Assembly: GCA_002050275.1 (NCBI GenBank)
Contig: MWTB01000021.1
Span: 1 to 64,000, forward strand
From: Anaerolineae bacterium UTCFX1
GTDB lineage: Bacteria > Chloroflexota > Anaerolineae > Anaerolineales > Villigracilaceae
Direction of reading: 5' to 3'
DNA length: 64,000 nt
This document shows positions 1 through 64,000 of this stretch, in pieces. Below the pieces are notes generated by a model. The model was not told the origin of the DNA. It ran no database searches and saw nothing but the letters and a program-made list of their open reading frames with translations. The position numbers and the translations under genes are program-made. Each line of letters begins with the position of its first letter. Position 1 is the stretch's first letter.

Positions 1-519
1 TTGCAAGGCAAGTCCGCCACGCTTGCTATGATGGCGCAAATTGACGCCATGCAAAAAAACTATCGGCAATCGCTATCTCGGTTAATTGAAGCGTTTAGAG
101 TTTATCAATCGATTGGGGCGCAACCTTCGATACAAAACATGGTGAATAATATGCGTATGTTGAGATCCATGATGCCGACAACTGAGTTTGAAAAATTATG
201 GGAAGAACTGACTAATCAATCGTTACCCGATTGGCTGACAAGCCAGACATCCGAAGTCTCGGAGACTTCGGACGTCTCAGCCGAGCAGTTCATCGCGGGC
301 GCGATCCAATCCGCGCGGGAGAAGCGTCCTGAAGCGGAGCAATATTTCAATGCGGCACAGAAGATGGCGGCAGATTCATCCGCGCCGAGGGAAGTTCAAG
401 AGTTGGGGAAGGTCCTGCAAAGAATCATGCTCGGCGATAAAAACATGGATCTATCCGGTCTGCCGAAAGAATGGGTGGAGGTGATTGAAAAGGATGAAGG
501 GCAAAAAACCCGCCCATGA
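1..519 (+). CDS. C-terminal part of a TPR-like protein (5' truncated)
   Basis: The reading frame is open from the first base, so the gene very probably begins before the window; the TTG at base 1 need not be the start. The visible 172 residues begin with a segment resembling a tetratricopeptide helix pair (GKSATLAMMAQIDAMQKNY, then a second helix ending YQSIGA). This is followed by a charged, helical, low-complexity tail. TPR proteins act as protein-binding scaffolds; no catalytic motif is visible here. Residues TSEVSETSDVS are encoded by a palindromic repeat whose near copy lies at 18866-18898. The TPR call rests on a single repeat and is moderate. Confidence 0.55.
   Translation: MQGKSATLAMMAQIDAMQKNYRQSLSRLIEAFRVYQSIGAQPSIQNMVNNMRMLRSMMPTTEFEKLWEELTNQSLPDWLTSQTSEVSETSDVSAEQFIAGAIQSAREKRPEAEQYFNAAQKMAADSSAPREVQELGKVLQRIMLGDKNMDLSGLPKEWVEVIEKDEGQKTRP
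244..277. repeat. Palindromic repeat inside the TPR-like gene
   Basis: An imperfect palindrome (CCGAAGTCTCGGAGACTTCGG core) lies in frame in the TPR-like gene. It matches the intergenic palindrome at 18866-18898 over about 30 bases with few differences. It adds a Ser/Thr/Glu-rich stretch to the protein and no stop codon. Confidence 0.7.
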
Positions 520-671
520 ATGAACGAAGGACAGACTCGCATTCGTTACCTTAAAATATATTCAATTACGGCGGCGGCTCTTGCAATTAATTCCATTAAG
601 ACTATACTACGACAATATTTCATCCAACAAGTCGGCGGCATTTTTATATGTCGCGCAAGGAGTTATACAAC

Positions 672-1157
672 ATGACCGTAACCACTGCGACTGCCTTAAC
701 GATCAAGACCGAAAATAAATTCAGGACGCTGGTGTCGCGTCGCGCCTATCGCGCCGGCGAAACGCTCTGCGCGATCCCCAGCGAGAACGTGACCGGCAAA
801 CCGAATCGCTTCACGGTGCAGATCGCGCGCAACCTGCACACGCACGTCGGTAAACTTGCCGCGCTCAACCACTCGTGCGACCCAAACGTCATCCTCGATA
901 CTGACGATATGCAGATGATTGCGCGCCGCGATATCGCTAAAGACGAAGAACTCTCGTTCTTCTACCCCTCCACCGAATGGGAAATGGACGCGCCCTTCAT
1001 CTGCCTGTGCGGCTCGGCAAACTGCATCCACGTCGTCGCCGGCGCGCGCTTCCTGCCGCTCTCCACGCTGGAGCGTCACTACCTCAACCCGCACATCCGC
1101 GACCTGATGATCGAACTGCTGAACGACACTAGGAAGAATCTACCCGCCGCACAATAA
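672..1157 (+). CDS. SET-domain protein, putative protein-lysine methyltransferase
   Basis: A 161-residue protein with the SET core: the NHSCDPN motif (SAM and knot region, about residues 68-74), the DEELSFFYPS catalytic-strand segment near residue 95, and a post-SET-like cysteine pattern (CLCGSANC). SET proteins transfer methyl groups from SAM to lysine side chains; the bacterial substrate cannot be read from the sequence. The ATG at 672 is chosen because AAGGAG at 657-662 sits 9 bases upstream; an in-frame ATG at 648 has no such site. It stands alone and converges on the BMC operon, with a shared terminator between them. Confidence 0.8.
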   Translation: MTVTTATALTIKTENKFRTLVSRRAYRAGETLCAIPSENVTGKPNRFTVQIARNLHTHVGKLAALNHSCDPNVILDTDDMQMIARRDIAKDEELSFFYPSTEWEMDAPFICLCGSANCIHVVAGARFLPLSTLERHYLNPHIRDLMIELLNDTRKNLPAAQ

Positions 1158-1171
1158 TCAGCATTAAGCGA

Positions 1172-1197
1172 AAACGTCCGCCAAAAAGCGGACGTTT
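1172..1197. terminator. Bidirectional rho-independent terminator
   Basis: A perfect 10-bp stem (AAACGTCCGC / GCGGACGTTT) with a 6-base loop lies between the convergent SET gene and the last gene of the BMC operon. The A-rich left arm and T-rich right arm allow use on both strands. Confidence 0.75.
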
Positions 1198-1231
1198 ATC
1201 TACTCATCTATTTCGCCGCCCATCTTCTCCC

Positions 1232-1867
1232 CTATCTCTTTTCCGCCCTGCCTTCTAATCCTTCCAACGCCTTTACCGCCGAATTGCGCGCCGCGACGAT
1301 CTCCGCTTCGGAGCCGGAAAGCCACATGCGCCCAAAACGCCCCACTGAGGAAACGTGCAATAATTTAATATTCGCGCCTTTTTCCGCTTCGTTGCAAGCA
1401 TAGTTGATATAAGCGGCGGGCGCACATTCCAGCACCAGCATAGTCTCGCCGGGCACCAGCATCGAGCCGCGCCGGAAGCGATTCAACAATTGCGCCTGAT
1501 ACGGGTCCACGTTCGTAATGATCTGCGCGGAAGCGATATACGGCTTGATGCGTTCTTCGGGCTTGAGATTTAACCGATCCAACACAATGCGCCCCGCCTC
1601 TAACACTTCCGCTTGCGCGCGCGAATGGACCTCGAACATGCCGAATTCGCGCTCGACCAGTTGCGCGCCCGGCTTCGCTTCCGTAGATTTGACGGCGATA
1701 TCCACCAGCCGAAAGACCTCGTTGCCCGGCGCCACTTCCACATACAGCGACGCCATGCCCTCGGTCGGCAGGTCGCCCTGCGTGATCGTTCCTACAAACG
1801 CCGCGTACTGCGGCTGCATACGGTCGAGATAGGAATATACGCGTAATGAAAATTGATCGGTTGCCAT
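1232..1867 (-). CDS. BMC-T (tandem-domain) microcompartment shell protein
   Basis: A 211-residue protein that reads as two BMC folds in tandem. The first spans about residues 35-100 (EGMASLYVEVAPGNEVFRLV) and the second about 115-205 (GSMLVPGETMLVLEC ... VGRFGRMWLSGSEAEI). Such proteins form pseudohexameric trimers in the facets of microcompartment shells, often with a larger gated pore. It is the last gene of the operon starting at 5183 and follows the EutJ-like gene by 50 bases. AAGGAG lies just before its ATG. The tandem shell-protein class is fairly certain; the exact subfamily is not. Confidence 0.8.
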   Translation of the reverse strand: MATDQFSLRVYSYLDRMQPQYAAFVGTITQGDLPTEGMASLYVEVAPGNEVFRLVDIAVKSTEAKPGAQLVEREFGMFEVHSRAQAEVLEAGRIVLDRLNLKPEERIKPYIASAQIITNVDPYQAQLLNRFRRGSMLVPGETMLVLECAPAAYINYACNEAEKGANIKLLHVSSVGRFGRMWLSGSEAEIVAARNSAVKALEGLEGRAEKR

Positions 1868-1917
1868 AATTCTCCTTGCTTTTCTACTTTCCGCTTTCTA
1901 CTATCGGAACGTTCAAC

Positions 1918-2754
1918 TTATTCGACCGGCGCAACGCTTCGATGATTCATCGCGATCCCAAGCGGCGTCACGAATAACGGCTTACTCGGCAAAATCGTTT
2001 CGATGCCTGTCATTTCCTGAATGACTTCACCCATGCCGGGGAAGGCGCACGCGCCGCCGACAAGGTAAATTCTTTCCACATTCCAGCCTGCGATATGGCG
2101 CTCGACGATCGTCGCGACTTTCTCCATCACCGGGCGCACCACCGGGAACAAGCGCGCCTGCTCGCCCGGATTTGTTTTCAGCGCTTCGGCTTCCTCAAAC
2201 GTCAATCCGCTTGCGCCGGCGATCACCAGCGAGAAATGCGTCCCGCCGGTCGCCTCGTCAGCAGTGTAGATCGCCTCGCCAGCGCGGAAGACAGCGACCC
2301 CGGTCGTGCCGCCGCCCACGTCTACGATCGCGCCGTCGCGAATCTGCAAGACATTATTCGCCGCGCTCGGCTCATCAATCAAACTTACGCAATCTAACTC
2401 CGCGCCGCGCAATACGTTCGCCGTCGCGCGGCGTTCGGCTTGCGGCACGCCCGGCGGATACGCCGTCGAAGCGGAGGTCAGCGCAAACCCCAGGGTCCGC
2501 TCGACGCGTTCTTTCATCCCGCGCAACAAATCCACCGCGCCGATGTAATCCACCACAAGCCCGTCGCGGGTGACTTGCGCGAATTGATATTCGCCCGCGA
2601 GCGGCTGATAGTTTTCGTCGAGGACCAGCAGCGTCGTATACGCCGTTCCCAAATCCACGCCTACATGCACAGCGCCGCGATACTGCAAATCGCGCGCGCC
2701 GCCGCTCATCGCGCGTTCGGTCCACTCAAGCAGATCTGTCAAATTTGGATTCAT
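1918..2754 (-). CDS. eutJ-like: EutJ-like ASKHA-fold ATPase of the microcompartment operon
   Basis: A 278-residue actin/Hsp70-superfamily protein. It shows phosphate-1 motif GVDLGTAYT near residue 32, the phosphate-2-like IVDVGGGTTG segment, and the adenosine-binding VGGACAFPGM near the end. EutJ proteins accompany ethanolamine-type microcompartments and are proposed to be chaperone-like; their biochemical role is not settled. The ATG at 2754 overlaps the stop of the EutQ-like gene by 4 bases (ATGA), which implies translational coupling. A longer frame reaching 2871 would begin with an Arg-rich stretch that is out-of-frame EutQ-like coding sequence, so it is rejected. Confidence 0.8.
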   Translation of the reverse strand: MNPNLTDLLEWTERAMSGGARDLQYRGAVHVGVDLGTAYTTLLVLDENYQPLAGEYQFAQVTRDGLVVDYIGAVDLLRGMKERVERTLGFALTSASTAYPPGVPQAERRATANVLRGAELDCVSLIDEPSAANNVLQIRDGAIVDVGGGTTGVAVFRAGEAIYTADEATGGTHFSLVIAGASGLTFEEAEALKTNPGEQARLFPVVRPVMEKVATIVERHIAGWNVERIYLVGGACAFPGMGEVIQEMTGIETILPSKPLFVTPLGIAMNHRSVAPVE

Positions 2755-3266
2755 CGGTTGAGCGTTACGCGCACGAAGCGCGTCCAATTTGGCGTTTCGA
2801 ACGCGGCTGTTGCGCCGGCGGAGATATAAATTACGTCGCCGCTCTTTCCGTGCGCCCATTCGCTGCCGCAAGTCACGATTAACTCGCCTTCCAGCACGAT
2901 CGCGGCTTCATCGCGTTGCACTATCCGTTGCGCCGCGCCTTTATCCAACGACATGTAACTCACGCTCAGCGTCGAATCGAGTCGCGCCGCGAACGCTTCC
3001 TTGCGCCAGGCGTTTGTACCGGGCGTAATTTCGCCGTCGGTGAACGGCTCCATACTCGCATCTGCCAGTCTGGCAATACGCACCGCCGCGCGCTTGTTCC
3101 TCGATGAGACGTCCGCCTCAGTCCCCTGAACGAGTCGCACGCCCAAAGCAGATGCGACGTCTTGCGCTTCCTGCGTGACGATGTCGCCCGGCGCGAGCGT
3201 CAGCGAATCGGCGCGTTGTTGCGCAAGGCGGCGGATATCGTCCGCGGTAAAGAATTGGCGCGGCAT
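2751..3266 (-). CDS. eutQ-like: EutQ-like cupin protein
   Basis: A 171-residue protein with a C-terminal cupin barrel (about residues 95-170, including EAAIVLEGELIVTCG and GDVIYISAGATAAFETP) and an N-terminal helical segment. This is the layout of EutQ-type proteins of ethanolamine microcompartments. EutQ of enteric bacteria has been reported to have acetate kinase activity, but that cannot be assumed here. It sits 82 bases after the BMC-H gene, behind a long hairpin, and is coupled to the EutJ-like gene by an ATGA overlap. No strong ribosome-binding site precedes its ATG. Confidence 0.75.
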   Translation of the reverse strand: MPRQFFTADDIRRLAQQRADSLTLAPGDIVTQEAQDVASALGVRLVQGTEADVSSRNKRAAVRIARLADASMEPFTDGEITPGTNAWRKEAFAARLDSTLSVSYMSLDKGAAQRIVQRDEAAIVLEGELIVTCGSEWAHGKSGDVIYISAGATAAFETPNWTRFVRVTLNR

Positions 3267-3281
3267 GAGGAAACGCTTCTC

Positions 3282-3333
3282 ATCGCAAAGAGCGTAGAAG
3301 AATCAAAAAAGGAATTTTTACGCTCTTTGCGAT
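3282..3333 (-). promoter_or_regulatory. Intercistronic 15-bp perfect hairpin in the BMC operon
   Basis: Bases 3282-3296 and 3319-3333 are perfect inverted repeats (ATCGCAAAGAGCGTA / TACGCTCTTTGCGAT) around a 22-base A/T-rich loop. The hairpin occupies most of the gap between the BMC-H gene and the EutQ-like gene. There is no U-tract after the stem on the minus strand, so it is more likely a 3'-end stabiliser, processing site or partial attenuator that raises shell-protein mRNA than a plain terminator. Confidence 0.6.
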
Positions 3334-3348
3334 CTTTCGTCGCGCGGC

Positions 3349-3672
3349 TTACTTCTCTTTTCCTCGTCCGCCGACCGAGCCTTTGCTGTTCTGCGGCAAA
3401 ATCATTTCCACGTCGCTGTGCGGGCGCGGGATGACGTGCACCGAAGTTAGCTCGCCAACGCGTTTGGCGGCTGCGGCTCCGGCGTCGGTCGCGGCTTTAA
3501 CCGCGCCCACGTCGCCGCGCACCATCACGGTTACATATCCGCCGCCGACATACTCGCTGCCGATCAGCGTGACATTGGCGGCTTTTACCATCGCGTCGGC
3601 GGCTTCGATCGCGCCGACCAGTCCTTTGGTTTCCACCATTCCTAAGGCGATCATTGAAACATCTACAGGCAT
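3349..3672 (-). CDS. BMC-H hexameric shell protein (PduA/EutM/CcmK type)
   Basis: A 107-residue protein that is almost entirely one BMC domain. It has the canonical [20 protein letters not shown] start, then [19 protein letters not shown] and [11 protein letters not shown], followed by the usual variable C-terminal tail ending in Gly/Lys-rich residues. Such proteins form the hexagonal tiles that make up most of a microcompartment facet. It lies 26 bases after the aldehyde dehydrogenase gene, with AAGGAG upstream of its ATG. Length and motifs are typical. Confidence 0.95.
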
Positions 3673-3698
3673 AATTTACTTCTCCTTGTAAAATAAAT

Positions 3699-5183
3699 TT
3701 ACGATTGTTTGTGTTTTTCCAATTCCGATAAAACCCGCGCAACGATCTCTTCGATCTGACGTTCGTCTTGGGCGGGTGCGACGCGCTGTACTTGTGCGTC
3801 GGTCGAACCGGGCGCGAGCGCGGCGTCCGGCGCTGCGCGGATCTCATACGCTAATCTCTTGATATTATACATGTGATGGACTGAGATGTTGTCGCCGGTG
3901 ATCGCGCCTCCCACACCGCCTGAGCCGAGCGTCATCGAGGGCATCAAGCCGGTAGTGTAGCCAGTCGTGCCGAGCGTTCCCATCGTATTGACCACGATGC
4001 GGAAGACCGGCTTCTCCAAGCCAAAGCGCATGATCACGTTCTCGTCTTGCGCGTGAATTACCAGCGAATGACCGCGTCCGCCATAGTTAATCAGTTCGAT
4101 GCAGCGCTCGCAGCCCGCTTCCCAACCTTCTTCTTCGTACCAGCCCAAAACCGTAGTCAACTTCTCGCCGGAGAGCGGCTCATCGCGCCCGACTCCGTTG
4201 AGTCGCACAACGAGAATCCGCGCCCAATCCGGCACGCTGAAGCCGTACTGTTGCGCTAACTGCTGTGGACTCTTGCCTACCGATTTGGGGTTGGGCAGAT
4301 GCCCGGCAAACAAATTCCTCGCCAAAATCTGTTTGATCTCGTCGTTTACGAAGTGCGCGCCTTCGGCTTTCATCGCGGCTTCCAACGACGCGGCGATCGG
4401 TTTGTCGGCGACAACGGCTTGCTCGGTAGCGCAAATGACCGAATGGTCGAACGCCTTGGAGGCGACGATCAATTTCGCCGCGCGTGCCACGTCTGCCGAA
4501 CGGTCTACATAAGCGGGCGTGTTGCCGGGTCCCACGCCGTAAGCCGGCTTGCCGACCGAATGCGCTGCACGAACCATATCCGAGCCGCCGGTTGCAAGGA
4601 TCAACGCCACATATTTATGCTTCATCAGCTCTTGCGTGCCGGGCAGAGCGATCTTCGTCATGCAAGAGACGAGTCCTTTGGGCATGCCCGCCCGCTCTCC
4701 CGCTTCCGCCATAATGCGAACCGTCTCCAAACTGCATTTGGCAGCGTATGGATGCGGCGCGATCACGATCGCATTCTTCGCCTTGACCGCGATCAGCGTT
4801 TTAAACATGGCAGTGGAGGTCGGGTTGGTCGAAGGCGTCAGCGCCGCGACAACGCCCATGGGCCAGGCGATCTCATACGTCCGCTTGAGCGAGTCTCTGC
4901 GAATCACACCGACGGTTGGGATGTCTTTAATCGCTTCCCATAGAAGCTGCGACGACAGCAAATTTTTGAGAGTCTTGTGTTCCGGCACGCCGTAACCGGT
5001 CTCTTCATTCGCCAGCGCACCGAGTCGAACAGAGGCTTCCGCCGCGGCTTGCGCCATCGCCGCGCAAATTCGATCCACTTCGGCTTGCGGCGCATGAAGA
5101 AATTTCCGTTGAGCGTCGCGCGCCTGCACGACGAGCGTTCTGGCTTCTTGAATAGATTGAAGATCGTTGTCGAAATCGGACAT
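3699..5183 (-). CDS. CoA-acylating aldehyde dehydrogenase with C-terminal encapsulation helix
   Basis: A 494-residue EutE/PduP-family enzyme that converts an aldehyde, NAD+ and CoA to acyl-CoA inside a microcompartment. The catalytic cysteine lies in HSVICATEQ (near residue 250). The nucleotide-binding region includes the ALTPSTNPT segment typical of the acylating branch. The last 20 or so residues (QIEEIVARVLSELEKHK) form an amphipathic helix after an Ala/Pro/Gly-rich linker. This is the pattern of a C-terminal encapsulation peptide, whereas enteric EutE and PduP carry theirs at the N terminus. It is the first gene of the operon. Its ATG has no Shine-Dalgarno site but lies 6 bases after a TAGAAT box. 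Confidence 0.9.
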   Translation of the reverse strand: MSDFDNDLQSIQEARTLVVQARDAQRKFLHAPQAEVDRICAAMAQAAAEASVRLGALANEETGYGVPEHKTLKNLLSSQLLWEAIKDIPTVGVIRRDSLKRTYEIAWPMGVVAALTPSTNPTSTAMFKTLIAVKAKNAIVIAPHPYAAKCSLETVRIMAEAGERAGMPKGLVSCMTKIALPGTQELMKHKYVALILATGGSDMVRAAHSVGKPAYGVGPGNTPAYVDRSADVARAAKLIVASKAFDHSVICATEQAVVADKPIAASLEAAMKAEGAHFVNDEIKQILARNLFAGHLPNPKSVGKSPQQLAQQYGFSVPDWARILVVRLNGVGRDEPLSGEKLTTVLGWYEEEGWEAGCERCIELINYGGRGHSLVIHAQDENVIMRFGLEKPVFRIVVNTMGTLGTTGYTTGLMPSMTLGSGGVGGAITGDNISVHHMYNIKRLAYEIRAAPDAALAPGSTDAQVQRVAPAQDERQIEEIVARVLSELEKHKQS

Positions 5184-5189
5184 GCGTAA

Positions 5190-5195
5190 ATTCTA
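5190..5195 (-). promoter_or_regulatory. Candidate -10 box of the BMC operon
   Basis: TAGAAT on the minus strand ends 6 bases before the ATG of the aldehyde dehydrogenase gene. There is no Shine-Dalgarno site, so transcription would start at or next to the start codon (leaderless mRNA). No good -35 hexamer is visible, so this is tentative. Confidence 0.4.
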
Positions 5196-5202
5196 CCCCG
5201 AT

Positions 5203-5232
5203 ATTGTCGTTTCGAACGGTCGAGAAACTGTT
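5203..5232. repeat. Degenerate half-copy of the GTCATTTCGAG repeat
   Basis: TTGTCGTTTCGA followed by CGAGAAA resembles the left half of the repeat units at 20533-21682. It lies just upstream of the BMC operon promoter. It is short and imperfect, so chance similarity is possible. Confidence 0.4.
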
Positions 5233-5246
5233 TGCCCGCTCCGCAT

Positions 5247-5651
5247 CTATAAACGCTGATACGCCCCCGCCCAAGGCTTGCCCAGACGATGATTTTGCGC
5301 GACGACCACCTTGCCGAATTTCTGCGCGATCTGCGCCGATAACAGCGCCACCGCTCCCCAATCGTCCGTTAGAACGGCGGCTTTCATCTTCTCGGCGTAT
5401 TGCCCCGACCACTGCCATTCCATGCGAAAGCGATCCGCTTTGACCCAATAGCCGCGCTTCTCCCACGCCGCCACCGAATCGTCAATGCCGTCCGCTATGG
5501 TCTTCAATGCCAGCGCGATAAACGCCGCCAAATCTTTTGCTTCTTGCGCGACCTCGGTCTGTCGCGCCAATTCGCGCACCGCCAGCGCGATAGCTTTCGA
5601 TAATCTTGCGCGGTCCTTGCCTGTCGAATCGGGATTAATAACGCGGCTCAC
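5247..5651 (-). CDS. Hypothetical protein, 134 residues
   Basis: I do not recognise this family. The product is mostly helical: residues 1-65 form a charged helix-rich segment with alternating Ala/Leu and Glu/Arg. The C-terminal half contains a Trp-rich patch (EWQWSGQYAEKM) and ends GKPWAGAYQRL. No signal peptide, membrane segment or metal motif is visible. The GTG at 5651 is preferred because GGAG lies about 6 bases upstream; a TTG at 5663 is the alternative. It is transcribed towards the BMC operon, but separated from it by about 60 bases and the candidate BMC promoter, so a link with the microcompartment is unproven. Confidence 0.6.
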   Translation of the reverse strand: MSRVINPDSTGKDRARLSKAIALAVRELARQTEVAQEAKDLAAFIALALKTIADGIDDSVAAWEKRGYWVKADRFRMEWQWSGQYAEKMKAAVLTDDWGAVALLSAQIAQKFGKVVVAQNHRLGKPWAGAYQRL

Positions 5652-5782
5652 TGCATGCTCCAATCATCAAGTGTCAAGCGCTGGATTATATCCGCCAATT
5701 ACAAATCGTCAATCTAAAAATGTCAATTAGCAGGTATAATTTCGCCGCCGAATAATCGAACCGCCGCAGCGCGGCGGGGATT

Positions 5783-5864
5783 GGGGACGTGGTGGAATTG
5801 GCAGACACGCAGCGCTTAGGACGCTGTGCCGCAAGGCTTGAGAGTTCGACTCTCTCCGTCCCCA
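5783..5864 (+). tRNA. tRNA-Leu (anticodon UAG)
   Basis: The sequence folds as a type II tRNA. The 7-bp acceptor stem is GGGGACG / CGTCCCC. The anticodon stem CAGCG / CGCTG holds the loop CTTAGGA, which gives anticodon TAG. A 13-base variable arm precedes the T-arm GAGAG-TTCGACT-CTCTC. The discriminator base is A, as expected for leucine. The CCA end is not fully encoded. A TATAAT box at 5735-5740 may be its -10 element. Confidence 0.95.
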
Positions 5865-5929
5865 CCTTTTACGAAATCACATCCGTCCTTTTTGTTTTTA
5901 CAAGATAGGGCAAATTTACGGAGCACACA

Positions 5930-7378
5930 TTGAAAATCGAAAAGACCATTGAAGAGAACCACGAAGCCAAACTTGTGGTTGAAGTAGAACCCGAATTAAT
6001 GGATACATACAAGCGCCGCGCCGCGCGCAAGATCTCGGAACGCGGCAAGATCGCGGGTTTTCGGCCCGGAAAAGCGCCGTATCACATGGTCGTGTTGAAC
6101 TATGGCGAGCAAGCCGTTATCGAGCAAGCGGTGGATTTTTTGATAGACGCCGAATATTCGAAGATTCTTGAACAGGCGGAAGTCAACCCGGGCGCTTCAG
6201 GCAGGTTAGAAAATATCGAATCGCTTGACCCGCCGAAATTGATCTTCAAAGTGCCGCTCGCGCCCGAAGTGGATTTAGGCGCCTATCACGACATTCGCAT
6301 GCCCTACGAGTGGAACGCTCCCGACTCGAAAGAAGTGGACGCTGCGCTGGAAGATTTGCGTCAGATGTATGCGACGACAGAAACGGTCGAGCGCGAAGCG
6401 CAGGAAGGCGATTACGTCCTCGTGGACGTGCAATCCGACGCTGTCGAACTGCAACGTCCCGGCTTTGCAACCGTTATTCGCAAGGATGAACGCGAGGATG
6501 AGTGGCCCTTCACTGGCTTCGCCAGGCAGCTGATCGGGATGAAGCCCGGCGATACAAAAACGATCGTGCACGACTTCCCCGCCGAATACGAACTCGAAGA
6601 ACTGCAAGGTAAAAACGCTGAAATGACGGTCGCAATGAAAACCGTCCGCGCAGTGACGCTGCCGGAACTCGACGATGAATTTGCCAAGACAGCTGGCGCT
6701 GGCGAAACGCTCGACGATCTGCGCGCCGCCGTAACGAAAGACGTCGAAGCGCGCTCGCAAGCCCAATACGACGATGTCTATTTCGTTGATCTGATCGAGA
6801 AGATCAAAGCGGGCGCGACGTTTAAATATCACCAACATTCGCTCGATCACGAAGCCGAACACGTCCTTGAAGACCTGACGAATCGCCTCGCCCAACAAGG
6901 CATGGATTTGGAGACTTACTTCAAACTGCGAAATACCACGCGCGAGCAATTTATGGAAGAAGAAGCGCTGCCGGTCGCAAAGAAACGCTTCGAGCGCTCG
7001 TTGATCCTCGACGAGATCGTCCGCAAGGAAGAATTGGAAGTGGACGAAGCCTCGCTGGACAATGAATTCAATCAAACCTTGAGCGCGCTCTCGATGCAAG
7101 GATTGGACTTCAGCAAAGTGCGCGGCGGCAAAAAAGGACAGCAGCAACTCGCGCAAGCGGTCGCGATGGAATCGGCGAACCGCGTCCTCACGCGCCGCGC
7201 GCTGGAAATGTTGAAGTCCATCGCCGCCGGCGAATATAAATCTCCCGAAGAGCGGAAAGCCGCCCTCGCCGAGAAAGTCGCAGAGGCGGCAGCGGAAGAA
7301 GCAGCGACGATTGAAGTCGAGCCAGCCGTTCCAACGGGCGAAGCGAATGCAGATTCCGAATCCGAAACAAAGAATTAA
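5930..7378 (+). CDS. tig: Trigger factor, ribosome-associated chaperone and prolyl isomerase
   Basis: A 482-residue protein with the three-part trigger factor layout. The N-terminal ribosome-binding domain carries the GFRPGKAP signature near residues 42-50. An FKBP-like isomerase domain spans about residues 150-240 (EGDYVLVDV ... GMKPGD). A long helical C-terminal chaperone domain ends in an acidic Ala/Glu-rich tail. It binds near the ribosome exit tunnel and shields nascent chains. The start is a TTG at 5930, preceded by GGAG at 5920-5923. clpP follows 57 bases downstream, matching the common tig-clp gene order. Confidence 0.95.
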   Translation: MKIEKTIEENHEAKLVVEVEPELMDTYKRRAARKISERGKIAGFRPGKAPYHMVVLNYGEQAVIEQAVDFLIDAEYSKILEQAEVNPGASGRLENIESLDPPKLIFKVPLAPEVDLGAYHDIRMPYEWNAPDSKEVDAALEDLRQMYATTETVEREAQEGDYVLVDVQSDAVELQRPGFATVIRKDEREDEWPFTGFARQLIGMKPGDTKTIVHDFPAEYELEELQGKNAEMTVAMKTVRAVTLPELDDEFAKTAGAGETLDDLRAAVTKDVEARSQAQYDDVYFVDLIEKIKAGATFKYHQHSLDHEAEHVLEDLTNRLAQQGMDLETYFKLRNTTREQFMEEEALPVAKKRFERSLILDEIVRKEELEVDEASLDNEFNQTLSALSMQGLDFSKVRGGKKGQQQLAQAVAMESANRVLTRRALEMLKSIAAGEYKSPEERKAALAEKVAEAAAEEAATIEVEPAVPTGEANADSESETKN

Positions 7379-7435
7379 CGCAAATCTAACAGCCGAACGG
7401 TATGATGCACCCTACTTACATACAGGAGACAGGCT

Positions 7436-8044
7436 ATGGTACCAGAGTATAAGAACATCGTCCCGATGGTTGTAGAGAATACGGGACGCGGCGAACGCGC
7501 CTACGATATTTATTCGTTGCTGCTCAAAGAGCGCATTATCTTCCTCGGCACGCCGATTGACGATCAGGTTGCGAACGTGATCGTGGCGCAGTTGTTGTTT
7601 TTGAATCACGAGGATCCTGAAAAAGAAATTCAGATGTACATCAACTCACCGGGCGGCGTGATCTACGCTGGGCTGGCGATCTACGACACAATGCAGATGA
7701 TCTCGAACCCGATCAGCACGGTGGCGGTCGGAGTGACCGCGTCTTTCGGGACCGTCTTGCTGACCGCGGGAACAAAGGGCAGACGTTACGCCCTGCCAAA
7801 CGCGACCATCCACATGCACCAACCGCTCGGCGGCGCGCAAGGACAGGCGACGGACATCGAAATTCAAGCCAAACAGATTTTGCGCCTGAAGAGTCTCTTG
7901 CTCGGCATTATGGCGAAGCACACCGGGCAGCCGCTAGAAGTGATTGAGCGCGACAGCGACCGCGATTATTATCTCGAAGCGAAGCAAGCTGTTGAGTATG
8001 GTTTGGTGGATCAAGTGTTGGAAGCGCCGGAGAAGGTGAAGTAG
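7436..8044 (+). CDS. clpP: ATP-dependent Clp protease proteolytic subunit
   Basis: A 202-residue serine peptidase of the ClpP family. The nucleophile is Ser103 in GVTASFGTV, a variant of the usual GQAASM motif. The catalytic His is His128 in IHMHQPLGG, and the Asp lies in the [18 protein letters not shown] segment. ClpP forms the tetradecameric barrel that degrades proteins unfolded by ClpX or ClpA/C; no clpX is present in this window. CAGGAG precedes the ATG, and a strong terminator follows at 8081-8106. The TASFG variation suggests a paralogue or a lineage-specific form, but the triad is complete. Confidence 0.95.
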
Positions 8045-8080
8045 TTTGGTAGTTTTATAGTTAGGTAGTTGGATAGTTTA

Positions 8081-8106
8081 GCCCGCTGAGCGATCGGCGG
8101 GCTTTT
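8081..8106 (+). terminator. Rho-independent terminator of clpP
   Basis: A 9-bp stem (with one G-U pair) closes on a GCGA tetraloop and is followed by TTTT. It is preceded by a short stretch of tandem TAGTT-like direct repeats (8043-8079) of unknown meaning. Confidence 0.8.
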
Positions 8107-8114
8107 GATTCAGT

Positions 8115-8120
8115 TATAAT
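8115..8120 (+). promoter_or_regulatory. Candidate -10 box of the HAD gene
   Basis: A perfect TATAAT lies 8 bases before the ATG at 8129 and directly after the clpP terminator. There is no Shine-Dalgarno site, so a leaderless transcript is likely. The -35 position falls in the terminator and is poor. Confidence 0.45.
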
Positions 8121-8128
8121 CGCGGACT

Positions 8129-8914
8129 ATGATTCCTTCAAACATTAAAGCCCTCATCCTTGACATGGACGGCGTGATCTGGCGCGACGGCGCGCCGATC
8201 GGCGACTTGCCAGAAATTTTCAAGAAGATCGAAGCGCGCGGATTGAGATATGTCTTCGCCACCAACAACGGAACAAAAACGCCAGAACAATATGTTGCAA
8301 CTTTAGAAAAGTTAGGCGTGCGCGTTTCGTCTGAGCAAATCGTCACTTCTGCATTGGGAACGGCGCACATACTGTCGCGGAAGTTTCCACACGGGACAAA
8401 AATTTTCATCGTCGGCGAGAATGGGACGCGCAGCGCGCTGGAAGAAAAGGGATTTGACGTTTTATCGGTTGAACGCGCGCAAGAGGCGGAGATCGTCGTG
8501 ATGGGCATTGACCGCGAGGTCAACTTCGTCAAAATGCGCGAGGCGGCGTTGCTTGTGCGGCGAGGCATTCCGTTCTATGCGACCAACCCCGATAAGACCT
8601 TCCCCACCCCGCGCGGAGAGATCCCCGGCGCAGGCGCATGGATTTCGGTTATCATGACAGCGACAGGCATCGAACCGATTTACGCAGGCAAGCCGTTTCC
8701 GTTTATGATGGAACTCTCGCTGGAACGTCTCGGCACAAAAAAGGAAGAGACTCTCGTCGTCGGCGACCGACTCGAAACAGACATCGCCGCAGGGCAGGCG
8801 GCGGGATGCCCGTGCGCGTTGGCGTTGAGCGGCGTTTCCACAATAGAACAGGCGCACACATGGTCGCCAAAGATAGACATCATTGCTGACGATCTGGCGA
8901 GTCTCATTGGTTAA
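8129..8914 (+). CDS. HAD superfamily phosphatase, NagD/AraL (IIA) type
   Basis: A 261-residue hydrolase. HAD motif I is LDMDGVIW near residue 10 (nucleophile and acid/base aspartates), motif II lies in the ATNNGTKTPEQYV segment, and the C-terminal motif is VVGDRLETDIAAG. Class IIA members dephosphorylate sugar phosphates, nucleotides or damaged metabolites; the substrate cannot be inferred from the sequence. rlmN starts 6 bases after its stop, so the two are probably co-transcribed. Confidence 0.9.
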   Translation: MIPSNIKALILDMDGVIWRDGAPIGDLPEIFKKIEARGLRYVFATNNGTKTPEQYVATLEKLGVRVSSEQIVTSALGTAHILSRKFPHGTKIFIVGENGTRSALEEKGFDVLSVERAQEAEIVVMGIDREVNFVKMREAALLVRRGIPFYATNPDKTFPTPRGEIPGAGAWISVIMTATGIEPIYAGKPFPFMMELSLERLGTKKEETLVVGDRLETDIAAGQAAGCPCALALSGVSTIEQAHTWSPKIDIIADDLASLIG

Positions 8915-8920
8915 TTCGAT

Positions 8921-10012
8921 ATGTTGATTTACGACCTCGATCTCGAATCGATCACGAACCTCTTGCAAGAATGGAATGAACCCGCTTATCGCGCGAAGCA
9001 GATTTGGCAGGGACTGTACCAACATCTCTACGATTCGCCTGAGCAATTTACCAATCTATCCAAGTCACTGCGCGAGAAACTTGCCGAGAATGCGACCTTT
9101 GCTCCGTTCAAAGTAAAAACATATCTCGATTCATCCGATGGCTTCACGCGCAAAACGTTGCTCGAATTGCCAGATAAAAATTTGATCGAAGCGGTGTTGA
9201 TGAAATACGGCGACCCGGCAGATAATCCGCAAATAAAAGCGTCGGCGCCGAACAGCGAGAATTTACGCGGTGCGAAAAACCGTCGCACGCTTTGCATTTC
9301 CACGCAAGCGGGTTGCGCCATGGGATGCGTCTTTTGTGCGACAGGGCAAATGGGGTTCAAACGTCACCTCACGAGCGGCGAGATCATCGCGCAGGTTTTG
9401 TTCTATGCGCGCATGTTGAAAGAACGGAACGAAGTCGTCACCAACATCGTCCTCATGGGCATGGGCGAGCCGTTCCACAACTACGACAACACGATGGAAG
9501 CGATAGACCGACTCAACGACGCTGGCGGATTCAACTTCGGCGCGCGCCGCTTCACTATTTCGACGGTGGGACTGGTCCCCCAAATCCGGCGTTTCGCCGA
9601 CGAGAAGCGACAGGTCAATCTTGCCATCTCCCTCCACGCAGCGGACGATGAGTCGCGTGTTGCAATGCTCCCTGTCAACAAACGCTATAAAATTGACGAC
9701 GTGATCGAAGCCTGCAAATACTACGTCGAGCAAACGCATCGCCGCATCACTTTCGAGTGGGCATTGATAGACCATGTTAACGATTCGCCTGAAACGGCGC
9801 AGAAACTGGCGGCGCGACTCAAAGGCTTATTGTGCCACGTCAACGCCATCCCCCTCAACCCCACCACTGGTTATGCCGGCAAAGCGACTTCGCGCGAGCG
9901 CGCCATCGCGTTCAAAGCGACGCTGGAAGAAGCGGGCATCCCATGTACGATCCGTATGCGGCGCGGAATTGACATTCACGCCGGATGCGGCCAGCTAGCA
10001 GGTTCTGTTTAA
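8921..10012 (+). CDS. rlmN: 23S rRNA (adenine2503-C2)-methyltransferase, radical SAM
   Basis: A 363-residue radical SAM enzyme. The [4Fe-4S]-binding CxxxCxxC motif is C132-A-M-G-C136-V-F-C139. The reactive cysteine lies near the C terminus in RMRRGIDIHAGCGQL, and the GMGEPFHNYDN segment is diagnostic of RlmN. The enzyme methylates C2 of A2503 of 23S rRNA and often A37 of some tRNAs. The ATG follows the HAD gene closely, with no obvious ribosome-binding site. Confidence 0.97.
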   Translation: MLIYDLDLESITNLLQEWNEPAYRAKQIWQGLYQHLYDSPEQFTNLSKSLREKLAENATFAPFKVKTYLDSSDGFTRKTLLELPDKNLIEAVLMKYGDPADNPQIKASAPNSENLRGAKNRRTLCISTQAGCAMGCVFCATGQMGFKRHLTSGEIIAQVLFYARMLKERNEVVTNIVLMGMGEPFHNYDNTMEAIDRLNDAGGFNFGARRFTISTVGLVPQIRRFADEKRQVNLAISLHAADDESRVAMLPVNKRYKIDDVIEACKYYVEQTHRRITFEWALIDHVNDSPETAQKLAARLKGLLCHVNAIPLNPTTGYAGKATSRERAIAFKATLEEAGIPCTIRMRRGIDIHAGCGQLAGSV

Positions 10013-10152
10013 TGTGCGTTGTTTTTTAGCGTAGGTATTGCGATTAATTGGCTACACGCAATTAATTTGGGCACAAACGCTGGAACGCGCGAACTTGTCA
10101 GAACTTTCGGATTGAAGTATAAGTCAGCCCATCTTTTATAGGTGTATGCTTA

Positions 10153-13100
10153 ATGGACAATCAAAAAGTAAATTTTCTTGAACGCCCCATTCACCCCGCT
10201 CTGCCGGCGCTCACATACGAGACGGCGCTTTTTGCGGGCATCATGACTCTCGCCATTCTGACGCGTTTCTACGATTTAGGCGCGCGCGTAATGAGCCACG
10301 ACGAAAGCTTGCACACCTATTTTTCGTGGCTGTTGTATCGTGGGCAGGGCTACCAGCATTCGCCCATGATGCACGGACCCTTCCAGTTCCACGCCATCGC
10401 ACTGACATATTTTCTGTTTGGCGCATCAGACTTCACTGCCCGTATCCCCGCCGTCTTATTCAGCCTTGCCACTGTCGGAATGGTCTGGTATTGGCGCCGC
10501 TATCTGGGCAACTGGGGCATGATCGTTGCCGCGTTTTTGATGACGATCTCGCCTTATATGCTGTATTATGGTCGCTATGTGCGCAACGAAGCGTTCGTTG
10601 GGCTTTCGGGCATCGTCTTGCTTTACGCGCTTCTGCGGTATCTTGAAAGCGGGGAAAAGAAATTCCTATACTGCGTCGCCGCCGCCACTCTGCTGCACTT
10701 CACCTCAAAAGAGACCGCTTTCATTTATACCGCGCAAGCATTGCTGTTCTTAGGATTCCTCTTTATCTCGCGCGTCACGCGCAAACCGTGGGCGAGGCGC
10801 GATCTGCTCCGCATCTTTATTCTCCTGCTTGCATTCGCAGCGCTTCTCGCCAGCGCAGGTGCGGCGTTTTCGTTGATAAGCGATAACCCCGGCGCCCTGA
10901 CCGCCACAGAGACTGTCGCGCCAGCCAACCCAGCCGATAGCAGCCTCGTTCCAGCGGCGCCTTCGGGCATTTCTCCATCGTCAATCGCCCTGCTGTTCGC
11001 AGTCTTAGCGCTCGTCGGCGCAGTTATTGTTTTGTATTTAGGCTATGGTTGGAAGAATCTTCTACAAGAACGTTCGTTCGACCTGCTGATCTTACTCGGC
11101 ACATTTACGCTGCCCTTGCTCACGCCCTTTCCGATCGAATGGCTGAAAGACAAACTAAACATCATCCTGCCTACCGAAGCGTCGCAAGTCGCTTCGATGG
11201 ATCTGCGCACGATATTGATCATCGGCACGCTTGTGCTTCTATTTCTCATCGCATCCATTATCATCGGTCAACTCTGGAATCGAGAATGGTGGAAGTTCGG
11301 CGTATTTTATTGGATCGGCTTCACGCTCCTATTCACAACATTCTTCACTAACCCGGCGGGTTTTTTCACCGGCATCGTCGGCTCGCTGGGCTATTGGCTC
11401 GTGCAGCAAGGCGTCGAGCGCGGGAGTCAGCCGATCTATTTCTATCTCCTCATTCAGATTCCCATCTACGAATTCCTGCCGGCGCTCGGTGCATTAACCG
11501 CGATCTTCATAGGCGCAGCCAAACTGGCTGCGCCGAAACAACCCCTCGCGACAGACGATGCGAAAGACGCGGCGCAGGAACCGCGCGAATCGGCATTCGG
11601 CCTTTTCTTCATCCTGATGGTCTGGTGGACGTTTTCGAGCATCGCCGCATTCTCTATCGCCGGCGAACGCATGCCTTGGCTGACCTATCACATTGCATGG
11701 CCCATGATCCTGTTGACCGGCTGGGCGCTGGGGCGCATCATCGAAGCGGCAGGACGTAAAACTTCCGCGGAGACGTCCAGTCAGACGTTCCTCACGCTGG
11801 CAACAGCAGCGATCTTCGCTTTCTCCGTCTTCAGTCTGCTGCGCTCCATGTTCGGAGGTACGCCCCCGTTTCAAGGCACATCGCTCGATCAATTACAGAA
11901 CACATCCGCCTTCATTCTGCCCCTGTTAATAGCGATAGGCGCGGGCGCAATACTGTATCGCCTGACGCAGAAAGACCGCGCCAGCGTGGGCGTCCTCGCG
12001 CTCGCCGCCGTTGCCGTTATCGCCGCCGGCGCTTGCATCATAAACGGCGCATGGTTGCTCACCGCTCAATCCACAGTCGGATTCGAATCTACGCAAGTCA
12101 ACGCGTACGCGCTTAAATTTGCAGGAACGTTCATCGCGTTCCTGCTCAGCCTCGGAGGGATGATCTATCTCGCGCGGATTCCCCGCCCGAGCCCGCTCGT
12201 CATCTACGCGACGCTCGTCGTTTTCGGGTTGCTCGCAGTGCAGACAGTTCGCGCCTCGTTGCGCGCAAATTACATTAATTACAACGACGCGACAGAATAT
12301 CTCGTATATGCGCATGGCGCAGGCGGCGTAAAAGAGGTTATGGCGCAAGTGGAAGAAATCTCGCGCCGAACCGCCGGCGGATTAAACGCCATCATCGCTT
12401 ACGACGCCAGCGCGCCAGACACCGGCGTTTCGTGGCCCGTCGTCTGGTACTTGCGCGACTACACCGCGCAGCGCTCGTTCGATCAACCCACCCGCGCGTT
12501 GCGCGAAGCGGCGGCGGTGATCGTGGACGCAAAGAACTTCGGCGCAATCGAATCTGCGCTTGGCAATGAATATTATCGCTTCGACTACATTCGCATGTGG
12601 TGGCCCAATCAAGATTACTTCGGGCTGACGCGCGCGCGTGTTTTAAACGCCATCACCGACCCGGGGATTCGCAGCGGTATTTTCGACATTTGGCTCAACC
12701 GCGATTACACGCGCTACGCGCAAGCGACCAACAGCTCCACAATGACGCTGACTACATGGCAGCCTTCAGATGCCATGCGATTATACGTCCGCAAGGACAT
12801 TGCTTCGTTGATCTGGAATTACGGCGTAGGTCCCGTGGAGACCGTCCCTGTGATTGATCCGTACGAAGCGGGCGCGATCGCGCTCACAGCCGACCGCGTT
12901 TTCAGCGGCGGGCAATATCCCCCGCTTGGCTTAAATGCGCCGCGCTCCATCGCCGCCGGGCTGAACGACGATCTATACATCGCCGACTCTAATAACAACC
13001 GCATCCTGCACATCGCTTCAGACGGCAGATTGATCAACCAATGGGGCGCGTTCGGCGACCTGAACACCGGCGCCGCACCGGCTGGCTCGTTCTTTGAACC

Positions 13101-13797
13101 TTGGGGCGTGGCGGTCGGACCCGACGGCTCGGTGTATGTGACCGACACATGGAATCATCGCGTTCAAAAATTCTCGCGTAACGGAAGCCCGCTCCTTATG
13201 TGGGGGCAGTTCGGCCAACCTTTGGAGGATGATCCAAATTCGTACAAGTATTTGTGGGGACCGCGCGGTATCGCCGTTGACGCGCAAGGGCGCGTCCTCG
13301 TCGCCGACACCGGCAACAAGCGCATCATGGTCTACGACTCAAATGGAATCTATCTGACCGAATTCGGTTCCAGCGGATTCGACCCCGGGCAATTCGACGA
13401 ACCGGTCGGCGTAGCGGTCGGATCCGACGGAACTGTGTACGTCGCCGACACATGGAATCAGCGCGTGCAGTCGTTTGCTCCGATCCAAGGCGAGGGCGCA
13501 AGCGTTCTGTTCGCGCCGCTCGCGCAATGGGACGTGAACGGTTGGTTCGGACAATCGCTCAACAACAAACCCTTCATCGCCGTAGACGCAAACAACCGCG
13601 TCTTTATCACCGATCCAGAAGGTTTTCGCGTCATCGAGTTCACGTCTGCCGGCGAGTTTGTCCGCGTATGGGGCGAGTTCGGTTCGGAGCCCGATCAGTT
13701 CGGGCTGCCTGCAGGCATTGCCGCCGACTCCTCCGGCTTCGTCTGGGTGACCGACGCAACCAACAATCGCATCATGCGCTTCGCTCCGCCCAAATGA
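10153..13797 (+). CDS. GT-C membrane glycosyltransferase fused to an NHL-repeat propeller
   Basis: A 1214-residue fusion. The N-terminal half (about residues 20-680) has many membrane helices and an early acidic motif MSHDESLH (Asp50, Glu51), as in PMT/ArnT-type glycosyltransferases that use lipid-linked sugars; it resembles the TIGR03663/Agl23-like group. About 200 residues of extracytoplasmic region follow. Then six NHL blades occupy about residues 915-1214, with repeated VYVTDTWNHRVQ-like segments, enough for one beta propeller. The protein is predicted to sit in the cytoplasmic membrane with the propeller outside. The donor and acceptor are unknown. The SPOUT gene begins 16 bases downstream. 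Confidence 0.85.
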   Translation: MDNQKVNFLERPIHPALPALTYETALFAGIMTLAILTRFYDLGARVMSHDESLHTYFSWLLYRGQGYQHSPMMHGPFQFHAIALTYFLFGASDFTARIPAVLFSLATVGMVWYWRRYLGNWGMIVAAFLMTISPYMLYYGRYVRNEAFVGLSGIVLLYALLRYLESGEKKFLYCVAAATLLHFTSKETAFIYTAQALLFLGFLFISRVTRKPWARRDLLRIFILLLAFAALLASAGAAFSLISDNPGALTATETVAPANPADSSLVPAAPSGISPSSIALLFAVLALVGAVIVLYLGYGWKNLLQERSFDLLILLGTFTLPLLTPFPIEWLKDKLNIILPTEASQVASMDLRTILIIGTLVLLFLIASIIIGQLWNREWWKFGVFYWIGFTLLFTTFFTNPAGFFTGIVGSLGYWLVQQGVERGSQPIYFYLLIQIPIYEFLPALGALTAIFIGAAKLAAPKQPLATDDAKDAAQEPRESAFGLFFILMVWWTFSSIAAFSIAGERMPWLTYHIAWPMILLTGWALGRIIEAAGRKTSAETSSQTFLTLATAAIFAFSVFSLLRSMFGGTPPFQGTSLDQLQNTSAFILPLLIAIGAGAILYRLTQKDRASVGVLALAAVAVIAAGACIINGAWLLTAQSTVGFESTQVNAYALKFAGTFIAFLLSLGGMIYLARIPRPSPLVIYATLVVFGLLAVQTVRASLRANYINYNDATEYLVYAHGAGGVKEVMAQVEEISRRTAGGLNAIIAYDASAPDTGVSWPVVWYLRDYTAQRSFDQPTRALREAAAVIVDAKNFGAIESALGNEYYRFDYIRMWWPNQDYFGLTRARVLNAITDPGIRSGIFDIWLNRDYTRYAQATNSSTMTLTTWQPSDAMRLYVRKDIASLIWNYGVGPVETVPVIDPYEAGAIALTADRVFSGGQYPPLGLNAPRSIAAGLNDDLYIADSNNNRILHIASDGRLINQWGAFGDLNTGAAPAGSFFEPWGVAVGPDGSVYVTDTWNHRVQKFSRNGSPLLMWGQFGQPLEDDPNSYKYLWGPRGIAVDAQGRVLVADTGNKRIMVYDSNGIYLTEFGSSGFDPGQFDEPVGVAVGSDGTVYVADTWNQRVQSFAPIQGEGASVLFAPLAQWDVNGWFGQSLNNKPFIAVDANNRVFITDPEGFRVIEFTSAGEFVRVWGEFGSEPDQFGLPAGIAADSSGFVWVTDATNNRIMRFAPPK

Positions 13798-13813
13798 CAA
13801 ACGCAACGACGCT

Positions 13814-14464
13814 GTGAGCGATTCATCGTTTGAGATTCGAGTCTGCCGGACATGCGGGTTGCGTTACCCCGTCTCTGGGCGTCAACCGCAAGCGGCGCGC
13901 TGCCCGCACTGTTTGGGCGAAACGCTCGTCGTTAAGAGCGGAGCGTTGACTTGCGAGCATCGCGAGCATCGCGAGCGTCGCGAGCGCGAAACATCCCGTC
14001 TGCCCATCTCTGCCGAACGCGCCGTCATCCTCGACAACATCCGCTCGGCGTGGAACGTCGGCTCGATCTTGCGCTCAGCCGAAGGATTCGGATTCAGCCG
14101 CGCCCATCTATGCGGCATCACACCCACGCCAGAACATGACGCAGTGCGCAAAACCGCGCTCGGCGCGGAAGACTCCATCGCATGGACTTGTCATAAAGAC
14201 GCGGTGATATTAGCGCAAGAGTTGAAGCGAAACGGGTGGACGCTTTACGGGCTGGAAGAAACGGACATCTCCACGTCGCTCTACGAAATGGGATATCCGC
14301 ACGAGCCGATGGCGCTGATCGTGGGCAATGAGATCTGCGGCGTAGATCCCGACTTGCTCGCTATGTGCGAGCGCATTTTCTACATCCCCATGCGCGGCAA
14401 GAAGAGGTCGTTCAACGTCGCCATGGCGTTCAGCGCGGCGGCGTACGCGCTTCAGACACGGTAA
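13814..14464 (+). CDS. SPOUT (TrmH/SpoU) RNA 2'-O-methyltransferase with N-terminal zinc ribbon
   Basis: A 216-residue protein. Residues 10-37 carry two CxxC pairs (CRTCG and CPHCLG), a likely zinc ribbon. A short Arg/Glu/His linker is encoded by tandem 9-base repeats. The SPOUT domain starts near residue 66, with NVGSILRSAEGFGF, the ALIVGNEICGVDP motif and the SAM-knot IPMRGKKRSFNVAMA. These enzymes methylate ribose in tRNA or rRNA; the target base is not evident. The start is a GTG at 13814. Confidence 0.9.
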   Translation: MSDSSFEIRVCRTCGLRYPVSGRQPQAARCPHCLGETLVVKSGALTCEHREHRERRERETSRLPISAERAVILDNIRSAWNVGSILRSAEGFGFSRAHLCGITPTPEHDAVRKTALGAEDSIAWTCHKDAVILAQELKRNGWTLYGLEETDISTSLYEMGYPHEPMALIVGNEICGVDPDLLAMCERIFYIPMRGKKRSFNVAMAFSAAAYALQTR

Positions 14465-14468
14465 GCGA

Positions 14469-15116
14469 TCACAGCTTGTTATCGCGCAAGATTTCGTCAG
14501 CCGCTGCGCGGTAATACACGCCGTCTTCCAACTGAAATCCCATACGGTGAAGATAGGCTTCATGGCTGGCATTGCCCGGTGCGGAGACGAGACGCTCGAT
14601 GCCTTTTTCTCGAAAATAATTAGAGCTTCGTTCAAACAGAAATTTACCTGCGCGAAAATCTCGGTAGCCTGGAATGACAAAATCCAGCAAGATCTCAGCT
14701 TGTTTTTCGTCGGCTCGGACAACCAGCGCTCCGACGGGAAGCATGTTTCGTAAAACGAAGACGACCAATTGATCGGGGCTGGCTTCAAAGCGGTATGTGG
14801 GGACGTACTCGACGATCTCTTTTTTGTAGAACTCCAGGAAACTTCTCAAGTAACGGCTGTCGTAATTAACTTCCAGTAATTGAAAGTATTCCTTATGATT
14901 CCACATTTGCCGCAAGTAATACACGTTGACCAGCGCGACCAACCCGTTGAGCGCCGCGACCGGCGCGGCGCCGATCAAAACTCCGTACGCAGTGAAGAAT
15001 AACGCGCCCGCCAAGTTGATCACGCGCAGGCGGAACACCGAGCGCATCGTCAAAGAAATAGCTACCAGAATGGAGCCGACGTAGCCGATCGCTTCGTATA
15101 AAAGACCCATATTCAT
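14469..15116 (-). CDS. YgjV-like membrane domain fused to a GNAT acetyltransferase
   Basis: A 215-residue protein with two parts. Residues 1-75 contain three hydrophobic helices (YEAIGYVGSILVAISL, then INLAGALFFTAYGVLIG, then LNGLVALVNVYYL), as in the YgjV inner-membrane family. Residues 95-205 resemble a GNAT fold, with a strand-turn-helix acetyl-CoA region around VIPGYRDFRAGKFLFE and a terminal HRMGFQLEDGVYY segment. Acceptor unknown. The ATG at 15116 begins the first membrane helix; a longer frame to 15221 adds a non-conserved stretch. It converges on the SPOUT gene with 4 bases between the stops. Confidence 0.7.
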   Translation of the reverse strand: MNMGLLYEAIGYVGSILVAISLTMRSVFRLRVINLAGALFFTAYGVLIGAAPVAALNGLVALVNVYYLRQMWNHKEYFQLLEVNYDSRYLRSFLEFYKKEIVEYVPTYRFEASPDQLVVFVLRNMLPVGALVVRADEKQAEILLDFVIPGYRDFRAGKFLFERSSNYFREKGIERLVSAPGNASHEAYLHRMGFQLEDGVYYRAAADEILRDNKL

Positions 15117-15232
15117 TATGCCCGCTATTGTAGCAAGATCAAGGTTATCGCGCAATCGGAGAATGTCCAATGTCAAAGACGAGCAATGCCATTGCAAGTC
15201 CGACCAGCGCAGCGTTCTCAAAATATATTTAA

Positions 15233-15333
15233 GGCTTACACGAAACCCTAAGATCGATCTGTGAATTGCGTTGCTTCACGCAAATCGTCTTTAAAATTAG
15301 CGGCGATTCGCGGTAAAAGGTCTCGGTCTGCGC
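15233..15333. mobile_element. MITE-like repeat, copy A
   Basis: About 100 bases align with the element at 47049-47144 (shared GGNCTTACACRAAACCCTAA left end, GCTTCAC centre and TCGGTCTGCG right end). The terminal repeats are more decayed than in copy B. It carries no gene. Confidence 0.65.
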
Positions 15334-15429
15334 ATCCAATACGCCTGACGATGAATGTTCCCGCGTATCGGAAGGCGGCTCTCGTGTGTTATGATTGTTG
15401 CAATACTTATACCGCGCAAGGAGAGGATT

Positions 15430-16116
15430 ATGACGATCAAATTAACGCTCCCGGTTAACGGACCTATCACTCAATTATTCGGCGAAAACCCAGATTTCTA
15501 TAAGCAGTTCGGCTTTCCCGGGCACAACGGCGTTGACTATGGCGTGCCGAACGGGACTGCGGTCGTGGCGGCGGCGGCGGGAGCCGTAGCGCTCGTGGGC
15601 TACGAGAACGGCGGTTACGGCAATTACGTCAAACTTAGCCACGCAGACGGCGGCAAGACCTATTACACCTATTATGCGCATCTCGCCAGCGCGACGGTTA
15701 TGGCGGGACAGAAAGTGAAAGCCGGCGAAGTCATCGCCCGCAGCAATAACACCGGCGCCAGCACGGGTCCGCATTTGCATTTCGGGCTGCGGATTGACGG
15801 CGAGAATCCCGCGTACAAAGGCTATGTTGACCCGTTGCCGTATATCGCTCCAAGCGACTCGGATTCGTCGAGCGACGCAGACGCGACTTTCCCCGACGCG
15901 GTGCAATTCCCGTCCGCTATATCATTCGAGGTGACCGCCGAGCAGTTAAACGTTCGCAGCGGACCAGGCGTGGAGTATCCCATTCTCACGCAGGTGACTA
16001 AAGGCAGCGTGCTCAGCGGTCGGCGTTTACAATCGCAAAGCGTGTGGGTCGAATTTGAAAAAGGAAAGTGGGTGGCGCTGGCGTTCGGCGGAGTCGCGCA
16101 TCTCAAGATAAAGTAG
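15430..16116 (+). CDS. M23-family peptidase with C-terminal SH3 domain
   Basis: A 228-residue protein. The LytM/M23 domain (about residues 5-130) has the zinc ligands in GHNGVDYG and the terminal HLHFG motif, as in peptidoglycan endopeptidases. A bacterial SH3-like domain follows (about residues 165-228, with AEQLNVRSGPGVEYPILTQV), which usually binds cell-wall peptides. The ATG at 15430 is chosen because AAGGAG at 15418-15423 sits 6 bases before it. From this start there is no signal peptide, which is odd for a wall hydrolase. A frame extending up to 15355 adds only a weak hydrophobic patch. Confidence 0.85.
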   Translation: MTIKLTLPVNGPITQLFGENPDFYKQFGFPGHNGVDYGVPNGTAVVAAAAGAVALVGYENGGYGNYVKLSHADGGKTYYTYYAHLASATVMAGQKVKAGEVIARSNNTGASTGPHLHFGLRIDGENPAYKGYVDPLPYIAPSDSDSSSDADATFPDAVQFPSAISFEVTAEQLNVRSGPGVEYPILTQVTKGSVLSGRRLQSQSVWVEFEKGKWVALAFGGVAHLKIK

Positions 16117-16183
16117 CGCTGCGTATTGACTTGCCTAGGAACTTTCTTTACATAATCTACAGAATCGCGCGTTTCAGTCGCGA

Positions 16184-18853
16184 TCACGCCTTGTATTCTG
16201 AGATATTTTCAAACGCGCTCTGATAATCTTCCTGACTTAACACCGTATCATACAAGCCAATATCTTCGCCGTAGTGTTTGTCAATGCCTGTATAAACCAG
16301 ACTGGCATCTTCATAGCGTTTGAATTTATAGACTGCATCATTCATCAAGGCGCTGTTGAATACATTGAGGCTGACCAGTAATTCAAAATCCTTGACATCC
16401 AACCCCGTGACGCGTTTGAATAATCCAGGTTCCAGTTTGGTAATGACATCTCGCAGCGTTTCCTCGCGAAAATCGGTGAGGTACATAAAAATAGGAACGC
16501 GGGTGGCGAACTTGATCAATTTTTCTTGAATCAACTTACGTTTGCTCTTGTATTCTTTTTCGGCTTCGGTCAATTCTTTTTTCTTTTTATCCGATAACTC
16601 TTTATCGTTGGCGTCCTTCTTGGCTTTCTTGACTGCTTCCGATTTGTTGATAATGGTTTCAATATCTTGATTCAAATTACGAAAACCTTCGATGCTCATC
16701 AAAGCGTCCATCGCCAGTTGATTCGCCATGAGGCGGGCGAGCGTTTCGTTATCCACGTTGACCAGCAGTGCGCTTTCCCATCTTTTGGCTAACAGGGTTG
16801 CAGTTGTGCCGCTCATGGCAATATCTAAAATGCCCGCCGCATCTATTTGTTTCATGGAACTGCCATCGTAGGCTAGGACGGGCAAGAAGTTAATGAACTC
16901 AGCCACTTTGGCTTCGGGGCTGGTCTTTTCATCTATGTTGAGGCGCGAAGCATATTCGGCAATTTGACGCAAGGCGCGGTTCGGCGCGAAATCAAAGACG
17001 TAACATTCTTCTTTGATAATCTGCTCTGCGTTGGGCGAATCGCCATCGGGATTTTTTATCGTCCACGGCGATTGAACCCGAAAGGCGGCTTGGAAATAGG
17101 TTTCGGGGCTGGATGAATTGCGAAGCATGAAAATGCCCGTCCACGGTTTGACCGTGACGCCTGTGGTTAACTTTCCGCAAGAAAGCGTGATGGTCTTAGA
17201 TTTGAGCGGGTCGTCCATTGCTTCTTGCACGGGATACAAAGCATTGACGCCAATTCCCGCCGCGCTGCCTGCGGCGACAATCACTTTGTAATCCTGATAA
17301 AACTTATTTTGCTTTTGCGCTAGCAGGTTACTCATGGCGTGACACGCCGCAACGCTGGGTAAAAACCAAAAGGTATGAGAAAGTACGTTTAGCAAGCGAA
17401 CATCGGAAAAAGGCATGGGCGGTTTCTTTGCCCCGAGTTTCAAGTTATCAATCGTCGTTTCGAGAAAAGAGCCGCGAATTAAATCCAGCCATTTTTGCAC
17501 TTCATCTTCATATTTAAATCTTGCCAATATGCCATCGCCTTCGGCAGAGAAGAAGACGTTTAGATCAAACTCGTTATATTCGCCTTGTTGCGCGATCTCA
17601 CGAATCGAATCGGGCAGTTGATAGGTGAGCAGAACCATGCGCGGGAGCATGGCATAGGGATTCGGCGACTCGTTTGTCGTTTCGAGCGTTCTCTTCTTGT
17701 CATTTCGAGCCGCCGTAGGCGGCGAGAAATCTTCTTCGCGGTCAAAGATTTCTCCTCCTTTCACTCGTCGAAATGACAAGGCTTTGTTGTTTCTCCCTTC
17801 GGTCGAAATGACAGACCACTTTTCTTTGGCGCGTTGTTCATCGGAATACGTCCAGTTGAAAATTTGCTCTTCGATGAATTCGCCCGAAGCAATAGCGCGG
17901 AACGGCGTGCCTGAGAGATAGAGATAATGATCGGTGGTGATGGGCATTTCGCCTTCATCAAAAATTTCTACGCCTTCGCCTTCGCCAAACTCAATTTCTT
18001 TTTTATCTTCGGCTTCAAATAAGTCTTTGGCGTTCTCGCGCCACGCTCCGTAATGATATTCGTCCAGGATGACGCAATCCCAATGCGTGGAGTGTACCCA
18101 TTCGTTTTTGGTTTTGATTCCGCCTGTGCTTTTATTTTTGCCGAGATAATCTTGAAACGAGCCGAAGCAGACAAACGGCTTTTTCTTATCGGCATCTTCA
18201 TACGAAAGCCCATGCGGAGAAATGAACTGCCAGCCTTTGAAGTCCACATGGTTTTTCAAATCTTCTTCCCAGGCGCTTTCAACGGCGGGCTTGAAGGTCA
18301 GGACTAAAATTTTCTTCCAGCCCATTCTTTTGGCGAGTTGATAGGCGGTAAAAGTTTTGCCGAAACGCATTTTTGCATTCCACAAAAAATGAGAAGTTTT
18401 CTTTTTGTTGCCTTTTTCTTTTTTGAAGTTGACAAAATGATTGGCGGTTCGTTCAATCGCTTCTTCCTGTTCGGGTCTGAGACTGAAGGTGAGCGTGCGA
18501 TTCTCTTCGTTGACCTCGCCCGTTTTGACCGCAACATACGCGGCTTGCACTTCTTTCACCGAGCAAGCAAACCATTCGCCGTTTGGATTCTTGATTCCCT
18601 TACTTCTTAAATAACGATGGATTTCATGGTCTGTAATAACCGTGCCATCGTTGTGCATGGCGGATTCTTCAAAGACGATTTGATACGGTGCTGACCCAGG
18701 TCTTAACGTGGGATATTGCGCCGCCACCCGTTCTTTTGCATTTTTTGTGGTGTAGCCAACTTTGAGCAGACCTTTGTATTGCGGGTTGGTATCTTCGTAG
18801 GCGTAAATTGTAGGGTTTGCCTCAGGGCGTGGGGGGAAGAAGTCGTTAGGCAT
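16184..18853 (-). CDS. GIY-YIG-like/SF2 helicase restriction protein with in-frame repeat insertion
   Basis: An 889-residue protein. The N terminus (about residues 14-110) resembles a T5orf172/GIY-YIG-type nuclease domain (TIYAYEDTNPQYKGLLKVGY). An SF2 helicase core follows, with Walker A AKMRFGKT near residue 160, the DEYH box in CVILDEYHYG, motif III LSGTPFR and motif VI AAFRVQSPW. The C-terminal 300 residues are helical and carry a Lys/Glu-rich coiled coil. With the downstream-encoded DNA methyltransferase it probably forms a restriction-modification system in which this protein translocates and cuts DNA. Residues of about 347-394 derive from copies of the palindromic repeat found at 20533-21682 and should be foreign to the fold. 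Confidence 0.85.
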   Translation of the reverse strand: MPNDFFPPRPEANPTIYAYEDTNPQYKGLLKVGYTTKNAKERVAAQYPTLRPGSAPYQIVFEESAMHNDGTVITDHEIHRYLRSKGIKNPNGEWFACSVKEVQAAYVAVKTGEVNEENRTLTFSLRPEQEEAIERTANHFVNFKKEKGNKKKTSHFLWNAKMRFGKTFTAYQLAKRMGWKKILVLTFKPAVESAWEEDLKNHVDFKGWQFISPHGLSYEDADKKKPFVCFGSFQDYLGKNKSTGGIKTKNEWVHSTHWDCVILDEYHYGAWRENAKDLFEAEDKKEIEFGEGEGVEIFDEGEMPITTDHYLYLSGTPFRAIASGEFIEEQIFNWTYSDEQRAKEKWSVISTEGRNNKALSFRRVKGGEIFDREEDFSPPTAARNDKKRTLETTNESPNPYAMLPRMVLLTYQLPDSIREIAQQGEYNEFDLNVFFSAEGDGILARFKYEDEVQKWLDLIRGSFLETTIDNLKLGAKKPPMPFSDVRLLNVLSHTFWFLPSVAACHAMSNLLAQKQNKFYQDYKVIVAAGSAAGIGVNALYPVQEAMDDPLKSKTITLSCGKLTTGVTVKPWTGIFMLRNSSSPETYFQAAFRVQSPWTIKNPDGDSPNAEQIIKEECYVFDFAPNRALRQIAEYASRLNIDEKTSPEAKVAEFINFLPVLAYDGSSMKQIDAAGILDIAMSGTTATLLAKRWESALLVNVDNETLARLMANQLAMDALMSIEGFRNLNQDIETIINKSEAVKKAKKDANDKELSDKKKKELTEAEKEYKSKRKLIQEKLIKFATRVPIFMYLTDFREETLRDVITKLEPGLFKRVTGLDVKDFELLVSLNVFNSALMNDAVYKFKRYEDASLVYTGIDKHYGEDIGLYDTVLSQEDYQSAFENISEYKA
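17674..17813 (-). repeat. Palindromic repeats inserted in frame in the helicase gene
   Basis: One full hairpin unit (17698-17780) and two half-units lie inside the coding sequence. Their arms are the same GTCATTTCGA and TCGAAATGAC sequences as in the array at 20533-21682. Read in the gene's frame they encode SVISTEGRNNKALSFRR and following residues without any stop codon. Confidence 0.9.
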
Positions 18854-18865
18854 GTCGAACTCCTA

Positions 18866-18898
18866 AGACTTCCGAAGTCTCGAAGACTTCGGAAGTCT
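18866..18898. repeat. 33-bp palindromic repeat between restriction genes
   Basis: AGACTTCCGAAGTCT and AGACTTCGGAAGTCT flank a 3-base centre; each arm is itself palindromic. It lies in the 74-base gap between the methyltransferase stop and the helicase start. A close copy is within the coding region at 244-277. It could fold as an RNA hairpin between the two cistrons. Confidence 0.8.
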
Positions 18899-18927
18899 GC
18901 TTGCAAGCCTGCCTGCCAAAGTTATCG

Positions 18928-20481
18928 TTACTCATCTTCCGACTCTCCCATTGGGCGAATCATAGTTTCTATAAACTCAATTTCGGTTTTGCTCAATTTG
19001 TATTTCTTGTAGAGTTTTTCATCCGTCCATGATTCGCTGAAGTCTTGCATGGGGACAAAAGAATAAACCTGACGATAGGCATTTTGAGTGTTTTTTAAAA
19101 GACCAACTAAAAACCTAAAAAATCGAGTTTGGATATAAGATATAACATTGTTGGCTGTTTCTTTTTTATCATATCCGCCGATAACTAGATAAGTCATGTT
19201 ACAACAAGATTGTGGTTTACCAATAAAAGGTTTATTTAATATCTGATGTGGATAGTTTTCGCTCGCTCCATATGCTTTACTGATAAATACTTTCCACTTA
19301 CCAACAAGTTCTTCTCTTGTAGTTATATATTTTTTGTCAGCATACGATATCCCATTTTTTAGCCATCCTTGCGAATAAATTTCTATTCCGTTTTTAAATG
19401 GCTTTTTTTGAAACTTCTTAAACATTATTTCCCTTTTTCCTTCAAAGTAATTCAATCCAAATGGATCACGCGGACTTACTATATCTGAAAAAATGGGTTC
19501 TGTTTTGCTTTTAACTTTATGGATAATTGAAACTGCTTCATTCCATCGAATAAATGTTGATAAACCCGATTCTAAAAGAGGTCTTTCAGAATATGAAATT
19601 TCTTGATTTTTATGAGTATATACTTTACATAAACCTTCATTATCTCTATCCCAAAGAAAAAAACTTACTCCCCCTTTTATCTGAACCCCAGGGAAGCAAT
19701 CATTTGCATCTATATAATCGTGAATTACGCGCAATTTGTTATCGTTTAACATGGAATCTCTAAATTTATCTAAACCAAAACCACCAGTAAACCATCGTGA
19801 TGGCGTAATCATGCTCAAATATCTTGGAGAAAGTTTTTTTGCTTGTTCAATAAATTTGTTATATATTGGTATGGCTTGAGACTCAACGCTACCTCCTGTA
19901 CTCAACTGATACGGCGGGTTGCCGATAATGACATCGAATTTCATTTTGAAAATCTCCTCTGGCTTGTCGGTGTGAATGAACTGGTAGGCATGGCTTTCCA
20001 TTGTGTCGTTGCGGTTATATTCTTTTACGTTCTCACTGGCTCCACAGTATTTACAACGCTCGCCTTCCCATGTATGCGCCATCCATTTGAAAATAATATT
20101 GCCTTCAGACGTGTCAAAGCCTTCGCAGACCGAATATTTTCCATCCGCTTTTTTTGAGCAATACACACTGCGCCGAGAAAGTATGGCGGTTATGTCGGTA
20201 ATGGCAATGCCGTATAACTGTTTGGTAAAAATGTGATTGATGCGCTTCTGCTGGTCAGGGATTTCTTTTTCCAAGCCAATCATTAATCGCTTGGCAATTT
20301 CGCGCAGAAAGACGCCCGTCTTGGTGGCGGGGTCAAGAAAAGTGGCGTTCTTGTCTTGCCAAATTTCGGGCGGTAATAAATCCAACATTTGGTTGACGAT
20401 GTTGGGCGGGGTGAAGACCTCGTCATTGCTCAGGTTGGCGAGGCAGGTCAGCACATCGGGGTTGTAGGATTGAGTCAGCAT
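18928..20481 (-). CDS. Eco57I-like N6-adenine DNA methyltransferase
   Basis: A 517-residue protein. Motif I (SAM binding) is FLDPATKTGVFLREI near residue 50, and the catalytic motif IV is IIGNPPYQL near residue 190, which marks N6-adenine methyltransferases. A CKYCG zinc-knuckle-like motif lies between them. The C-terminal half (coding about 18930-19850) is visibly more A/T-rich than its neighbours; it should hold the target-recognition domain and looks recently acquired or fast evolving. It is followed by the helicase gene after 74 bases, so the pair reads as modification plus restriction subunits. A TATAAA box lies 7 bases before its ATG. Confidence 0.9.
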   Translation of the reverse strand: MLTQSYNPDVLTCLANLSNDEVFTPPNIVNQMLDLLPPEIWQDKNATFLDPATKTGVFLREIAKRLMIGLEKEIPDQQKRINHIFTKQLYGIAITDITAILSRRSVYCSKKADGKYSVCEGFDTSEGNIIFKWMAHTWEGERCKYCGASENVKEYNRNDTMESHAYQFIHTDKPEEIFKMKFDVIIGNPPYQLSTGGSVESQAIPIYNKFIEQAKKLSPRYLSMITPSRWFTGGFGLDKFRDSMLNDNKLRVIHDYIDANDCFPGVQIKGGVSFFLWDRDNEGLCKVYTHKNQEISYSERPLLESGLSTFIRWNEAVSIIHKVKSKTEPIFSDIVSPRDPFGLNYFEGKREIMFKKFQKKPFKNGIEIYSQGWLKNGISYADKKYITTREELVGKWKVFISKAYGASENYPHQILNKPFIGKPQSCCNMTYLVIGGYDKKETANNVISYIQTRFFRFLVGLLKNTQNAYRQVYSFVPMQDFSESWTDEKLYKKYKLSKTEIEFIETMIRPMGESEDE

Positions 20482-20532
20482 GAGATTATTTATATCATTA
20501 TCCTTTTCTTTTCATTTCGCGCCGTTCTCTCT

Positions 20533-21080
20533 TTGTCATTTCGAGCCTTACCCTTTGTCGTTTCGAGTCCTTTACTCTTGTCATTTCGAGCGAAGCGAGA
20601 AATCTTACGTTGCACGACTCAAGATTTCTCCTCGTTTCACTCGTCGAAACGACAAGGCAAGGGGTTGTCACTTCGAGCCTTACTCTTTGTCATTTCGAGC
20701 CTTTTACTCTTGTCATTTCGAGCGAAGCGAGAAATCTTCTACAGCGCGACTCAAGATTTCTCCTCGTTTCACTCGTCGAAACGACAAGGCAAGGGGTTGT
20801 CACTTCGAGCCTTACTCTTTGTCATTTCGAGCCTTTTACCCTTTGTCATTTCGAGTCCTTTACTCTTGTCATTTCGAGCGAAGCGAGAAATCTTACGTTG
20901 CACGACTCAAGATTTCTCCTCGTTTCACTCGTCGAAACGACAGGGCGAGGGGTTGTCACTTCGAGCCTTACTCTTTGTCATTTCGAGCCTTTTACCCTTT
21001 GTCATTTCGAGCGAAGCGAGAAATCTTACGCATGGCATATCAAGGATTTCTCAGTCGCTAGCGCTCCCTCGAAATGACAA
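20533..21080. repeat. Array of palindromic repeat units (upstream block)
   Basis: Four full hairpin units (20578-20655, 20710-20787, 20866-20942, 20999-21080) are joined by half-units that start TTGTCATTTCGAG or TTGTCACTTCGAG. A full unit is about 78 bases: TTGTCATTTCGAGCGAAGCG, then AAATCT, a variable 10-15 base loop, AGATTTCTCCTCG and the complementary arm CGTCGAAACGACAA. The block fills a 576-base gene-free interval (20482-21057). The fourth unit overlaps the 3' end of the GIY-YIG gene. No true open reading frame is credible here. Confidence 0.9.
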
Positions 21081-21384
21081 GCGATGTGATGTCCCATTCC
21101 AAACTCAAATCCTTCCATTGGGGATTCATCGTCATAACCAGATTGTTTTTCTTTTCTCTGCGCCACTTCTTAATTTCCTTCTCTCGCGCAATTGCGGCAT
21201 GGACATCGTTACCATGCTCGTAGTAAACAAGTTTATTCACGTTGTATTTCTTGGTGAAGCCGTCTACCAATTTGTTTTTGTGTTCGTAAACTCGTCGTTC
21301 AAGATTGTTGGTCATCCCGATATACATGACTGTATCGTTCCAGTTGGTGAGGATGTAAACGTAGAAGTTGTAGTCTCTTGTCAT
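21058..21384 (-). CDS. Stand-alone GIY-YIG nuclease flanked by repeats
   Basis: A 108-residue single-domain GIY-YIG protein. It has the GIY-like YVYILTN at residues 8-14, the YIG-like MYIGMTNNLERRVYEHK with the conserved Arg, and the KKWRREKKNNLV helix followed by a PQWKDL segment near the end. Members of this small UvrC-like family are found in many copies in some genomes, with unknown function. Repeat units lie directly on both sides. The last residues (SLVISRER) are encoded by the arm of a repeat, so the repeat supplies the stop codon. The ATG at 21384 follows AAGGAA; an ATG at 21399 is possible. Nuclease activity is inferred. Confidence 0.9.
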   Translation of the reverse strand: MTRDYNFYVYILTNWNDTVMYIGMTNNLERRVYEHKNKLVDGFTKKYNVNKLVYYEHGNDVHAAIAREKEIKKWRREKKNNLVMTMNPQWKDLSLEWDITSLVISRER

Positions 21385-21403
21385 AGACGTTTCCTTCATC
21401 TTC

Positions 21404-21682
21404 CTGTCATTTCGAGTCCTTTACTCTTTGTCATTTCGAGCGAAGCGAGAAATCTTCACAGCGCGACTCAAGATTTCTCCTCGTTTCACTCGTCGAAACG
21501 ACAGGGCGAGGGGTTGTCACTTCGAGCCTTACCCTTTGTCATTTCGAGTCCTTTACTCTTTGTCATTTCGAGCCTTGTCCCGAACGAATGTGAGGGAGCA
21601 AGCGAGAAATCTTCACGGCGCGACTCAAGATTTCTCCTCGTTTCACTCGTCGAAACGACAAGCAAGGCGACTTTATCGAAAT
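21404..21682. repeat. Array of palindromic repeat units (downstream block)
   Basis: Two full units (21428-21503 and 21560-21661, the latter with an expanded left arm) plus half-units and a decayed terminal copy. They are the same family as the block at 20533-21080. It fills the gap between the GIY-YIG gene and the small methylase gene. No other feature is seen there. Confidence 0.88.
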
Positions 21683-21702
21683 GATAAGACTTGAGTCTAG
21701 AG

Positions 21703-22410
21703 CTAATCATTGCCACCTTCGCCAATCTTCAAAAAATGAACCAGCGGATAACTGCGCGTCTCGGTTGGCAGGAAAACCTTCTCGCCTAAATCTGAAACGT
21801 GTTCGTTCTTTGAAAATAAATCAAGTTGATTATTCTTCTTTGCTCCGTCAGGGATTAACTCGGCAAATACAAAATCTCGGCGTTTGAGCAGGCTGTTATT
21901 GAAAGGGAAGGACCACTCTGAAAAAATAATTTGTTGGATCGGCTGGCTAACCGTTCTTAAATCTAAAGCGTCTCCCCAAATAATATTTTTTTCAAGGATG
22001 AATTGAAGCGCGCGGCGAACTTCGTTTTTGGCTTTTTTCTTGAACAGCGTTGTGTAGGCTCCGTTGGCTAGGTCAAAGAGGCGTTTGCGGCATTCCATGA
22101 CATTGTCTTCCAAAATATCAATGCCATAGATCGAAGAAATCGCCGAGATTAAGTTGCGCTCATAGTCCAATTGGCTTTTGCGATATTTTTTAGCGACGAT
22201 CTGAAGTTTGCGATTTAGAATCTCAATCAGGAAATTTCCAGTTCCGCAAGCAGGCTCAAGGAAGCGCGAATCGATCCGCTCGGTTTCCTGCTTCACCAAA
22301 TCCAACATGGCGTTCACCTCGCGCGGGCTGGTGAATACTTCGCCGTGATCGGCGACGCGTTTTTTAGAGACGACTTGTTGTTCCACGAGAAAACTAAGCC
22401 TTCCAATCAA
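21703..22410 (-). CDS. Small N6-DNA-methylase-like protein of the restriction island
   Basis: A 235-residue protein with an N-terminal GEVFTSPREVNAMLDLV segment and a clear SAM-binding motif I (FLEPACGTGNFLIEIL), then IYGIDILEDNV and an IIWGDALDL strand, as in type I/IIG methylases. It has no NPPY-type catalytic motif IV, so it may be a non-catalytic partner, a split half of a methylase or a decayed enzyme. The start is a TTG at 22410 with AAGGAA upstream. It is the first gene of the island on the minus strand; about 1.2 kb of repeats and the GIY-YIG gene separate it from the Eco57I-like methyltransferase. Confidence 0.75.
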   Translation of the reverse strand: MIGRLSFLVEQQVVSKKRVADHGEVFTSPREVNAMLDLVKQETERIDSRFLEPACGTGNFLIEILNRKLQIVAKKYRKSQLDYERNLISAISSIYGIDILEDNVMECRKRLFDLANGAYTTLFKKKAKNEVRRALQFILEKNIIWGDALDLRTVSQPIQQIIFSEWSFPFNNSLLKRRDFVFAELIPDGAKKNNQLDLFSKNEHVSDLGEKVFLPTETRSYPLVHFLKIGEGGND

Positions 22411-22479
22411 TAGCGGCGTTCCTTACGGGTTTCATCTTCGCATAGTTTCCTTATATCTGCCTCAAGTAGAGATGCTCCA

Positions 22480-25416
22480 TTATATCGAACGATTCGCGAT
22501 TCGGTCCTGCATGAGTTCCAGCGGATGCAGCGCCTCGCGCCCCGCCCCATCGCGGATTTGCATACGACATGCCGACCCCGAAGAGACAATACGCGCCCCT
22601 TGCAGTTCTCTCGCTTTGGGCAGTAACTTCAGCTCGCCAATTTGCATCGAGAGATCATAATGTTCCGCGTCAAAGCCGAATGTGCCAGCCATGCCGCAAC
22701 AACCCGCATCGCTCAACTCCACGTCGAAGCCGAGACGACGCAAAACTTCCAGCGTGGCAGAGACTCCCGTCGGCTGACCATCCGTCCCGAAGCCTGCGGC
22801 GCGATGATGGCAGTGCGGATGAAAGAATATCTTTTCCCGCGTTGACTTGTCGTCGTCGCTTTTTTGTTCTCTTTCCTTTGATTTTCTTTGATTGCTTTCC
22901 CATTGCTCCCAACTGGCTACGCGCAAGATAAATTCATCTAACATGAAGACGCGTTTCGATAGCGCTTCGATCTCCGCCTTGCGATGCGGCAACAGCGCGG
23001 CATATTCCTGCTTGATGCAATACACTTCGGGCGGCTCGCAACCCACAACGGCGACATCCGCGCCAGAACTTTTGACTTCATCCAAAACCCGTTCGGCGTG
23101 ACGTTGCGCCTGTTCGACGAATCCCTTCGACAAAAACGCCGCGCCCGCTCCGACGACGGAAATTTGCCGAGCGCGATAACCGAGCAAATGCAATATTTCT
23201 AACGCGGCTTCTTTAACCGACGGCTCGACGTATTCCGAAAACACATCCGTCAAAAAGAGGACTATCTTTTCGTTTTGCGATTCGCGCGCGCGTTTGCTTT
23301 TCTTGAAAGTCGGCAACGGGCGCGCTTCGGAAATTCCGAAAACTTTCGAGATGATTTTTTTCGACGGCTTCGCTCGCATAAGCGCGTTCGCCAGCGGCGC
23401 GACGGGAGTCAGCGCTTTGGCGACGACGTGAAAATAAGCGAAGAGATAATCGCGCAAAGGTCGGCGGCGCGATTGATAATAATGATGCATGAATTCGTAT
23501 TTCAGTTTGGGCATATCCACGCCGCTGGGACATTCGCTCGTGCAGCCCTTGCAAGCGAGGCATTGATCGAGAGTCTCGAACGCCGCCGCTTCCAGCTCGC
23601 TTTCGATTCCATCGTCCGCGCCTCGCGCTTTGATCAGCGCCCGCAATAGATTCGCCCGTCCGCGCGTGCTTAAGCGCTCGTCTCCGCTGGCTTGAAACGA
23701 CGGACACATCACCCCCGCCGATTTCCGACACACGCCCTGTCCGTTACATTGCTCGATCGCGCCAGCCAGTCCGCGCTCGTGATCAAAATGCAAAGCCGAG
23801 TTCCAAACGTTCACGCGATACTTTTCGCCGTAACGTAAATTTGAATCCATCGGCGGCGCGTCGAACATCTTGCGCGGATTGAGCAAATCATCGGGATCGG
23901 CGGCGCGTTTCAACTTCCGCATCGCGTCCGTAATTTCTTTACCGTAAGCGCGCTCGATGAATTCGCCCGAAACGATTCCGTCGCCGTGCTCGCTGCTCAT
24001 CGAACCGCCCAATTTGAAAACCAGCGCGAACACCTGCTCGACGATGCTCCGCATGGCGCGCACGCCTTCTCCGCGAGTCATATCCAACACGGGGCGAATG
24101 TGTAAACAGCCGCCCGAAGCGTGCGCGTAAATTCCAGCGTAGGTGTCGTGCGCTTGTAAAATGCGTTGAATTTCGCGCGCGAACTCGCTCAGCCCTTCGA
24201 TGGGAATCGCGCAATCTTCAATGAACGCGATCGGGCGCGCCGTCTGCGGGCGCGAGTCCAAAATGCCCAAACCGAGTTTACGGATATTCCAAATTTGATT
24301 TTGCTGTTCCAACGATTCGGCGACAGTCAACAAACCGCCGACGGTTCGCAGCCTTCGCTTGAGCGCGTCAGATTCGTCGCCGCTGAATTCGACGACTAAT
24401 ATCGCCGCAGGATCGCCGACAATCCAGCCCATCTGACTCGCCGCGGCAGGAACGCCGCGCGCCAGATGCAAAATCATCTGCGGAATTAATTCAATCGCGC
24501 TCGGATTAAATTCCAGCAAGCGCGGCACGTCGTCGCAAGCGGCTTCGATGTTTTCATATTGCAAAACGCCCAAAATGGCACGCTTCGGTTTCGCAACCAA
24601 ATTCACTTTCATTTGGCGGATGACGGCGAGCGTCCCTTCCGAGCCAGCCAGCAAAGGCGCGAGATTCAAAGCGTCGGCTTTCAAGTTAGGGTAATTTCCA
24701 TTCCATTGCGGCGGCGCGGAGGGACTCCACGGCAAAAGATAATTCAGCCGATAGCCCGCCGAGTTACGCCACGATTTCGGATAATGTTCTTTGATGCTTT
24801 GAGCGAGGTTTTTTTGAATCTCTTGCGCCGCCGAAATAATCGTCGCTTCTCGCTTCCCGATTCCGAATTCGCTATTCTCCGCTCCCCATTGGCTCAGACT
24901 TCCGTCGCTCAAAATCACGTCCGCCGCGAGCAAGTGGTCGGCGCTCATGCCGTATAAAATAGAATGCGCGCCAGTGGCATTATTGCCGATCACGCCGCCC
25001 ATTGTGGCGCGCTCCGCCGAAGCGGGGTCGGGACCGAAGGTCAAGCCGTATTTTTCCGCCGCGCGATTTAAGTCGGTCAAAATCACGCCAGGTTCGACCA
25101 GCGCATATTTTTCTTCGGGGTTAATTTCAAGGATGGATTTCAAATAACGCGAGCAATCTAAAATCAGCGCTTCGCCAATCGCCTGTCCGCCCAGCGACGA
25201 ACCAGAGCCGCGCGGCAGAATTGGAATTTTGTATTTCGCCGCTAACTCGACTGCCGCTTGCAAATCGTCTTGAGTTTTCGGAATGGCGACTCCCAGCGGC
25301 TCGATCTGATACATCGAAGCGTCGGTGGAATATAGGATTTTGGAAGCATTATCAAGACGCAGATCGCCCGCGAAGCGCTTGCCCAATTCGGCGATAAATT
25401 CACGAGAGAGGTTCAT
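22480..25416 (-). CDS. FAD-linked oxidase fused to a 4Fe-4S/CCG-domain reductase
   Basis: A 978-residue YdiJ/Dld-II-type fusion. Residues 30-270 hold the VAO-type FAD-binding domain (PRGSGSSLGGQ and the GGVIGNNATGAHS loop). Residues 275-530 are the FAD-oxidase C-terminal domain, with SSEHGDGI. Two ferredoxin-type cysteine clusters follow (QCNGQGVCRKSAGVMCP and CLACKGCTSECP), then a CCG-type iron-sulfur domain ending DAGCCGMAGTFG. Such enzymes oxidise D-2-hydroxyacids (D-lactate, glycolate, D-2-hydroxyglutarate); the exact substrate is not readable. A TAGAAT box lies 6 bases before its ATG. Confidence 0.93.
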   Translation of the reverse strand: MNLSREFIAELGKRFAGDLRLDNASKILYSTDASMYQIEPLGVAIPKTQDDLQAAVELAAKYKIPILPRGSGSSLGGQAIGEALILDCSRYLKSILEINPEEKYALVEPGVILTDLNRAAEKYGLTFGPDPASAERATMGGVIGNNATGAHSILYGMSADHLLAADVILSDGSLSQWGAENSEFGIGKREATIISAAQEIQKNLAQSIKEHYPKSWRNSAGYRLNYLLPWSPSAPPQWNGNYPNLKADALNLAPLLAGSEGTLAVIRQMKVNLVAKPKRAILGVLQYENIEAACDDVPRLLEFNPSAIELIPQMILHLARGVPAAASQMGWIVGDPAAILVVEFSGDESDALKRRLRTVGGLLTVAESLEQQNQIWNIRKLGLGILDSRPQTARPIAFIEDCAIPIEGLSEFAREIQRILQAHDTYAGIYAHASGGCLHIRPVLDMTRGEGVRAMRSIVEQVFALVFKLGGSMSSEHGDGIVSGEFIERAYGKEITDAMRKLKRAADPDDLLNPRKMFDAPPMDSNLRYGEKYRVNVWNSALHFDHERGLAGAIEQCNGQGVCRKSAGVMCPSFQASGDERLSTRGRANLLRALIKARGADDGIESELEAAAFETLDQCLACKGCTSECPSGVDMPKLKYEFMHHYYQSRRRPLRDYLFAYFHVVAKALTPVAPLANALMRAKPSKKIISKVFGISEARPLPTFKKSKRARESQNEKIVLFLTDVFSEYVEPSVKEAALEILHLLGYRARQISVVGAGAAFLSKGFVEQAQRHAERVLDEVKSSGADVAVVGCEPPEVYCIKQEYAALLPHRKAEIEALSKRVFMLDEFILRVASWEQWESNQRKSKEREQKSDDDKSTREKIFFHPHCHHRAAGFGTDGQPTGVSATLEVLRRLGFDVELSDAGCCGMAGTFGFDAEHYDLSMQIGELKLLPKARELQGARIVSSGSACRMQIRDGAGREALHPLELMQDRIANRSI

Positions 25417-25422
25417 CCCGCG

Positions 25423-25428
25423 ATTCTA
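25423..25428 (-). promoter_or_regulatory. Candidate -10 box of the FAD oxidase gene
   Basis: TAGAAT on the minus strand lies 6 bases before the ATG at 25416 and just after the gpmA terminator. No Shine-Dalgarno site is present; no good -35 is visible. Confidence 0.4.
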
Positions 25429-25442
25429 CTCTTATTAAACAA

Positions 25443-25475
25443 AAACATCCGAGTTCTGAAACAACTCGGATGTTT
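25443..25475 (-). terminator. Rho-independent terminator of gpmA
   Basis: A perfect 13-bp stem (AAACATCCGAGTT / AACTCGGATGTTT) with a 7-base loop is followed on the minus strand by TTTTTG. It lies 16 bases after the gpmA stop. Confidence 0.85.
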
Positions 25476-25491
25476 ATCTCACAAACTCGCT

Positions 25492-26238
25492 TTACTTACC
25501 CTTTCCCTGATTCGCCACCGCAGCCGCTTTCTTCGCCGCTTCTTCTGCATCGCCTAGATAATAATTTTTAATCGGTTTCAGATTTTCATCCAACTCGTAA
25601 ACCAGCGGCAATCCGGTTGGGATATTTAATTCTAAAATATCGCTTTCAGAAACATTATCCAAATACTTGACTAATGCGCGAATCGAGTTGCCATGCGCCA
25701 CGACGAGAACGCGCTTGCCCGATTTAATTTCGGGCGCAAGCGTCGCGTTCCAATACGGCAAAACGCGCTCCAACGTGATCTTCAACGACTCGGTGGCGGG
25801 CAACTGTTCGGGAGTCAGCGCGGCGTATCTGCGATCAAATTTAGGGTGGCGTTCATCGGTCAATTCCAAAGCTGGCGGCGGCACATCGTAAGAGCGCCGC
25901 CAAATTTTGACCTGCTCTTCGCCGAACTTCCGCGCCGTATCCACTTTGTTCAAGCCTTGTAACGCGCCGTAATGCCGTTCGTTTAACTGCCATGCGCGGA
26001 CAACGGGAATCCAGTTCAAATCCATCTCGTTTTGAATAATGTTCAGCGTTTTTATCGCGCGTTTCAAAACGGACGTATAAGCGATGTCGAAATCGTAAGC
26101 GCCCGCCTTCAACAGCCTGCCCGCTTCGGCGGCTTCAGATTTGCCCAGATCAGTCAAATCCACATCCGTCCAACCTGTGAAGCGGTTTTCTAAATTCCAG
26201 GCGCTTTGCCCGTGGCGAACTAAAACAAGCGTATACAT
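25492..26238 (-). CDS. gpmA: 2,3-bisphosphoglycerate-dependent phosphoglycerate mutase
   Basis: A 248-residue histidine-phosphatase-fold enzyme that interconverts 3- and 2-phosphoglycerate in glycolysis. The phospho-accepting His lies in [12 protein letters not shown] (residues 4-15), [12 protein letters not shown] is the substrate segment, and the second catalytic His lies in [12 protein letters not shown]. The ATG at 26238 is chosen because GGAG lies 6 bases upstream and the product then begins [10 protein letters not shown], as is usual. An upstream in-frame start at 26280 would add 14 unrelated residues. The C-terminal tail is Lys/Ala-rich. Confidence 0.96.
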
Positions 26239-26347
26239 TTCATCTCCATATTGGCGTAACCTAAGCTGCGAAACATTCACAAAACGACATGCATCGCTTC
26301 GGCGGAAATCCGCCGCTCGCCTGGTCGGAAATTATACAGCCTCATAG

Positions 26348-26353
26348 TAAAAT
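26348..26353 (+). promoter_or_regulatory. Candidate -10 box of mutS
   Basis: TAAAAT ends 6 bases before the mutS ATG at 26360. There is no Shine-Dalgarno site, so a leaderless mRNA is possible. The -35 position is poor. Confidence 0.35.
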
Positions 26354-26359
26354 CAAGCC

Positions 26360-28936
26360 ATGTCTAACGAAGACCTCACGCCCGTTCGCAAACAATATTT
26401 GGAAATCAAAAAAGACTTCCGCGACTCGATTTTATTTTTTCGACTCGGCGATTTTTACGAAACTTTCGACGAGGACGCGGAAATAACGGCGCGCGAACTC
26501 GACATCGTGTTAACCTCGCGCCCGGTCGGCGGCGGCGTGCGCGTTCCGCTGGCAGGCATCCCCTATCATGCAGCGGACAACTACATCGCGCGGCTAATTG
26601 AAAAAGGTTATCACGTCGCCATTTGCGAGCAAGTCGGCGAGCAACCTAATAAGGGAATTTTTCCGCGCAAAGTTGTGCGCGTCGTCACGCCGGGGACCGT
26701 AACCGAACCTGCGCTGTTGCCGGGCGACTCGAATAACTATCTCGTCGCCGTGATTTTAGATTCATCCGCGTCCGTCAATGCGACGCTCGCTTCGGTCGCC
26801 CACACGGATGTGACCACCGGCGAATTCGCCGTCGTCGAATTGCCGCTCGAAGCCTTGCGCGCCGAGTTGACGCGCTTGCGCCCCGCCGAAATTTTATGCC
26901 CCGACAATCAAATTTTGCCCGAAGGGATTCTCGGTCATATTACGAAAATCCCCGCGTGGAAATTCGAGCCTGGCAAATGCGCCGAAGCGCTGATGGCGCA
27001 ATTCAAATCGTCCACGCTGGACGGGTTCGGAATCAAATCCAATTCGCTCTCCGCGCGCGCAGCGGGCGCCGTCGTGCAATATCTGAAAGAGACTCAGCCG
27101 GGCGCGCTCAATCTGCTAACTTCGCTGCGCTCTTACAGCCTGAACGATTTTATGACGCTGGATTCTTCTACGCGCCGAAACCTTGAATTAAATGAAACTT
27201 TGCGCGGCGAAAGCAAAGGTTCGCTGCTCGGCGTGTTGGATCAAACCGTTACGCCGATGGGCAAACGACTCATACATCAATGGGTCAGTCAGCCGCTGTT
27301 AAATATCGCAAAGATTCAAAAACGCCAAAACGGCGTGGACTATTTTTTCTCAAACGGCATGAATCGCGCCGAACTGCGCGCCGCGCTTAAACCCGTGTTG
27401 GATTTAGAAAGACTCGTCAATCGCGTTATTGCCGGGCAAGCCCAACCGCGAGATTTAGTCGGCATGAGAAATACTCTTGCGGAACTGCCGAAGATTAAGT
27501 CCATTGTACAGGATTGGGAATCGACGAATCATAAAGACTGGGCGATATGCGAGGAGCAATTCGCGCTGTTGCAAAACGCCGTCAGCGACGACCCGCCCGC
27601 GACACTGCAAAATACCGGCGTAATTCGCGCGGGATATTCGCAGGAATTGGATTCAGTCGTCGAAGCGTCTCAACATGCGCGAGAGTGGATCGCCAATCTT
27701 GAATCTGTCGAGCGGGCGAAGACCGCCATCAAAACGCTCAAGGTTGGCTATAACAAAGTCTTTGGATATTACATTGAAATCTCGCGCGGCGCGGCGGAGA
27801 AAGCGCCCGAACATTACATTCGCAAGCAGACGCTGGTCAACGCCGAACGCTTCATCACGCCGGAGATGAAAGAATACGAAACGCTGGTGTTGAACGCCGA
27901 AGAACGCATCAAAGAAATCGAATCGCGCTTATTCAAAGAAATTTGCGCGGAACTCGGCAAAGCCGCAAATCAAATTTTATCCGCCGCGCGAGCGCTCGCC
28001 GAACTGGACGTTCTCTCCGCCTTGGGCGAAGTCGCCGCTTTAGGAGGCTATGTCAAGCCCCAAATCCGCGAAGGAGGCGAATTAGAAATCCGCGCAGGCA
28101 GACATCCCGTCGTCGAACATCTTTTGAAAGGCGAACGTTACATTTCAAACGACGTTCTCTTCGAGCAAGGCGAAGTAGTGCGCGTCATCACGGGTCCGAA
28201 CATGAGCGGAAAATCCACTTATCTTCGTCAAACCGCGTTGATCGTTTTGATGGCGCAGATGGGTTCGTTCGTCCCCGCCGCGTCGGCGCGCATCGGGCTG
28301 GTGGACCGCATCTTCACCCGCATCGGCGCGCAGGATGAAATTCACGCGGGGCAATCCACCTTCATGGTGGAGATGGTCGAGACGGCGAATATTTTGCATC
28401 ACGCCACATCGCGCAGTTTGCTCATTCTCGACGAAATCGGGCGCGGCACATCCACTTATGACGGATTATCCATCGCCTGGGGCATCATCGAGTATATTCA
28501 TAATCATCCGCAACTGCGCGCAAAAACTTTATTTGCGACGCATTACCACGAACTAACTCAACTGGCAGATTTATTGCCGGGTGTGCGGAATTACAATGTG
28601 GCGGTCAGCGAAGCGGATAACAAAGTTGTCTTTTTACATAAAATCATCGCCGGCGGCGCGGATCGCTCATATGGGATTCATGTCGCTCAATTAGCGGGCT
28701 TACCCGCGCCGGTGATACAACGCGCCAATGAAATCATGAATCAATTAGAAAAAACATCCGGGCGCGCCGTAAAAATTGATCCGTATGCGGCGCAACAAGC
28801 CGCGCTGTTTCCAGAAACAAATCCGCTATTGGATGAGTTGAAAGCGATGGACGTTAATTCGCTTTCGCCGATCGAAGCGTTGAATAAGTTATTCGAGTGG
28901 CAGAAGAGATTCGATTCGGAGCGTTCGCGGAAATAA
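26360..28936 (+). CDS. mutS: DNA mismatch repair protein MutS
   Basis: An 858-residue MutS1-type protein. The N-terminal mismatch-recognition domain has the F-x-E motif region (FFRLGDFYETF, residues 25-35). Connector, lever and clamp regions follow. The ATPase domain carries Walker A GPNMSGKSTYLRQ near residue 612, then Walker B LLILDEIGRGTSTYDG. Length and domain order are those of enzymes that start methyl-independent or MutL-dependent repair; no mutL lies in the window. It converges on the polysaccharide operon with only 2 bases between the stop codons. Confidence 0.98.
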   Translation: MSNEDLTPVRKQYLEIKKDFRDSILFFRLGDFYETFDEDAEITARELDIVLTSRPVGGGVRVPLAGIPYHAADNYIARLIEKGYHVAICEQVGEQPNKGIFPRKVVRVVTPGTVTEPALLPGDSNNYLVAVILDSSASVNATLASVAHTDVTTGEFAVVELPLEALRAELTRLRPAEILCPDNQILPEGILGHITKIPAWKFEPGKCAEALMAQFKSSTLDGFGIKSNSLSARAAGAVVQYLKETQPGALNLLTSLRSYSLNDFMTLDSSTRRNLELNETLRGESKGSLLGVLDQTVTPMGKRLIHQWVSQPLLNIAKIQKRQNGVDYFFSNGMNRAELRAALKPVLDLERLVNRVIAGQAQPRDLVGMRNTLAELPKIKSIVQDWESTNHKDWAICEEQFALLQNAVSDDPPATLQNTGVIRAGYSQELDSVVEASQHAREWIANLESVERAKTAIKTLKVGYNKVFGYYIEISRGAAEKAPEHYIRKQTLVNAERFITPEMKEYETLVLNAEERIKEIESRLFKEICAELGKAANQILSAARALAELDVLSALGEVAALGGYVKPQIREGGELEIRAGRHPVVEHLLKGERYISNDVLFEQGEVVRVITGPNMSGKSTYLRQTALIVLMAQMGSFVPAASARIGLVDRIFTRIGAQDEIHAGQSTFMVEMVETANILHHATSRSLLILDEIGRGTSTYDGLSIAWGIIEYIHNHPQLRAKTLFATHYHELTQLADLLPGVRNYNVAVSEADNKVVFLHKIIAGGADRSYGIHVAQLAGLPAPVIQRANEIMNQLEKTSGRAVKIDPYAAQQAALFPETNPLLDELKAMDVNSLSPIEALNKLFEWQKRFDSERSRK

Positions 28937-28938
28937 GG

Positions 28939-30960
28939 TCAGTTTCCGCAAGTAAAGACGGCGTAGTAATCGTCCAAATAGAGCGGCGCTCGCTGTTTGC
29001 TTAACTCGTCGAGCGAATCCCACACATGGTCTCTTTTAGTTAGAACGATCGCGCTGATGTCGTTCGCTTTACAAAGCGCATCCGGTTCGTCCCAATTCTT
29101 GATATCGGTCAAATTAAACAACTTAGCCACTTCGGCAACCTTGGCGTTGTATTCGTCTAAAGGCACTCCGTAAGACGTGCGATCCGAGATAACGGATTGA
29201 CGCATTCCGTACAATCCGCTGGGGCGATTAATGATGTCTGTCGGATTATATTGAACGATAGAATTCTGCGGCAAAGTTTGATTAATAACGGAATACGCCT
29301 CGCGCGCGGAATAAATAGCGCGTCCCGCTTCCGAGCCGTAAGTAAGTGGGTAAAAAAAACGCAAAGAAAACAAATCTAACGCGGTGGAGCAAACGCCTAA
29401 CGCAATCAAAACGATTAGATTGTATTTTGAAGCGGGAGAAAATCTAAAAGATCGCTGCGGCGATAGGAATAATTGATCGAGAACATCCGCGCCCCAAATC
29501 AATAAGATAAATTGACCGGGCAGCCAAGCCCGCCAGCCCAGATCATTATTTTCAATCAACGTTGAACGCGCGAACGTGCCGATTAAAAACGAGGCGCACA
29601 GCAACAACGCTTCGGCGAGATAATACGGGTTTTCGAGGATTTTCGTTTTATTAATTTTGAGCCAGTAAAATCCTACTAATGCGAAAAAACCAAGTTCGAG
29701 AAAATAATTAAGCGGCAAGAAAATTAACCGAAAAAGGTATTTCCAAATTGAGGGAGCCTCGAAGGCAACATCCGTTATGCTGAATGCGCGAATCGTCGGC
29801 GCAATCGGAAAAGCGCTCGTTCCGCTCGCGCCGTCAAAAAGCAAGCCGAGCATGAACGGACTCGCTAAAATCAGCGCGACTAGACCTGCAAACATCATCG
29901 GAAAAATCAAAATGCGATTCTCTTTTTGAAAATAAAGCGCCGCCGCCCACAATGCCCAAAACAAGACGAAGACCAGCGTAACCCAAACAGAAAGTCCTAA
30001 CGCGGAAGCGAACGCGACGCCCGAAAAGGCGAACGCAATCAAACGCGTTCTGAGCGGTTTATCTCGCGCAACGTGCGCCAGCAGCGTTCCGCTAAGCGCT
30101 GCAATCAATGCCGCTGTATGATGCGGAACCCATAAGAGCGAACCGACCCAAGCGGTAATCTGTTCGTTCCAATGTTCCATGTCGCCGACGATGCTCGCGC
30201 TAGCTCGCATAAACGACAATACGGGAAGAAGATCCAAGCCGGTAACGGCGAGCAAGGCGACGCCGACCGACGCCTTTTTCCAAAGTCCGATTTTCTCGAC
30301 GCCGCGCAAGCGCAGATAAAAAGCGATCAGCGCCATAAGCGCCAACCCGCACCAAATGACGCTGGCAAATAAAGCGGCGCGCGCGTCCACAAACGAGCCG
30401 CCCATCTTGTCTATCACACTGCCGAGAATGTACCAGAAGAAGTAGAGAAAGGTTAGTTTGACAGGATGATGCGGATAATAACTGGGGTTGATTGGCGGAA
30501 CGCCCGTGCGCGTCATCGCGTCAACGATCGAGACGCGCGTCGTATGATCGTAAGAGGCTACGCTGAAATAAAGTTCTTTCGCGCCGAGTTGTAAATCAAC
30601 TAACGAAAAGAGGGCGATAAGAATCCAAGCCAGAGCCGCTCCGATCAAAGTGCGCGGTATGGTGCGGACGGAGAAAGACGGCTTCTCGCGCAAGAGCGCC
30701 ATTAGAAACGCGCCCGCGAAGAGAAAGGTCATAGCCAACGCCGCATTCATCGAAAGCAGACTAGCGACGAGGTAATAAAGAATCGGGCAAACAGCAACAG
30801 AGAGCAAAAGCGCAATAGCAAAACGGGTTAATAGACGGCGCGAGCGAAAGTCAAAAAGATCAAATGTCCAGCCGCAAACGTAGCCTGGAAAGACAAGGAC
30901 AAAGGGAAAAAGGGCAAAGGCGAGAGTCGCGCCCGCAATATCTTGAAGGGTGAAGTTCAT
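28939..30960 (-). CDS. Polytopic membrane protein, GT-C-like, function unknown
   Basis: A 673-residue protein with roughly 12-14 membrane helices and a C-terminal soluble segment of about 110 residues. An extracytoplasmic loop after the fourth or fifth helix contains SYDHTTRVSIVDAM and NPSYYPHHP, a pattern that recalls GT-C glycosyltransferases or oligosaccharide-handling membrane enzymes, but I do not recognise the family. It is the last gene of the operon starting at 41903 and overlaps the flippase-like gene by 4 bases (ATGA). A role in assembling or transferring the surface glycan is inferred from position only. Confidence 0.75.
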   Translation of the reverse strand: MNFTLQDIAGATLAFALFPFVLVFPGYVCGWTFDLFDFRSRRLLTRFAIALLLSVAVCPILYYLVASLLSMNAALAMTFLFAGAFLMALLREKPSFSVRTIPRTLIGAALAWILIALFSLVDLQLGAKELYFSVASYDHTTRVSIVDAMTRTGVPPINPSYYPHHPVKLTFLYFFWYILGSVIDKMGGSFVDARAALFASVIWCGLALMALIAFYLRLRGVEKIGLWKKASVGVALLAVTGLDLLPVLSFMRASASIVGDMEHWNEQITAWVGSLLWVPHHTAALIAALSGTLLAHVARDKPLRTRLIAFAFSGVAFASALGLSVWVTLVFVLFWALWAAALYFQKENRILIFPMMFAGLVALILASPFMLGLLFDGASGTSAFPIAPTIRAFSITDVAFEAPSIWKYLFRLIFLPLNYFLELGFFALVGFYWLKINKTKILENPYYLAEALLLCASFLIGTFARSTLIENNDLGWRAWLPGQFILLIWGADVLDQLFLSPQRSFRFSPASKYNLIVLIALGVCSTALDLFSLRFFYPLTYGSEAGRAIYSAREAYSVINQTLPQNSIVQYNPTDIINRPSGLYGMRQSVISDRTSYGVPLDEYNAKVAEVAKLFNLTDIKNWDEPDALCKANDISAIVLTKRDHVWDSLDELSKQRAPLYLDDYYAVFTCGN

Positions 30961-31958
30961 ATCCGCGCGCCTTTGCTAAAGCGCCATAAAGCCAACAGTC
31001 CCCAAAGACCGACGACGAGATAACCGAAGATTTGACTGACGATAATAAAGGCGAGCGCATCGGCTTGCGAAACGCCGAAGGGGGTTAGCGCCGCGATCGC
31101 CGCGAATTGATAAACGCCGACGTAGCCCGGCGTTGACGGAATCGCGCTGGATAGTCCCAACGCGGCGAGCAGAACGAAGGATTGCGAAAGCGTCAGGCGC
31201 AAGTTGAGAATATACGCTAGAAAAACATTGCCGACGGCATCTAAGAGCCAGACGAGCGCGGTGAGCAGGATGAACTGCAAAACGCGCGGCGCATGATTCA
31301 AGGCGCGCAATCCGCCGTTGAATTGATGAAGAAAAGCGCTCGCTTTTTCTTTATGCGATTCTTTCAGCAACGGCGCATTGGCAAGAAGTCGCGCAAGCAG
31401 CGCTTCAAAACGCGGAAGGGAAAATAAAATCAGCAAGCCAATTATTCCTAAAATCGAAACGCTTCTCAAGGCATTTTGAAATGCGGGAGAGAGAACGCCG
31501 TTCAAAGAGAGCGCCGCCGCGCCTAAAATAATCAACGCAATCATATCCATCAGACGCTCGACCAGCCCCGCCGCCAGCGCGTAGGATGCGGAAATAGGAT
31601 TGCGCTTTCCCAAGTACGCGGCGCGGATCAACTCGCCGGCGCGGGCGGGCAAAAGGTTGTTTCCCAAATAGCCCGCCATGTTCGCAAAAAAAACATTGGA
31701 CAGCGGCAAAGTCCGTTCGGCGCTGAGTAAAATCCGCAAACGCCAAGCGCGGATGAAAAACGTCGCGCTGCTCCAAAGGAGGAGGAGCGGCAAATAAGCA
31801 TAATGCGCGTTCTGTAATTTTTCAAAAAAAACGCGCCAGTCTAAATCCCGCAAGGCGAGCCAAAGAAAAAACGCCGCCAGCAGAAAAGACAAAACGATCA
31901 GCCAGCGCTTCGGCGCTTTCGTTTTTGATTCGCCAAATGCGGAAAAAATGCGCGTCAA
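30957..31958 (-). CDS. Flippase-like integral membrane protein (UPF0104/AglD type)
   Basis: A 333-residue protein with about eight membrane helices of the lysylphosphatidylglycerol-synthase membrane-domain family. Typical segments are ANMAGYLGNNLLPARAGELI in the first third and SAIPSTPGYVGVYQFAAIAA near the C terminus. Members are linked with glycolipid or dolichol/undecaprenol-sugar handling. It is coupled by 4-base overlaps to both the upstream GT2 gene and the downstream membrane protein, so the three probably act together. Confidence 0.88.
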   Translation of the reverse strand: MTRIFSAFGESKTKAPKRWLIVLSFLLAAFFLWLALRDLDWRVFFEKLQNAHYAYLPLLLLWSSATFFIRAWRLRILLSAERTLPLSNVFFANMAGYLGNNLLPARAGELIRAAYLGKRNPISASYALAAGLVERLMDMIALIILGAAALSLNGVLSPAFQNALRSVSILGIIGLLILFSLPRFEALLARLLANAPLLKESHKEKASAFLHQFNGGLRALNHAPRVLQFILLTALVWLLDAVGNVFLAYILNLRLTLSQSFVLLAALGLSSAIPSTPGYVGVYQFAAIAALTPFGVSQADALAFIIVSQIFGYLVVGLWGLLALWRFSKGARI

Positions 31959-32887
31959 AAGTTGATCCGTTCCTTTTCAATCACCAGCGGACGGCGCATC
32001 ACCTGCGTATAGATCGCGCCGATGTATTCGCCGACAATTCCCAGGAAGAATAATTGCACCGAGCCTAAAAAGAACAAGCCGACAACGATCGGCGCCGAGC
32101 CGAGCGAAAATTCAAACCAGAAAATTATTTTATACAGCAAATAGATCGAGCCGATTAAAAAACTGACCAGGGCGGAGAAGAATCCGAACATGGCGGCGAG
32201 GCGCAAAGGGACTTTGGTATAACCCGTCATGCCCAACATCGCCATATCGTAAAGCGTGTAAAAATTATTTTTGCTGATTCCGCGTTTGCGGCGCGGCTGC
32301 TCAAATTCGATGCGAGCGATGGGAAAGCCGAGATCGGCGATCATGCCGCGAAAGTACGGATAGGGGTCGTCCAGTTTTCGCAAAATGTCCACAATTTGAC
32401 GATCGTATAATCCGAAGCCGGTGAAGTGTTCGATCAAATCCACGTCTGAAAGGCTGCGTAAGCCGCGATAGTATAAAGTTCGCAAAAGATAAAACAATCC
32501 CCGCTCCTGGCTTTTCGTCTTTACGCCGATAACTACTTTATAACCGCGCTCCCATTGCGCGATGAATTCCGGAATGCGTTCGGGCGGATCTTGCAGATCG
32601 GCAGCGAGCGTAATGATCGCGTCGCCGGCGGCTTGCAAGAGCGCATAATACGGCGAGCGGATATGCCCAAAATTGCGCGTGTTGAAGACCGCTTTCACGC
32701 GAGGATCTTTTTCCGCCAGAGCGCGGATCTTCGCTTGCGTGTCGTCGGTTGAAGCGTTGTCAATGAAGATGTGTTCGTATTCGCGTCCATCCAGCGCGGC
32801 GCGGATGCGTTCGTAGAGTTCGTCTACGTTTTCGGCTTCGTTGTAACAAGGCGTAACCACGCTAATCAATTTTCGAGTCATCTTCAA
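31955..32887 (-). CDS. GT2 glycosyltransferase, DPM1/ArnC-like, membrane-anchored
   Basis: A 310-residue polyprenyl-phosphate glycosyltransferase-like protein. The GT-A fold starts with VVTPCYNEAENVDELYERI. The metal-binding DxD-type motif is in AADLQDPPERIPEF near residue 97. Two C-terminal membrane helices (about residues 228-300) resemble those of ArnC/GtrB. Such enzymes load a sugar on undecaprenyl phosphate for use outside the membrane. It follows the NeuB-like gene by 12 bases. Confidence 0.92.
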   Translation of the reverse strand: MKMTRKLISVVTPCYNEAENVDELYERIRAALDGREYEHIFIDNASTDDTQAKIRALAEKDPRVKAVFNTRNFGHIRSPYYALLQAAGDAIITLAADLQDPPERIPEFIAQWERGYKVVIGVKTKSQERGLFYLLRTLYYRGLRSLSDVDLIEHFTGFGLYDRQIVDILRKLDDPYPYFRGMIADLGFPIARIEFEQPRRKRGISKNNFYTLYDMAMLGMTGYTKVPLRLAAMFGFFSALVSFLIGSIYLLYKIIFWFEFSLGSAPIVVGLFFLGSVQLFFLGIVGEYIGAIYTQVMRRPLVIEKERINF

Positions 32888-32899
32888 TCCTTAGCAACC

Positions 32900-33982
32900 T
32901 TACAAGCCGCGACTGAATAATTTCTTTTTCAAATTCTCGTCGCGGTTATATAAACTATTCATCGAGTCGACCATCAACGGCTCGTCCGCCTTGATGTCTT
33001 TCGCCAACACTTGATCGTTCAGCAACTCCCTGCATGAAAGTTGACCCTTTTGCAGGGGAATGGCGAGATAAAAATCTTCGTCCGTTAGAACGTCGCCGGC
33101 GGATAAATCGCGTTTGGCGTACACGCCGCGCACCAGCGAAGTCAGATAGTCAATCTCCTTTTGAGGCGAAGGCGCTTTCTGAATGCCGGGCGCGCCGCAC
33201 ATTTCCCGCGCTTTATGAAAGGCTTGAAACCATTGCGCGATCTGTTCGGGCGTGGAGCAATAAGGCGAAAACGGCTTATCTTCAGTTTTTATATCAATAT
33301 GACGCTCAAATGTTCGCGCGCCTTTTGCATAAGCGATTAACATGGACGAATGCCAATCATGGTATTCGTGCGTTGACAAGCCGATGACATGGCCGGGGTA
33401 GCGCTGTCGCAAGAAATCAATCTGATTGAGCTGCAACTCGGAATCTTCTGAAGGATAGATCGAAACGCAATGATTGATCGCCAGCGGAATATTGCGATGT
33501 TGAAAAAACGTAACCATATCGTCAATATCTTTCAGAGACGATCCGCCGGTGGAAACCATGACCGGCTTGCGCGTTTTGGCGATCGCTTCCATCAGCGGCC
33601 AATCGGCAATATCCGAACTGGCGATTTTGATAATGTCCACATTCAGCGTCACACATAAGCCTACGGAACGTTCGTCAAACGGAGTCGCCATACGAACGCA
33701 CCCCGCGCGACGCACCGCTTCGGTCAGTTGCGCGAGTTCGTCGCGCGAGAGTTGGGTGTCCAACGTTTTTTTGATATAGCGAATATCTTCTCGATGTAGA
33801 AAATCTTTATGGATGAAACTATCCACGTCGCGGAATTGAAGCTTAATCGCGGCGCGAACGTTGTTGTAGCGCACGACCGCTCCGAACTCGCGGATGATCT
33901 GCAAGCCGCGATTCACGTCGCCCCAGTGATTGTTCGCCAATTCCAAGACAAATAAATCTTCAAAAATATCGCGATTGATCAT
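32900..33982 (-). CDS. NeuB-like nonulosonate synthase family protein with SAF domain
   Basis: A 360-residue protein. The N-terminal TIM barrel has the family segments ELANNHWGD, FKLQF-like AIKLQF, ATPFDERSV, IASSDIADWPLM and GLSTHEYHDW (metal-binding His). An antifreeze-like SAF domain is present at the C terminus (GVYAKRDLSAGDVLTDEDF). The family condenses phosphoenolpyruvate with an amino-sugar aldehyde to make sialic-acid-like sugars. No neuC or neuA is nearby, so the true product is uncertain. The ATG at 33982 follows GGAGGACTT; the upstream ATG at 34009 lacks such a site. Confidence 0.8.
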   Translation of the reverse strand: MINRDIFEDLFVLELANNHWGDVNRGLQIIREFGAVVRYNNVRAAIKLQFRDVDSFIHKDFLHREDIRYIKKTLDTQLSRDELAQLTEAVRRAGCVRMATPFDERSVGLCVTLNVDIIKIASSDIADWPLMEAIAKTRKPVMVSTGGSSLKDIDDMVTFFQHRNIPLAINHCVSIYPSEDSELQLNQIDFLRQRYPGHVIGLSTHEYHDWHSSMLIAYAKGARTFERHIDIKTEDKPFSPYCSTPEQIAQWFQAFHKAREMCGAPGIQKAPSPQKEIDYLTSLVRGVYAKRDLSAGDVLTDEDFYLAIPLQKGQLSCRELLNDQVLAKDIKADEPLMVDSMNSLYNRDENLKKKLFSRGL

Positions 33983-33996
33983 AAGTCCTCCAATAT

Positions 33997-35793
33997 TCAT
34001 TCTTCCCATTCGGGGATGAGCAGATTTTCGCGCAGTTCTTCACGCTCTAGAAATGGGAACATATCTTCCAGCGGCGCGGAAACGATGCGTCCGTCGGGAA
34101 GTTGGCGCGAGGCTTGACGCGGCTCAAATCCTTGCGCGGGGTCAATCACGACTTCGCAAATCACGGGACCGGACGCCGCAAGGATTTCATCTATTCGTTC
34201 GGAAAAATCCTCGCTATCCAATCGCCAAGCGGGGATGCCGTAGGCTTGCGCCAGTTTCATCGTATCGGGAAACGAAACGCCCGATGCGGCGCTTTCGCCA
34301 ACGACATCGCCGAAAAATCCCTTTTGCGACGTGCGAATGGAAAGGTATCCACTGTTGTTCAGCACGAACAATTTAATCGGCAGTTGATAATGCGCGACGG
34401 TTTGCAATTCTTGTATGTTCAATTGCAAACTGCCGTCGCCGGCTAAACAGATGACGCGCCGCCCGCCGCCCGCAATCGCCGCGCCAATCGCCGCAGGCAG
34501 ATCGTAACCCATCGAAGCGGATCCCGAATTTGAAAATAAGCGCTGACCTAATTTAATCTTCGCCGTTTGAAATGAAATAATGCAAGCGCTGGCGTTGCCC
34601 GTAACGACAATATCGTCTTTATCTAAATTCTCAAACAACGCCTCAATAAAATAATACGGATTAATTTTCCCATTGAACTCGCGCTGTTTCGGCGACACGG
34701 CAGGATATTTTCGGTTGCGTTCTTTGCACCACGACAGCCATTCGAAAAACGGCGACGCATCCCAATCGATCAACTGGCGATTTAGTTCCTTGAAGAAATC
34801 TCGCAAGTCCGCTTGAATGGCAAGATCGGGTTTGACGGTTGGACGATTCAATTCTGCGCCGTCCACATCCACCCAAATTTTATAAGCGGCGCGGGCAAAC
34901 GATTTCCAAGCGTAGCCCGTTTGACGAATATTCAAGCGGCTTCCCAGTATCAATAACACATCTGAATTTTGGACTGTAAAATTTCCGCCGCGCGTACCGA
35001 TTGTGCCGGGGCGACCGCAAAAAATAGGATCATCAGAATCAATGATGTCGTGAGTCCAACCAGTTGTGACGGGAATTCCAAGTTTATGAACGATTTGTAG
35101 AAATTCATTTACTTGATTTGAGATACGGACTCCGCTTCCTGCAAGAATAACGGGGCGTTTGGCGCTTCTTAGCAGAGTCAAAGTTTGGCTGACTGAATCT
35201 TTCAAGTGAACGGAAACAGGCTCAGGGTCCAGAAAAGAAGCGAAGCCTTCCAGTTCATTTTCATTGATTTGACTCGATTGCACGTCAATGGGAATATCCA
35301 ACCAGCAGGGGCCGGGTCTGCCCATCTGGCAAAGATGCCAGGCTTTTTCAAGATGATGGCGAATGGTTTGCGGGTCAGTCACGGTGACTGCATATTTTGT
35401 AATGCCTTTCACCATTGAAACGATATCTACTTCTTGGTCGCCGAGTTGGCGAAGTTCCGGCAGATCGTAGGTGCGAATATAGGTTTCGCGCTTGACCTGA
35501 CCGGAAATGACAAGCATTGGGATCGAATCTGTGAAAGCGCCGTACACGCCGTTGAGCGCATTGACGCCGCCGGGGCCCGTGGTGACATTTACAACGCCAG
35601 GCTTGCCAGAAATACGCGCATAACCTTCAGCCGCCATCGCGCTGGCTTGCTCGTGGTGATTGAAAATTGTTTTGATTTGCGGGTGTTTGCCAATGGCATA
35701 ATTAAGAAACATAGAGCCACCGCCGGTGAGCATGAACACATGGCGGACGCCAAATTCTGCGAGTCGGTTGGCAATATATTCGGAAACTCTCAT
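33997..35793 (-). CDS. Thiamine pyrophosphate-dependent enzyme, acetolactate synthase-like (YerE-like candidate)
   Basis: A 598-residue three-domain TPP enzyme. The activating Glu lies in FNHHEQASAMAAEGYAR near residue 50, and the TPP/Mg motif begins AGDGSLQLNIQEL and ends VLNNSGYLS. It resembles the catalytic subunit of acetolactate synthase, but no regulatory subunit or other branched-chain amino acid gene is near. In sugar clusters such enzymes can add an acetyl unit to a CDP-4-keto-3,6-dideoxyhexose, as YerE does in yersiniose formation. The complete CDP-dideoxyhexose route in the same operon supports that reading. Alternatives are phosphonopyruvate- or sulfopyruvate-decarboxylase-like roles. 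Confidence 0.75.
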   Translation of the reverse strand: MRVSEYIANRLAEFGVRHVFMLTGGGSMFLNYAIGKHPQIKTIFNHHEQASAMAAEGYARISGKPGVVNVTTGPGGVNALNGVYGAFTDSIPMLVISGQVKRETYIRTYDLPELRQLGDQEVDIVSMVKGITKYAVTVTDPQTIRHHLEKAWHLCQMGRPGPCWLDIPIDVQSSQINENELEGFASFLDPEPVSVHLKDSVSQTLTLLRSAKRPVILAGSGVRISNQVNEFLQIVHKLGIPVTTGWTHDIIDSDDPIFCGRPGTIGTRGGNFTVQNSDVLLILGSRLNIRQTGYAWKSFARAAYKIWVDVDGAELNRPTVKPDLAIQADLRDFFKELNRQLIDWDASPFFEWLSWCKERNRKYPAVSPKQREFNGKINPYYFIEALFENLDKDDIVVTGNASACIISFQTAKIKLGQRLFSNSGSASMGYDLPAAIGAAIAGGGRRVICLAGDGSLQLNIQELQTVAHYQLPIKLFVLNNSGYLSIRTSQKGFFGDVVGESAASGVSFPDTMKLAQAYGIPAWRLDSEDFSERIDEILAASGPVICEVVIDPAQGFEPRQASRQLPDGRIVSAPLEDMFPFLEREELRENLLIPEWEE

Positions 35794-35894
35794 GGATCAT
35801 CCTATTGAAGATGCGATAGAATATTCTAGCAAGGAATAAATTCTATTAGCCGTAGCCTTTTTTTCATTTTCTTTTATCAACAATTGATTCATTT

Positions 35895-37079
35895 TCATTC
35901 GTCAAGAAAAACAATCTCATTTTTTAGATTCATGCGCTTTATTTGCTCAGCGATTGCTTTGTGATGAAGAAGCGTGGTAATTAAAATAGGCGCATCAAAC
36001 CCGTCCAACGCATCTGGCGTAACAATCGGAATATTTCTCAACAGTTCGCCATGGTTAATTGGGTTATTATCTACAAATGCCAGAATATCTGCATGGGCTA
36101 AAGAAGTTTCAGAAAGTAGTTTCATAGATAACTGCCCTGTTCCCCACACAATAATAGAGCGGTTTCTTGATAACAAATTAGCGATGTTCAAATCAATATC
36201 ATTCATTATCTGTTGTGAGCGGGCAATATATTTCTCAATTTTCAAACGTAAGTTTTTATCTTTCTTCAATATCGTTGCGGTGGGTAAATCAGCCTTTTTC
36301 CAAAAACCAAATACGGCGGGGTAAAACATATCCGCGCCAATTGTCAAATCTTTTTGCCCGCCTTCAGCCAACCAAAAGCCATGCGCGCCTACCAGGTTCT
36401 CAAGGCCAATTAAAGAAAAGTGATTAATATGTTCCGTATTGAAATCCTGGAAAGGTGCATAGATAAAATCAACGTACCGCGAAGCGTCTGGCGTTTCCAG
36501 ATAAACAACGCCATTGGGTTTCAATCTTTTTTCTATCCAATCCAATGCGCCATGCGCGTCAGCAACATGCTCCAGCGTATGAGACAGAACGACGCAATCA
36601 TAAGCGCTTTCGTGAAAAGGCTGAAATAAAGAGCCTTGACGCGCTTCAATTCCAAGATCAAGGACATGGTTTACGCAAACCGGCGAAGGGTCAAGACCGC
36701 ATAATGACATATATCCAGTTTCCCGTAGCGCTTTTAACAATCCGCCATTTGCACAACCCACGTCTAAAATGCTTGCTTTAGGGTTTTGCAGAAAGTCCGC
36801 AATTTGCCTAGCGGTCTCTTGCTGACGCTTCCAATCAAACGGATTATCCACTCCGCCTGTGCCGGTTTTCGCGTCTTCGTATTTTGAATATTGGGCGTAA
36901 AATTTATCGTAATCCGCCTGAGTCACAACTGTATCTGCAAATACAAATCCGCATTGGTCGCAAACAACTACATCGTACCCGCTTGCAAGCGGGTGACCCG
37001 CTGGCAACTCAAATTTTTGGGAGCGTAAAAAGTCCACCTCGCTCATTTCACAAATTGGGCACAAGCGTTTTGATTTCAT
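35895..37079 (-). CDS. SAM-dependent methyltransferase, sugar C-methyltransferase type
   Basis: A 394-residue protein with the three-part layout of NDP-sugar C-methyltransferases. The N-terminal zinc-binding segment has two cysteine pairs (CPICE at residues 8-12 and CDQCG around 40). The Rossmann methyltransferase domain has SILDVGCANGGLL near residue 102. The C-terminal domain has IIVWGTGQLSMKLL near residue 310 and resembles a nucleotide-binding fold. TylC3-type relatives methylate C3 of 4-keto sugars. It overlaps the SDR gene by 4 bases; 101 bases separate it from the TPP enzyme gene, with nothing notable in the gap. Confidence 0.85.
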   Translation of the reverse strand: MKSKRLCPICEMSEVDFLRSQKFELPAGHPLASGYDVVVCDQCGFVFADTVVTQADYDKFYAQYSKYEDAKTGTGGVDNPFDWKRQQETARQIADFLQNPKASILDVGCANGGLLKALRETGYMSLCGLDPSPVCVNHVLDLGIEARQGSLFQPFHESAYDCVVLSHTLEHVADAHGALDWIEKRLKPNGVVYLETPDASRYVDFIYAPFQDFNTEHINHFSLIGLENLVGAHGFWLAEGGQKDLTIGADMFYPAVFGFWKKADLPTATILKKDKNLRLKIEKYIARSQQIMNDIDLNIANLLSRNRSIIVWGTGQLSMKLLSETSLAHADILAFVDNNPINHGELLRNIPIVTPDALDGFDAPILITTLLHHKAIAEQIKRMNLKNEIVFLDE

Positions 37080-38119
37080 ACTACAAGTCCTTGATAAAAC
37101 GAGATTGTTCGCTTAATTGAATCTTCAAGCGAAATATATTGCTCCAGCCCTAATTCCGCGCGCGCTTTTTCTGTCGAAGGCACATATCTTTCCGTCGCCG
37201 CAGGATTCGGCTTTCCGCGAATCTCTACCGCGACGTTCGGACTTACGCTTCTCGCCGCGCTGTTGGCGGTTTCCGCTATGCTGATTTCTTCCTCGCTCCC
37301 CACATTGTATGCGCGTCCAGCCTGTCCGCGCAAGAGAATCGTCCATAGCCAAATAGCAAGGTCTGCGGCGTAGAGATAAGAGCGATAAGGCGTGCCGTCG
37401 CCTTTGACGACAATCCTTTCGCCGCGCATCGCATCGCGGATAAAGTTGCCAATTGCAAAATGAATATCCAACGGAAGATAAGGTCCCACAAAGGCAAAAC
37501 AACGCGCAATCTTCATCTCGATATTTGAGCGTTCGCCATAAAGAGCGCATAAATGTTCGGCGACGCGCTTGCCCTGTCCGTAAGCGGATTTTATGTCAAG
37601 CGGGTCGGGCGCGCCAATATAATCTTCGGGAATATGCGTCAGTTCGGAAGGTTGTTTCCCATAGACCGCGCCTGAACTCGTCAGTAAGAATTTCCGCGCA
37701 TTGCATTGCGCCGCAAAGTCCAGCATGTGCCGCGTCCCTGCGACAATCGTATCCAACATCAAAAGCGGATTCTCATCGTTAAGTTTCGCGCTGGATTCCG
37801 TCGCAGCGTGAACGATATGACTGAATGCGCCGACGGGAAAATCGAAATTGCGAACGTCGCCTTCAATCAGGACAACGGCTTTATTCCGCGCAAGATGCGG
37901 CGCTTTTTTTTGAAAAGCGCTTGGCGAACGAGTTAGCGCCGTCGCGCTCGCATTAAGTTTTAATTTCTCATTCGCCCAAATAAAACTCTCTAACAGCCAG
38001 CAACCAAAGAAGCCCGTCCCGCCGCTGATGAAAATCCGCTCGCCGCGCAATTCGTCCCATAAATCGCGGGTGTGATTGAGGATATGGTCGAGATCGGCGG
38101 CTAAGAGATTGCGATTCAT
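37076..38119 (-). CDS. NAD-dependent sugar epimerase/dehydratase or ketoreductase (SDR)
   Basis: A 347-residue extended SDR. The NAD-binding GGTGFFGCWL motif is near residue 35, the catalytic SSGAVYG lies in the middle, and the SAYGQGKRVAEHL helix holds the Tyr-x3-Lys pair. In this operon it may reduce or epimerise the 4-keto-3,6-dideoxy (possibly branched) CDP sugar. The ATG at 38119 is chosen because GGGAG lies 4 bases upstream; an in-frame start at 38137 lies inside the preceding gene. Confidence 0.88.
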   Translation of the reverse strand: MNRNLLAADLDHILNHTRDLWDELRGERIFISGGTGFFGCWLLESFIWANEKLKLNASATALTRSPSAFQKKAPHLARNKAVVLIEGDVRNFDFPVGAFSHIVHAATESSAKLNDENPLLMLDTIVAGTRHMLDFAAQCNARKFLLTSSGAVYGKQPSELTHIPEDYIGAPDPLDIKSAYGQGKRVAEHLCALYGERSNIEMKIARCFAFVGPYLPLDIHFAIGNFIRDAMRGERIVVKGDGTPYRSYLYAADLAIWLWTILLRGQAGRAYNVGSEEEISIAETANSAARSVSPNVAVEIRGKPNPAATERYVPSTEKARAELGLEQYISLEDSIKRTISFYQGLVV

Positions 38120-38120
38120 G

Positions 38121-38828
38121 TTACTCCCAAGCGTCAATCAAAATGCGTTCGGCGGGCGCGCCGCGTTGACGCAAGCCGTCCGACAAGGCGCGAATCATCT
38201 GTGGAGGTCCTGCAAGGTAATAGTCGGTTGCCAGCGGATTGGGGATAGAATTCCAAACGAGATCAAGATCCACGCGCCCCGATATGCAATCCGTTCCAGC
38301 GGCAGAATCTTCCGCAAAATAAGTCGCGTGGAAATTCGGGCAGCGTCGCAGCGCTGCATCCGCAAGCGGGCGATACATTAACAAGTCGGGATGCCGCGCG
38401 CCGTAGAAAAGAAAGGTTTGATTTTCAGATTGGGGCGACAATCCGTCAATAAACGCGGTGAACGCAGTAACGCCCGTGCCGCCCGCTAATAAGCAAGCGT
38501 CGCTTTCAGGGCTAACGATAAATTCGCCATAAGGCAGTTTCACCCAAACGCGCGAACCCAGTCGCAATTCAGATTCCATGCGCTCGGTGAACTTCCCTTT
38601 GACGGCGTAAGTGATTCGCAAAAGATCGCGTTGCGTCGGCGCGCTGGCGATAGAAAAAACGCGCGACTCGGGCCAGAAATCGCCGGGTTTGTAATCGTCT
38701 AAGGCGAGGTGCAAAAACTGTCCCGCCGCAAAGCGCGGCGCGCGCGATTCCAAACGAAGCGCTACGGAATAAACGCGCTCGCCGTGATTAATTATCTCGA
38801 CCGTTTCGCAAAGGATTTTCTGCGGCAT
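38121..38828 (-). CDS. E3-like flavin/NAD(P)H reductase for CDP-3,6-dideoxyhexose synthesis
   Basis: A 235-residue ferredoxin-NADP reductase-like protein. It has the FAD-binding ESRVFSIASAP motif near residue 55, the nucleotide motif LLAGGTGVTAFTAFI near residue 112, and a C-terminal YYLAGPPQMIRAL. By position it should pass electrons to the E1 dehydrase encoded upstream (TAATG overlap). Classical E3 (AscD/DdhD) has an extra N-terminal plant-type [2Fe-2S] domain; this protein lacks it, so electrons may go directly to the E1 cluster or through a separate ferredoxin. Confidence 0.85.
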   Translation of the reverse strand: MPQKILCETVEIINHGERVYSVALRLESRAPRFAAGQFLHLALDDYKPGDFWPESRVFSIASAPTQRDLLRITYAVKGKFTERMESELRLGSRVWVKLPYGEFIVSPESDACLLAGGTGVTAFTAFIDGLSPQSENQTFLFYGARHPDLLMYRPLADAALRRCPNFHATYFAEDSAAGTDCISGRVDLDLVWNSIPNPLATDYYLAGPPQMIRALSDGLRQRGAPAERILIDAWE

Positions 38829-40150
38829 TAACCGACGCGTTCCCCGCGCATAAAACGGTCGAACACCGAGCCGATGTATTCCAACTGACTTTCGTCAATG
38901 CCGGGATACACGCCGATAAAGAACGAGCGATTCATGATTACATCGGTGTTGGTCAAGTCGCCGACGACGCGATGTTCGATATGCATGAACGCCGGTTGAC
39001 GCAATAAATTTCCGCTGAATAGGCTGCGCGTCTCAATTCGATTGGCTTCGAGGAAAGCGGTCAACTCGCCGCGCGTAAAGCCGGCGTCTTCGCGCACGGT
39101 TATTACGAAGCCAAACCAGGAAGGGTCGGAATGAGGCGTGGCGCGCGGGAGAATAAAGCGTTCTTCGTAAGGTTCGAGCATGGCGTACATGCTTTTGAAA
39201 TTCGCTTTGCGCCGCGCGATAAAGTCCTCCAACTTATCCAATTGCGCTATGCCGATCGCGGCTTGCATGTCAGTCGCTTTCAAGTTGTAGCCGATGTGAC
39301 TGTAAACGTATTTGTGATCATATCCAAAAGGAAGCGCTCCGAATTGCTGGCTAAAGCGCTTGCCGCAAGTGTTGTTCTCGCCGCCGGCGCAGTAACAATC
39401 GCGCCCCCAATCGCGGATGGAACGGACGATGCGCCCCAACATCATATCGGCAGCCAATACCGCGCCGCCTTCGCCCATCGTGATGTGATGCGCGGGATAA
39501 AACGAAACGGTAGCGAGATCGCCAAAGGAGCCGGTCAACTGCCCGCGATAGCGCGAACCGAGCGCGTCGCAGTTATCTTCGATCACCCAGAGTCCGTGTT
39601 GTTTCGCAAGGCGCATAACCGTATCAAGGTCAAAGGGAACGCCCATCGTATGAGCCATGACAATCGCGCGCGTTTTAGGACCGACGGCTTCTTCGATTTG
39701 CGCGGAAATGGCTGTGTAATCGCCGAGACTGACATCCACAAAAACAGGCACGAGTTGATTTTGCACCAGCGGGGAAACCGTCGTCGGGAATCCCGCCGCA
39801 ACGGTGATTACCTCGTCGCCCGGCTTCAAGCGGCGTTCGCCCAATTTAGGAGAAGTCAACGCCGTCACTGCCGCCAAATTTGCGGAAGAACCCGAATTGA
39901 CGATATAAGCGTCCGATAAACCGAAGTATTCGGCGAAGTCGTTTTCAAAGCGCTCCGAATATTGACTGGCGGTCAGAAAGAAATCGAGGCTGGAGTCGAC
40001 TAAATTAACCAACTCCTTTGCGTCGAAAACTCGCCCGGCGTAATGCACCACATCCGTTACAGGGTTGAAAGCCCGTTTAGCAAAACGCGCTTCGTAATAG
40101 GCTTCGACCAATTTCAAAATTTCGGCGCGCAGTTGCGTATCTTGCGTCAT
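38828..40150 (-). CDS. rfbH: CDP-4-keto-6-deoxy-D-glucose 3-dehydrase (E1)
   Basis: A 440-residue DegT-fold enzyme using PMP and a [2Fe-2S] cluster to remove the C3 hydroxyl of CDP-4-keto-6-deoxyglucose. The hallmark His in place of the aminotransferase Lys is in SFYPAHHITMGEGGAV. The cluster cysteines are in CYCAGGENNTCGKRF, close to the known E1 pattern. Its start and the 4,6-dehydratase stop overlap (TAATG), and its stop overlaps the E3 start in the same way, so the three are tightly coupled. The function is among the surest in the operon. Confidence 0.95.
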   Translation of the reverse strand: MTQDTQLRAEILKLVEAYYEARFAKRAFNPVTDVVHYAGRVFDAKELVNLVDSSLDFFLTASQYSERFENDFAEYFGLSDAYIVNSGSSANLAAVTALTSPKLGERRLKPGDEVITVAAGFPTTVSPLVQNQLVPVFVDVSLGDYTAISAQIEEAVGPKTRAIVMAHTMGVPFDLDTVMRLAKQHGLWVIEDNCDALGSRYRGQLTGSFGDLATVSFYPAHHITMGEGGAVLAADMMLGRIVRSIRDWGRDCYCAGGENNTCGKRFSQQFGALPFGYDHKYVYSHIGYNLKATDMQAAIGIAQLDKLEDFIARRKANFKSMYAMLEPYEERFILPRATPHSDPSWFGFVITVREDAGFTRGELTAFLEANRIETRSLFSGNLLRQPAFMHIEHRVVGDLTNTDVIMNRSFFIGVYPGIDESQLEYIGSVFDRFMRGERVG

Positions 40151-41151
40151 TATATTCGCTCCGTCTTAAAAAAGTTTTTATACCAATCAATCGTTTTATC
40201 CAAGCCTTGCTCTAACGTGAATAAGGGCGACCAATTCAAAACGCGACGGGCTTTTTCCGCGCTGAGAAATTGCTCGCGGATCTCGTTGCTCGCTTCGTTG
40301 AGAATCTGCGGCTCTAAATCAGATTTCATTAAATCGAGGATGCGGCGCGTCAATTCTAAGACGGCAACTTGATTGCCATACGAGAAGTTGAATCCTTCGC
40401 CGCGAAGTTCGGGGCGCTCGGCTAATTTCTCCGCCAAGAGCATGTACGCCGCCGCGCCGTCTTCGACGTAAAAATAATCGCGAACATATTGTCCGTCCGA
40501 ACGAATGATAGGATGTTGTCCGCGCAGGATGGAGCGAATTGTTCCGGGTACGATGCGATTCCAGTTCAAGTCTCCGCCGCCGTAAAAATTTCCGCAACGG
40601 GTAATCGCCACAGGCAGATCATAAGAAACTGCGTAAGTCTTCGCAATTAAATCCGCGGCGGATTTTGACACGTCGTAGGGATGCTGTCCTTGCAGCGGCG
40701 TATTTTCATCATACGGCAAAGTCGCTTGATCGCCATAGGCTTTATCCGACGAAGCGACCACGATCTGCTTAACCTTCGGGCTGCGACGACAGGCTTCCAA
40801 CAGATTCCATGTGCCGCCGATGTTGGTCTCGAACGTAGAAATGGGATTACGGTTTGCAATGGTTACGATTGTTTGCGCGGCGAGATGAATGACCGTATCA
40901 ATTTCAAATTCGCCGAGAACGCGTTCCAACAAATCGCGGTCGCGCACGTCGCCGCGCGCGACTTTTACGCGTTCGATGTCGTTGGAGCGCATCAGTTCGC
41001 TTTGCGGCACCCAATCGCGGACGAGACAAACTACGTCTGCGCCGGCTTGTATTAATCGGCGAGTCAGCCAACTGCCAACCAAGCCCGTCCCGCCGGTGAC
41101 AAATACGGGGCGATCTTGCCAGAAAGCGCGATTGACGCTTAAATCTTCCAC
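40150..41151 (-). CDS. rfbG: CDP-glucose 4,6-dehydratase
   Basis: A 333-residue extended SDR. The NAD motif is [13 protein letters not shown], followed by [10 protein letters not shown] and the catalytic [10 protein letters not shown] and [12 protein letters not shown] (Tyr-x3-Lys). It converts CDP-glucose to CDP-4-keto-6-deoxyglucose. The GTG at 41151 is taken as start because AGGAG lies a few bases upstream, and the coding region then overlaps the end of rfbF by 13 bases. An ATG at 41172 gives seven extra residues and is less likely. Confidence 0.93.
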
Positions 41152-41903
41152 GGAACGTCTCCTTCCTGCCATAATTTGTTAAGCAATTGCACATCGCGCA
41201 AGGTATCCATAGATTGCCAAAAGCCGTTATGCTGAAACGCGGAAAGCTGCCCGTCCGCGGCGATACGCTCCAACGATTCAAATTCCCAAGCCGTGTTGTC
41301 GTCTTTGATGTAGTTTACGATTTCGGGTTGCAAAACAAAAAATCCGCCATTGATCCAGCCTTCGCCAATTTGCGGTTTTTCCTTGAATTGCACGACGCGC
41401 TCGTCCTCGATGATCATTTGTCCAAAACGCGCCGGCGGACGGACGGCGGTTAGCGTCGCTAATTTTTTGTTGCGTTTGTGAAATTCGATCAACACGGGGA
41501 TGTTCACATTGCCGACTCCGTCGCCGTAGGTGAGCATAAAAGGCTCGCTGCCAATGAATTCGGCGACGCGTTTGACGCGTCCGCCGGTGTTGGCGTTTAT
41601 CCCTGTGTCCAAAAGATGAACAGTCCAATCTTCGCCGCCCATAGGATGCGCGCTTACCTCTCCCGTTCTAAGGCGCACGGTAAAACTGCGCGAATGCAGA
41701 TGATAATTAAGGAAATAATCTTTGACGACCTCCCCCTTGTATCCCAACGCGACGACGAACTCTTTGAATCCGTGCGCGGCGTAGATGTTCATAATATGCC
41801 ACAAGATCGGGCGTCCGCCAATCTCGACCATCGGCTTCGGCTTTAAAATCGTTTCCTCAGAAAGACGGCTGCCTACTCCACCGGCAAGAATTGCTACCTT
41901 CAT
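41139..41903 (-). CDS. rfbF: Glucose-1-phosphate cytidylyltransferase
   Basis: A 254-residue nucleotidyltransferase. The start [18 protein letters not shown] with [18 protein letters not shown] is typical of RfbF, as are the [11 protein letters not shown] metal site and the internal [20 protein letters not shown] segment. It makes CDP-glucose from CTP and glucose 1-phosphate and so opens the pathway. It is the first gene of the long minus-strand operon; a candidate promoter lies just upstream. Confidence 0.96.
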
Positions 41904-41916
41904 AATAGTTAACCTC

Positions 41917-41945
41917 GTTATACGCGCAACAATTATATTTACGAA
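41917..41945 (-). promoter_or_regulatory. Candidate promoter of the polysaccharide operon
   Basis: On the minus strand TTCGTA and TATAAC are separated by 17 bases, with GAGG between the -10 box and the rfbF ATG. The -10 is good and the -35 weak. Confidence 0.4.
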
Positions 41946-41973
41946 GCATTTATTTTATCCTTATAAGTTTATC

Positions 41974-42003
41974 AAAAAGCCCGTTGAAAGCAACGGGCTT
42001 TTT
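41974..42003. terminator. Rho-independent terminator downstream of hppA
   Basis: A perfect 13-bp stem (AAAAAGCCCGTTG / CAACGGGCTTTTT) with an AAAG loop and T-rich flanks on both strands. It lies after the hppA stop and separates it from the polysaccharide operon. Confidence 0.88.
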
Positions 42004-42034
42004 GATTCTTAGTCTATCTATACCAAAGCGACTC

Positions 42035-44374
42035 TTACTGCGTCATCTCTTGCGCCGGCGCTTTCGAACGCATCACCGCCCAAGCGAGCACGGCGACTAG
42101 CAGGGCTACTACCGCCCAAACGCTAATCGAGCCGCCGTCCGCGTATTTGACCACGATCGGAGCGATGATCACCGCCACAAGATTAACCACCTTGATCATC
42201 GGGTTAAGCGCAGGACCAGCGGTATCCTTGAATGGATCGCCGACGGTATCGCCGACCACGCCAGCCTTATGACGCTCAGAACCTTTGCCGAGATTGTTCT
42301 TGGGGTCCTTCGGTTCGTCTTCGATAAGTTTCTTGGCGTTATCCCATGCGCCGCCCGAGTTATTGAGGAACACCGCCAGTAATTGGCCCGAGACGATGAT
42401 CCCCGCCAACATGCCGCCTAGCGCTTCTACTTGCAAAGCCAAACCGACAACGATCGGGGTGACGATGCCGAGCAGTGCCAGCGATACCAGTTCCTTCTGC
42501 GCCGCGGTCGTAGAGATCTCCACCGCTTGTTTATAGTCAGGCTCGATCTTGCCTTCCAATACGCCCAACTTGAACTGGCGGCGGACTTCCAACACGATCA
42601 GCGAAGCCGCGCGTGCGACCGCTTGAATCGCAAATGAAGAGAACAGCCACGGCAATGCGCCGCCAATCAACACTCCGACGAATACTTGCGGAACGTCTAC
42701 GCGAATGCCGATAGATTGGATCTGCTGCGCTGTCGGAACGCCCAGCGCTGCTTGTGAGCGAGAGACATCCACAAGGAACGAGCCAAAGAGCGAGACCGCC
42801 GCGATCACAGCTGACCCGATGGCAACGCCTTTGGTGATCGCCTTGGTCGTGTTCCCAACCGCGTCAAGATCCGCCATAATTTGTTGCGCGTCTTTAGTTT
42901 CTTGATCTTCCTGTCCGTGCCACGACATCTCGCCAATGCCGTTCGCATTGTCGGCAATCGGGCCGAACGAGTCCATCGCCACGTTGTTTCCGGTCAGCGT
43001 CAGCATGCCGATGCCGGTCATCGCCACGCCATATAAAATGAACGTCGCGCGCTCGCTGCCTTCCACGCCGGGGATCGTGCCGAAGATAAAGATCGAAGCG
43101 ACGATCGTTAAAGCGATCACCAGCACCGACCACACAGACGATTCAAAGCCGACCGATACGCCGTTCAGGATTAACGTCGCCGGACCTGTATCGGCGGATT
43201 TCTTAATATCGTTCACGGGTTTGGCGTCCGTGCCCGTAAAGTATTCCGTCAAGCGGTCAATCGAGATCGCCAGTAATACGCCGACGAAAACCGCCAACGG
43301 CATACGCCACCAACCGCCCCATTCGTTCATCGCGGCTGTATTCAAGTAGAAAAGGCCCGCAACAAAGAACATCACCGAGGAGATCGCTGCGGAAGAGAGA
43401 AAGCCGCGGAAGATGGATGCCATCGCGTTGCCGCGTTTGCCGGAACCGCCTTTGACTAGGTAGGTGCCAATGATAGAAGCCAGCACGCCCACGCCGCGTA
43501 CGATAAGCGGGAAGATGATCCACTCCAGCCGTCCGGTGATCGTGTGTAACGCCAAGCCTAAAATTAAGCCGGCAACGATCGTCACTTCATACGACTCGAA
43601 AATATCCGCTGCCATGCCGGCGCAATCGCCGACGTTATCGCCGACGAGATCCGCCACCACCGCAGGATTTCTCGGATCGTCTTCGGGAATGCCCGCCTCG
43701 ACCTTTCCAACCAGATCCGCGCCAACGTCAGCCGCTTTCGTAAAGATGCCGCCGCCCACACGCATGAATAACGCCAGCAGAGTTCCACCGAAACCAAAAC
43801 CGAGCAAAGCGTCTGGCGCGGCAATGCCGAGGACGATAAAGATGACCGTGCCGCCGAGCAAGCCAAGACCATCTGTCAACATGCCGGTAATCGTGCCAGC
43901 GCGATAGGCAATGCGGAGCGCATCGCCAAAAGAGCGCTTCGAAGCCGCCGCCACGCGCACATTGCCCTCTACCGCCATACGCATACCGATCTGACCAACC
44001 GCCAGCGAGAATCCTGCGCCCATCACAAAGGCAAAGGCGCGCGCTAGACCGATCCACAAGCGCACCGAGTTCGGGTCTGCGCCTTTGAAGCGATCCAACG
44101 CCTCAGGCGAAGGCGGGACGATGTACACAGAAAAGAAAAGCGCGACGGTCAGCACGCCGATTAAAGGCAAAATCGAGCGCAGCTGTCTTTTCAGATACGC
44201 GTCCGCGCCGTCTTTAATCGCGCCCCACACTTCCTGCATCTTCTCCGTGCCTTTATCTTCACGCAAGATTTGAGCCCGAAGAAAGACCGCGTACAATAAG
44301 CCGAGAATGGCTACGCCAAACACCGCCCAAATCGCGATCTCCTCCAGGTGAGTAAGACCTTCCATAACATACAT
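42035..44374 (-). CDS. hppA: Membrane-bound H+-translocating pyrophosphatase
   Basis: A 779-residue protein with about 16 membrane helices that couples pyrophosphate hydrolysis to ion pumping. The catalytic loop is DVGADLVGKVEAGIPEDDPR, followed by DNVGDCAGMAADIFESYE. The C-terminal motif is GDTVGDPFKDTAGPALNPM. The GNTTKAITKG segment carries Lys at the position where K+-dependent forms have Ala, so a K+-independent, H+-pumping type is likely. It has its own well-formed promoter, divergent from the HesB gene. GGAGG lies upstream of the ATG at 44374. Confidence 0.96.
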   Translation of the reverse strand: MYVMEGLTHLEEIAIWAVFGVAILGLLYAVFLRAQILREDKGTEKMQEVWGAIKDGADAYLKRQLRSILPLIGVLTVALFFSVYIVPPSPEALDRFKGADPNSVRLWIGLARAFAFVMGAGFSLAVGQIGMRMAVEGNVRVAAASKRSFGDALRIAYRAGTITGMLTDGLGLLGGTVIFIVLGIAAPDALLGFGFGGTLLALFMRVGGGIFTKAADVGADLVGKVEAGIPEDDPRNPAVVADLVGDNVGDCAGMAADIFESYEVTIVAGLILGLALHTITGRLEWIIFPLIVRGVGVLASIIGTYLVKGGSGKRGNAMASIFRGFLSSAAISSVMFFVAGLFYLNTAAMNEWGGWWRMPLAVFVGVLLAISIDRLTEYFTGTDAKPVNDIKKSADTGPATLILNGVSVGFESSVWSVLVIALTIVASIFIFGTIPGVEGSERATFILYGVAMTGIGMLTLTGNNVAMDSFGPIADNANGIGEMSWHGQEDQETKDAQQIMADLDAVGNTTKAITKGVAIGSAVIAAVSLFGSFLVDVSRSQAALGVPTAQQIQSIGIRVDVPQVFVGVLIGGALPWLFSSFAIQAVARAASLIVLEVRRQFKLGVLEGKIEPDYKQAVEISTTAAQKELVSLALLGIVTPIVVGLALQVEALGGMLAGIIVSGQLLAVFLNNSGGAWDNAKKLIEDEPKDPKNNLGKGSERHKAGVVGDTVGDPFKDTAGPALNPMIKVVNLVAVIIAPIVVKYADGGSISVWAVVALLVAVLAWAVMRSKAPAQEMTQ

Positions 44375-44433
44375 AAGGGGTAATTCCTCCCGAGCGAAAT
44401 TTTTTCCGGGCGTTTGCCCGGCAAAGCAGAGGG

Positions 44434-44462
44434 ATTTTACAGGCGCAAAGTTATTGTGTCAA
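44434..44462 (-). promoter_or_regulatory. Sigma70-type promoter of hppA
   Basis: On the minus strand TTGACA and TAAAAT are separated by exactly 17 bases. The leader that follows holds a CCGGGC-GTTT-GCCCGG hairpin at 44406-44421, before the hppA ribosome-binding site. Confidence 0.8.
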
Positions 44463-44484
44463 GAAATCGAACGGTAATTTTTAG

Positions 44485-44513
44485 TTGACAACCGCTCTCA
44501 AATCAGATAAGAT
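44485..44513 (+). promoter_or_regulatory. Sigma70-type promoter of the HesB-like gene
   Basis: TTGACA (44485-44490) and TAAGAT (44508-44513) are 17 bases apart. The promoter is divergent from that of hppA; the two -35 boxes are 22 bases apart. Confidence 0.8.
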
Positions 44514-44551
44514 GACCTTCATCATCAGCCCATTACTCCAAAGGAGGAGCA

Positions 44552-44986
44552 ATGCTTCAAGAAGTAAAAACAGAAATCACAACGCTTACACAAGCCCCAA
44601 CGCTTACGCTCACATCCGCCGCATCTGAGGCGGTTAAGAATATCCTCCGCGAACGCAACCTTGAAGGATACGCTTTGCGCGTGTATGTCGCCGGCGGCGG
44701 TTGTTGCAATGTCAACTTCGGCATGGCGCTCGACGATACCATCCGAGACGTAGACACCACGTTCGAACTTGATGGCGTCAAAGTCGTCGTAGACGAAATG
44801 TCCATAGGCTACTTGCAAGGCGCAAAGATTGATTTTGTCAACGATCCCGATCGCGGCGCAGGTTTTGCTGTTGATAGCCCGGCTGCAAAATCGCACGGTC
44901 ATGGCGAAGGCGGCTCCTGCGGTTGCAGCGGCGGCGGCTCTTGCGGTTGCAGCAGCGGCGGCGGTTCTTGCGGTTGCCAAAACTAA
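44552..44986 (+). CDS. HesB/IscA-type iron-sulfur carrier with a Cys/Gly-rich tail
   Basis: A 144-residue A-type carrier-like protein. The HesB fold spans about residues 17-105 (LTLTSAASEAVKNIL ... LRVYVAGGGCCNVNFG ... YLQGAKIDFV). The first conserved Cys is present as a CC pair. The usual C-terminal CGC is replaced by a His/Gly/Ser-rich tail that repeats SCGC three times. Such proteins deliver Fe-S clusters to target enzymes. The tail could bind more metal or act as a flexible cluster-transfer arm. AAAGGAGGAG precedes the ATG. Confidence 0.88.
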   Translation: MLQEVKTEITTLTQAPTLTLTSAASEAVKNILRERNLEGYALRVYVAGGGCCNVNFGMALDDTIRDVDTTFELDGVKVVVDEMSIGYLQGAKIDFVNDPDRGAGFAVDSPAAKSHGHGEGGSCGCSGGGSCGCSSGGGSCGCQN

Positions 44987-45008
44987 ACCAGTTTCATATT
45001 TGATAAAA

Positions 45009-45033
45009 AAAGACCGGAGGAAATCCGGTCTTT
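45009..45033. terminator. Bidirectional terminator between HesB-like and SH3 genes
   Basis: A perfect 10-bp stem (AAAGACCGGA / TCCGGTCTTT) with a GGAAA loop, A-rich before and T-rich after. Confidence 0.85.
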
Positions 45034-45054
45034 CTTTATCCTAGTTACGCTAAG

Positions 45055-45714
45055 CTATCTTCCGCGCAAATAGGATGCGACTGCGCCAAAAAAGCCAAAC
45101 AGCCCCAAGATAAGGATGATCATGCCTGCGGGAACGCTGCCAGTTGGACGAGTTTCAGGCGCAGCTTCAAACGAGGGCAGTTCAAGTTGAGGCGGCGGAG
45201 TGAACGTGGGCAAGCGGGTCGTAGTCGGTTGTCCAATGAAAGCCGCTTCGACAGTCAGTTCAAGGGTTGGAGTGGAAGCGGGCGTTTGTGTGGGCGGAAT
45301 CTCAATAATAGGTAGAAACGCGCCGGGAGATAAAAATGCATACGGTCCATATATCCACGCCTCAGATTTAGGCACGCCCGCGTAGTAGATCTTGATCCAG
45401 TCGTCTCTATCGCGTGCGCGCCCAAGCGCTGGCGCAACCTCTCCCCCCGTCATCACGCCCACGGCTGGATAATCGAACGAACTCGGACCCGCATAGACGC
45501 GCACTTGCTTAAGGCTGGTGTCAATTCGGATCGTCGGACCGATCGCTGTTCCGGTGACGGTGGGAACGGAGCCTGTCGGTTGCTGAGCGTGGACTACCGT
45601 CGCGACGCCGATTTGACCTTCAAGCGCGAACAGAACACACCCCGCCAGCGCGCATAGAAAGAACAGGGTTTTCGTCTTGCGCAACGTTCTGAAATTCCGT
45701 GCCAGCGCGTTCAT
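45055..45714 (-). CDS. Secreted SH3b-domain protein with C-terminal membrane anchor (second of pair)
   Basis: A 219-residue protein. The N-terminal hydrophobic signal (about residues 17-43) ends near VVHAQQ. A bacterial SH3-like domain follows (RIDTSLKQVRVYAGPSSFDY ... WIYGPY). Then comes a Pro/Thr-rich stalk with RLPTFTPPP, and a C-terminal helix (AGMIILILGLFGFFGAVASY) capped by Arg residues. The layout suggests a wall-peptide-binding protein fixed to the membrane from outside. It overlaps the preceding paralogue by 4 bases, so the two are coupled. Confidence 0.8.
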   Translation of the reverse strand: MNALARNFRTLRKTKTLFFLCALAGCVLFALEGQIGVATVVHAQQPTGSVPTVTGTAIGPTIRIDTSLKQVRVYAGPSSFDYPAVGVMTGGEVAPALGRARDRDDWIKIYYAGVPKSEAWIYGPYAFLSPGAFLPIIEIPPTQTPASTPTLELTVEAAFIGQPTTTRLPTFTPPPQLELPSFEAAPETRPTGSVPAGMIILILGLFGFFGAVASYLRGR

Positions 45715-46301
45715 TTTCGAGACGCGAACGAGAACGCCAAGCCCAGACCGCCCAGCAGCCCCAAAATAACAACAAAGTATCCGGAAGGGACGCCGCGAGA
45801 CTCGGGCGCGTTCCCCGGCGCAAACCGTGGAACTGTCATCGGCGGCGGAGGCGTGAAGGTCGGCAGGCGCGTATTGGTAGGTTCAAAATAAAACGCCGCA
45901 GCGAACGTTGGGTCTATCGTGGCTGTCGTAAGCGGCGTCGGCGTCGGCGGCGGTTCAATAATTTGCAACTCGCCGCCTGCAATGCTGACGTACGAAGCAT
46001 AGACCCAACCGAGACCGCTGTCGAACGAGATCTGAATCCATTCCCGCCCCGGCGAAATTCCCAGTGCACTTCTAACTTCGCCGGGACTCAACTGACCGAT
46101 GATGTCATAGTAAAGCCCCGGTCCAGCGCGAACATTCATCGGGTCGGTGTAGATTACAGTAATAGTTACGCCGCCCGGCGTAGGCGCATCTTGCGCCGCA
46201 ACTTGTTGAAGCGGAAAGAACGCTGCTAACCCCAAAGCGAGGATCGCAAAGGAATTCAAGAAGCGCTTAAACGAAATTCGCCGAAATGCGTAGAAGGACA
46301 T
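45711..46301 (-). CDS. Secreted SH3b-domain protein with C-terminal membrane anchor (first of pair)
   Basis: A 196-residue paralogue of the next gene. It has an N-terminal signal (about residues 10-36, ending QVAAQDAP), an SH3-like domain (NVRAGPGLYYDIIGQLSPGE ... GWVYASYV), a stalk with the same NTRLPTFTPPP motif, and a C-terminal membrane helix (SGYFVVILGLLGGLGLAFSF). The shared stalk motif and tail show a tandem duplication. It is divergent from the zinc-ribbon gene at 46361. Confidence 0.8.
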   Translation of the reverse strand: MSFYAFRRISFKRFLNSFAILALGLAAFFPLQQVAAQDAPTPGGVTITVIYTDPMNVRAGPGLYYDIIGQLSPGEVRSALGISPGREWIQISFDSGLGWVYASYVSIAGGELQIIEPPPTPTPLTTATIDPTFAAAFYFEPTNTRLPTFTPPPPMTVPRFAPGNAPESRGVPSGYFVVILGLLGGLGLAFSFASRK

Positions 46302-46347
46302 AAGCTATGAAACACGGCGTTCTTGCGTCGCCGCTTTCAGGAAGGAT

Positions 46348-46353
46348 TATAAT
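46348..46353 (+). promoter_or_regulatory. Candidate -10 box of the zinc-ribbon gene
   Basis: A perfect TATAAT lies 7 bases before the ATG at 46361, with TTGCGT about 19 bases upstream. This supports 46361 as a leaderless start. Confidence 0.45.
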
Positions 46354-46360
46354 CGAACTT

Positions 46361-46957
46361 ATGGACAGACAAATTTTTCACGGCGATATCGCACCGCACG
46401 ACATCGCTCATGCTTTGGTCGCAGAGTTCAATCGCGGCAACTTGCGCGCGCAAACCATCGGTCAAGCGGACAAGCTCGCGGTTCAGATCGCCACTCAAGC
46501 GGGCGTCTCTGGCGGACAGACCGCGCTCACAGTGCAAATTCAAAAAACGGACGATGGCTTGATGGTAGAGCTTGGGCAACAGGCTTGGCTGGGGCTAGCC
46601 GCGAGCCTCGGTCAGACAGCTTGGTCGGCGTTTCGCAACCCGCTCACCCTATTCTCTCGGCTGGATGACCTCGCACAAGACATCGAGAACATACAACTAA
46701 ATGAGAAAGTCTGGAAAACAATTCATAAAGCCGCCAAAACCTTTGGCGCCTCTCAAGAACTATCCGAACGATTTGCGCGGGTCGTCTGCGGCTACTGCGG
46801 AACGGCGAATCCGCTCGGCGAAGGAGCCTGTTTAGCCTGCGGAGCGCCGATGGGGTCGGCTCAACCTGAAACCTGCTTGAATTGCGGTTTTATCATACAG
46901 CCTACTGAAAGCATTTGCCCTAATTGCGGTCAGAAACGCAATATTTCGCCTCGCTAG
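46361..46957 (+). CDS. Double zinc-ribbon protein of unknown function
   Basis: A 198-residue protein. The first 130 residues are an uncharacterised helical domain with an amphipathic middle (LGLAASLGQTAWSAFRNPL). The C terminus has two zinc ribbons: CGYCG with CLACG, and CLNCG with CPNCG. The ATG at 46361 is preferred over an in-frame ATG at 46307 because a TATAAT box lies directly upstream of it. Zinc ribbons of this type often mediate protein contacts; no function can be assigned. Confidence 0.7.
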   Translation: MDRQIFHGDIAPHDIAHALVAEFNRGNLRAQTIGQADKLAVQIATQAGVSGGQTALTVQIQKTDDGLMVELGQQAWLGLAASLGQTAWSAFRNPLTLFSRLDDLAQDIENIQLNEKVWKTIHKAAKTFGASQELSERFARVVCGYCGTANPLGEGACLACGAPMGSAQPETCLNCGFIIQPTESICPNCGQKRNISPR

Positions 46958-47048
46958 AAATTTAATGTTCTGAAATCGTAAGGTTAGCAATCTTGCGGTT
47001 TTCCATTAAGGCTTCTATAATAATACCGTCGGAAGGTCTTATTTTTAG

Positions 47049-47144
47049 GACTTACACAAAACCCTAAGACCAAGCCGCGAATTTCGCCGCTTCACAGCAA
47101 TTATTTGCGTAATTCGCGACAAAAGATTTCGGTCTGCGTAAGTC
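47049..47144. mobile_element. MITE-like repeat, copy B (most intact)
   Basis: A 96-base element bounded by the inverted termini GACTTAC and GTAAGTC, extended imperfectly inward (ACACAAAACC / GGTCTGCGTA). It aligns with 15233-15333 over its length and with 56309-56349 at one end. It contains no gene. It lies 22 bases before the FhaA-like gene and could influence its transcription. Confidence 0.7.
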
Positions 47145-47166
47145 ATGATCTTTCTTAATCTACGCA

Positions 47167-48030
47167 ATGAGAATCTCACTCGATCAATTGGAAACAAGGC
47201 TACAATCGCTAGTAGAAGAACAACTGGCTGGAATTTTGCCCGGCCTGCATCTCCAAGGACGGGTCGTTCAACGCCTTTCCGCCGCGCTTCAGCAAAATAT
47301 CATCAAAAATAGCGACGAGGACGCAATCGCTCCCAATGTATACACGCTAATCGTCTCGCCCGACTCTTCATCGTTTTGGAAAGAAGAAAGCATGCTGAAC
47401 GCATTGGCGGGAATTATTATCGCCGCCGGCGACGATATCGGAATCAAATTTACGGGGAAGCCGACGATCGCCATCGCAATTGACGAGCGTTATTCCAGCG
47501 AGGACATTAGCGTCCTTGCCTCGCACAGGCTAGAACCTATTGAAGACACCAAAGGCATGTCTGATCATGCAAACGCCCCAACTTTAGAGCTAACCGATTC
47601 TGCGCCAGAAAACGCCTTTTTGATCATCGAAGGGATTAAAGTCTATTCCCTCGATAAGCCCGTCGTCAATATTGGCAGACGACTTGAAAACCAACTCGTC
47701 ATTGACGATCCGCGCATTTCACGCGCCCACGCACAAATTCGATCTATACGCGGGCAATTCATCCTGTTCGATCTTAACTCAACCGGCGGAACGTTCGTGA
47801 ACGGGCAACGCACCGTTCAAACCGTGTTGTACCCCGGCGACGTAATCTCGCTCGCAGGAGTATCGCTTATCTTCGGACAGGATACTTCTGCTGGGCGCTC
47901 CGCTACAGCAGAGACCTCGCCGCTGGAACAGCAACGTCTGCGCGCCAGCGAACGCCCCACCGCTTCTATTGGGAACAGACAAGTTGAGATTCGGACCGAT
48001 CAGTTCAAGAAAAACAAAAAAGATCAATGA
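47167..48030 (+). CDS. FhaA-like protein: DUF3662 and FHA domain
   Basis: A 287-residue protein. Residues 1-110 match the layout of the DUF3662 domain of FhaA, and the FHA domain spans about residues 150-240, with phosphothreonine-binding NIGRRLENQLVIDDPRISR AHAQIR and LNSTGGTFVNG (motif split here). FhaA in actinobacteria binds phosphorylated cell-wall regulators such as MviN. The stop overlaps the FhaB-like start by 4 bases. The tail is basic and disordered. The gene order that follows resembles the actinobacterial fhaA-fhaB-pstP-rodA-pbpA locus. Confidence 0.88.
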   Translation: MRISLDQLETRLQSLVEEQLAGILPGLHLQGRVVQRLSAALQQNIIKNSDEDAIAPNVYTLIVSPDSSSFWKEESMLNALAGIIIAAGDDIGIKFTGKPTIAIAIDERYSSEDISVLASHRLEPIEDTKGMSDHANAPTLELTDSAPENAFLIIEGIKVYSLDKPVVNIGRRLENQLVIDDPRISRAHAQIRSIRGQFILFDLNSTGGTFVNGQRTVQTVLYPGDVISLAGVSLIFGQDTSAGRSATAETSPLEQQRLRASERPTASIGNRQVEIRTDQFKKNKKDQ

Positions 48031-48482
48031 TCGCTGCGATCGTTCTGGTTCTACGATTGGCTCTTGCGAGCGCATTGTATCTTTTTCTTGCTTGGGCGTT
48101 CCTAATTCTATGGCGCGAGTTGAAACAAGAGGGGCAGAAACTCGCCGCAAAGAAACCGACGGGCATCGTCATTATTCAGAAGCAAGAAGATTCTGACGAA
48201 GAACAAAGTTTTCGATTCTATCAAGCAGAAATCATCATAGGGCGTCACTCGCAATGCGATCTCTCGGTCGCAGACGAAGCGCTTTCCGCTCAACATGCGC
48301 GGCTGGTTTATCGCCGCAATTTATGGTGGTTGGAAGATCTGGGCTCTACGAACGGAACTTTCCTCAACGATTCGCACTTAACAACGCCCGCCGTAGTCAT
48401 CACAGATGATACAATCAAATGCGGCAACACGTTCTTCCGCTTGCAGATTGACAACGACGAAAACTCAGTCCACAAAAACTAA
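48027..48482 (+). CDS. FhaB-like membrane-anchored FHA-domain protein
   Basis: A 151-residue protein. One N-terminal membrane helix (LALASALYLFLAWAFLILW, residues 10-28) is followed by a linker and an FHA domain (about residues 70-140) with IIGRHSQCDLSVAD, LSAQHARL and LGSTNGTFLND. It is the usual layout of FhaB, which reads Ser/Thr kinase phosphorylation in cell-wall control. It overlaps the FhaA-like gene by 4 bases; mtnP follows after 13 bases. Confidence 0.9.
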   Translation: MIAAIVLVLRLALASALYLFLAWAFLILWRELKQEGQKLAAKKPTGIVIIQKQEDSDEEQSFRFYQAEIIIGRHSQCDLSVADEALSAQHARLVYRRNLWWLEDLGSTNGTFLNDSHLTTPAVVITDDTIKCGNTFFRLQIDNDENSVHKN

Positions 48483-48495
48483 CAGAGGAGGACGC

Positions 48496-49359
48496 ATGAC
48501 CGAACGCTACCCGCTGGCAATTATCGGCGGCTCCGGCTTATATTCCATGCCCGGATTGGAAAACGCAGCCGAGCAGAATCCTGATACGCCTTTCGGTAAG
48601 CTTAGCGCGCCAATCGTCACCGGTGCGTTGGAAGGACATCCAATCGCGTTCCTCGCCCGGCACGGAATTGGACATCGCATCGCGCCGACCGAAGTCCCCT
48701 ATCGCGCTAACATTTACGCATTAAAAGCTCTGGGCGTTGAGCGCATTATCAGTGTCAGCGCGTGCGGATCGTTGCGCGAAGAACTCGCGCCGGGACACAT
48801 CGTCATCCCAGATAATATTTACGACAACACGCGCCTACGTCCGCGCACGTTCTTCAATGAAGGACTGGTGGCTCATATCAGCGTCGCAGAGCCTTTCTGC
48901 GCGGATCTTTCCTCGCAGGTGGAGGCAGCCGTAAAAGCGGCGGGAGGCATCGTTCATCGCGGCGGAACGTTCATTACGATCGAAGGTCCACGTTTCTCGA
49001 CGAAAGCCGAATCCAATACCTTCCGCGCTTGGGGCATGTCTATCATCGGCATGACCGCCTCGCCAGAGGCTTTCCTCGCGCGCGAAGCGGAAATATGTTA
49101 CGCCACGATGGCGCACGTCACAGATTACGACGTTTGGCGCGTCAGCGAAGAATCAGTGACCGTTGATATGGTGATTCAAACTTTGAATAAAAATACCGCA
49201 TTAGCGCAAGAAACGATCCGCATCATAGCGCGCAACCTTGCTTTTGAACGCAAATGCGATTGTAAAGACGCGTTGGCTGCGGCGCTCATCACGCACAAAG
49301 ACGCCATCTCCGCCGCCGCCCGTGAAAAACTTGACCTGCTTGTAAAAAAATACCTTTAG
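48496..49359 (+). CDS. mtnP: S-methyl-5'-thioadenosine phosphorylase
   Basis: A 287-residue PNP/MTAP-family enzyme that splits methylthioadenosine into adenine and methylthioribose 1-phosphate. The IIGGSGLYSMPGL start, ARHGIGHRIAPTEVPYRANI and FITIEGPRFSTKAESN are typical, and the active-site Asp lies in HVTDYDVW. The ATG at 48496 follows GAGGAGG. An in-frame start at 48406 lies inside the FhaB-like gene and is rejected. In the actinobacterial locus a phosphatase gene (pstP) holds this position. Confidence 0.95.
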   Translation: MTERYPLAIIGGSGLYSMPGLENAAEQNPDTPFGKLSAPIVTGALEGHPIAFLARHGIGHRIAPTEVPYRANIYALKALGVERIISVSACGSLREELAPGHIVIPDNIYDNTRLRPRTFFNEGLVAHISVAEPFCADLSSQVEAAVKAAGGIVHRGGTFITIEGPRFSTKAESNTFRAWGMSIIGMTASPEAFLAREAEICYATMAHVTDYDVWRVSEESVTVDMVIQTLNKNTALAQETIRIIARNLAFERKCDCKDALAAALITHKDAISAAAREKLDLLVKKYL

Positions 49360-49374
49360 AGATACCGTTAACGA

Positions 49375-51828
49375 ATGAATCGGATCGTTCAAGGCAACCT
49401 GCTTAAAGTTGCAGGGGCATTTATATTCCTTCAGTCGGCGATTCTCACTCTGGCTCCAGCGGCGCTAGCGCGTTCTTTCGATGCGCCTTTAAGATGGACG
49501 CACTGGATTGCCGCGTTAATTCTAGGATTTCTCATTATCCTCATCCATCGCGAAATTGCCGAACGTCTCCCCGACGCCGATCCATTCCTCTTCCCTACGG
49601 CAGTTCTTCTGAGCGGCTGGGGGCTTTTAACTATCTGGCGGCTTGACGCGCACCTCGGCGCCCGCCAGGCGCTCTGGTTAGGCGTTAGCCTTATTGGATT
49701 GTTCTTCGGTCTACAAGCGCCCGATCCGCTCAACTCTCTTCGCCGATACAAATACACGATTCTGAGCGGCGGCTTCCTACTCGTTATACTCACTTTGTTA
49801 TTCGGCGCGAATCCCATGGGCTTCGGTCCGCGGCTATGGCTGAAATGTTGCGGTGTGTACTTCCAACCGTCCGAGCCGCTAAAACTCTTGTTGATCATTT
49901 TTCTCGCGGCGTATCTAGCCGACCAGCTGGCAATTCGCGCCGGCATCGCTTCGCTTACCTTACCCACCGCCGTCATCAGCGGATTTGGGATTCTCTTGCT
50001 TCTCTTCCAGCGCGATTTGGGAACCGCCTCCATATTCATCGCGCTATTCACGATCATGATCTATCTCGCCAGCGGTCGCCGTCGGACATTGCTATTCAAC
50101 GCCGCGGTGATCGTCTGTCTTGCCGTCGGCGGTTACTATTTCATCGAGATCGTTCATACGCGCTTCGATTCATGGATTAATCCCTGGGAAGATTCCGCCG
50201 GCAGGTCGTATCAGATCATTCAAGGATTGCTCGCAGTCGCTAACGGAGGCATCGAAGGCAGAGGGCTCGGTCTCGGCAGCCCCAATGAAGGCAGAGGGCT
50301 CGGTCTCGGCAGCCCCAATGTCGTACCGGTGGCTGTCTCCGATTTCATCTATACCGCGATCGCAGAAGAGAGCGGGCTTTTAGGAACGCTCGGGTTGCTC
50401 GCCCTCGTCGGCTTACTTCTAATTCGCAGTTTGCGCGCCGCGTTGCTTGCGCCGCATCTTTTTCGCCGTCTATGCGCGGCAGGGCTGGCGTCTTATTTGG
50501 GAATCCAAACGTTGCTGATCGCCGGCGGAAACTTGCGTCTCGTCCCGTTAACCGGTGTTACGCTTCCGTTCGTCTCATACGGCGGATCATCGCTGCTGAC
50601 CTCGTTTGCGGCGCTCTTGTTATTACTGCGCATCAGCAATCCCCTCGACGAAGAACCCGCGCCGCTCGCCAACCCGCGCCCCTATTACACGCTCGGAGCC
50701 GCGCTCCTACTCGGAGTTTTCTCCGTCGCGCTTGCCAATGGATGGTGGGCGGTCGTGCGCGGACCCAGCCTACTCACCCGCTTGGACAATCCGCGCCGCA
50801 TCGTCGAAGATCGCTTCGTGCCGCGCGGCAAACTGGTTGACCGAAACAACTCGATCATTGATGCAAGCTCAGGCAAGATTGGGGCGCTCGAACGACTGTA
50901 TGCATATCCCGACCTTGCTCCCGTCAGCGGTTACAACCACGCCAAGTATGGGCAGGCGGGGCTGGAAGCGACATTAGACGCTTACTTGCGAGGTCTACAG
51001 GGAACGTCTGCCGCAACGATCTGGTGGGATCATCTGCTGTACGGCATGGCGCCGCCCGGCTTGGATGTTCGTCTCACAATTGACCTCACGTTGCAATCTC
51101 GCGCCGACGAGCTTCTGCGCGGATATTCCGGCGCAGCGCTCGTCTTAAACGCAACGACCGGCGAGATCTTAACGATGGCGTCTCATCCAACATTCGATCC
51201 CAACCAGTTAGCTGAAACCGGCGACGCGCTGCAAAGCGACCCTAAGCGCCCGCTCATCAATCGCGCTACGCAAGGTCTGTATCCTACCGGCAGCCTCTTA
51301 GATCCGTTTGCGCAAGCTGTAACGGGAAAACAAAGCTTAACAGACGCAGAGCGCGAATCGGTCTACGAAGCGATCGGCTTTCAGCGGACGCCGCAAATTC
51401 AACTGCCCACTGCTCAATCGTTTTCAGCGGTCGGGCTGGAACATTTCCATGTAACGCCCCTGCAAGCCGCGCTTGCCGCCGCCGCGCTCAGCGCGCATGG
51501 GATCGCCCCAGCGCCGAACATTGCGTCGGCGGTCAATACGCCTGCCGACGGTTGGGTGGCGCTCCCTGTGTTAGGCGCGTCATTTGAAGCGCTGAACGCA
51601 CCCATCGCGGATGAAACAGCGCAGCGTCTCATCCGCAGCGGCGACCGTTACTGGTCGCATCGCGGGCGCGCCGTAGAAGGCGATTCTGCTGTCGCATGGT
51701 TCATTGCCGGCGCTCCTCCCAATTGGGGCGGCGTCCCCATCGTCGTCGTTGTTTTAATCGAAGAAGATAACCCGCAAGCGGCGGAGCGCATCGGCTCGCA
51801 ATTGATCGCAGGCGCAATGAATCCGTAG
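49375..51828 (+). CDS. RodA/FtsW-type glycosyltransferase fused to a degenerate PbpA-like domain
   Basis: An 817-residue fusion. Residues 1-430 are a SEDS polymerase with about ten membrane helices (FGPRLWLKCCGVYFQPSEPLK, split in motif terms at W and PSE; VSDFIYTAIAEESG; LPFVSYGGSSLLT). Residues 460-817 follow the order of actinobacterial PbpA (a membrane helix, RGKLVDRN, YGQAGLEATLDAYL, GAALVLNATTGEILTMASHP). At the expected SxxK active site the sequence is S640-L-L-D643, and no KTG triad is seen near the end, so transpeptidase activity is probably lost. The domain may only activate the SEDS part. A 33-base tandem duplication lies in the loop before VSDF. Confidence 0.9.
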   Translation: MNRIVQGNLLKVAGAFIFLQSAILTLAPAALARSFDAPLRWTHWIAALILGFLIILIHREIAERLPDADPFLFPTAVLLSGWGLLTIWRLDAHLGARQALWLGVSLIGLFFGLQAPDPLNSLRRYKYTILSGGFLLVILTLLFGANPMGFGPRLWLKCCGVYFQPSEPLKLLLIIFLAAYLADQLAIRAGIASLTLPTAVISGFGILLLLFQRDLGTASIFIALFTIMIYLASGRRRTLLFNAAVIVCLAVGGYYFIEIVHTRFDSWINPWEDSAGRSYQIIQGLLAVANGGIEGRGLGLGSPNEGRGLGLGSPNVVPVAVSDFIYTAIAEESGLLGTLGLLALVGLLLIRSLRAALLAPHLFRRLCAAGLASYLGIQTLLIAGGNLRLVPLTGVTLPFVSYGGSSLLTSFAALLLLLRISNPLDEEPAPLANPRPYYTLGAALLLGVFSVALANGWWAVVRGPSLLTRLDNPRRIVEDRFVPRGKLVDRNNSIIDASSGKIGALERLYAYPDLAPVSGYNHAKYGQAGLEATLDAYLRGLQGTSAATIWWDHLLYGMAPPGLDVRLTIDLTLQSRADELLRGYSGAALVLNATTGEILTMASHPTFDPNQLAETGDALQSDPKRPLINRATQGLYPTGSLLDPFAQAVTGKQSLTDAERESVYEAIGFQRTPQIQLPTAQSFSAVGLEHFHVTPLQAALAAAALSAHGIAPAPNIASAVNTPADGWVALPVLGASFEALNAPIADETAQRLIRSGDRYWSHRGRAVEGDSAVAWFIAGAPPNWGGVPIVVVVLIEEDNPQAAERIGSQLIAGAMNP
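50254..50319 (+). repeat. Exact 33-bp tandem duplication in the RodA part
   Basis: Bases 50254-50286 are repeated without change at 50287-50319, giving two copies of EGRGLGLGSPN just before the conserved extracytoplasmic VSDFIYTAIAEE segment. The frame is kept. Confidence 0.95.
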
Positions 51829-51830
51829 TC

Positions 51831-51859
51831 TTGTTGCCTGTAATTAGCAATGATATAAT
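51831..51859 (+). promoter_or_regulatory. Candidate promoter of tRNA-His
   Basis: TTGTTG (51831-51836) and TATAAT (51854-51859) are 17 bases apart, 17 bases before the tRNA. Confidence 0.6.
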
Positions 51860-51876
51860 CTCGGGGCTTCACACAT

Positions 51877-51949
51877 GGAGCCTGTAGCTCAATGGCAGAG
51901 CGCCACACTGTGGATGTGGATGTTGTGGGTTCGAAACCCATCAGGCTCC
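51877..51949 (+). tRNA. tRNA-His (anticodon GUG)
   Basis: The acceptor stem GAGCCTG / CAGGCTC carries the extra 5' G (G-1, 51877) opposite C73, which is the identity mark of tRNA-His. The anticodon stem CCACA / TGTGG holds the loop CTGTGGA with anticodon GTG. The T-arm is GTGGG-TTCGAAA-CCCAT. The CCA end is not fully encoded. Confidence 0.95.
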
Positions 51950-51957
51950 CAACAAAA

Positions 51958-51990
51958 AGACCCTAAAGGAACCGGATGCCTTTAGGGTCT
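51958..51990 (+). terminator. Terminator-like hairpin after tRNA-His
   Basis: A 12-bp stem (AGACCCTAAAGG / CCTTTAGGGTCT) with a 9-base loop lies between the tRNA and glgA. The U-tract is missing, so it may be a processing site or weak terminator. Confidence 0.6.
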
Positions 51991-52011
51991 ACTACTAGTG
52001 AGCGAATTCCT

Positions 52012-53526
52012 ATGACTCAAACCATCAACGTACTCTTCCTCGCAGCGGAAGCCGAGCCATTTATAAAAGTGGGCGGTCTCGGAGATGTGGCGGGTTCGTT
52101 GCCGCGCGCCCTCAAGGAACTTTCCAACGACGAAGTTAAATTCGACATCCGCGTCGTCCTGCCGTTGCATGCGGCAATCAAAGCCGGCTCGCTGAAACCG
52201 GTCAGTATGTTCTCGTTGCAGCGCGGCGACGTTGAAGTTCAGGCGGAAGCCTACGAAGGTTCATTCGACGGATTGCCGGTCTACTTCATCAATGGCGATG
52301 CGATCCGCGCCAGCGGCTCGGTCTATTCGTCTAACAACAAACTTGACGCGGAAAAATACGTCTTCTTTTCGCTTGCGGCGCTCGAATTGCCGCGACAGAT
52401 CAACTGGACGCCGGACGTCATTCACTGCAACGACTGGCACACCGCGCTCGCCGCGTACAGCAATCTGGTCGAGCGTTGGGGAGATAGAAAGCGTCGCGTC
52501 GCGTCTATTGTCACGATACACAATCTTCCATTCCTCGGTCCCGATATCGGCGAGAAACTTGAGTCGTATAATTTGCCGCTCGCCAGCACCGACCTGCCCC
52601 ATTGGGCGCGCGTCTTGCCGATGCCGCTCGGCTTATGGGCGTCAGATGCCATTGTCGCCGTCTCACCCACCTACGCCGCCGAGATCCTGCACGAAGAATT
52701 CGGATGCGGGTTGCAAGAATTCTTCCGAAATCGAACCGACACGCTGCATGGAATTCTCAATGGGATTGATACAGCCTCATTCGATCCGCAAACTGATTCA
52801 GCCCTACAGGTCAACTATAACGCCGACGACCTCTCTGCCCGTGCAAAAAACAAACTCGCATTGCAAGAATCGCTCGGCTTGTCCGTCAATCCAGACGTTC
52901 CCCTGCTCGGCATAGTCTCGCGGATGGACCCGCAAAAAGGCATAGACATTGCCCTCAAGGGCTTGCGTATGTTGAAAAGGCAGAATTGGCAGCTGGCGCT
53001 GCTTGGCGCCGGCGACCCTAAACTGGAAGCCGCGGCAAAAAAATTACAAGAAGATTTTCCCGGTCGCATCCGCGTTGAAACACGCTTCGATGCGAAACTA
53101 GCGCGGCGCATCTACGCCGGCGCCGACCTGCTGCTCATGCCTTCGCGCTACGAACCCTGCGGCATCTCACAGATGATTGCCATGCGTTACGGTTGCGTTC
53201 CGCTTGTGCGCGCTGTCGGCGGATTACACGATACCGTCACCGAAGCGGAAACGGGCTTCGTCTTCGTAAGCGCGAATGTCAAAGCATTTAATGAAGCGCT
53301 GCGCCGTGCATTGACCCTGTTTCCAGACCGTGCAGCGTGGCAAACCCTTCAAAGGAACGGCATGGCGACCGATTTCGGCTGGCGCGCTTCGGCGCAACAA
53401 TACGCCGGCCTCTACAAACGACTCGCCGGGGAATTGCGCGAATCATATCGCGCCGCCGCCAATTCCAAATGGAACGTTCGCGAAGATAAGACCAAACTTC
53501 AACCGATCTATGGAGGAGGCGAATGA
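52012..53526 (+). CDS. glgA: Glycogen synthase, ADP-glucose type
   Basis: A 504-residue GT5 enzyme that extends alpha-1,4-glucan from ADP-glucose. The N-terminal EAEPFIKVGGLGDVAGSLPR holds the ADP-glucose-binding KVGGL. HCNDWHTAL lies near residue 140, and the C-terminal catalytic segment is PSRYEPCGISQMIAMRYG. The ATG at 52012 gives the usual N terminus; an in-frame ATG at 51976 lies inside the upstream hairpin. The stop overlaps the glgC start by 4 bases. Confidence 0.95.
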   Translation: MTQTINVLFLAAEAEPFIKVGGLGDVAGSLPRALKELSNDEVKFDIRVVLPLHAAIKAGSLKPVSMFSLQRGDVEVQAEAYEGSFDGLPVYFINGDAIRASGSVYSSNNKLDAEKYVFFSLAALELPRQINWTPDVIHCNDWHTALAAYSNLVERWGDRKRRVASIVTIHNLPFLGPDIGEKLESYNLPLASTDLPHWARVLPMPLGLWASDAIVAVSPTYAAEILHEEFGCGLQEFFRNRTDTLHGILNGIDTASFDPQTDSALQVNYNADDLSARAKNKLALQESLGLSVNPDVPLLGIVSRMDPQKGIDIALKGLRMLKRQNWQLALLGAGDPKLEAAAKKLQEDFPGRIRVETRFDAKLARRIYAGADLLLMPSRYEPCGISQMIAMRYGCVPLVRAVGGLHDTVTEAETGFVFVSANVKAFNEALRRALTLFPDRAAWQTLQRNGMATDFGWRASAQQYAGLYKRLAGELRESYRAAANSKWNVREDKTKLQPIYGGGE

Positions 53527-54791
53527 AAACGCGCGCTATCATCCTCGCTGGCGGCGAAGGCTCGCGGCTCGGCGTATTGACTAAGAAACGCACTAAGCCC
53601 GCTGTTCCATTCGCCGGCAAATATCGCATTATCGACTTCGCCCTCTCGAACTGCGTCAACTCGGGAATCTTCGATTTAATGGTGCTCGCTCAATATCGCC
53701 CGCAATCGCTCGTCGAACATATCGGCTCAGGCGCGCCTTGGGACCTCAACCGCGACTTCACCGGCGGCGTCAAAATCCTTACGCCATACAAAGCTCGCAA
53801 CAACGCGGGCTGGTTCGCCGGCACCGCGGACGCCGTGCAACAGAATTTCAGCTTCATCAAGCAAGGCAACCCCGATCTTATCCTCATCCTCTCAGGCGAT
53901 CACATCTACACGATGGATTATGAGCCGATGGTTTCTTTCCATCTGGATCATCAAGCCGACGTAACTATCGGGACCATCAGCGTCCCGCTCGAAGAAGCGT
54001 CGCGCTTCGGCATCCTCGCCACGGACAATAATTATCGCGTCAAATCGTTCGTCGAAAAGCCCGCCAATCCGCCGGGCAGACTCGCCAACATGGGCGTCTA
54101 CCTCTTCAACCGCTCCGTGCTGGACAAATGCCTGTGGGAAGACAGTCAGCGCAAAGGCTCGTCGCACGATTTCGGCAAAGATATCTTGCCGCGGCTCGTT
54201 AAGGCGAAAGCGCAAGTATTCGCCTTCCCCTACACCGGTTATTGGATGGACGTCGGCACAGTCCAATCTTACTGGCAAGCGCACATGGATCTGCTCGCGC
54301 CGTCGCCCACGCTTAAACTCTATAATCGCGATTGGATCATCCATACGCGCACCGAAGAATATCCTCCCGCACGTCTGCCCGCCAGAGCCGATATCTATGC
54401 CAGCATGATCTGTCACGGCTGCTTTATCGAAGCGGGCGCGCGCGTTGAAAGCAGCGTCCTCTCGCCGGGCGTCATAATTCGCGCCGGCGCAGTAGTGCGC
54501 GAATCGATCATCGCCACCAACGCCGTCATCGAAAGCGGAGCGGTCGTCGAGCGCGCCATACTGGATAAACGCGCCCACATCGGGCAGAACGCCCGCATCG
54601 GCTGGGGCGTAGCCGATCAAGATATTCGCATCGCGCTTGTTGGCAAGAACAGCGAAGTGCCGCCCGGATACGTCGTCGAGCCGGAAGCCGAGATCGGCAC
54701 CGACGTTGCCATAAGCGATTACAGCGAAACTGAAACAGTTATCCGCGCCGGGCAGACCGTGGAGACAAAAAGGCTGGCAAATGAAGTTTGA
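53523..54791 (+). CDS. glgC: Glucose-1-phosphate adenylyltransferase
   Basis: A 422-residue enzyme making ADP-glucose, the committed step of glycogen synthesis. The LAGGEGSRLGVLTKKRTKPA pyrophosphorylase motif is at the N terminus, then FAGKYRIIDFALSNCVNSGI, SGDHIYTMDY near residue 127 and a C-terminal left-handed beta-helix with repeated hexapeptides. GGAGG lies upstream of its ATG, inside glgA. It overlaps malQ by 11 bases. Confidence 0.96.
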   Translation: MKTRAIILAGGEGSRLGVLTKKRTKPAVPFAGKYRIIDFALSNCVNSGIFDLMVLAQYRPQSLVEHIGSGAPWDLNRDFTGGVKILTPYKARNNAGWFAGTADAVQQNFSFIKQGNPDLILILSGDHIYTMDYEPMVSFHLDHQADVTIGTISVPLEEASRFGILATDNNYRVKSFVEKPANPPGRLANMGVYLFNRSVLDKCLWEDSQRKGSSHDFGKDILPRLVKAKAQVFAFPYTGYWMDVGTVQSYWQAHMDLLAPSPTLKLYNRDWIIHTRTEEYPPARLPARADIYASMICHGCFIEAGARVESSVLSPGVIIRAGAVVRESIIATNAVIESGAVVERAILDKRAHIGQNARIGWGVADQDIRIALVGKNSEVPPGYVVEPEAEIGTDVAISDYSETETVIRAGQTVETKRLANEV

Positions 54792-56307
54792 TCGCACCAG
54801 CGGAATCCTCCTACATCCCACAAGCCTTCCAAGCCCGTACGGCATCGGCGACCTCGGTCCGCAAGCCTATCGTTTTGTTGACTGGCTCGCATCGGCAAAC
54901 TGCAAACTTTGGCAAATCCTTCCGCTCGGACCGACAGGCTATGGCGATTCACCATATCAATGTTTTTCCGCCTTCGCAGGCAATCCCTATCTAATTAGCC
55001 CAGACGTTTTGATTCAAGATGGGCTGCTGACTCAAGACGATTTGCGCGACGCGCCGAAATTTCCTGCCTCTCGCGTAAACTTCGGCTCGCTCATCCCATG
55101 GAAGCTAAATCTACTCTCCAAATCTTTCGCTCGCCTCTCCGCCTCGACCCAAGACCTCCGCAACGGCTTCGATTATTTTTGCGCACAAAACGCGGCATGG
55201 TTGAACGACTTTTCTCTCTTCATGGCATTGAAAGATTCGCACGGCGGCAAAGCGTGGAACACATGGGAAGAGCCGCTCCGCGCGCGCAAGCAACCTGCCT
55301 TAGACGAGGCGCGTAAAAAATTATCAGACGATATCCATCGCCATTCGTTCTATCAATTTTTATTCTTCCGCCAATGGGAAAGTTTGCGAACGTACGCTAA
55401 TGAAAAGGGACTGAAAATTATCGGCGACATGCCGATCTTCGTCGCCTACGACAGCGCAGACGTGTGGTCGCGCCCCGAATTATTTTTTCTCGATGAAGCA
55501 GGCGCTCCGACCGTCGTCGCCGGCGTGCCGCCCGATCTTTTCTCGCCCACCGGTCAATTATGGGGCAATCCGCTCTACCGCTGGGATGCGCACAAAGAGT
55601 CTGGTTACGCATGGTGGCTGGAGCGGGTCAAGTCCGCGCTGAAATCGTTAGATATTTTGCGGCTCGATCACTTTCGCGGCTTTGCGGGCTATTACGAAAT
55701 CTCCGCTGGGGACAAAACCGCCGAGCATGGACATTGGGTTCCGGGTCCCGGTTCCGATTTTTTCCGCGCGCTTGACGAAAAACTTAGCGACGGCGCGGCA
55801 ACCGCCGACCTTAACCTCCCCGTCATCGCCGAAGACCTTGGCTTGATCACGCCCGACGTAATCGCCCTGCTCGAAGAATTCAAACTACCGGGCATGAAAG
55901 TATTGCAGTTCGGCTTTTCCGGTCCCGATAACCCCTTTCTACCGCATAACTATCCCGAAAATTGCGCAGCATATACCGGCACACACGACAACAACACCGC
56001 GCGAGGCTGGCTTGAAACCGCTGACGAAAATGAGCGTGAATTCGCGCTGAAATATTTGAACATTGAACCTTGCGAAGGTTCCGAACTCTCGCAGGGCTTT
56101 GCATGGGAGTTAATCCGCGCGGTCTGGTCGTCGATCGCCACGATCGCCATGACGCCTATGCAAGACGTGTTGAACTGCGGCGGCGAAGCGCGGATGAACT
56201 TCCCTTCCACACTAGGCGGCAATTGGGAGTGGCGGATGAACGAAGGCGATTTGACCGAGTCGCTGGCTGAACGGCTGAAAGAATTGAATTGGTTGTATTT
56301 GAGATAA
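54781..56307 (+). CDS. malQ: 4-alpha-glucanotransferase (amylomaltase)
   Basis: A 508-residue GH77 enzyme that transfers alpha-1,4-glucan segments. It starts RTSGILLHPTSLPSPYGIGD. The nucleophile Asp lies in ILRLDHFRGF near residue 296, and the acid Glu in VIAEDLGLITPDV near residue 347. It completes the glgA-glgC-malQ operon. A 15-base palindrome (56066-56080) lies in the coding sequence without breaking the frame. A fragment of the MITE-like repeat starts 2 bases after the stop. Confidence 0.96.
   Translation: MKFDRTSGILLHPTSLPSPYGIGDLGPQAYRFVDWLASANCKLWQILPLGPTGYGDSPYQCFSAFAGNPYLISPDVLIQDGLLTQDDLRDAPKFPASRVNFGSLIPWKLNLLSKSFARLSASTQDLRNGFDYFCAQNAAWLNDFSLFMALKDSHGGKAWNTWEEPLRARKQPALDEARKKLSDDIHRHSFYQFLFFRQWESLRTYANEKGLKIIGDMPIFVAYDSADVWSRPELFFLDEAGAPTVVAGVPPDLFSPTGQLWGNPLYRWDAHKESGYAWWLERVKSALKSLDILRLDHFRGFAGYYEISAGDKTAEHGHWVPGPGSDFFRALDEKLSDGAATADLNLPVIAEDLGLITPDVIALLEEFKLPGMKVLQFGFSGPDNPFLPHNYPENCAAYTGTHDNNTARGWLETADENEREFALKYLNIEPCEGSELSQGFAWELIRAVWSSIATIAMTPMQDVLNCGGEARMNFPSTLGGNWEWRMNEGDLTESLAERLKELNWLYLR
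56066..56080. repeat. 15-bp palindrome in malQ
   Basis: AACCTTGCGAAGGTT is a perfect palindrome and shares 13 bases with the arms of the inverted repeat at 63848-63882. Confidence 0.6.
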
Positions 56308-56308
56308 C

Positions 56309-56349
56309 AAAATTCGCGGCTTGATCTCGGGGTCTTGCGTAAGTCCTAT
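56309..56349. mobile_element. MITE-like repeat, copy C (end fragment, inverted)
   Basis: About 40 bases match the left end of copy B in the opposite orientation (ending GCGTAAGTCCTA). Only this end is present; it abuts the malQ stop. Confidence 0.6.
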
Positions 56350-56551
56350 TAGCCCTATTTGAAGCAATCAACCGCGATAATTTCCCCACAAGATCATTAC
56401 AATCAGCTGACAAATTCGCCTTTTTTAATCCTTGACTAATCTTCGTCTTAATTATTATAATCGCAGACAAGGATGCTCTAAGGGACACGCCGCCTCAACG
56501 CCACTACTCTCCCCAAAGAATATCTCACAATTTATTTTCCAGGAGAATCGC

Positions 56552-58549
56552 ATGAAGCTATCGATTGTTTTCAAGGCATTTACGGCTTTAATGATCGCTA
56601 TGCTGGTTTTTGGCGCATTGCCAACCAGCCCAGCGCGCGCCGCCACGTTATGCGTAGGAGGCGGCGGCTGTTACCCAACCATCCAAGCCGCTATTGACGC
56701 CGCTGCCGCTGGCGATACGATTAACGTCAATGCGGGGACCTATAACGAAGATATTACGATCAACAAATCGCTAACGCTCAGCGGCGCTGGTTCCGCTACG
56801 ACGATCATCGTCGGTCAAATTGGCGGACTCTCCTCCGCAACAGTTAGAATCACGGCAAGCAACGTCATAATCCAGGGGTTCACGATTACCCGGGCTGGAA
56901 ATAATTCGGTGGATTGGAATAACGCGAGCCTCAACTCGGCGGGAATTGCCATTCAAGGCACGGCAATTACGAGCGTGTTCATTCAAAGCAACTTAATTAC
57001 CGGCAACCGCACAGGCATTGACATTAATCATAGTTCGGGGCACATAATTATAGGAAACGACATTAGCGATAATCATACCGGTATGATTTTCCGCAACACG
57101 ACCAATAACTTGTCCGTCACATCCAACAAAATCATGAACAATCGGACGCTAGGCGTTCTTTTCTTGGACGCCAGCGGCGGCTCAAATTCGCCAGTGCAAT
57201 CCGCTATTGGTTCGTGGTTTCGCGGCAACAATATTAGCGGCAATTGGTACGGTCAAGTAGCAGATCGTCAAACTGGCGGCGCTTTGCCGGCGCCCAACAC
57301 GACAAACACGAAAGACTTTCAGGGCAATTGGTGGGGCGCCCCCGCTCCAACTGTTGCGATTCAAAATAGCGTCGAGCCTCCTTATGCTTCCCTTCTGCCG
57401 GTCGCCTATGGCGGATCGGCAGTTCCGCCATCGCCTCCTCAACCCGATATCCTTGGCTTAGCCGCAGAAAACATCCTCTACTCCTCGTCGCCCTGCGACT
57501 ACTATAGTTGCCCGTGGATTACGCCTTTATTAATTACCACGATCGGCAGTTCTCCAGCGGACGGCGACATACTCAACGCAGGCATTTCGCAACTGGCGGT
57601 TGCTTTCAATAAAGACGCCTTAGACGATGGTTCCGCGCAAGCCGCCAATAACGTCGTCAACTACATGCTGTATGAATATGGAGGCGACTCCACATCTGAT
57701 ACAATCAACTGTATGAGCGGCATTGGCGGAGACGACGTCAATATCGCCATCAATAGCGCGACCTACGATCCCGTAACGTATACCGTCACAATTAATGTGA
57801 ACGGCGGCATCCCCTTGTCTGCTGGAAGATATCGCCTGTTGGTCTGCGGAACGACTTCCATTGAAGATAACGATAACAACGAATTGAACTGGGGCGCGAT
57901 TGACAGCGCGGTTAACTTCACGGTATTGGCGACGCCTACGCCCACTGCATCCCCTACGCCCACTGCATCCCCTACGCCCACTGCGTCCCCTACGCCCGCT
58001 GGCTCTCTCACGCCCGGGTCTTCTAGCCTCAATGCTTTCGCATTGCCTGCTACCGGTTTCGCCACAGGGCGAACAACTATGCTTTCATCGCCAAGCATCG
58101 CCTACAATGCGCTCGGCGACCTATGGCTTGAAATTCCACGCTTGGGCGTGAAAATGCCTATCGTCGGCGTTCCGCAAACCGTCAACGGAAATTGGGATGT
58201 CTCGTGGTTGGGCAACAACGCCGGCTGGCTGCAAGGAACCGCTTTCCCCACTTGGAGCGGCAATTCGGCGATCACCGGTCACGTTTGGGGCGCGGACAAT
58301 AAAGCCGGACCGTTCTTATCCATTAACACGCTCTGGTACGGCGACCGCATCAGCGTTCACGCTTGGGGACAGGAATACGTCTACGAAGTCCGTTCTGTAT
58401 TGCAAGTAGAGCCTAATGCGACAACCTCCGCCTTCCAGCACAAAGACGTCCCCTGGTTGACGCTCATCACCTGCCGCTCTTACGATGAAGCGTCCGACGC
58501 CTATCGTTACCGCGTGTTAGTGCAAGCAGTGCAAGTGACTATTAAATAG
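56552..58549 (+). CDS. Secreted beta-helix protein with internal LPATG motif and C-terminal sortase domain
   Basis: A 665-residue secreted protein. A signal peptide (residues 1-31, ending ARA) is followed by a right-handed beta-helix region (about 40-290, IQAAIDAAAAGDTINVNAGT). A Big-like beta domain spans about 350-460. A TPTASP linker is made of 18-base tandem repeats. An LPATG motif follows at residues 498-502, then a class E/F-like sortase domain with His577 (TGHVWG), Cys641 (LTLITC) and a catalytic Arg near 652-654 (YRYRVLVQA). The ATG at 56552 follows AGGAGA. The enzyme and a sorting signal in one chain suggest self-attachment or autoprocessing. Confidence 0.88.
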   Translation: MKLSIVFKAFTALMIAMLVFGALPTSPARAATLCVGGGGCYPTIQAAIDAAAAGDTINVNAGTYNEDITINKSLTLSGAGSATTIIVGQIGGLSSATVRITASNVIIQGFTITRAGNNSVDWNNASLNSAGIAIQGTAITSVFIQSNLITGNRTGIDINHSSGHIIIGNDISDNHTGMIFRNTTNNLSVTSNKIMNNRTLGVLFLDASGGSNSPVQSAIGSWFRGNNISGNWYGQVADRQTGGALPAPNTTNTKDFQGNWWGAPAPTVAIQNSVEPPYASLLPVAYGGSAVPPSPPQPDILGLAAENILYSSSPCDYYSCPWITPLLITTIGSSPADGDILNAGISQLAVAFNKDALDDGSAQAANNVVNYMLYEYGGDSTSDTINCMSGIGGDDVNIAINSATYDPVTYTVTINVNGGIPLSAGRYRLLVCGTTSIEDNDNNELNWGAIDSAVNFTVLATPTPTASPTPTASPTPTASPTPAGSLTPGSSSLNAFALPATGFATGRTTMLSSPSIAYNALGDLWLEIPRLGVKMPIVGVPQTVNGNWDVSWLGNNAGWLQGTAFPTWSGNSAITGHVWGADNKAGPFLSINTLWYGDRISVHAWGQEYVYEVRSVLQVEPNATTSAFQHKDVPWLTLITCRSYDEASDAYRYRVLVQAVQVTIK

Positions 58550-58574
58550 ACTATCGTCTCTCACCGCTTAACAT

Positions 58575-58607
58575 AACAGAGTCCCATCTTAAAGATGGGA
58601 CTCTGTT
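58575..58607. terminator. Bidirectional terminator between the two beta-helix genes
   Basis: Inverted repeats AACAGAGTCCCATCTT and AAGATGGGACTCTGTT meet almost directly, so the real loop will include the central ATCTTAAAGAT bases. It serves both convergent genes. Confidence 0.8.
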
Positions 58608-58690
58608 CATTAACACGGCGCGCTCCTTCTTGCTCAACGAAGCGCAACGCCCAAACTTCTTGGAACGTTGTTTTATCTCAAAACCATAGA

Positions 58691-60859
58691 TTACGGCGTA
58701 TAGTATTCGACAATCAACGCCGGTCGATTTCCCGCAGTTGGGGCATTGCCGCTATAAAAACGGACAAAATCTGCGTTGCCATTATCGTTATCGCCAAGGG
58801 CAAATCTCAAGCGGAATTGCGTCCGCCCTGTTTTATTGATGTAAGCGAGAATATCGCTCGTCCACACGCGCACGTGCCAGCCATTCACTCGCGTAGACGG
58901 AAGCGCGCCGACCGCATGCTTCGTTGCCGCGGCTTGAAAATCAATTAGTTCAAGACCGGGATCGTTGCTAAACGCGCCGTTTCGCACATCCACGGTCAAC
59001 CCGCCGAGCGAAGTAAACGCATTCGTTCCAATCGTACGGAAGAATCGAATCTTGAGCGTGACCTTTGTAATAACCGCGTCATCAGGAAGGGACGAAGTAT
59101 TAAAAGACAAAAAGCCGCGATACTGGCGATCCTCCGCATCATCTCCCACATTAAACGCCCCTGCCGAGCGATTAAGCGTTCCGCCCGTAGAGCTATTCTC
59201 CGTCGCTTCCAACGTCCAGCCGTCTTCCGCTCCAATCGAACGGAAAACGCTTCTACCCGGGACAGCCGAGGAGGCGCTAAAATACGCGCCCGGCGGACTG
59301 ATCGTAGTGCGAGTTGTGCCAGCGGCATCCGCATCCACCGCATTTGAAAGAATTCCCAGCGGAACGGAAGGCAAAATAGGCGCGTCGCTCCATGTAAAAT
59401 CAGGAATGGGATACGTCGCCGCAGTAAACACGTTTCCGCCTGTCACAGGACGGAAGTCTCCGCCGGCAGGGTTGACTAGTTGCGGCTGGATGACGTTAAT
59501 GGCGTTGTCGGCGCGCAATTGCGTTTCATTGCAAGTTGGGTTCGCGGGACGACATCCTTCACTCGAGTCCTCAATTCCCAGAGGATGACCCGCCGGCCCG
59601 TTCCAAATGATGTTGCCGCGAATTCTTAAATTCACGTCCGTTTTTGCAGGATTAGGAATATTTGAACCGCCCGCAGGCGCGCGCGGTCCATAGATAGCAA
59701 AATGCTGCCACGCGCTCTGGAAGCCGGCCGGATTATAAACAATATTATTGTAGATATACACATTGCGATTAGGGATAGGCTCTTCGTCTCCGATGCTATT
59801 TGTACCCCATCCTCCCGCAAGCCGATTCGCATTACATTGCGCAGCGTCGCCGTCGCAAGAACGCCCGCCAAAAACAACCTCGACCACATGACTGCGGCTG
59901 CCCACACGATAGCAAGTGTTGTAAGCCATCAAGATGTTATAGCCGCCGTTGACGCCGAAACACGCTCCTTCGACGTCGTGGATAACATTATTGACAAATT
60001 TGACGTCATACGTTTCGTAGTGCAACCAGGGCGAGGACATGTATTCAAACCCTGTGCCTTGCCCAGCGGTGAATCCGCCTGTGCCGCAGTTGTAAATAAC
60101 GTTCCCTTCCACGCGGATATAGGCTGAGCCGCCCTTCACATAGGCGCACCAATCGTCGCCGCCGTGGATTTTATTTTTCACAATATGACCATATTGCACA
60201 GATACGAAGTCAATTACATTTTCATACGATCCCGAAAGGTCGCTATTTTCGATATAGACGTATTGCGACTGGTTAATTTTAACAGTTTCATGTGCATCTC
60301 CATTCCCTCTGAAATCTACGTTGCGCAACAACAAATGATCGCATAGCTCGCAATGCAATACGTCGCCGTTGACATTGATGGTCAACGACTCGATATAGAG
60401 ATAGCGCGCGTCGTAAATATTCAAATCGCCGAGCAAAACAATCTGCCCGCGCGCCCCATTGCCGCGTATCCAAATAGGAGCATCATATGCGCCATAGCGC
60501 GACTCCAAGTAAACTGGAATAGAAGATTCGGGATAGCTGCCCGGCTGGAGATTGATGCGCACGCCTTCGCTCAACACAACGTTCATCGGAACGTCGTTCC
60601 ATGCGGCGCTGATGGTGCGAAAGGCGGCAGCGGGCGAAGCGCCATCATTGGCGTCGTTTCCATTAACAGGATCTACCCAGATATCGCGCAGAAGAGGGCT
60701 TCCAGTCGCATATAACTCATGAGCAGGCGCGCGAGCCTCGATGAATTCTCCGGCTTGGGCTGGCGCAGCCTGCGCAGAATTTGTGCGGGAAGTAAAGACG
60801 GAAAGAACAAGAATTCCAATAGAAAAGGTTGCTTTAATTAAGCGTGTCAGGGTCGGCAT
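58691..60859 (-). CDS. Secreted right-handed beta-helix protein with C-terminal DNRLRE-type domain
   Basis: A 722-residue protein. The signal peptide covers residues 1-31 (ending AQAAPA). A parallel beta-helix region of pectate-lyase-like coils spans about 60-480 (WVDPVNGNDANDGASPAAAF at its start, then many YIEN/VRGN-type rungs). A DNRLRE-like beta-sandwich spans about 560-722 (RGFLSFNTSSLPDDAVITKV ... FYSGNAPTAGNRPALIVEYY). It may bind or cleave extracellular polysaccharide; no catalytic residues can be named with confidence. GGAGGAATTCTT precedes its ATG. The 285 bases upstream (60860-61144) hold the msrB terminator and no gene. Confidence 0.85.
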   Translation of the reverse strand: MPTLTRLIKATFSIGILVLSVFTSRTNSAQAAPAQAGEFIEARAPAHELYATGSPLLRDIWVDPVNGNDANDGASPAAAFRTISAAWNDVPMNVVLSEGVRINLQPGSYPESSIPVYLESRYGAYDAPIWIRGNGARGQIVLLGDLNIYDARYLYIESLTINVNGDVLHCELCDHLLLRNVDFRGNGDAHETVKINQSQYVYIENSDLSGSYENVIDFVSVQYGHIVKNKIHGGDDWCAYVKGGSAYIRVEGNVIYNCGTGGFTAGQGTGFEYMSSPWLHYETYDVKFVNNVIHDVEGACFGVNGGYNILMAYNTCYRVGSRSHVVEVVFGGRSCDGDAAQCNANRLAGGWGTNSIGDEEPIPNRNVYIYNNIVYNPAGFQSAWQHFAIYGPRAPAGGSNIPNPAKTDVNLRIRGNIIWNGPAGHPLGIEDSSEGCRPANPTCNETQLRADNAINVIQPQLVNPAGGDFRPVTGGNVFTAATYPIPDFTWSDAPILPSVPLGILSNAVDADAAGTTRTTISPPGAYFSASSAVPGRSVFRSIGAEDGWTLEATENSSTGGTLNRSAGAFNVGDDAEDRQYRGFLSFNTSSLPDDAVITKVTLKIRFFRTIGTNAFTSLGGLTVDVRNGAFSNDPGLELIDFQAAATKHAVGALPSTRVNGWHVRVWTSDILAYINKTGRTQFRLRFALGDNDNGNADFVRFYSGNAPTAGNRPALIVEYYTP

Positions 60860-61091
60860 AAGAATTCCTCCAAAATATGGTGAAATTTAAGGGCGCAAGG
60901 CAACTACATCTCTCGATTTGAGGTTAATTTTATCGGAATTGGAATAGATCGTACCGGCAGTTTTGTTAACGCAGATCAAGGAGAGTATATAACCGGCTAC
61001 ATATGGACGCGAAGAAAGCAGTCTTCTAGAGTTCTTACATCGGTAGGCTTCGCTTCAATGGTCCTTCGCAACTGCCTAACCGCCAAATGTA

Positions 61092-61129
61092 AAAGAGGAG
61101 ACTCTTCTCATAAAACAAGTCTCCTCTTT
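61092..61129 (-). terminator. Terminator of msrB
   Basis: A 12-bp stem (AAAGAGGAGACT / AGTCTCCTCTTT) with a 14-base loop, followed by TTTTA on the minus strand. Confidence 0.8.
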
Positions 61130-61144
61130 CTAAGCATGGTCAGT

Positions 61145-61591
61145 CTACTTCTCAAACAGCGACTTATATTCCCCGTACCCTTCCTCCTCCAGCTTCTCCA
61201 CTGGGATAAATCGCATCGAAGCCGAATTCATGCAATAGCGCAAACCCGTCGGCGCAGGACCGTCTTCAAAAACGTGACCCAAATGCGAATCGCCTTGTTT
61301 CGAACGAATCTCAATACGCTGCATAGACAACTCATCGTCCTCGCGCTCGACGATATTATCCGCTTCCAGCGGCTGCGTGAACGAGGGCCAGCCGCAGCCC
61401 GAATCGAACTTATCCAACGAACTAAATAACGGCTCGCCTGAAACGATATCCACGTAAACGCCGTCTGCATTGTTGTTCCAATATTGATTCGCAAAAGCGC
61501 GCTCAGTGCCTCGCTGTTGCGTAACCTGATATTGCAACGGCGACAGCCGCCTGCGCAACTCGGCGTCGGTAGGCTTGGTAAATACAGTCAT
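61145..61591 (-). CDS. msrB: Peptide-methionine (R)-S-oxide reductase
   Basis: A 148-residue MsrB that repairs oxidised methionine. The catalytic Cys lies in [14 protein letters not shown], and the fold segments [11 protein letters not shown] and [13 protein letters not shown] are typical. The two CxxC zinc-binding pairs of many MsrB proteins are absent, so this is the zinc-free form. The Cys in SGCGW may serve as resolving residue. AAGGAG precedes its ATG. Confidence 0.96.
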
Positions 61592-61658
61592 AAAGAAACT
61601 CCTTGTTCTTCAAATGCCGAACGCGATGCGCTCGGCATTCTTTTTGACGACTCGCGCG

Positions 61659-62147
61659 CTATCTTTCTTCCCTAATTGTCAGATTCACTACAATAGCGCG
61701 ACTCGCAAGAATTAAATCCTGTGGTGCGATCATAATCTCCTCGCCCCATTGACCCGCGCCCGTGCCGAGAATAGGTTCGTTGAGCAAGGTCGCTTCAAGG
61801 AAGGAGCGGAATCCGCTGGGCTGCCAGCCGAACGCGGGGATCGAACCGATCACATATCCCGTCGTTTCTTTCACCGCGTCAGGCGAAGCCATCTGAATAT
61901 TGCGCGAGCCGATGGCTTTCTTCAAATTTCCAGAGATCGCGTTCTGGTCGCCGCCGAGCATCACAAGCACGCGCTCGCCCGTGTCTGCTTGAAAGATCAG
62001 CGTCTTCACGGCTTGCCGTTCGGAGAATCCCAATACATGCGCCACATGCGCCGCGCCCTTTTCAGTTTCAGGCGAAAAACTACGCGCCTCATAAGCGATG
62101 CCGCGTTTGTCGAGGTATAGATGCGGGGGGAGTTTTATCATTTGCAT
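61659..62147 (-). CDS. YbaK/ProX-type aminoacyl-tRNA deacylase
   Basis: A 162-residue protein of the YbaK editing family, which removes wrongly attached amino acids from tRNA. The segments AAHVAHVLGFSERQAVKTLI, LVMLGGDQNAISGNLKKAIG and the GYVIGSIPAFGW loop are typical. The ATG at 62147 is preferred because AAGAGA precedes it and it lies just past the transporter stop; ATGs at 62171 and 62141 are alternatives. Substrate tRNA unknown. Confidence 0.88.
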   Translation of the reverse strand: MQMIKLPPHLYLDKRGIAYEARSFSPETEKGAAHVAHVLGFSERQAVKTLIFQADTGERVLVMLGGDQNAISGNLKKAIGSRNIQMASPDAVKETTGYVIGSIPAFGWQPSGFRSFLEATLLNEPILGTGAGQWGEEIMIAPQDLILASRAIVVNLTIREER

Positions 62148-62151
62148 TCTC

Positions 62152-63048
62152 TTATCTACTCTTCGCGGCAAGATAGATGCCCACGAGAATTAACGCGCCG
62201 CCAAACAAGGTTGTTGACGAAGGCGTTTCTTGCAATATGAAGTAGGCTAAAAACGCCGAACCAATCGGTTCGCCCAGCGTAGTCGCCGCCACAAGCGCCG
62301 CCGACAGGCGCTTCAGCGCCCAATTGTAAATAGAATGACCAACAACTTGCGGCAATGCCGCCAGTAGGAAGATCCACAGATAGGTTCGCGGCGCGAGACC
62401 AAACGGCGAATCACCGGCGGCAGTCATCGTTAATAACAACATAACGGCGGCGGCTCCATACACAAGGAAAACGTATGGGATTAATGACATGCTTGCGCGA
62501 AGCTTCCGCCCTAAGATCAAGTAACCGCTCACCGCCCACGCTCCCACAAGCGCGAGGAAATTCCCCCACATGGCGCGTCCGCTTAACCGAGCGCCGAGGC
62601 TGCCGCGCGCGTCAAAAAGCGCGATGACAATTCCACCAGCCAACGCCAGCGCCAGCCCAGCCAGCGCGCTGCGAGATAGGCGTTCTTTTAATAACGCCGG
62701 CGACAACAACGCCACCCAGAGCGGGCCCGTGCTGACAAATACGACCGAGCTGGCTACGCTCGTATATTCCAGCGACGTGATCCAAGCGGCAAAATGAACG
62801 GCGAGAAAAGCGCCTGAGAAAACAGCGAGCAGAATTTCAGCCTGCGAGAGGCGCTTGAGTTCAATCCAGTGACGGGTAAGCGCGAGCGGAGCGATCAGCA
62901 GCACAGCAAACGTCAGCCGCAACGCCGCGATCGTCAACGACGAAGCGCCGCCGTTCTGCGCGAATCGAATAAAAATACTTGCGGTCGAAACGGCAAGGAT
63001 CGCGGCGCTTAACGCGGCGGGGAGAAAAGACCGGCTGCGGGAATCCAT
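62152..63048 (-). CDS. EamA/DMT-family transporter
   Basis: A 298-residue membrane protein with ten predicted helices in two EamA repeats (about residues 8-145 and 155-295). Typical motifs are SIFIRFAQNGGASSLTIAAL near the start and ATTLGEPIGSAFLAYFIL near the end. DMT transporters export or import amino acids, nucleotide sugars or other metabolites; no substrate can be read. It is co-oriented with the YbaK-like gene, almost touching it. Confidence 0.93.
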   Translation of the reverse strand: MDSRSRSFLPAALSAAILAVSTASIFIRFAQNGGASSLTIAALRLTFAVLLIAPLALTRHWIELKRLSQAEILLAVFSGAFLAVHFAAWITSLEYTSVASSVVFVSTGPLWVALLSPALLKERLSRSALAGLALALAGGIVIALFDARGSLGARLSGRAMWGNFLALVGAWAVSGYLILGRKLRASMSLIPYVFLVYGAAAVMLLLTMTAAGDSPFGLAPRTYLWIFLLAALPQVVGHSIYNWALKRLSAALVAATTLGEPIGSAFLAYFILQETPSSTTLFGGALILVGIYLAAKSR

Positions 63049-63187
63049 CGCCGCCGAGTGTACCCCACTTTAAGAAGGTCGTCAGGCAAGCGCATGAGTT
63101 TCGTCGCCAACAACGATGAATATCTTTCTTGACACTCTCTACTCACAAGGCTACAATTTCCGTAATCATTTTTACAAGGAGACGATC

Positions 63188-63796
63188 ATGGCATTTGAAC
63201 TTCCAAAACTGGCATATGCTTTCGACGCGCTTGAGCCTCACATTGACGCGCGCACGATGGAGATCCACTATGCAAAGCACCATCAGGCTTACATTACGAA
63301 TTTAAATAACGCGGTAGATAAAACTCCCGAACTTGCAGGCAAATCGCTCGTCGCGATGTTAAGCGATTTAAACGCTGTTCCCGAGTCTGTGCGCGGCGCT
63401 GTACGCAATCATGGCGGCGGAACGTACAACCATAATCTATTTTGGGAGATCATGGGTCCAAACGCCGGCGGAGCGCCAAAAGGCGAATTGGCTGAAGCGA
63501 TCAACTCAGCCTTTGGGTCGTTCGAAGCGTTCAAAGAGGAGTTCGCTAAATCTGCAGGCGCGCGCTTCGGCTCCGGCTGGGCGTGGCTCGTCAAGAAAAA
63601 CGGCGGCGGACTCGCAGTCGTTTCGACGGCAAATCAAGACAATCCGCTTTCAGACGGCGCAACCCCGATCCTCGGCATTGATGTATGGGAACACGCCTAC
63701 TACTTGAACTATCAAAACCGCCGCGCCGACTATGTAACAGCGTGGTGGAACACAGTCAATTGGGACGCGGTCGCCGCAAAGTTTGCTGCGAAGTAA
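63188..63796 (+). CDS. sodA: Superoxide dismutase, Fe/Mn type
   Basis: A 202-residue enzyme. Metal ligands are seen in [17 protein letters not shown] (His), [11 protein letters not shown] (His) and [17 protein letters not shown] (Asp, His). The C-terminal [13 protein letters not shown] is typical. The metal preference cannot be set from this reading, so the symbol could equally be sodB. The ATG at 63188 follows AAGGAG and gives the usual [12 protein letters not shown] start; an upstream in-frame ATG at 63116 is rejected. Confidence 0.96.
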
Positions 63797-63847
63797 CATT
63801 TTTTATCTTGCAGAGTACGCGAAGACAGATATAATCAGGCGACTCTA

Positions 63848-63882
63848 AACCTTGCGAAGGATTCTCCAACCTTCGCAAGGTT
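63848..63882. repeat. Inverted repeat between sod and the ferredoxin gene
   Basis: Perfect 13-base arms (AACCTTGCGAAGG / CCTTCGCAAGGTT) with a 9-base loop. They share their core with the palindrome in malQ at 56066-56080. There is no U-tract, so a simple terminator is not obvious. Confidence 0.7.
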
Positions 63883-63918
63883 GCGGACATCACTACTAAC
63901 TTCTCAAAGGAGTGTTTC

Positions 63919-64000
63919 ATGACCCACATCATCACAAGTTTATGCGTTCGAGATCGAGGCTGCATTGAAGTTTGCCCGGTAGAATGTATGTTGCCGGGCT
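63919..64000 (+). CDS. Ferredoxin, 4Fe-4S type (3' truncated by the window end)
   Basis: The first 27 residues read MTHIITSLCVRDRGCIEVCP and then VECMLPG. The Cys spacing (C-x5-C-x3-C-P-x2-C) is that of bacterial 7Fe/8Fe ferredoxins. AAAGGAG at 63906-63912 lies 6 bases before the ATG. The remainder lies outside the window. Confidence 0.85.
   Translation, partial: MTHIITSLCVRDRGCIEVCPVECMLPG

Follow-up and report, generated by a model that had tools for sequence, protein, structure and literature searches.

A fusion of an LPxTG sorting motif to a C-terminal sortase, within one secreted chain, is an order-wide architecture in Anaerolineales (Chloroflexota). Comparison of these proteins makes it rather probable that the substrate of the C-terminal sortase is the LPxTG within its own chain, or that within a second molecule of the protein; the fused sortase would then take the place that the membrane tail has in ordinary sorting signals. 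Sortases are usually separate membrane enzymes, each serving many substrates; here every substrate would bring its own enzyme, probably for a single use. The sortase family is already known, and it is the fusion of substrate and enzyme within one chain that appears to be a new variation: in the openly accessible part of the literature, which was searched, no description of a substrate–sortase fusion was found. If true, the proposal would amount to a second way of building the bacterial surface, account for the display of giant surface proteins in a little-studied phylum, and supply numerous natural, pre-joined substrate–sortase pairs useful for specificity studies and protein ligation. The analysis concerns a gene in a stretch of 64,000 nucleotides, here called the window, for which a preliminary description had suggested that a single protein might sort itself in cis. 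The comparative evidence (conservation, joint decay, copy number and independent fusions) fits self-sorting, but the view of a single protein has to give way to that of an architecture shared by the order.

The sortase-fusion gene of the window

The features of the gene are collected in Table 1. Translation of the open reading frame bears out the placement of LPATG just before the sortase domain, and the preliminary description was equally right about the beta-helix region ahead of it. The domain is complete, matching PF04203 at positions 1–124 of 125 (76 bits, cut-off 26.6; E 2e-21), and by this profile together with its His, Cys and Arg it can be placed in the sortase superfamily. The catalytic Arg, previously located only to residues 652–654, is R654, because Arg occupies position 652 in just 18 of the 47 homologues. 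The signal peptide is the only strongly hydrophobic segment of the protein (mean Kyte–Doolittle value 2.3, and at most 1.2 in every 19-residue window after residue 40), and the chain stops 4 residues past the sortase domain; the protein is therefore without a C-terminal membrane anchor, as had been noticed before. Residues ~330–455 gave zero matches in a Pfam search and look Ig-like.

Table 1. Positions, in the 64,000-nucleotide window, of the sortase-fusion gene and its parts
Feature	Positions	Strand	Description and basis
Open reading frame	56552..58549	+	665 aa; secreted protein with beta-helix, LPATG and sortase at the C-terminus; open frame
AGGAG, likely ribosome-binding site	56541..56545	+	6 bases 5' of ATG, read directly
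Signal peptide, residues 1–30 (PARA|A)	56552..56641	+	sequence and hydropathy; cleavage site inferred
Beta-helix (NosD-like), residues 51–210	56702..57181	+	PF05048 E 3e-7, PF13229 E 1e-5
Residues ~330–455	57539..57916	+	common to fused proteins L037, L132, L134
P/T-rich linker, residues 456–497	57917..58042	+	resembles wall-spanning stretch; variable among homologues
LPATG, residues 498–502	58043..58057	+	start of module homology
Short linker, residues 503–525	58058..58126	+	F503, Y518 conserved; length near-constant among homologues
Sortase domain PF04203, residues 526–661	58127..58534	+	profile match
Catalytic His577	58280..58282	+	47/47 homologues
Catalytic Cys641	58472..58474	+	47/47 homologues
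Catalytic Arg654	58511..58513	+	46/47 homologues; sole exception also without motif

The protein shares with conventional (class A type) LPXTG sorting a signal peptide, surface domains, a P/T-rich stretch, the LPxTG itself and a His-Cys-Arg transpeptidase. Unlike a conventional LPXTG protein, however, it has no membrane helix and basic tail, and the sortase follows the motif in the same chain. Thus, in terms of the conventional anchor family PF00746, LPATG is present and no hydrophobic helix or basic tail stands behind it; PF00746 gave zero matches above its cut-off in the source genome. Nor does the sortase fall into one of the established classes. Class F (NF033748) is the best NCBIfam class by E-value, yet its 46 bits are far under the cut-off of 166, and the models for class C (42 bits, cut-off 160), class E (32, cut-off 160) and class D (28, cut-off 165) score lower still, so the window sortase is left without class assignment. 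The model TIGR01076 is just at its cut-off (39.5 against 39.35).

An orthologue in a metagenome-derived genome of Anaerolineales (L035) is 89% identical over the whole protein and 97% identical in the module. The dN/dS ratio between the two genes is 0.26 overall, 0.33 for residues 1–455 and 0.089 for residues 498–665, which makes the LPATG–sortase module the most constrained part of the gene. A single odd gene or an assembly artefact was ruled out by this purifying selection and by the presence of the module in 312 of 400 sampled genomes of the order.

Two neighbouring reading frames may be mentioned. The adjacent gene at 58691–60859 (- strand), convergent with the sortase-fusion gene, encodes another secreted beta-helix protein, which has neither sortase nor LPxTG. 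The open reading frame at 49375–51828 (+ strand) contains a tandem duplication of 11 residues (EGRGLGLGSPN) and appears to unite a membrane protein of the FtsW/RodA type with a part resembling a transpeptidase.

Motif and catalytic triad across Anaerolineales

Of the four sortases in the source genome, one stands alone (~330 aa); the others form the C-termini of three long secreted proteins, each with an LPxTG just upstream. Sortases were present in 61 of 61 genomes in a search for relatives, most of which have the standalone type together with one or more long ones; standalone enzymes are present in essentially every genome, and ones with intact triads can be found across the order. Among the matches to the window module listed from the order, nearly all start at query residues 3–5, at LPATG. 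Several hundred modules exist, and Levilinea saccharolytica has one (L037). When 251 genomes sampled from the phylum were searched, the matches from outside the order were weak (best E 3e-17) and mostly started past the motif; relatives were absent from the viral contigs.

The motif is conserved as strictly as the catalytic residues. Among 47 non-redundant fused modules, picked without regard to the motif, Pro is kept in 46, Thr in 46, Gly in 47 and the following Phe in 47, as against 47 for H577, 47 for C641 and 46 for R654; the His and Cys named in the preliminary description are invariant. The residue x of LPxTG is free (Ala 19, Asp 8, Glu 4, Arg 4, and others), and the linker upstream of the motif is nearly random. 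In a larger set of 157 fused modules, from which near-duplicates, standalone enzymes and truncated contigs had been taken out, [LIVMA]PxTG is present in 151, including L184 with its longer linker. Chance occurrence was ruled out, since the same pattern appears in 1.3% of shuffled 60-residue upstream stretches of fused proteins; among 34 standalone membrane sortases (VLPSGH type), LPxTG was found in none. The spacing is also held nearly constant: motif and domain are mostly 25–30 residues apart (26–29 in 140 of 155 modules), the distance from Pro to His is 77–79 residues in most modules, and that from Pro to Cys has a median of 142.

Homologues that keep the sortase and lose the motif had been named beforehand as evidence against self-sorting. 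Six were found among the 157 modules, and three of these also lack the catalytic Arg. In L073, L279 and L280 the motif is replaced by GG[LF]GF, with Pro, Thr and Gly all gone, and the Arg has become Trp; similarly, the lone module of the 47 without Pro and Thr is the lone one without the catalytic Arg. L281, a syntenic relative of these three, reads ILDTG, having lost the Pro and kept the Arg, which suggests that in this lineage the motif decayed before the Arg. A perfect co-loss of motif and Arg was set aside on account of L281, and their joint loss is confined to the one lineage. The remaining exceptions, L216 (LPAAG) and L247 (WPKTG), like L281, retain the triad despite an altered motif, which counts against self-sorting. 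In a further locus, L282 (G437 C2 594500–599500), a fused gene is split within the sortase domain, its halves lie more than 3 kb apart and its motif reads NPLTG; the break looks like an insertion.

Some genomes carry the fusion in large numbers. G581 has 47 PF04203 matches, and G501 and G619, of the same genus, have 28 and 26; most of these matches lie at the C-terminal end of long open reading frames. Forty fused sortases whose upstream sequence is complete were sampled from G581: LPxTG stands in its normal position in 39, and the remaining one reads LPAAG. The median pairwise identity of the fused domains is 47%. Figures of 100% for the motif, obtained from a set selected by that motif, were discarded as circular. 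The persistence of dozens of intact fused enzymes in G581 argues against one housekeeping enzyme doing all the sorting. Genomes with numerous fused sortases also encode short forms (L173, L180, L186 and L189) of 190–199 aa, consisting of a signal peptide and then the sortase, with neither LPxTG nor a membrane helix; these may act in trans as free forms.

Such copy numbers bear on the proposal that a standalone membrane sortase cuts the fused LPxTG, the C-terminal domain having some other role or serving as a retention device. Standalone sortases with intact triads are at hand throughout the order, and a search of the source genome for separate LPxTG substrates, as had been suggested, yielded an ordinary one, L258 (G000 C17 near 34122, - strand), a small conventional LPNTGF protein with a helix and an RRLR tail. 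This search covered families and the pattern LP[A/D/E/K/N]TG only, so the count of one is a minimum. With such a protein in the genome, some sortase probably does respond to LPxTG, and the protein together with the standalone enzyme would allow processing in trans. Yet this proposal leaves unexplained why His, Cys and Arg of the fused domain are conserved as well as the motif, why motif and Arg were lost in the same lineage, and why one genome should keep dozens of active-looking fused sortases. We regard it as quite unlikely.

Independent fusions in Chloroflexota family f41

A comparable layout is seen in family f41 of Chloroflexota. In L307 a sortase gene comes immediately after a conventional substrate (LPNTGG, helix, RPQRR, stop) and shares its frame. 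In L121 and L308 a substrate with its entire sorting signal, both motif and membrane tail, is joined to the sortase in one open reading frame. L304, found in one genome, keeps LPNTG and the sortase, and the helix between them is gone, which accounts for its Pro-to-His distance of 84 residues and reproduces the window layout. As its cargo is that of L121 (62% identity over 349 positions), L304 appears from its sequence to have shed the membrane tail while both motif and enzyme were kept. The family thus offers a graded series, from adjacent genes (L307) through fusion with the tail (L121 and L308) to fusion without it (L304). L116, L118, L300 and L301 make up a second fusion group of f41, and LPNTS, a helix and an Arg cluster could be read in L116, L118 and L300.

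The fusion domains of f41 resemble class F, also the best class by E-value for the window domain; L116 scores 109 bits with the class F model. In the sortase tree the f41 fusions lie within the class F-like clade of f41, in two places, far from the fusions of Anaerolineales. These separate positions indicate that the layout arose at least twice, and on the tree and the sequences together it probably arose three times in Chloroflexota.

Possible processing of the fused chain

In the window protein, self-sorting would begin after export with an attack of C641 on the Thr-Gly bond of LPATG, forming a thioester in which the surface part, ending in LPAT, is bound to the sortase. The surface part would then pass to an amine, which might belong to a wall peptide or to a different surface protein, and one turnover would leave the sortase as a free fragment with GFAT... 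at its start; hydrolysis, with release, or transfer between chains would be alternative outcomes. Cleavage, the single turnover and the acceptor are what we infer for this protein. Against self-sorting, the protein lacks an anchor in the membrane that would keep it near lipid II. For the broader proposition, namely an order-wide natural family in which each protein bears a sortase that, in a single use, would cut its own chain and transfer it, taking the place of the membrane tail, the family having evolved at least twice in Chloroflexota by substrate–sortase fusion, we put the chances at about even.

Laboratory fusions of the form target-LPETG-linker-SrtA cleave themselves and are used for self-cleaving purification. 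Such engineered target-LPXTG-linker-sortase proteins have the same order of parts as the window protein; they differ in being man-made and in using a class A sortase. As an analogy only, Hedgehog autoprocessing (mentioned in PMC9303669) also relies on a single-use C-terminal domain that forms a thioester and passes the N-terminal part to a nucleophile, whereas its fold and acceptor are unrelated to those of the window sortase.

Class C sortases, including pilin-joining enzymes, are among the best PDB matches to the window domain. In the pilin sortases SrtC1 and SrtC2 of GBS, a segment that contains a Pro and precedes the barrel, about as far along the chain from His and Cys as the motif is here, forms a lid: its DP-aromatic motif superposes, in the active site, on the LPAT peptide from the complex with SrtA, and the lid Pro stands 71–72 residues before the catalytic His and 133–134 before the Cys (PMC3493515, PMC3166054). 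The Pro-to-His distance of the fused modules is close to this, which would mean that a tethered segment can reach the active site in a related fold. An AlphaFold model built from only four sequences (pLDDT 53) was too poor to place LPATG. The likeness to class C, in chain position and in PDB matches, equally invites the reading that LPATG is a pseudo-substrate lid that blocks its own active site, the enzyme working in trans once the lid opens and the adhesin being a targeting module. The class C lid, however, is DP(F/Y/W), not LPxTG, and belongs to membrane proteins without adhesin domains; in 151 of the 157 modules the lid position is occupied by LPxTG, with the scissile Thr-Gly conserved and the residue beside Pro free. 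If dozens of sortases with differing cargo in one genome were lidded, an equal number of substrates would have to exist, and the LPNTG retained in L304 is a former sorting signal. We therefore find a lid unlikely, and continue to favour action of the sortase on its own chain or on another copy of it.

Among the cargo domains of five fused proteins are DUF7933, DUF11, Big_9, cadherin-like, SdrD_B, Listeria–Bacteroides repeat and beta-helix domains. Long arrays of DUF11, DUF7933, Big_9 and SdrD_B-type domains make up many of the cargoes, adjacent fused copies exist (for example G023 C22), and the closest PDB sequences include pilin-joining enzymes; all this would suit a scheme in which the fused proteins cut one another and link head to tail, or to other partners, into covalent surface fibres rather than being anchored to the wall. 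The cargo of the window protein, however, is a small beta-helix, and the short, near-constant spacing between motif and domain suits intramolecular reach better, so that such fibres seem very unlikely. In one LPNTG–sortase protein, at L174:1495-3402 (- strand), a peptidase S41 domain forms the cargo.
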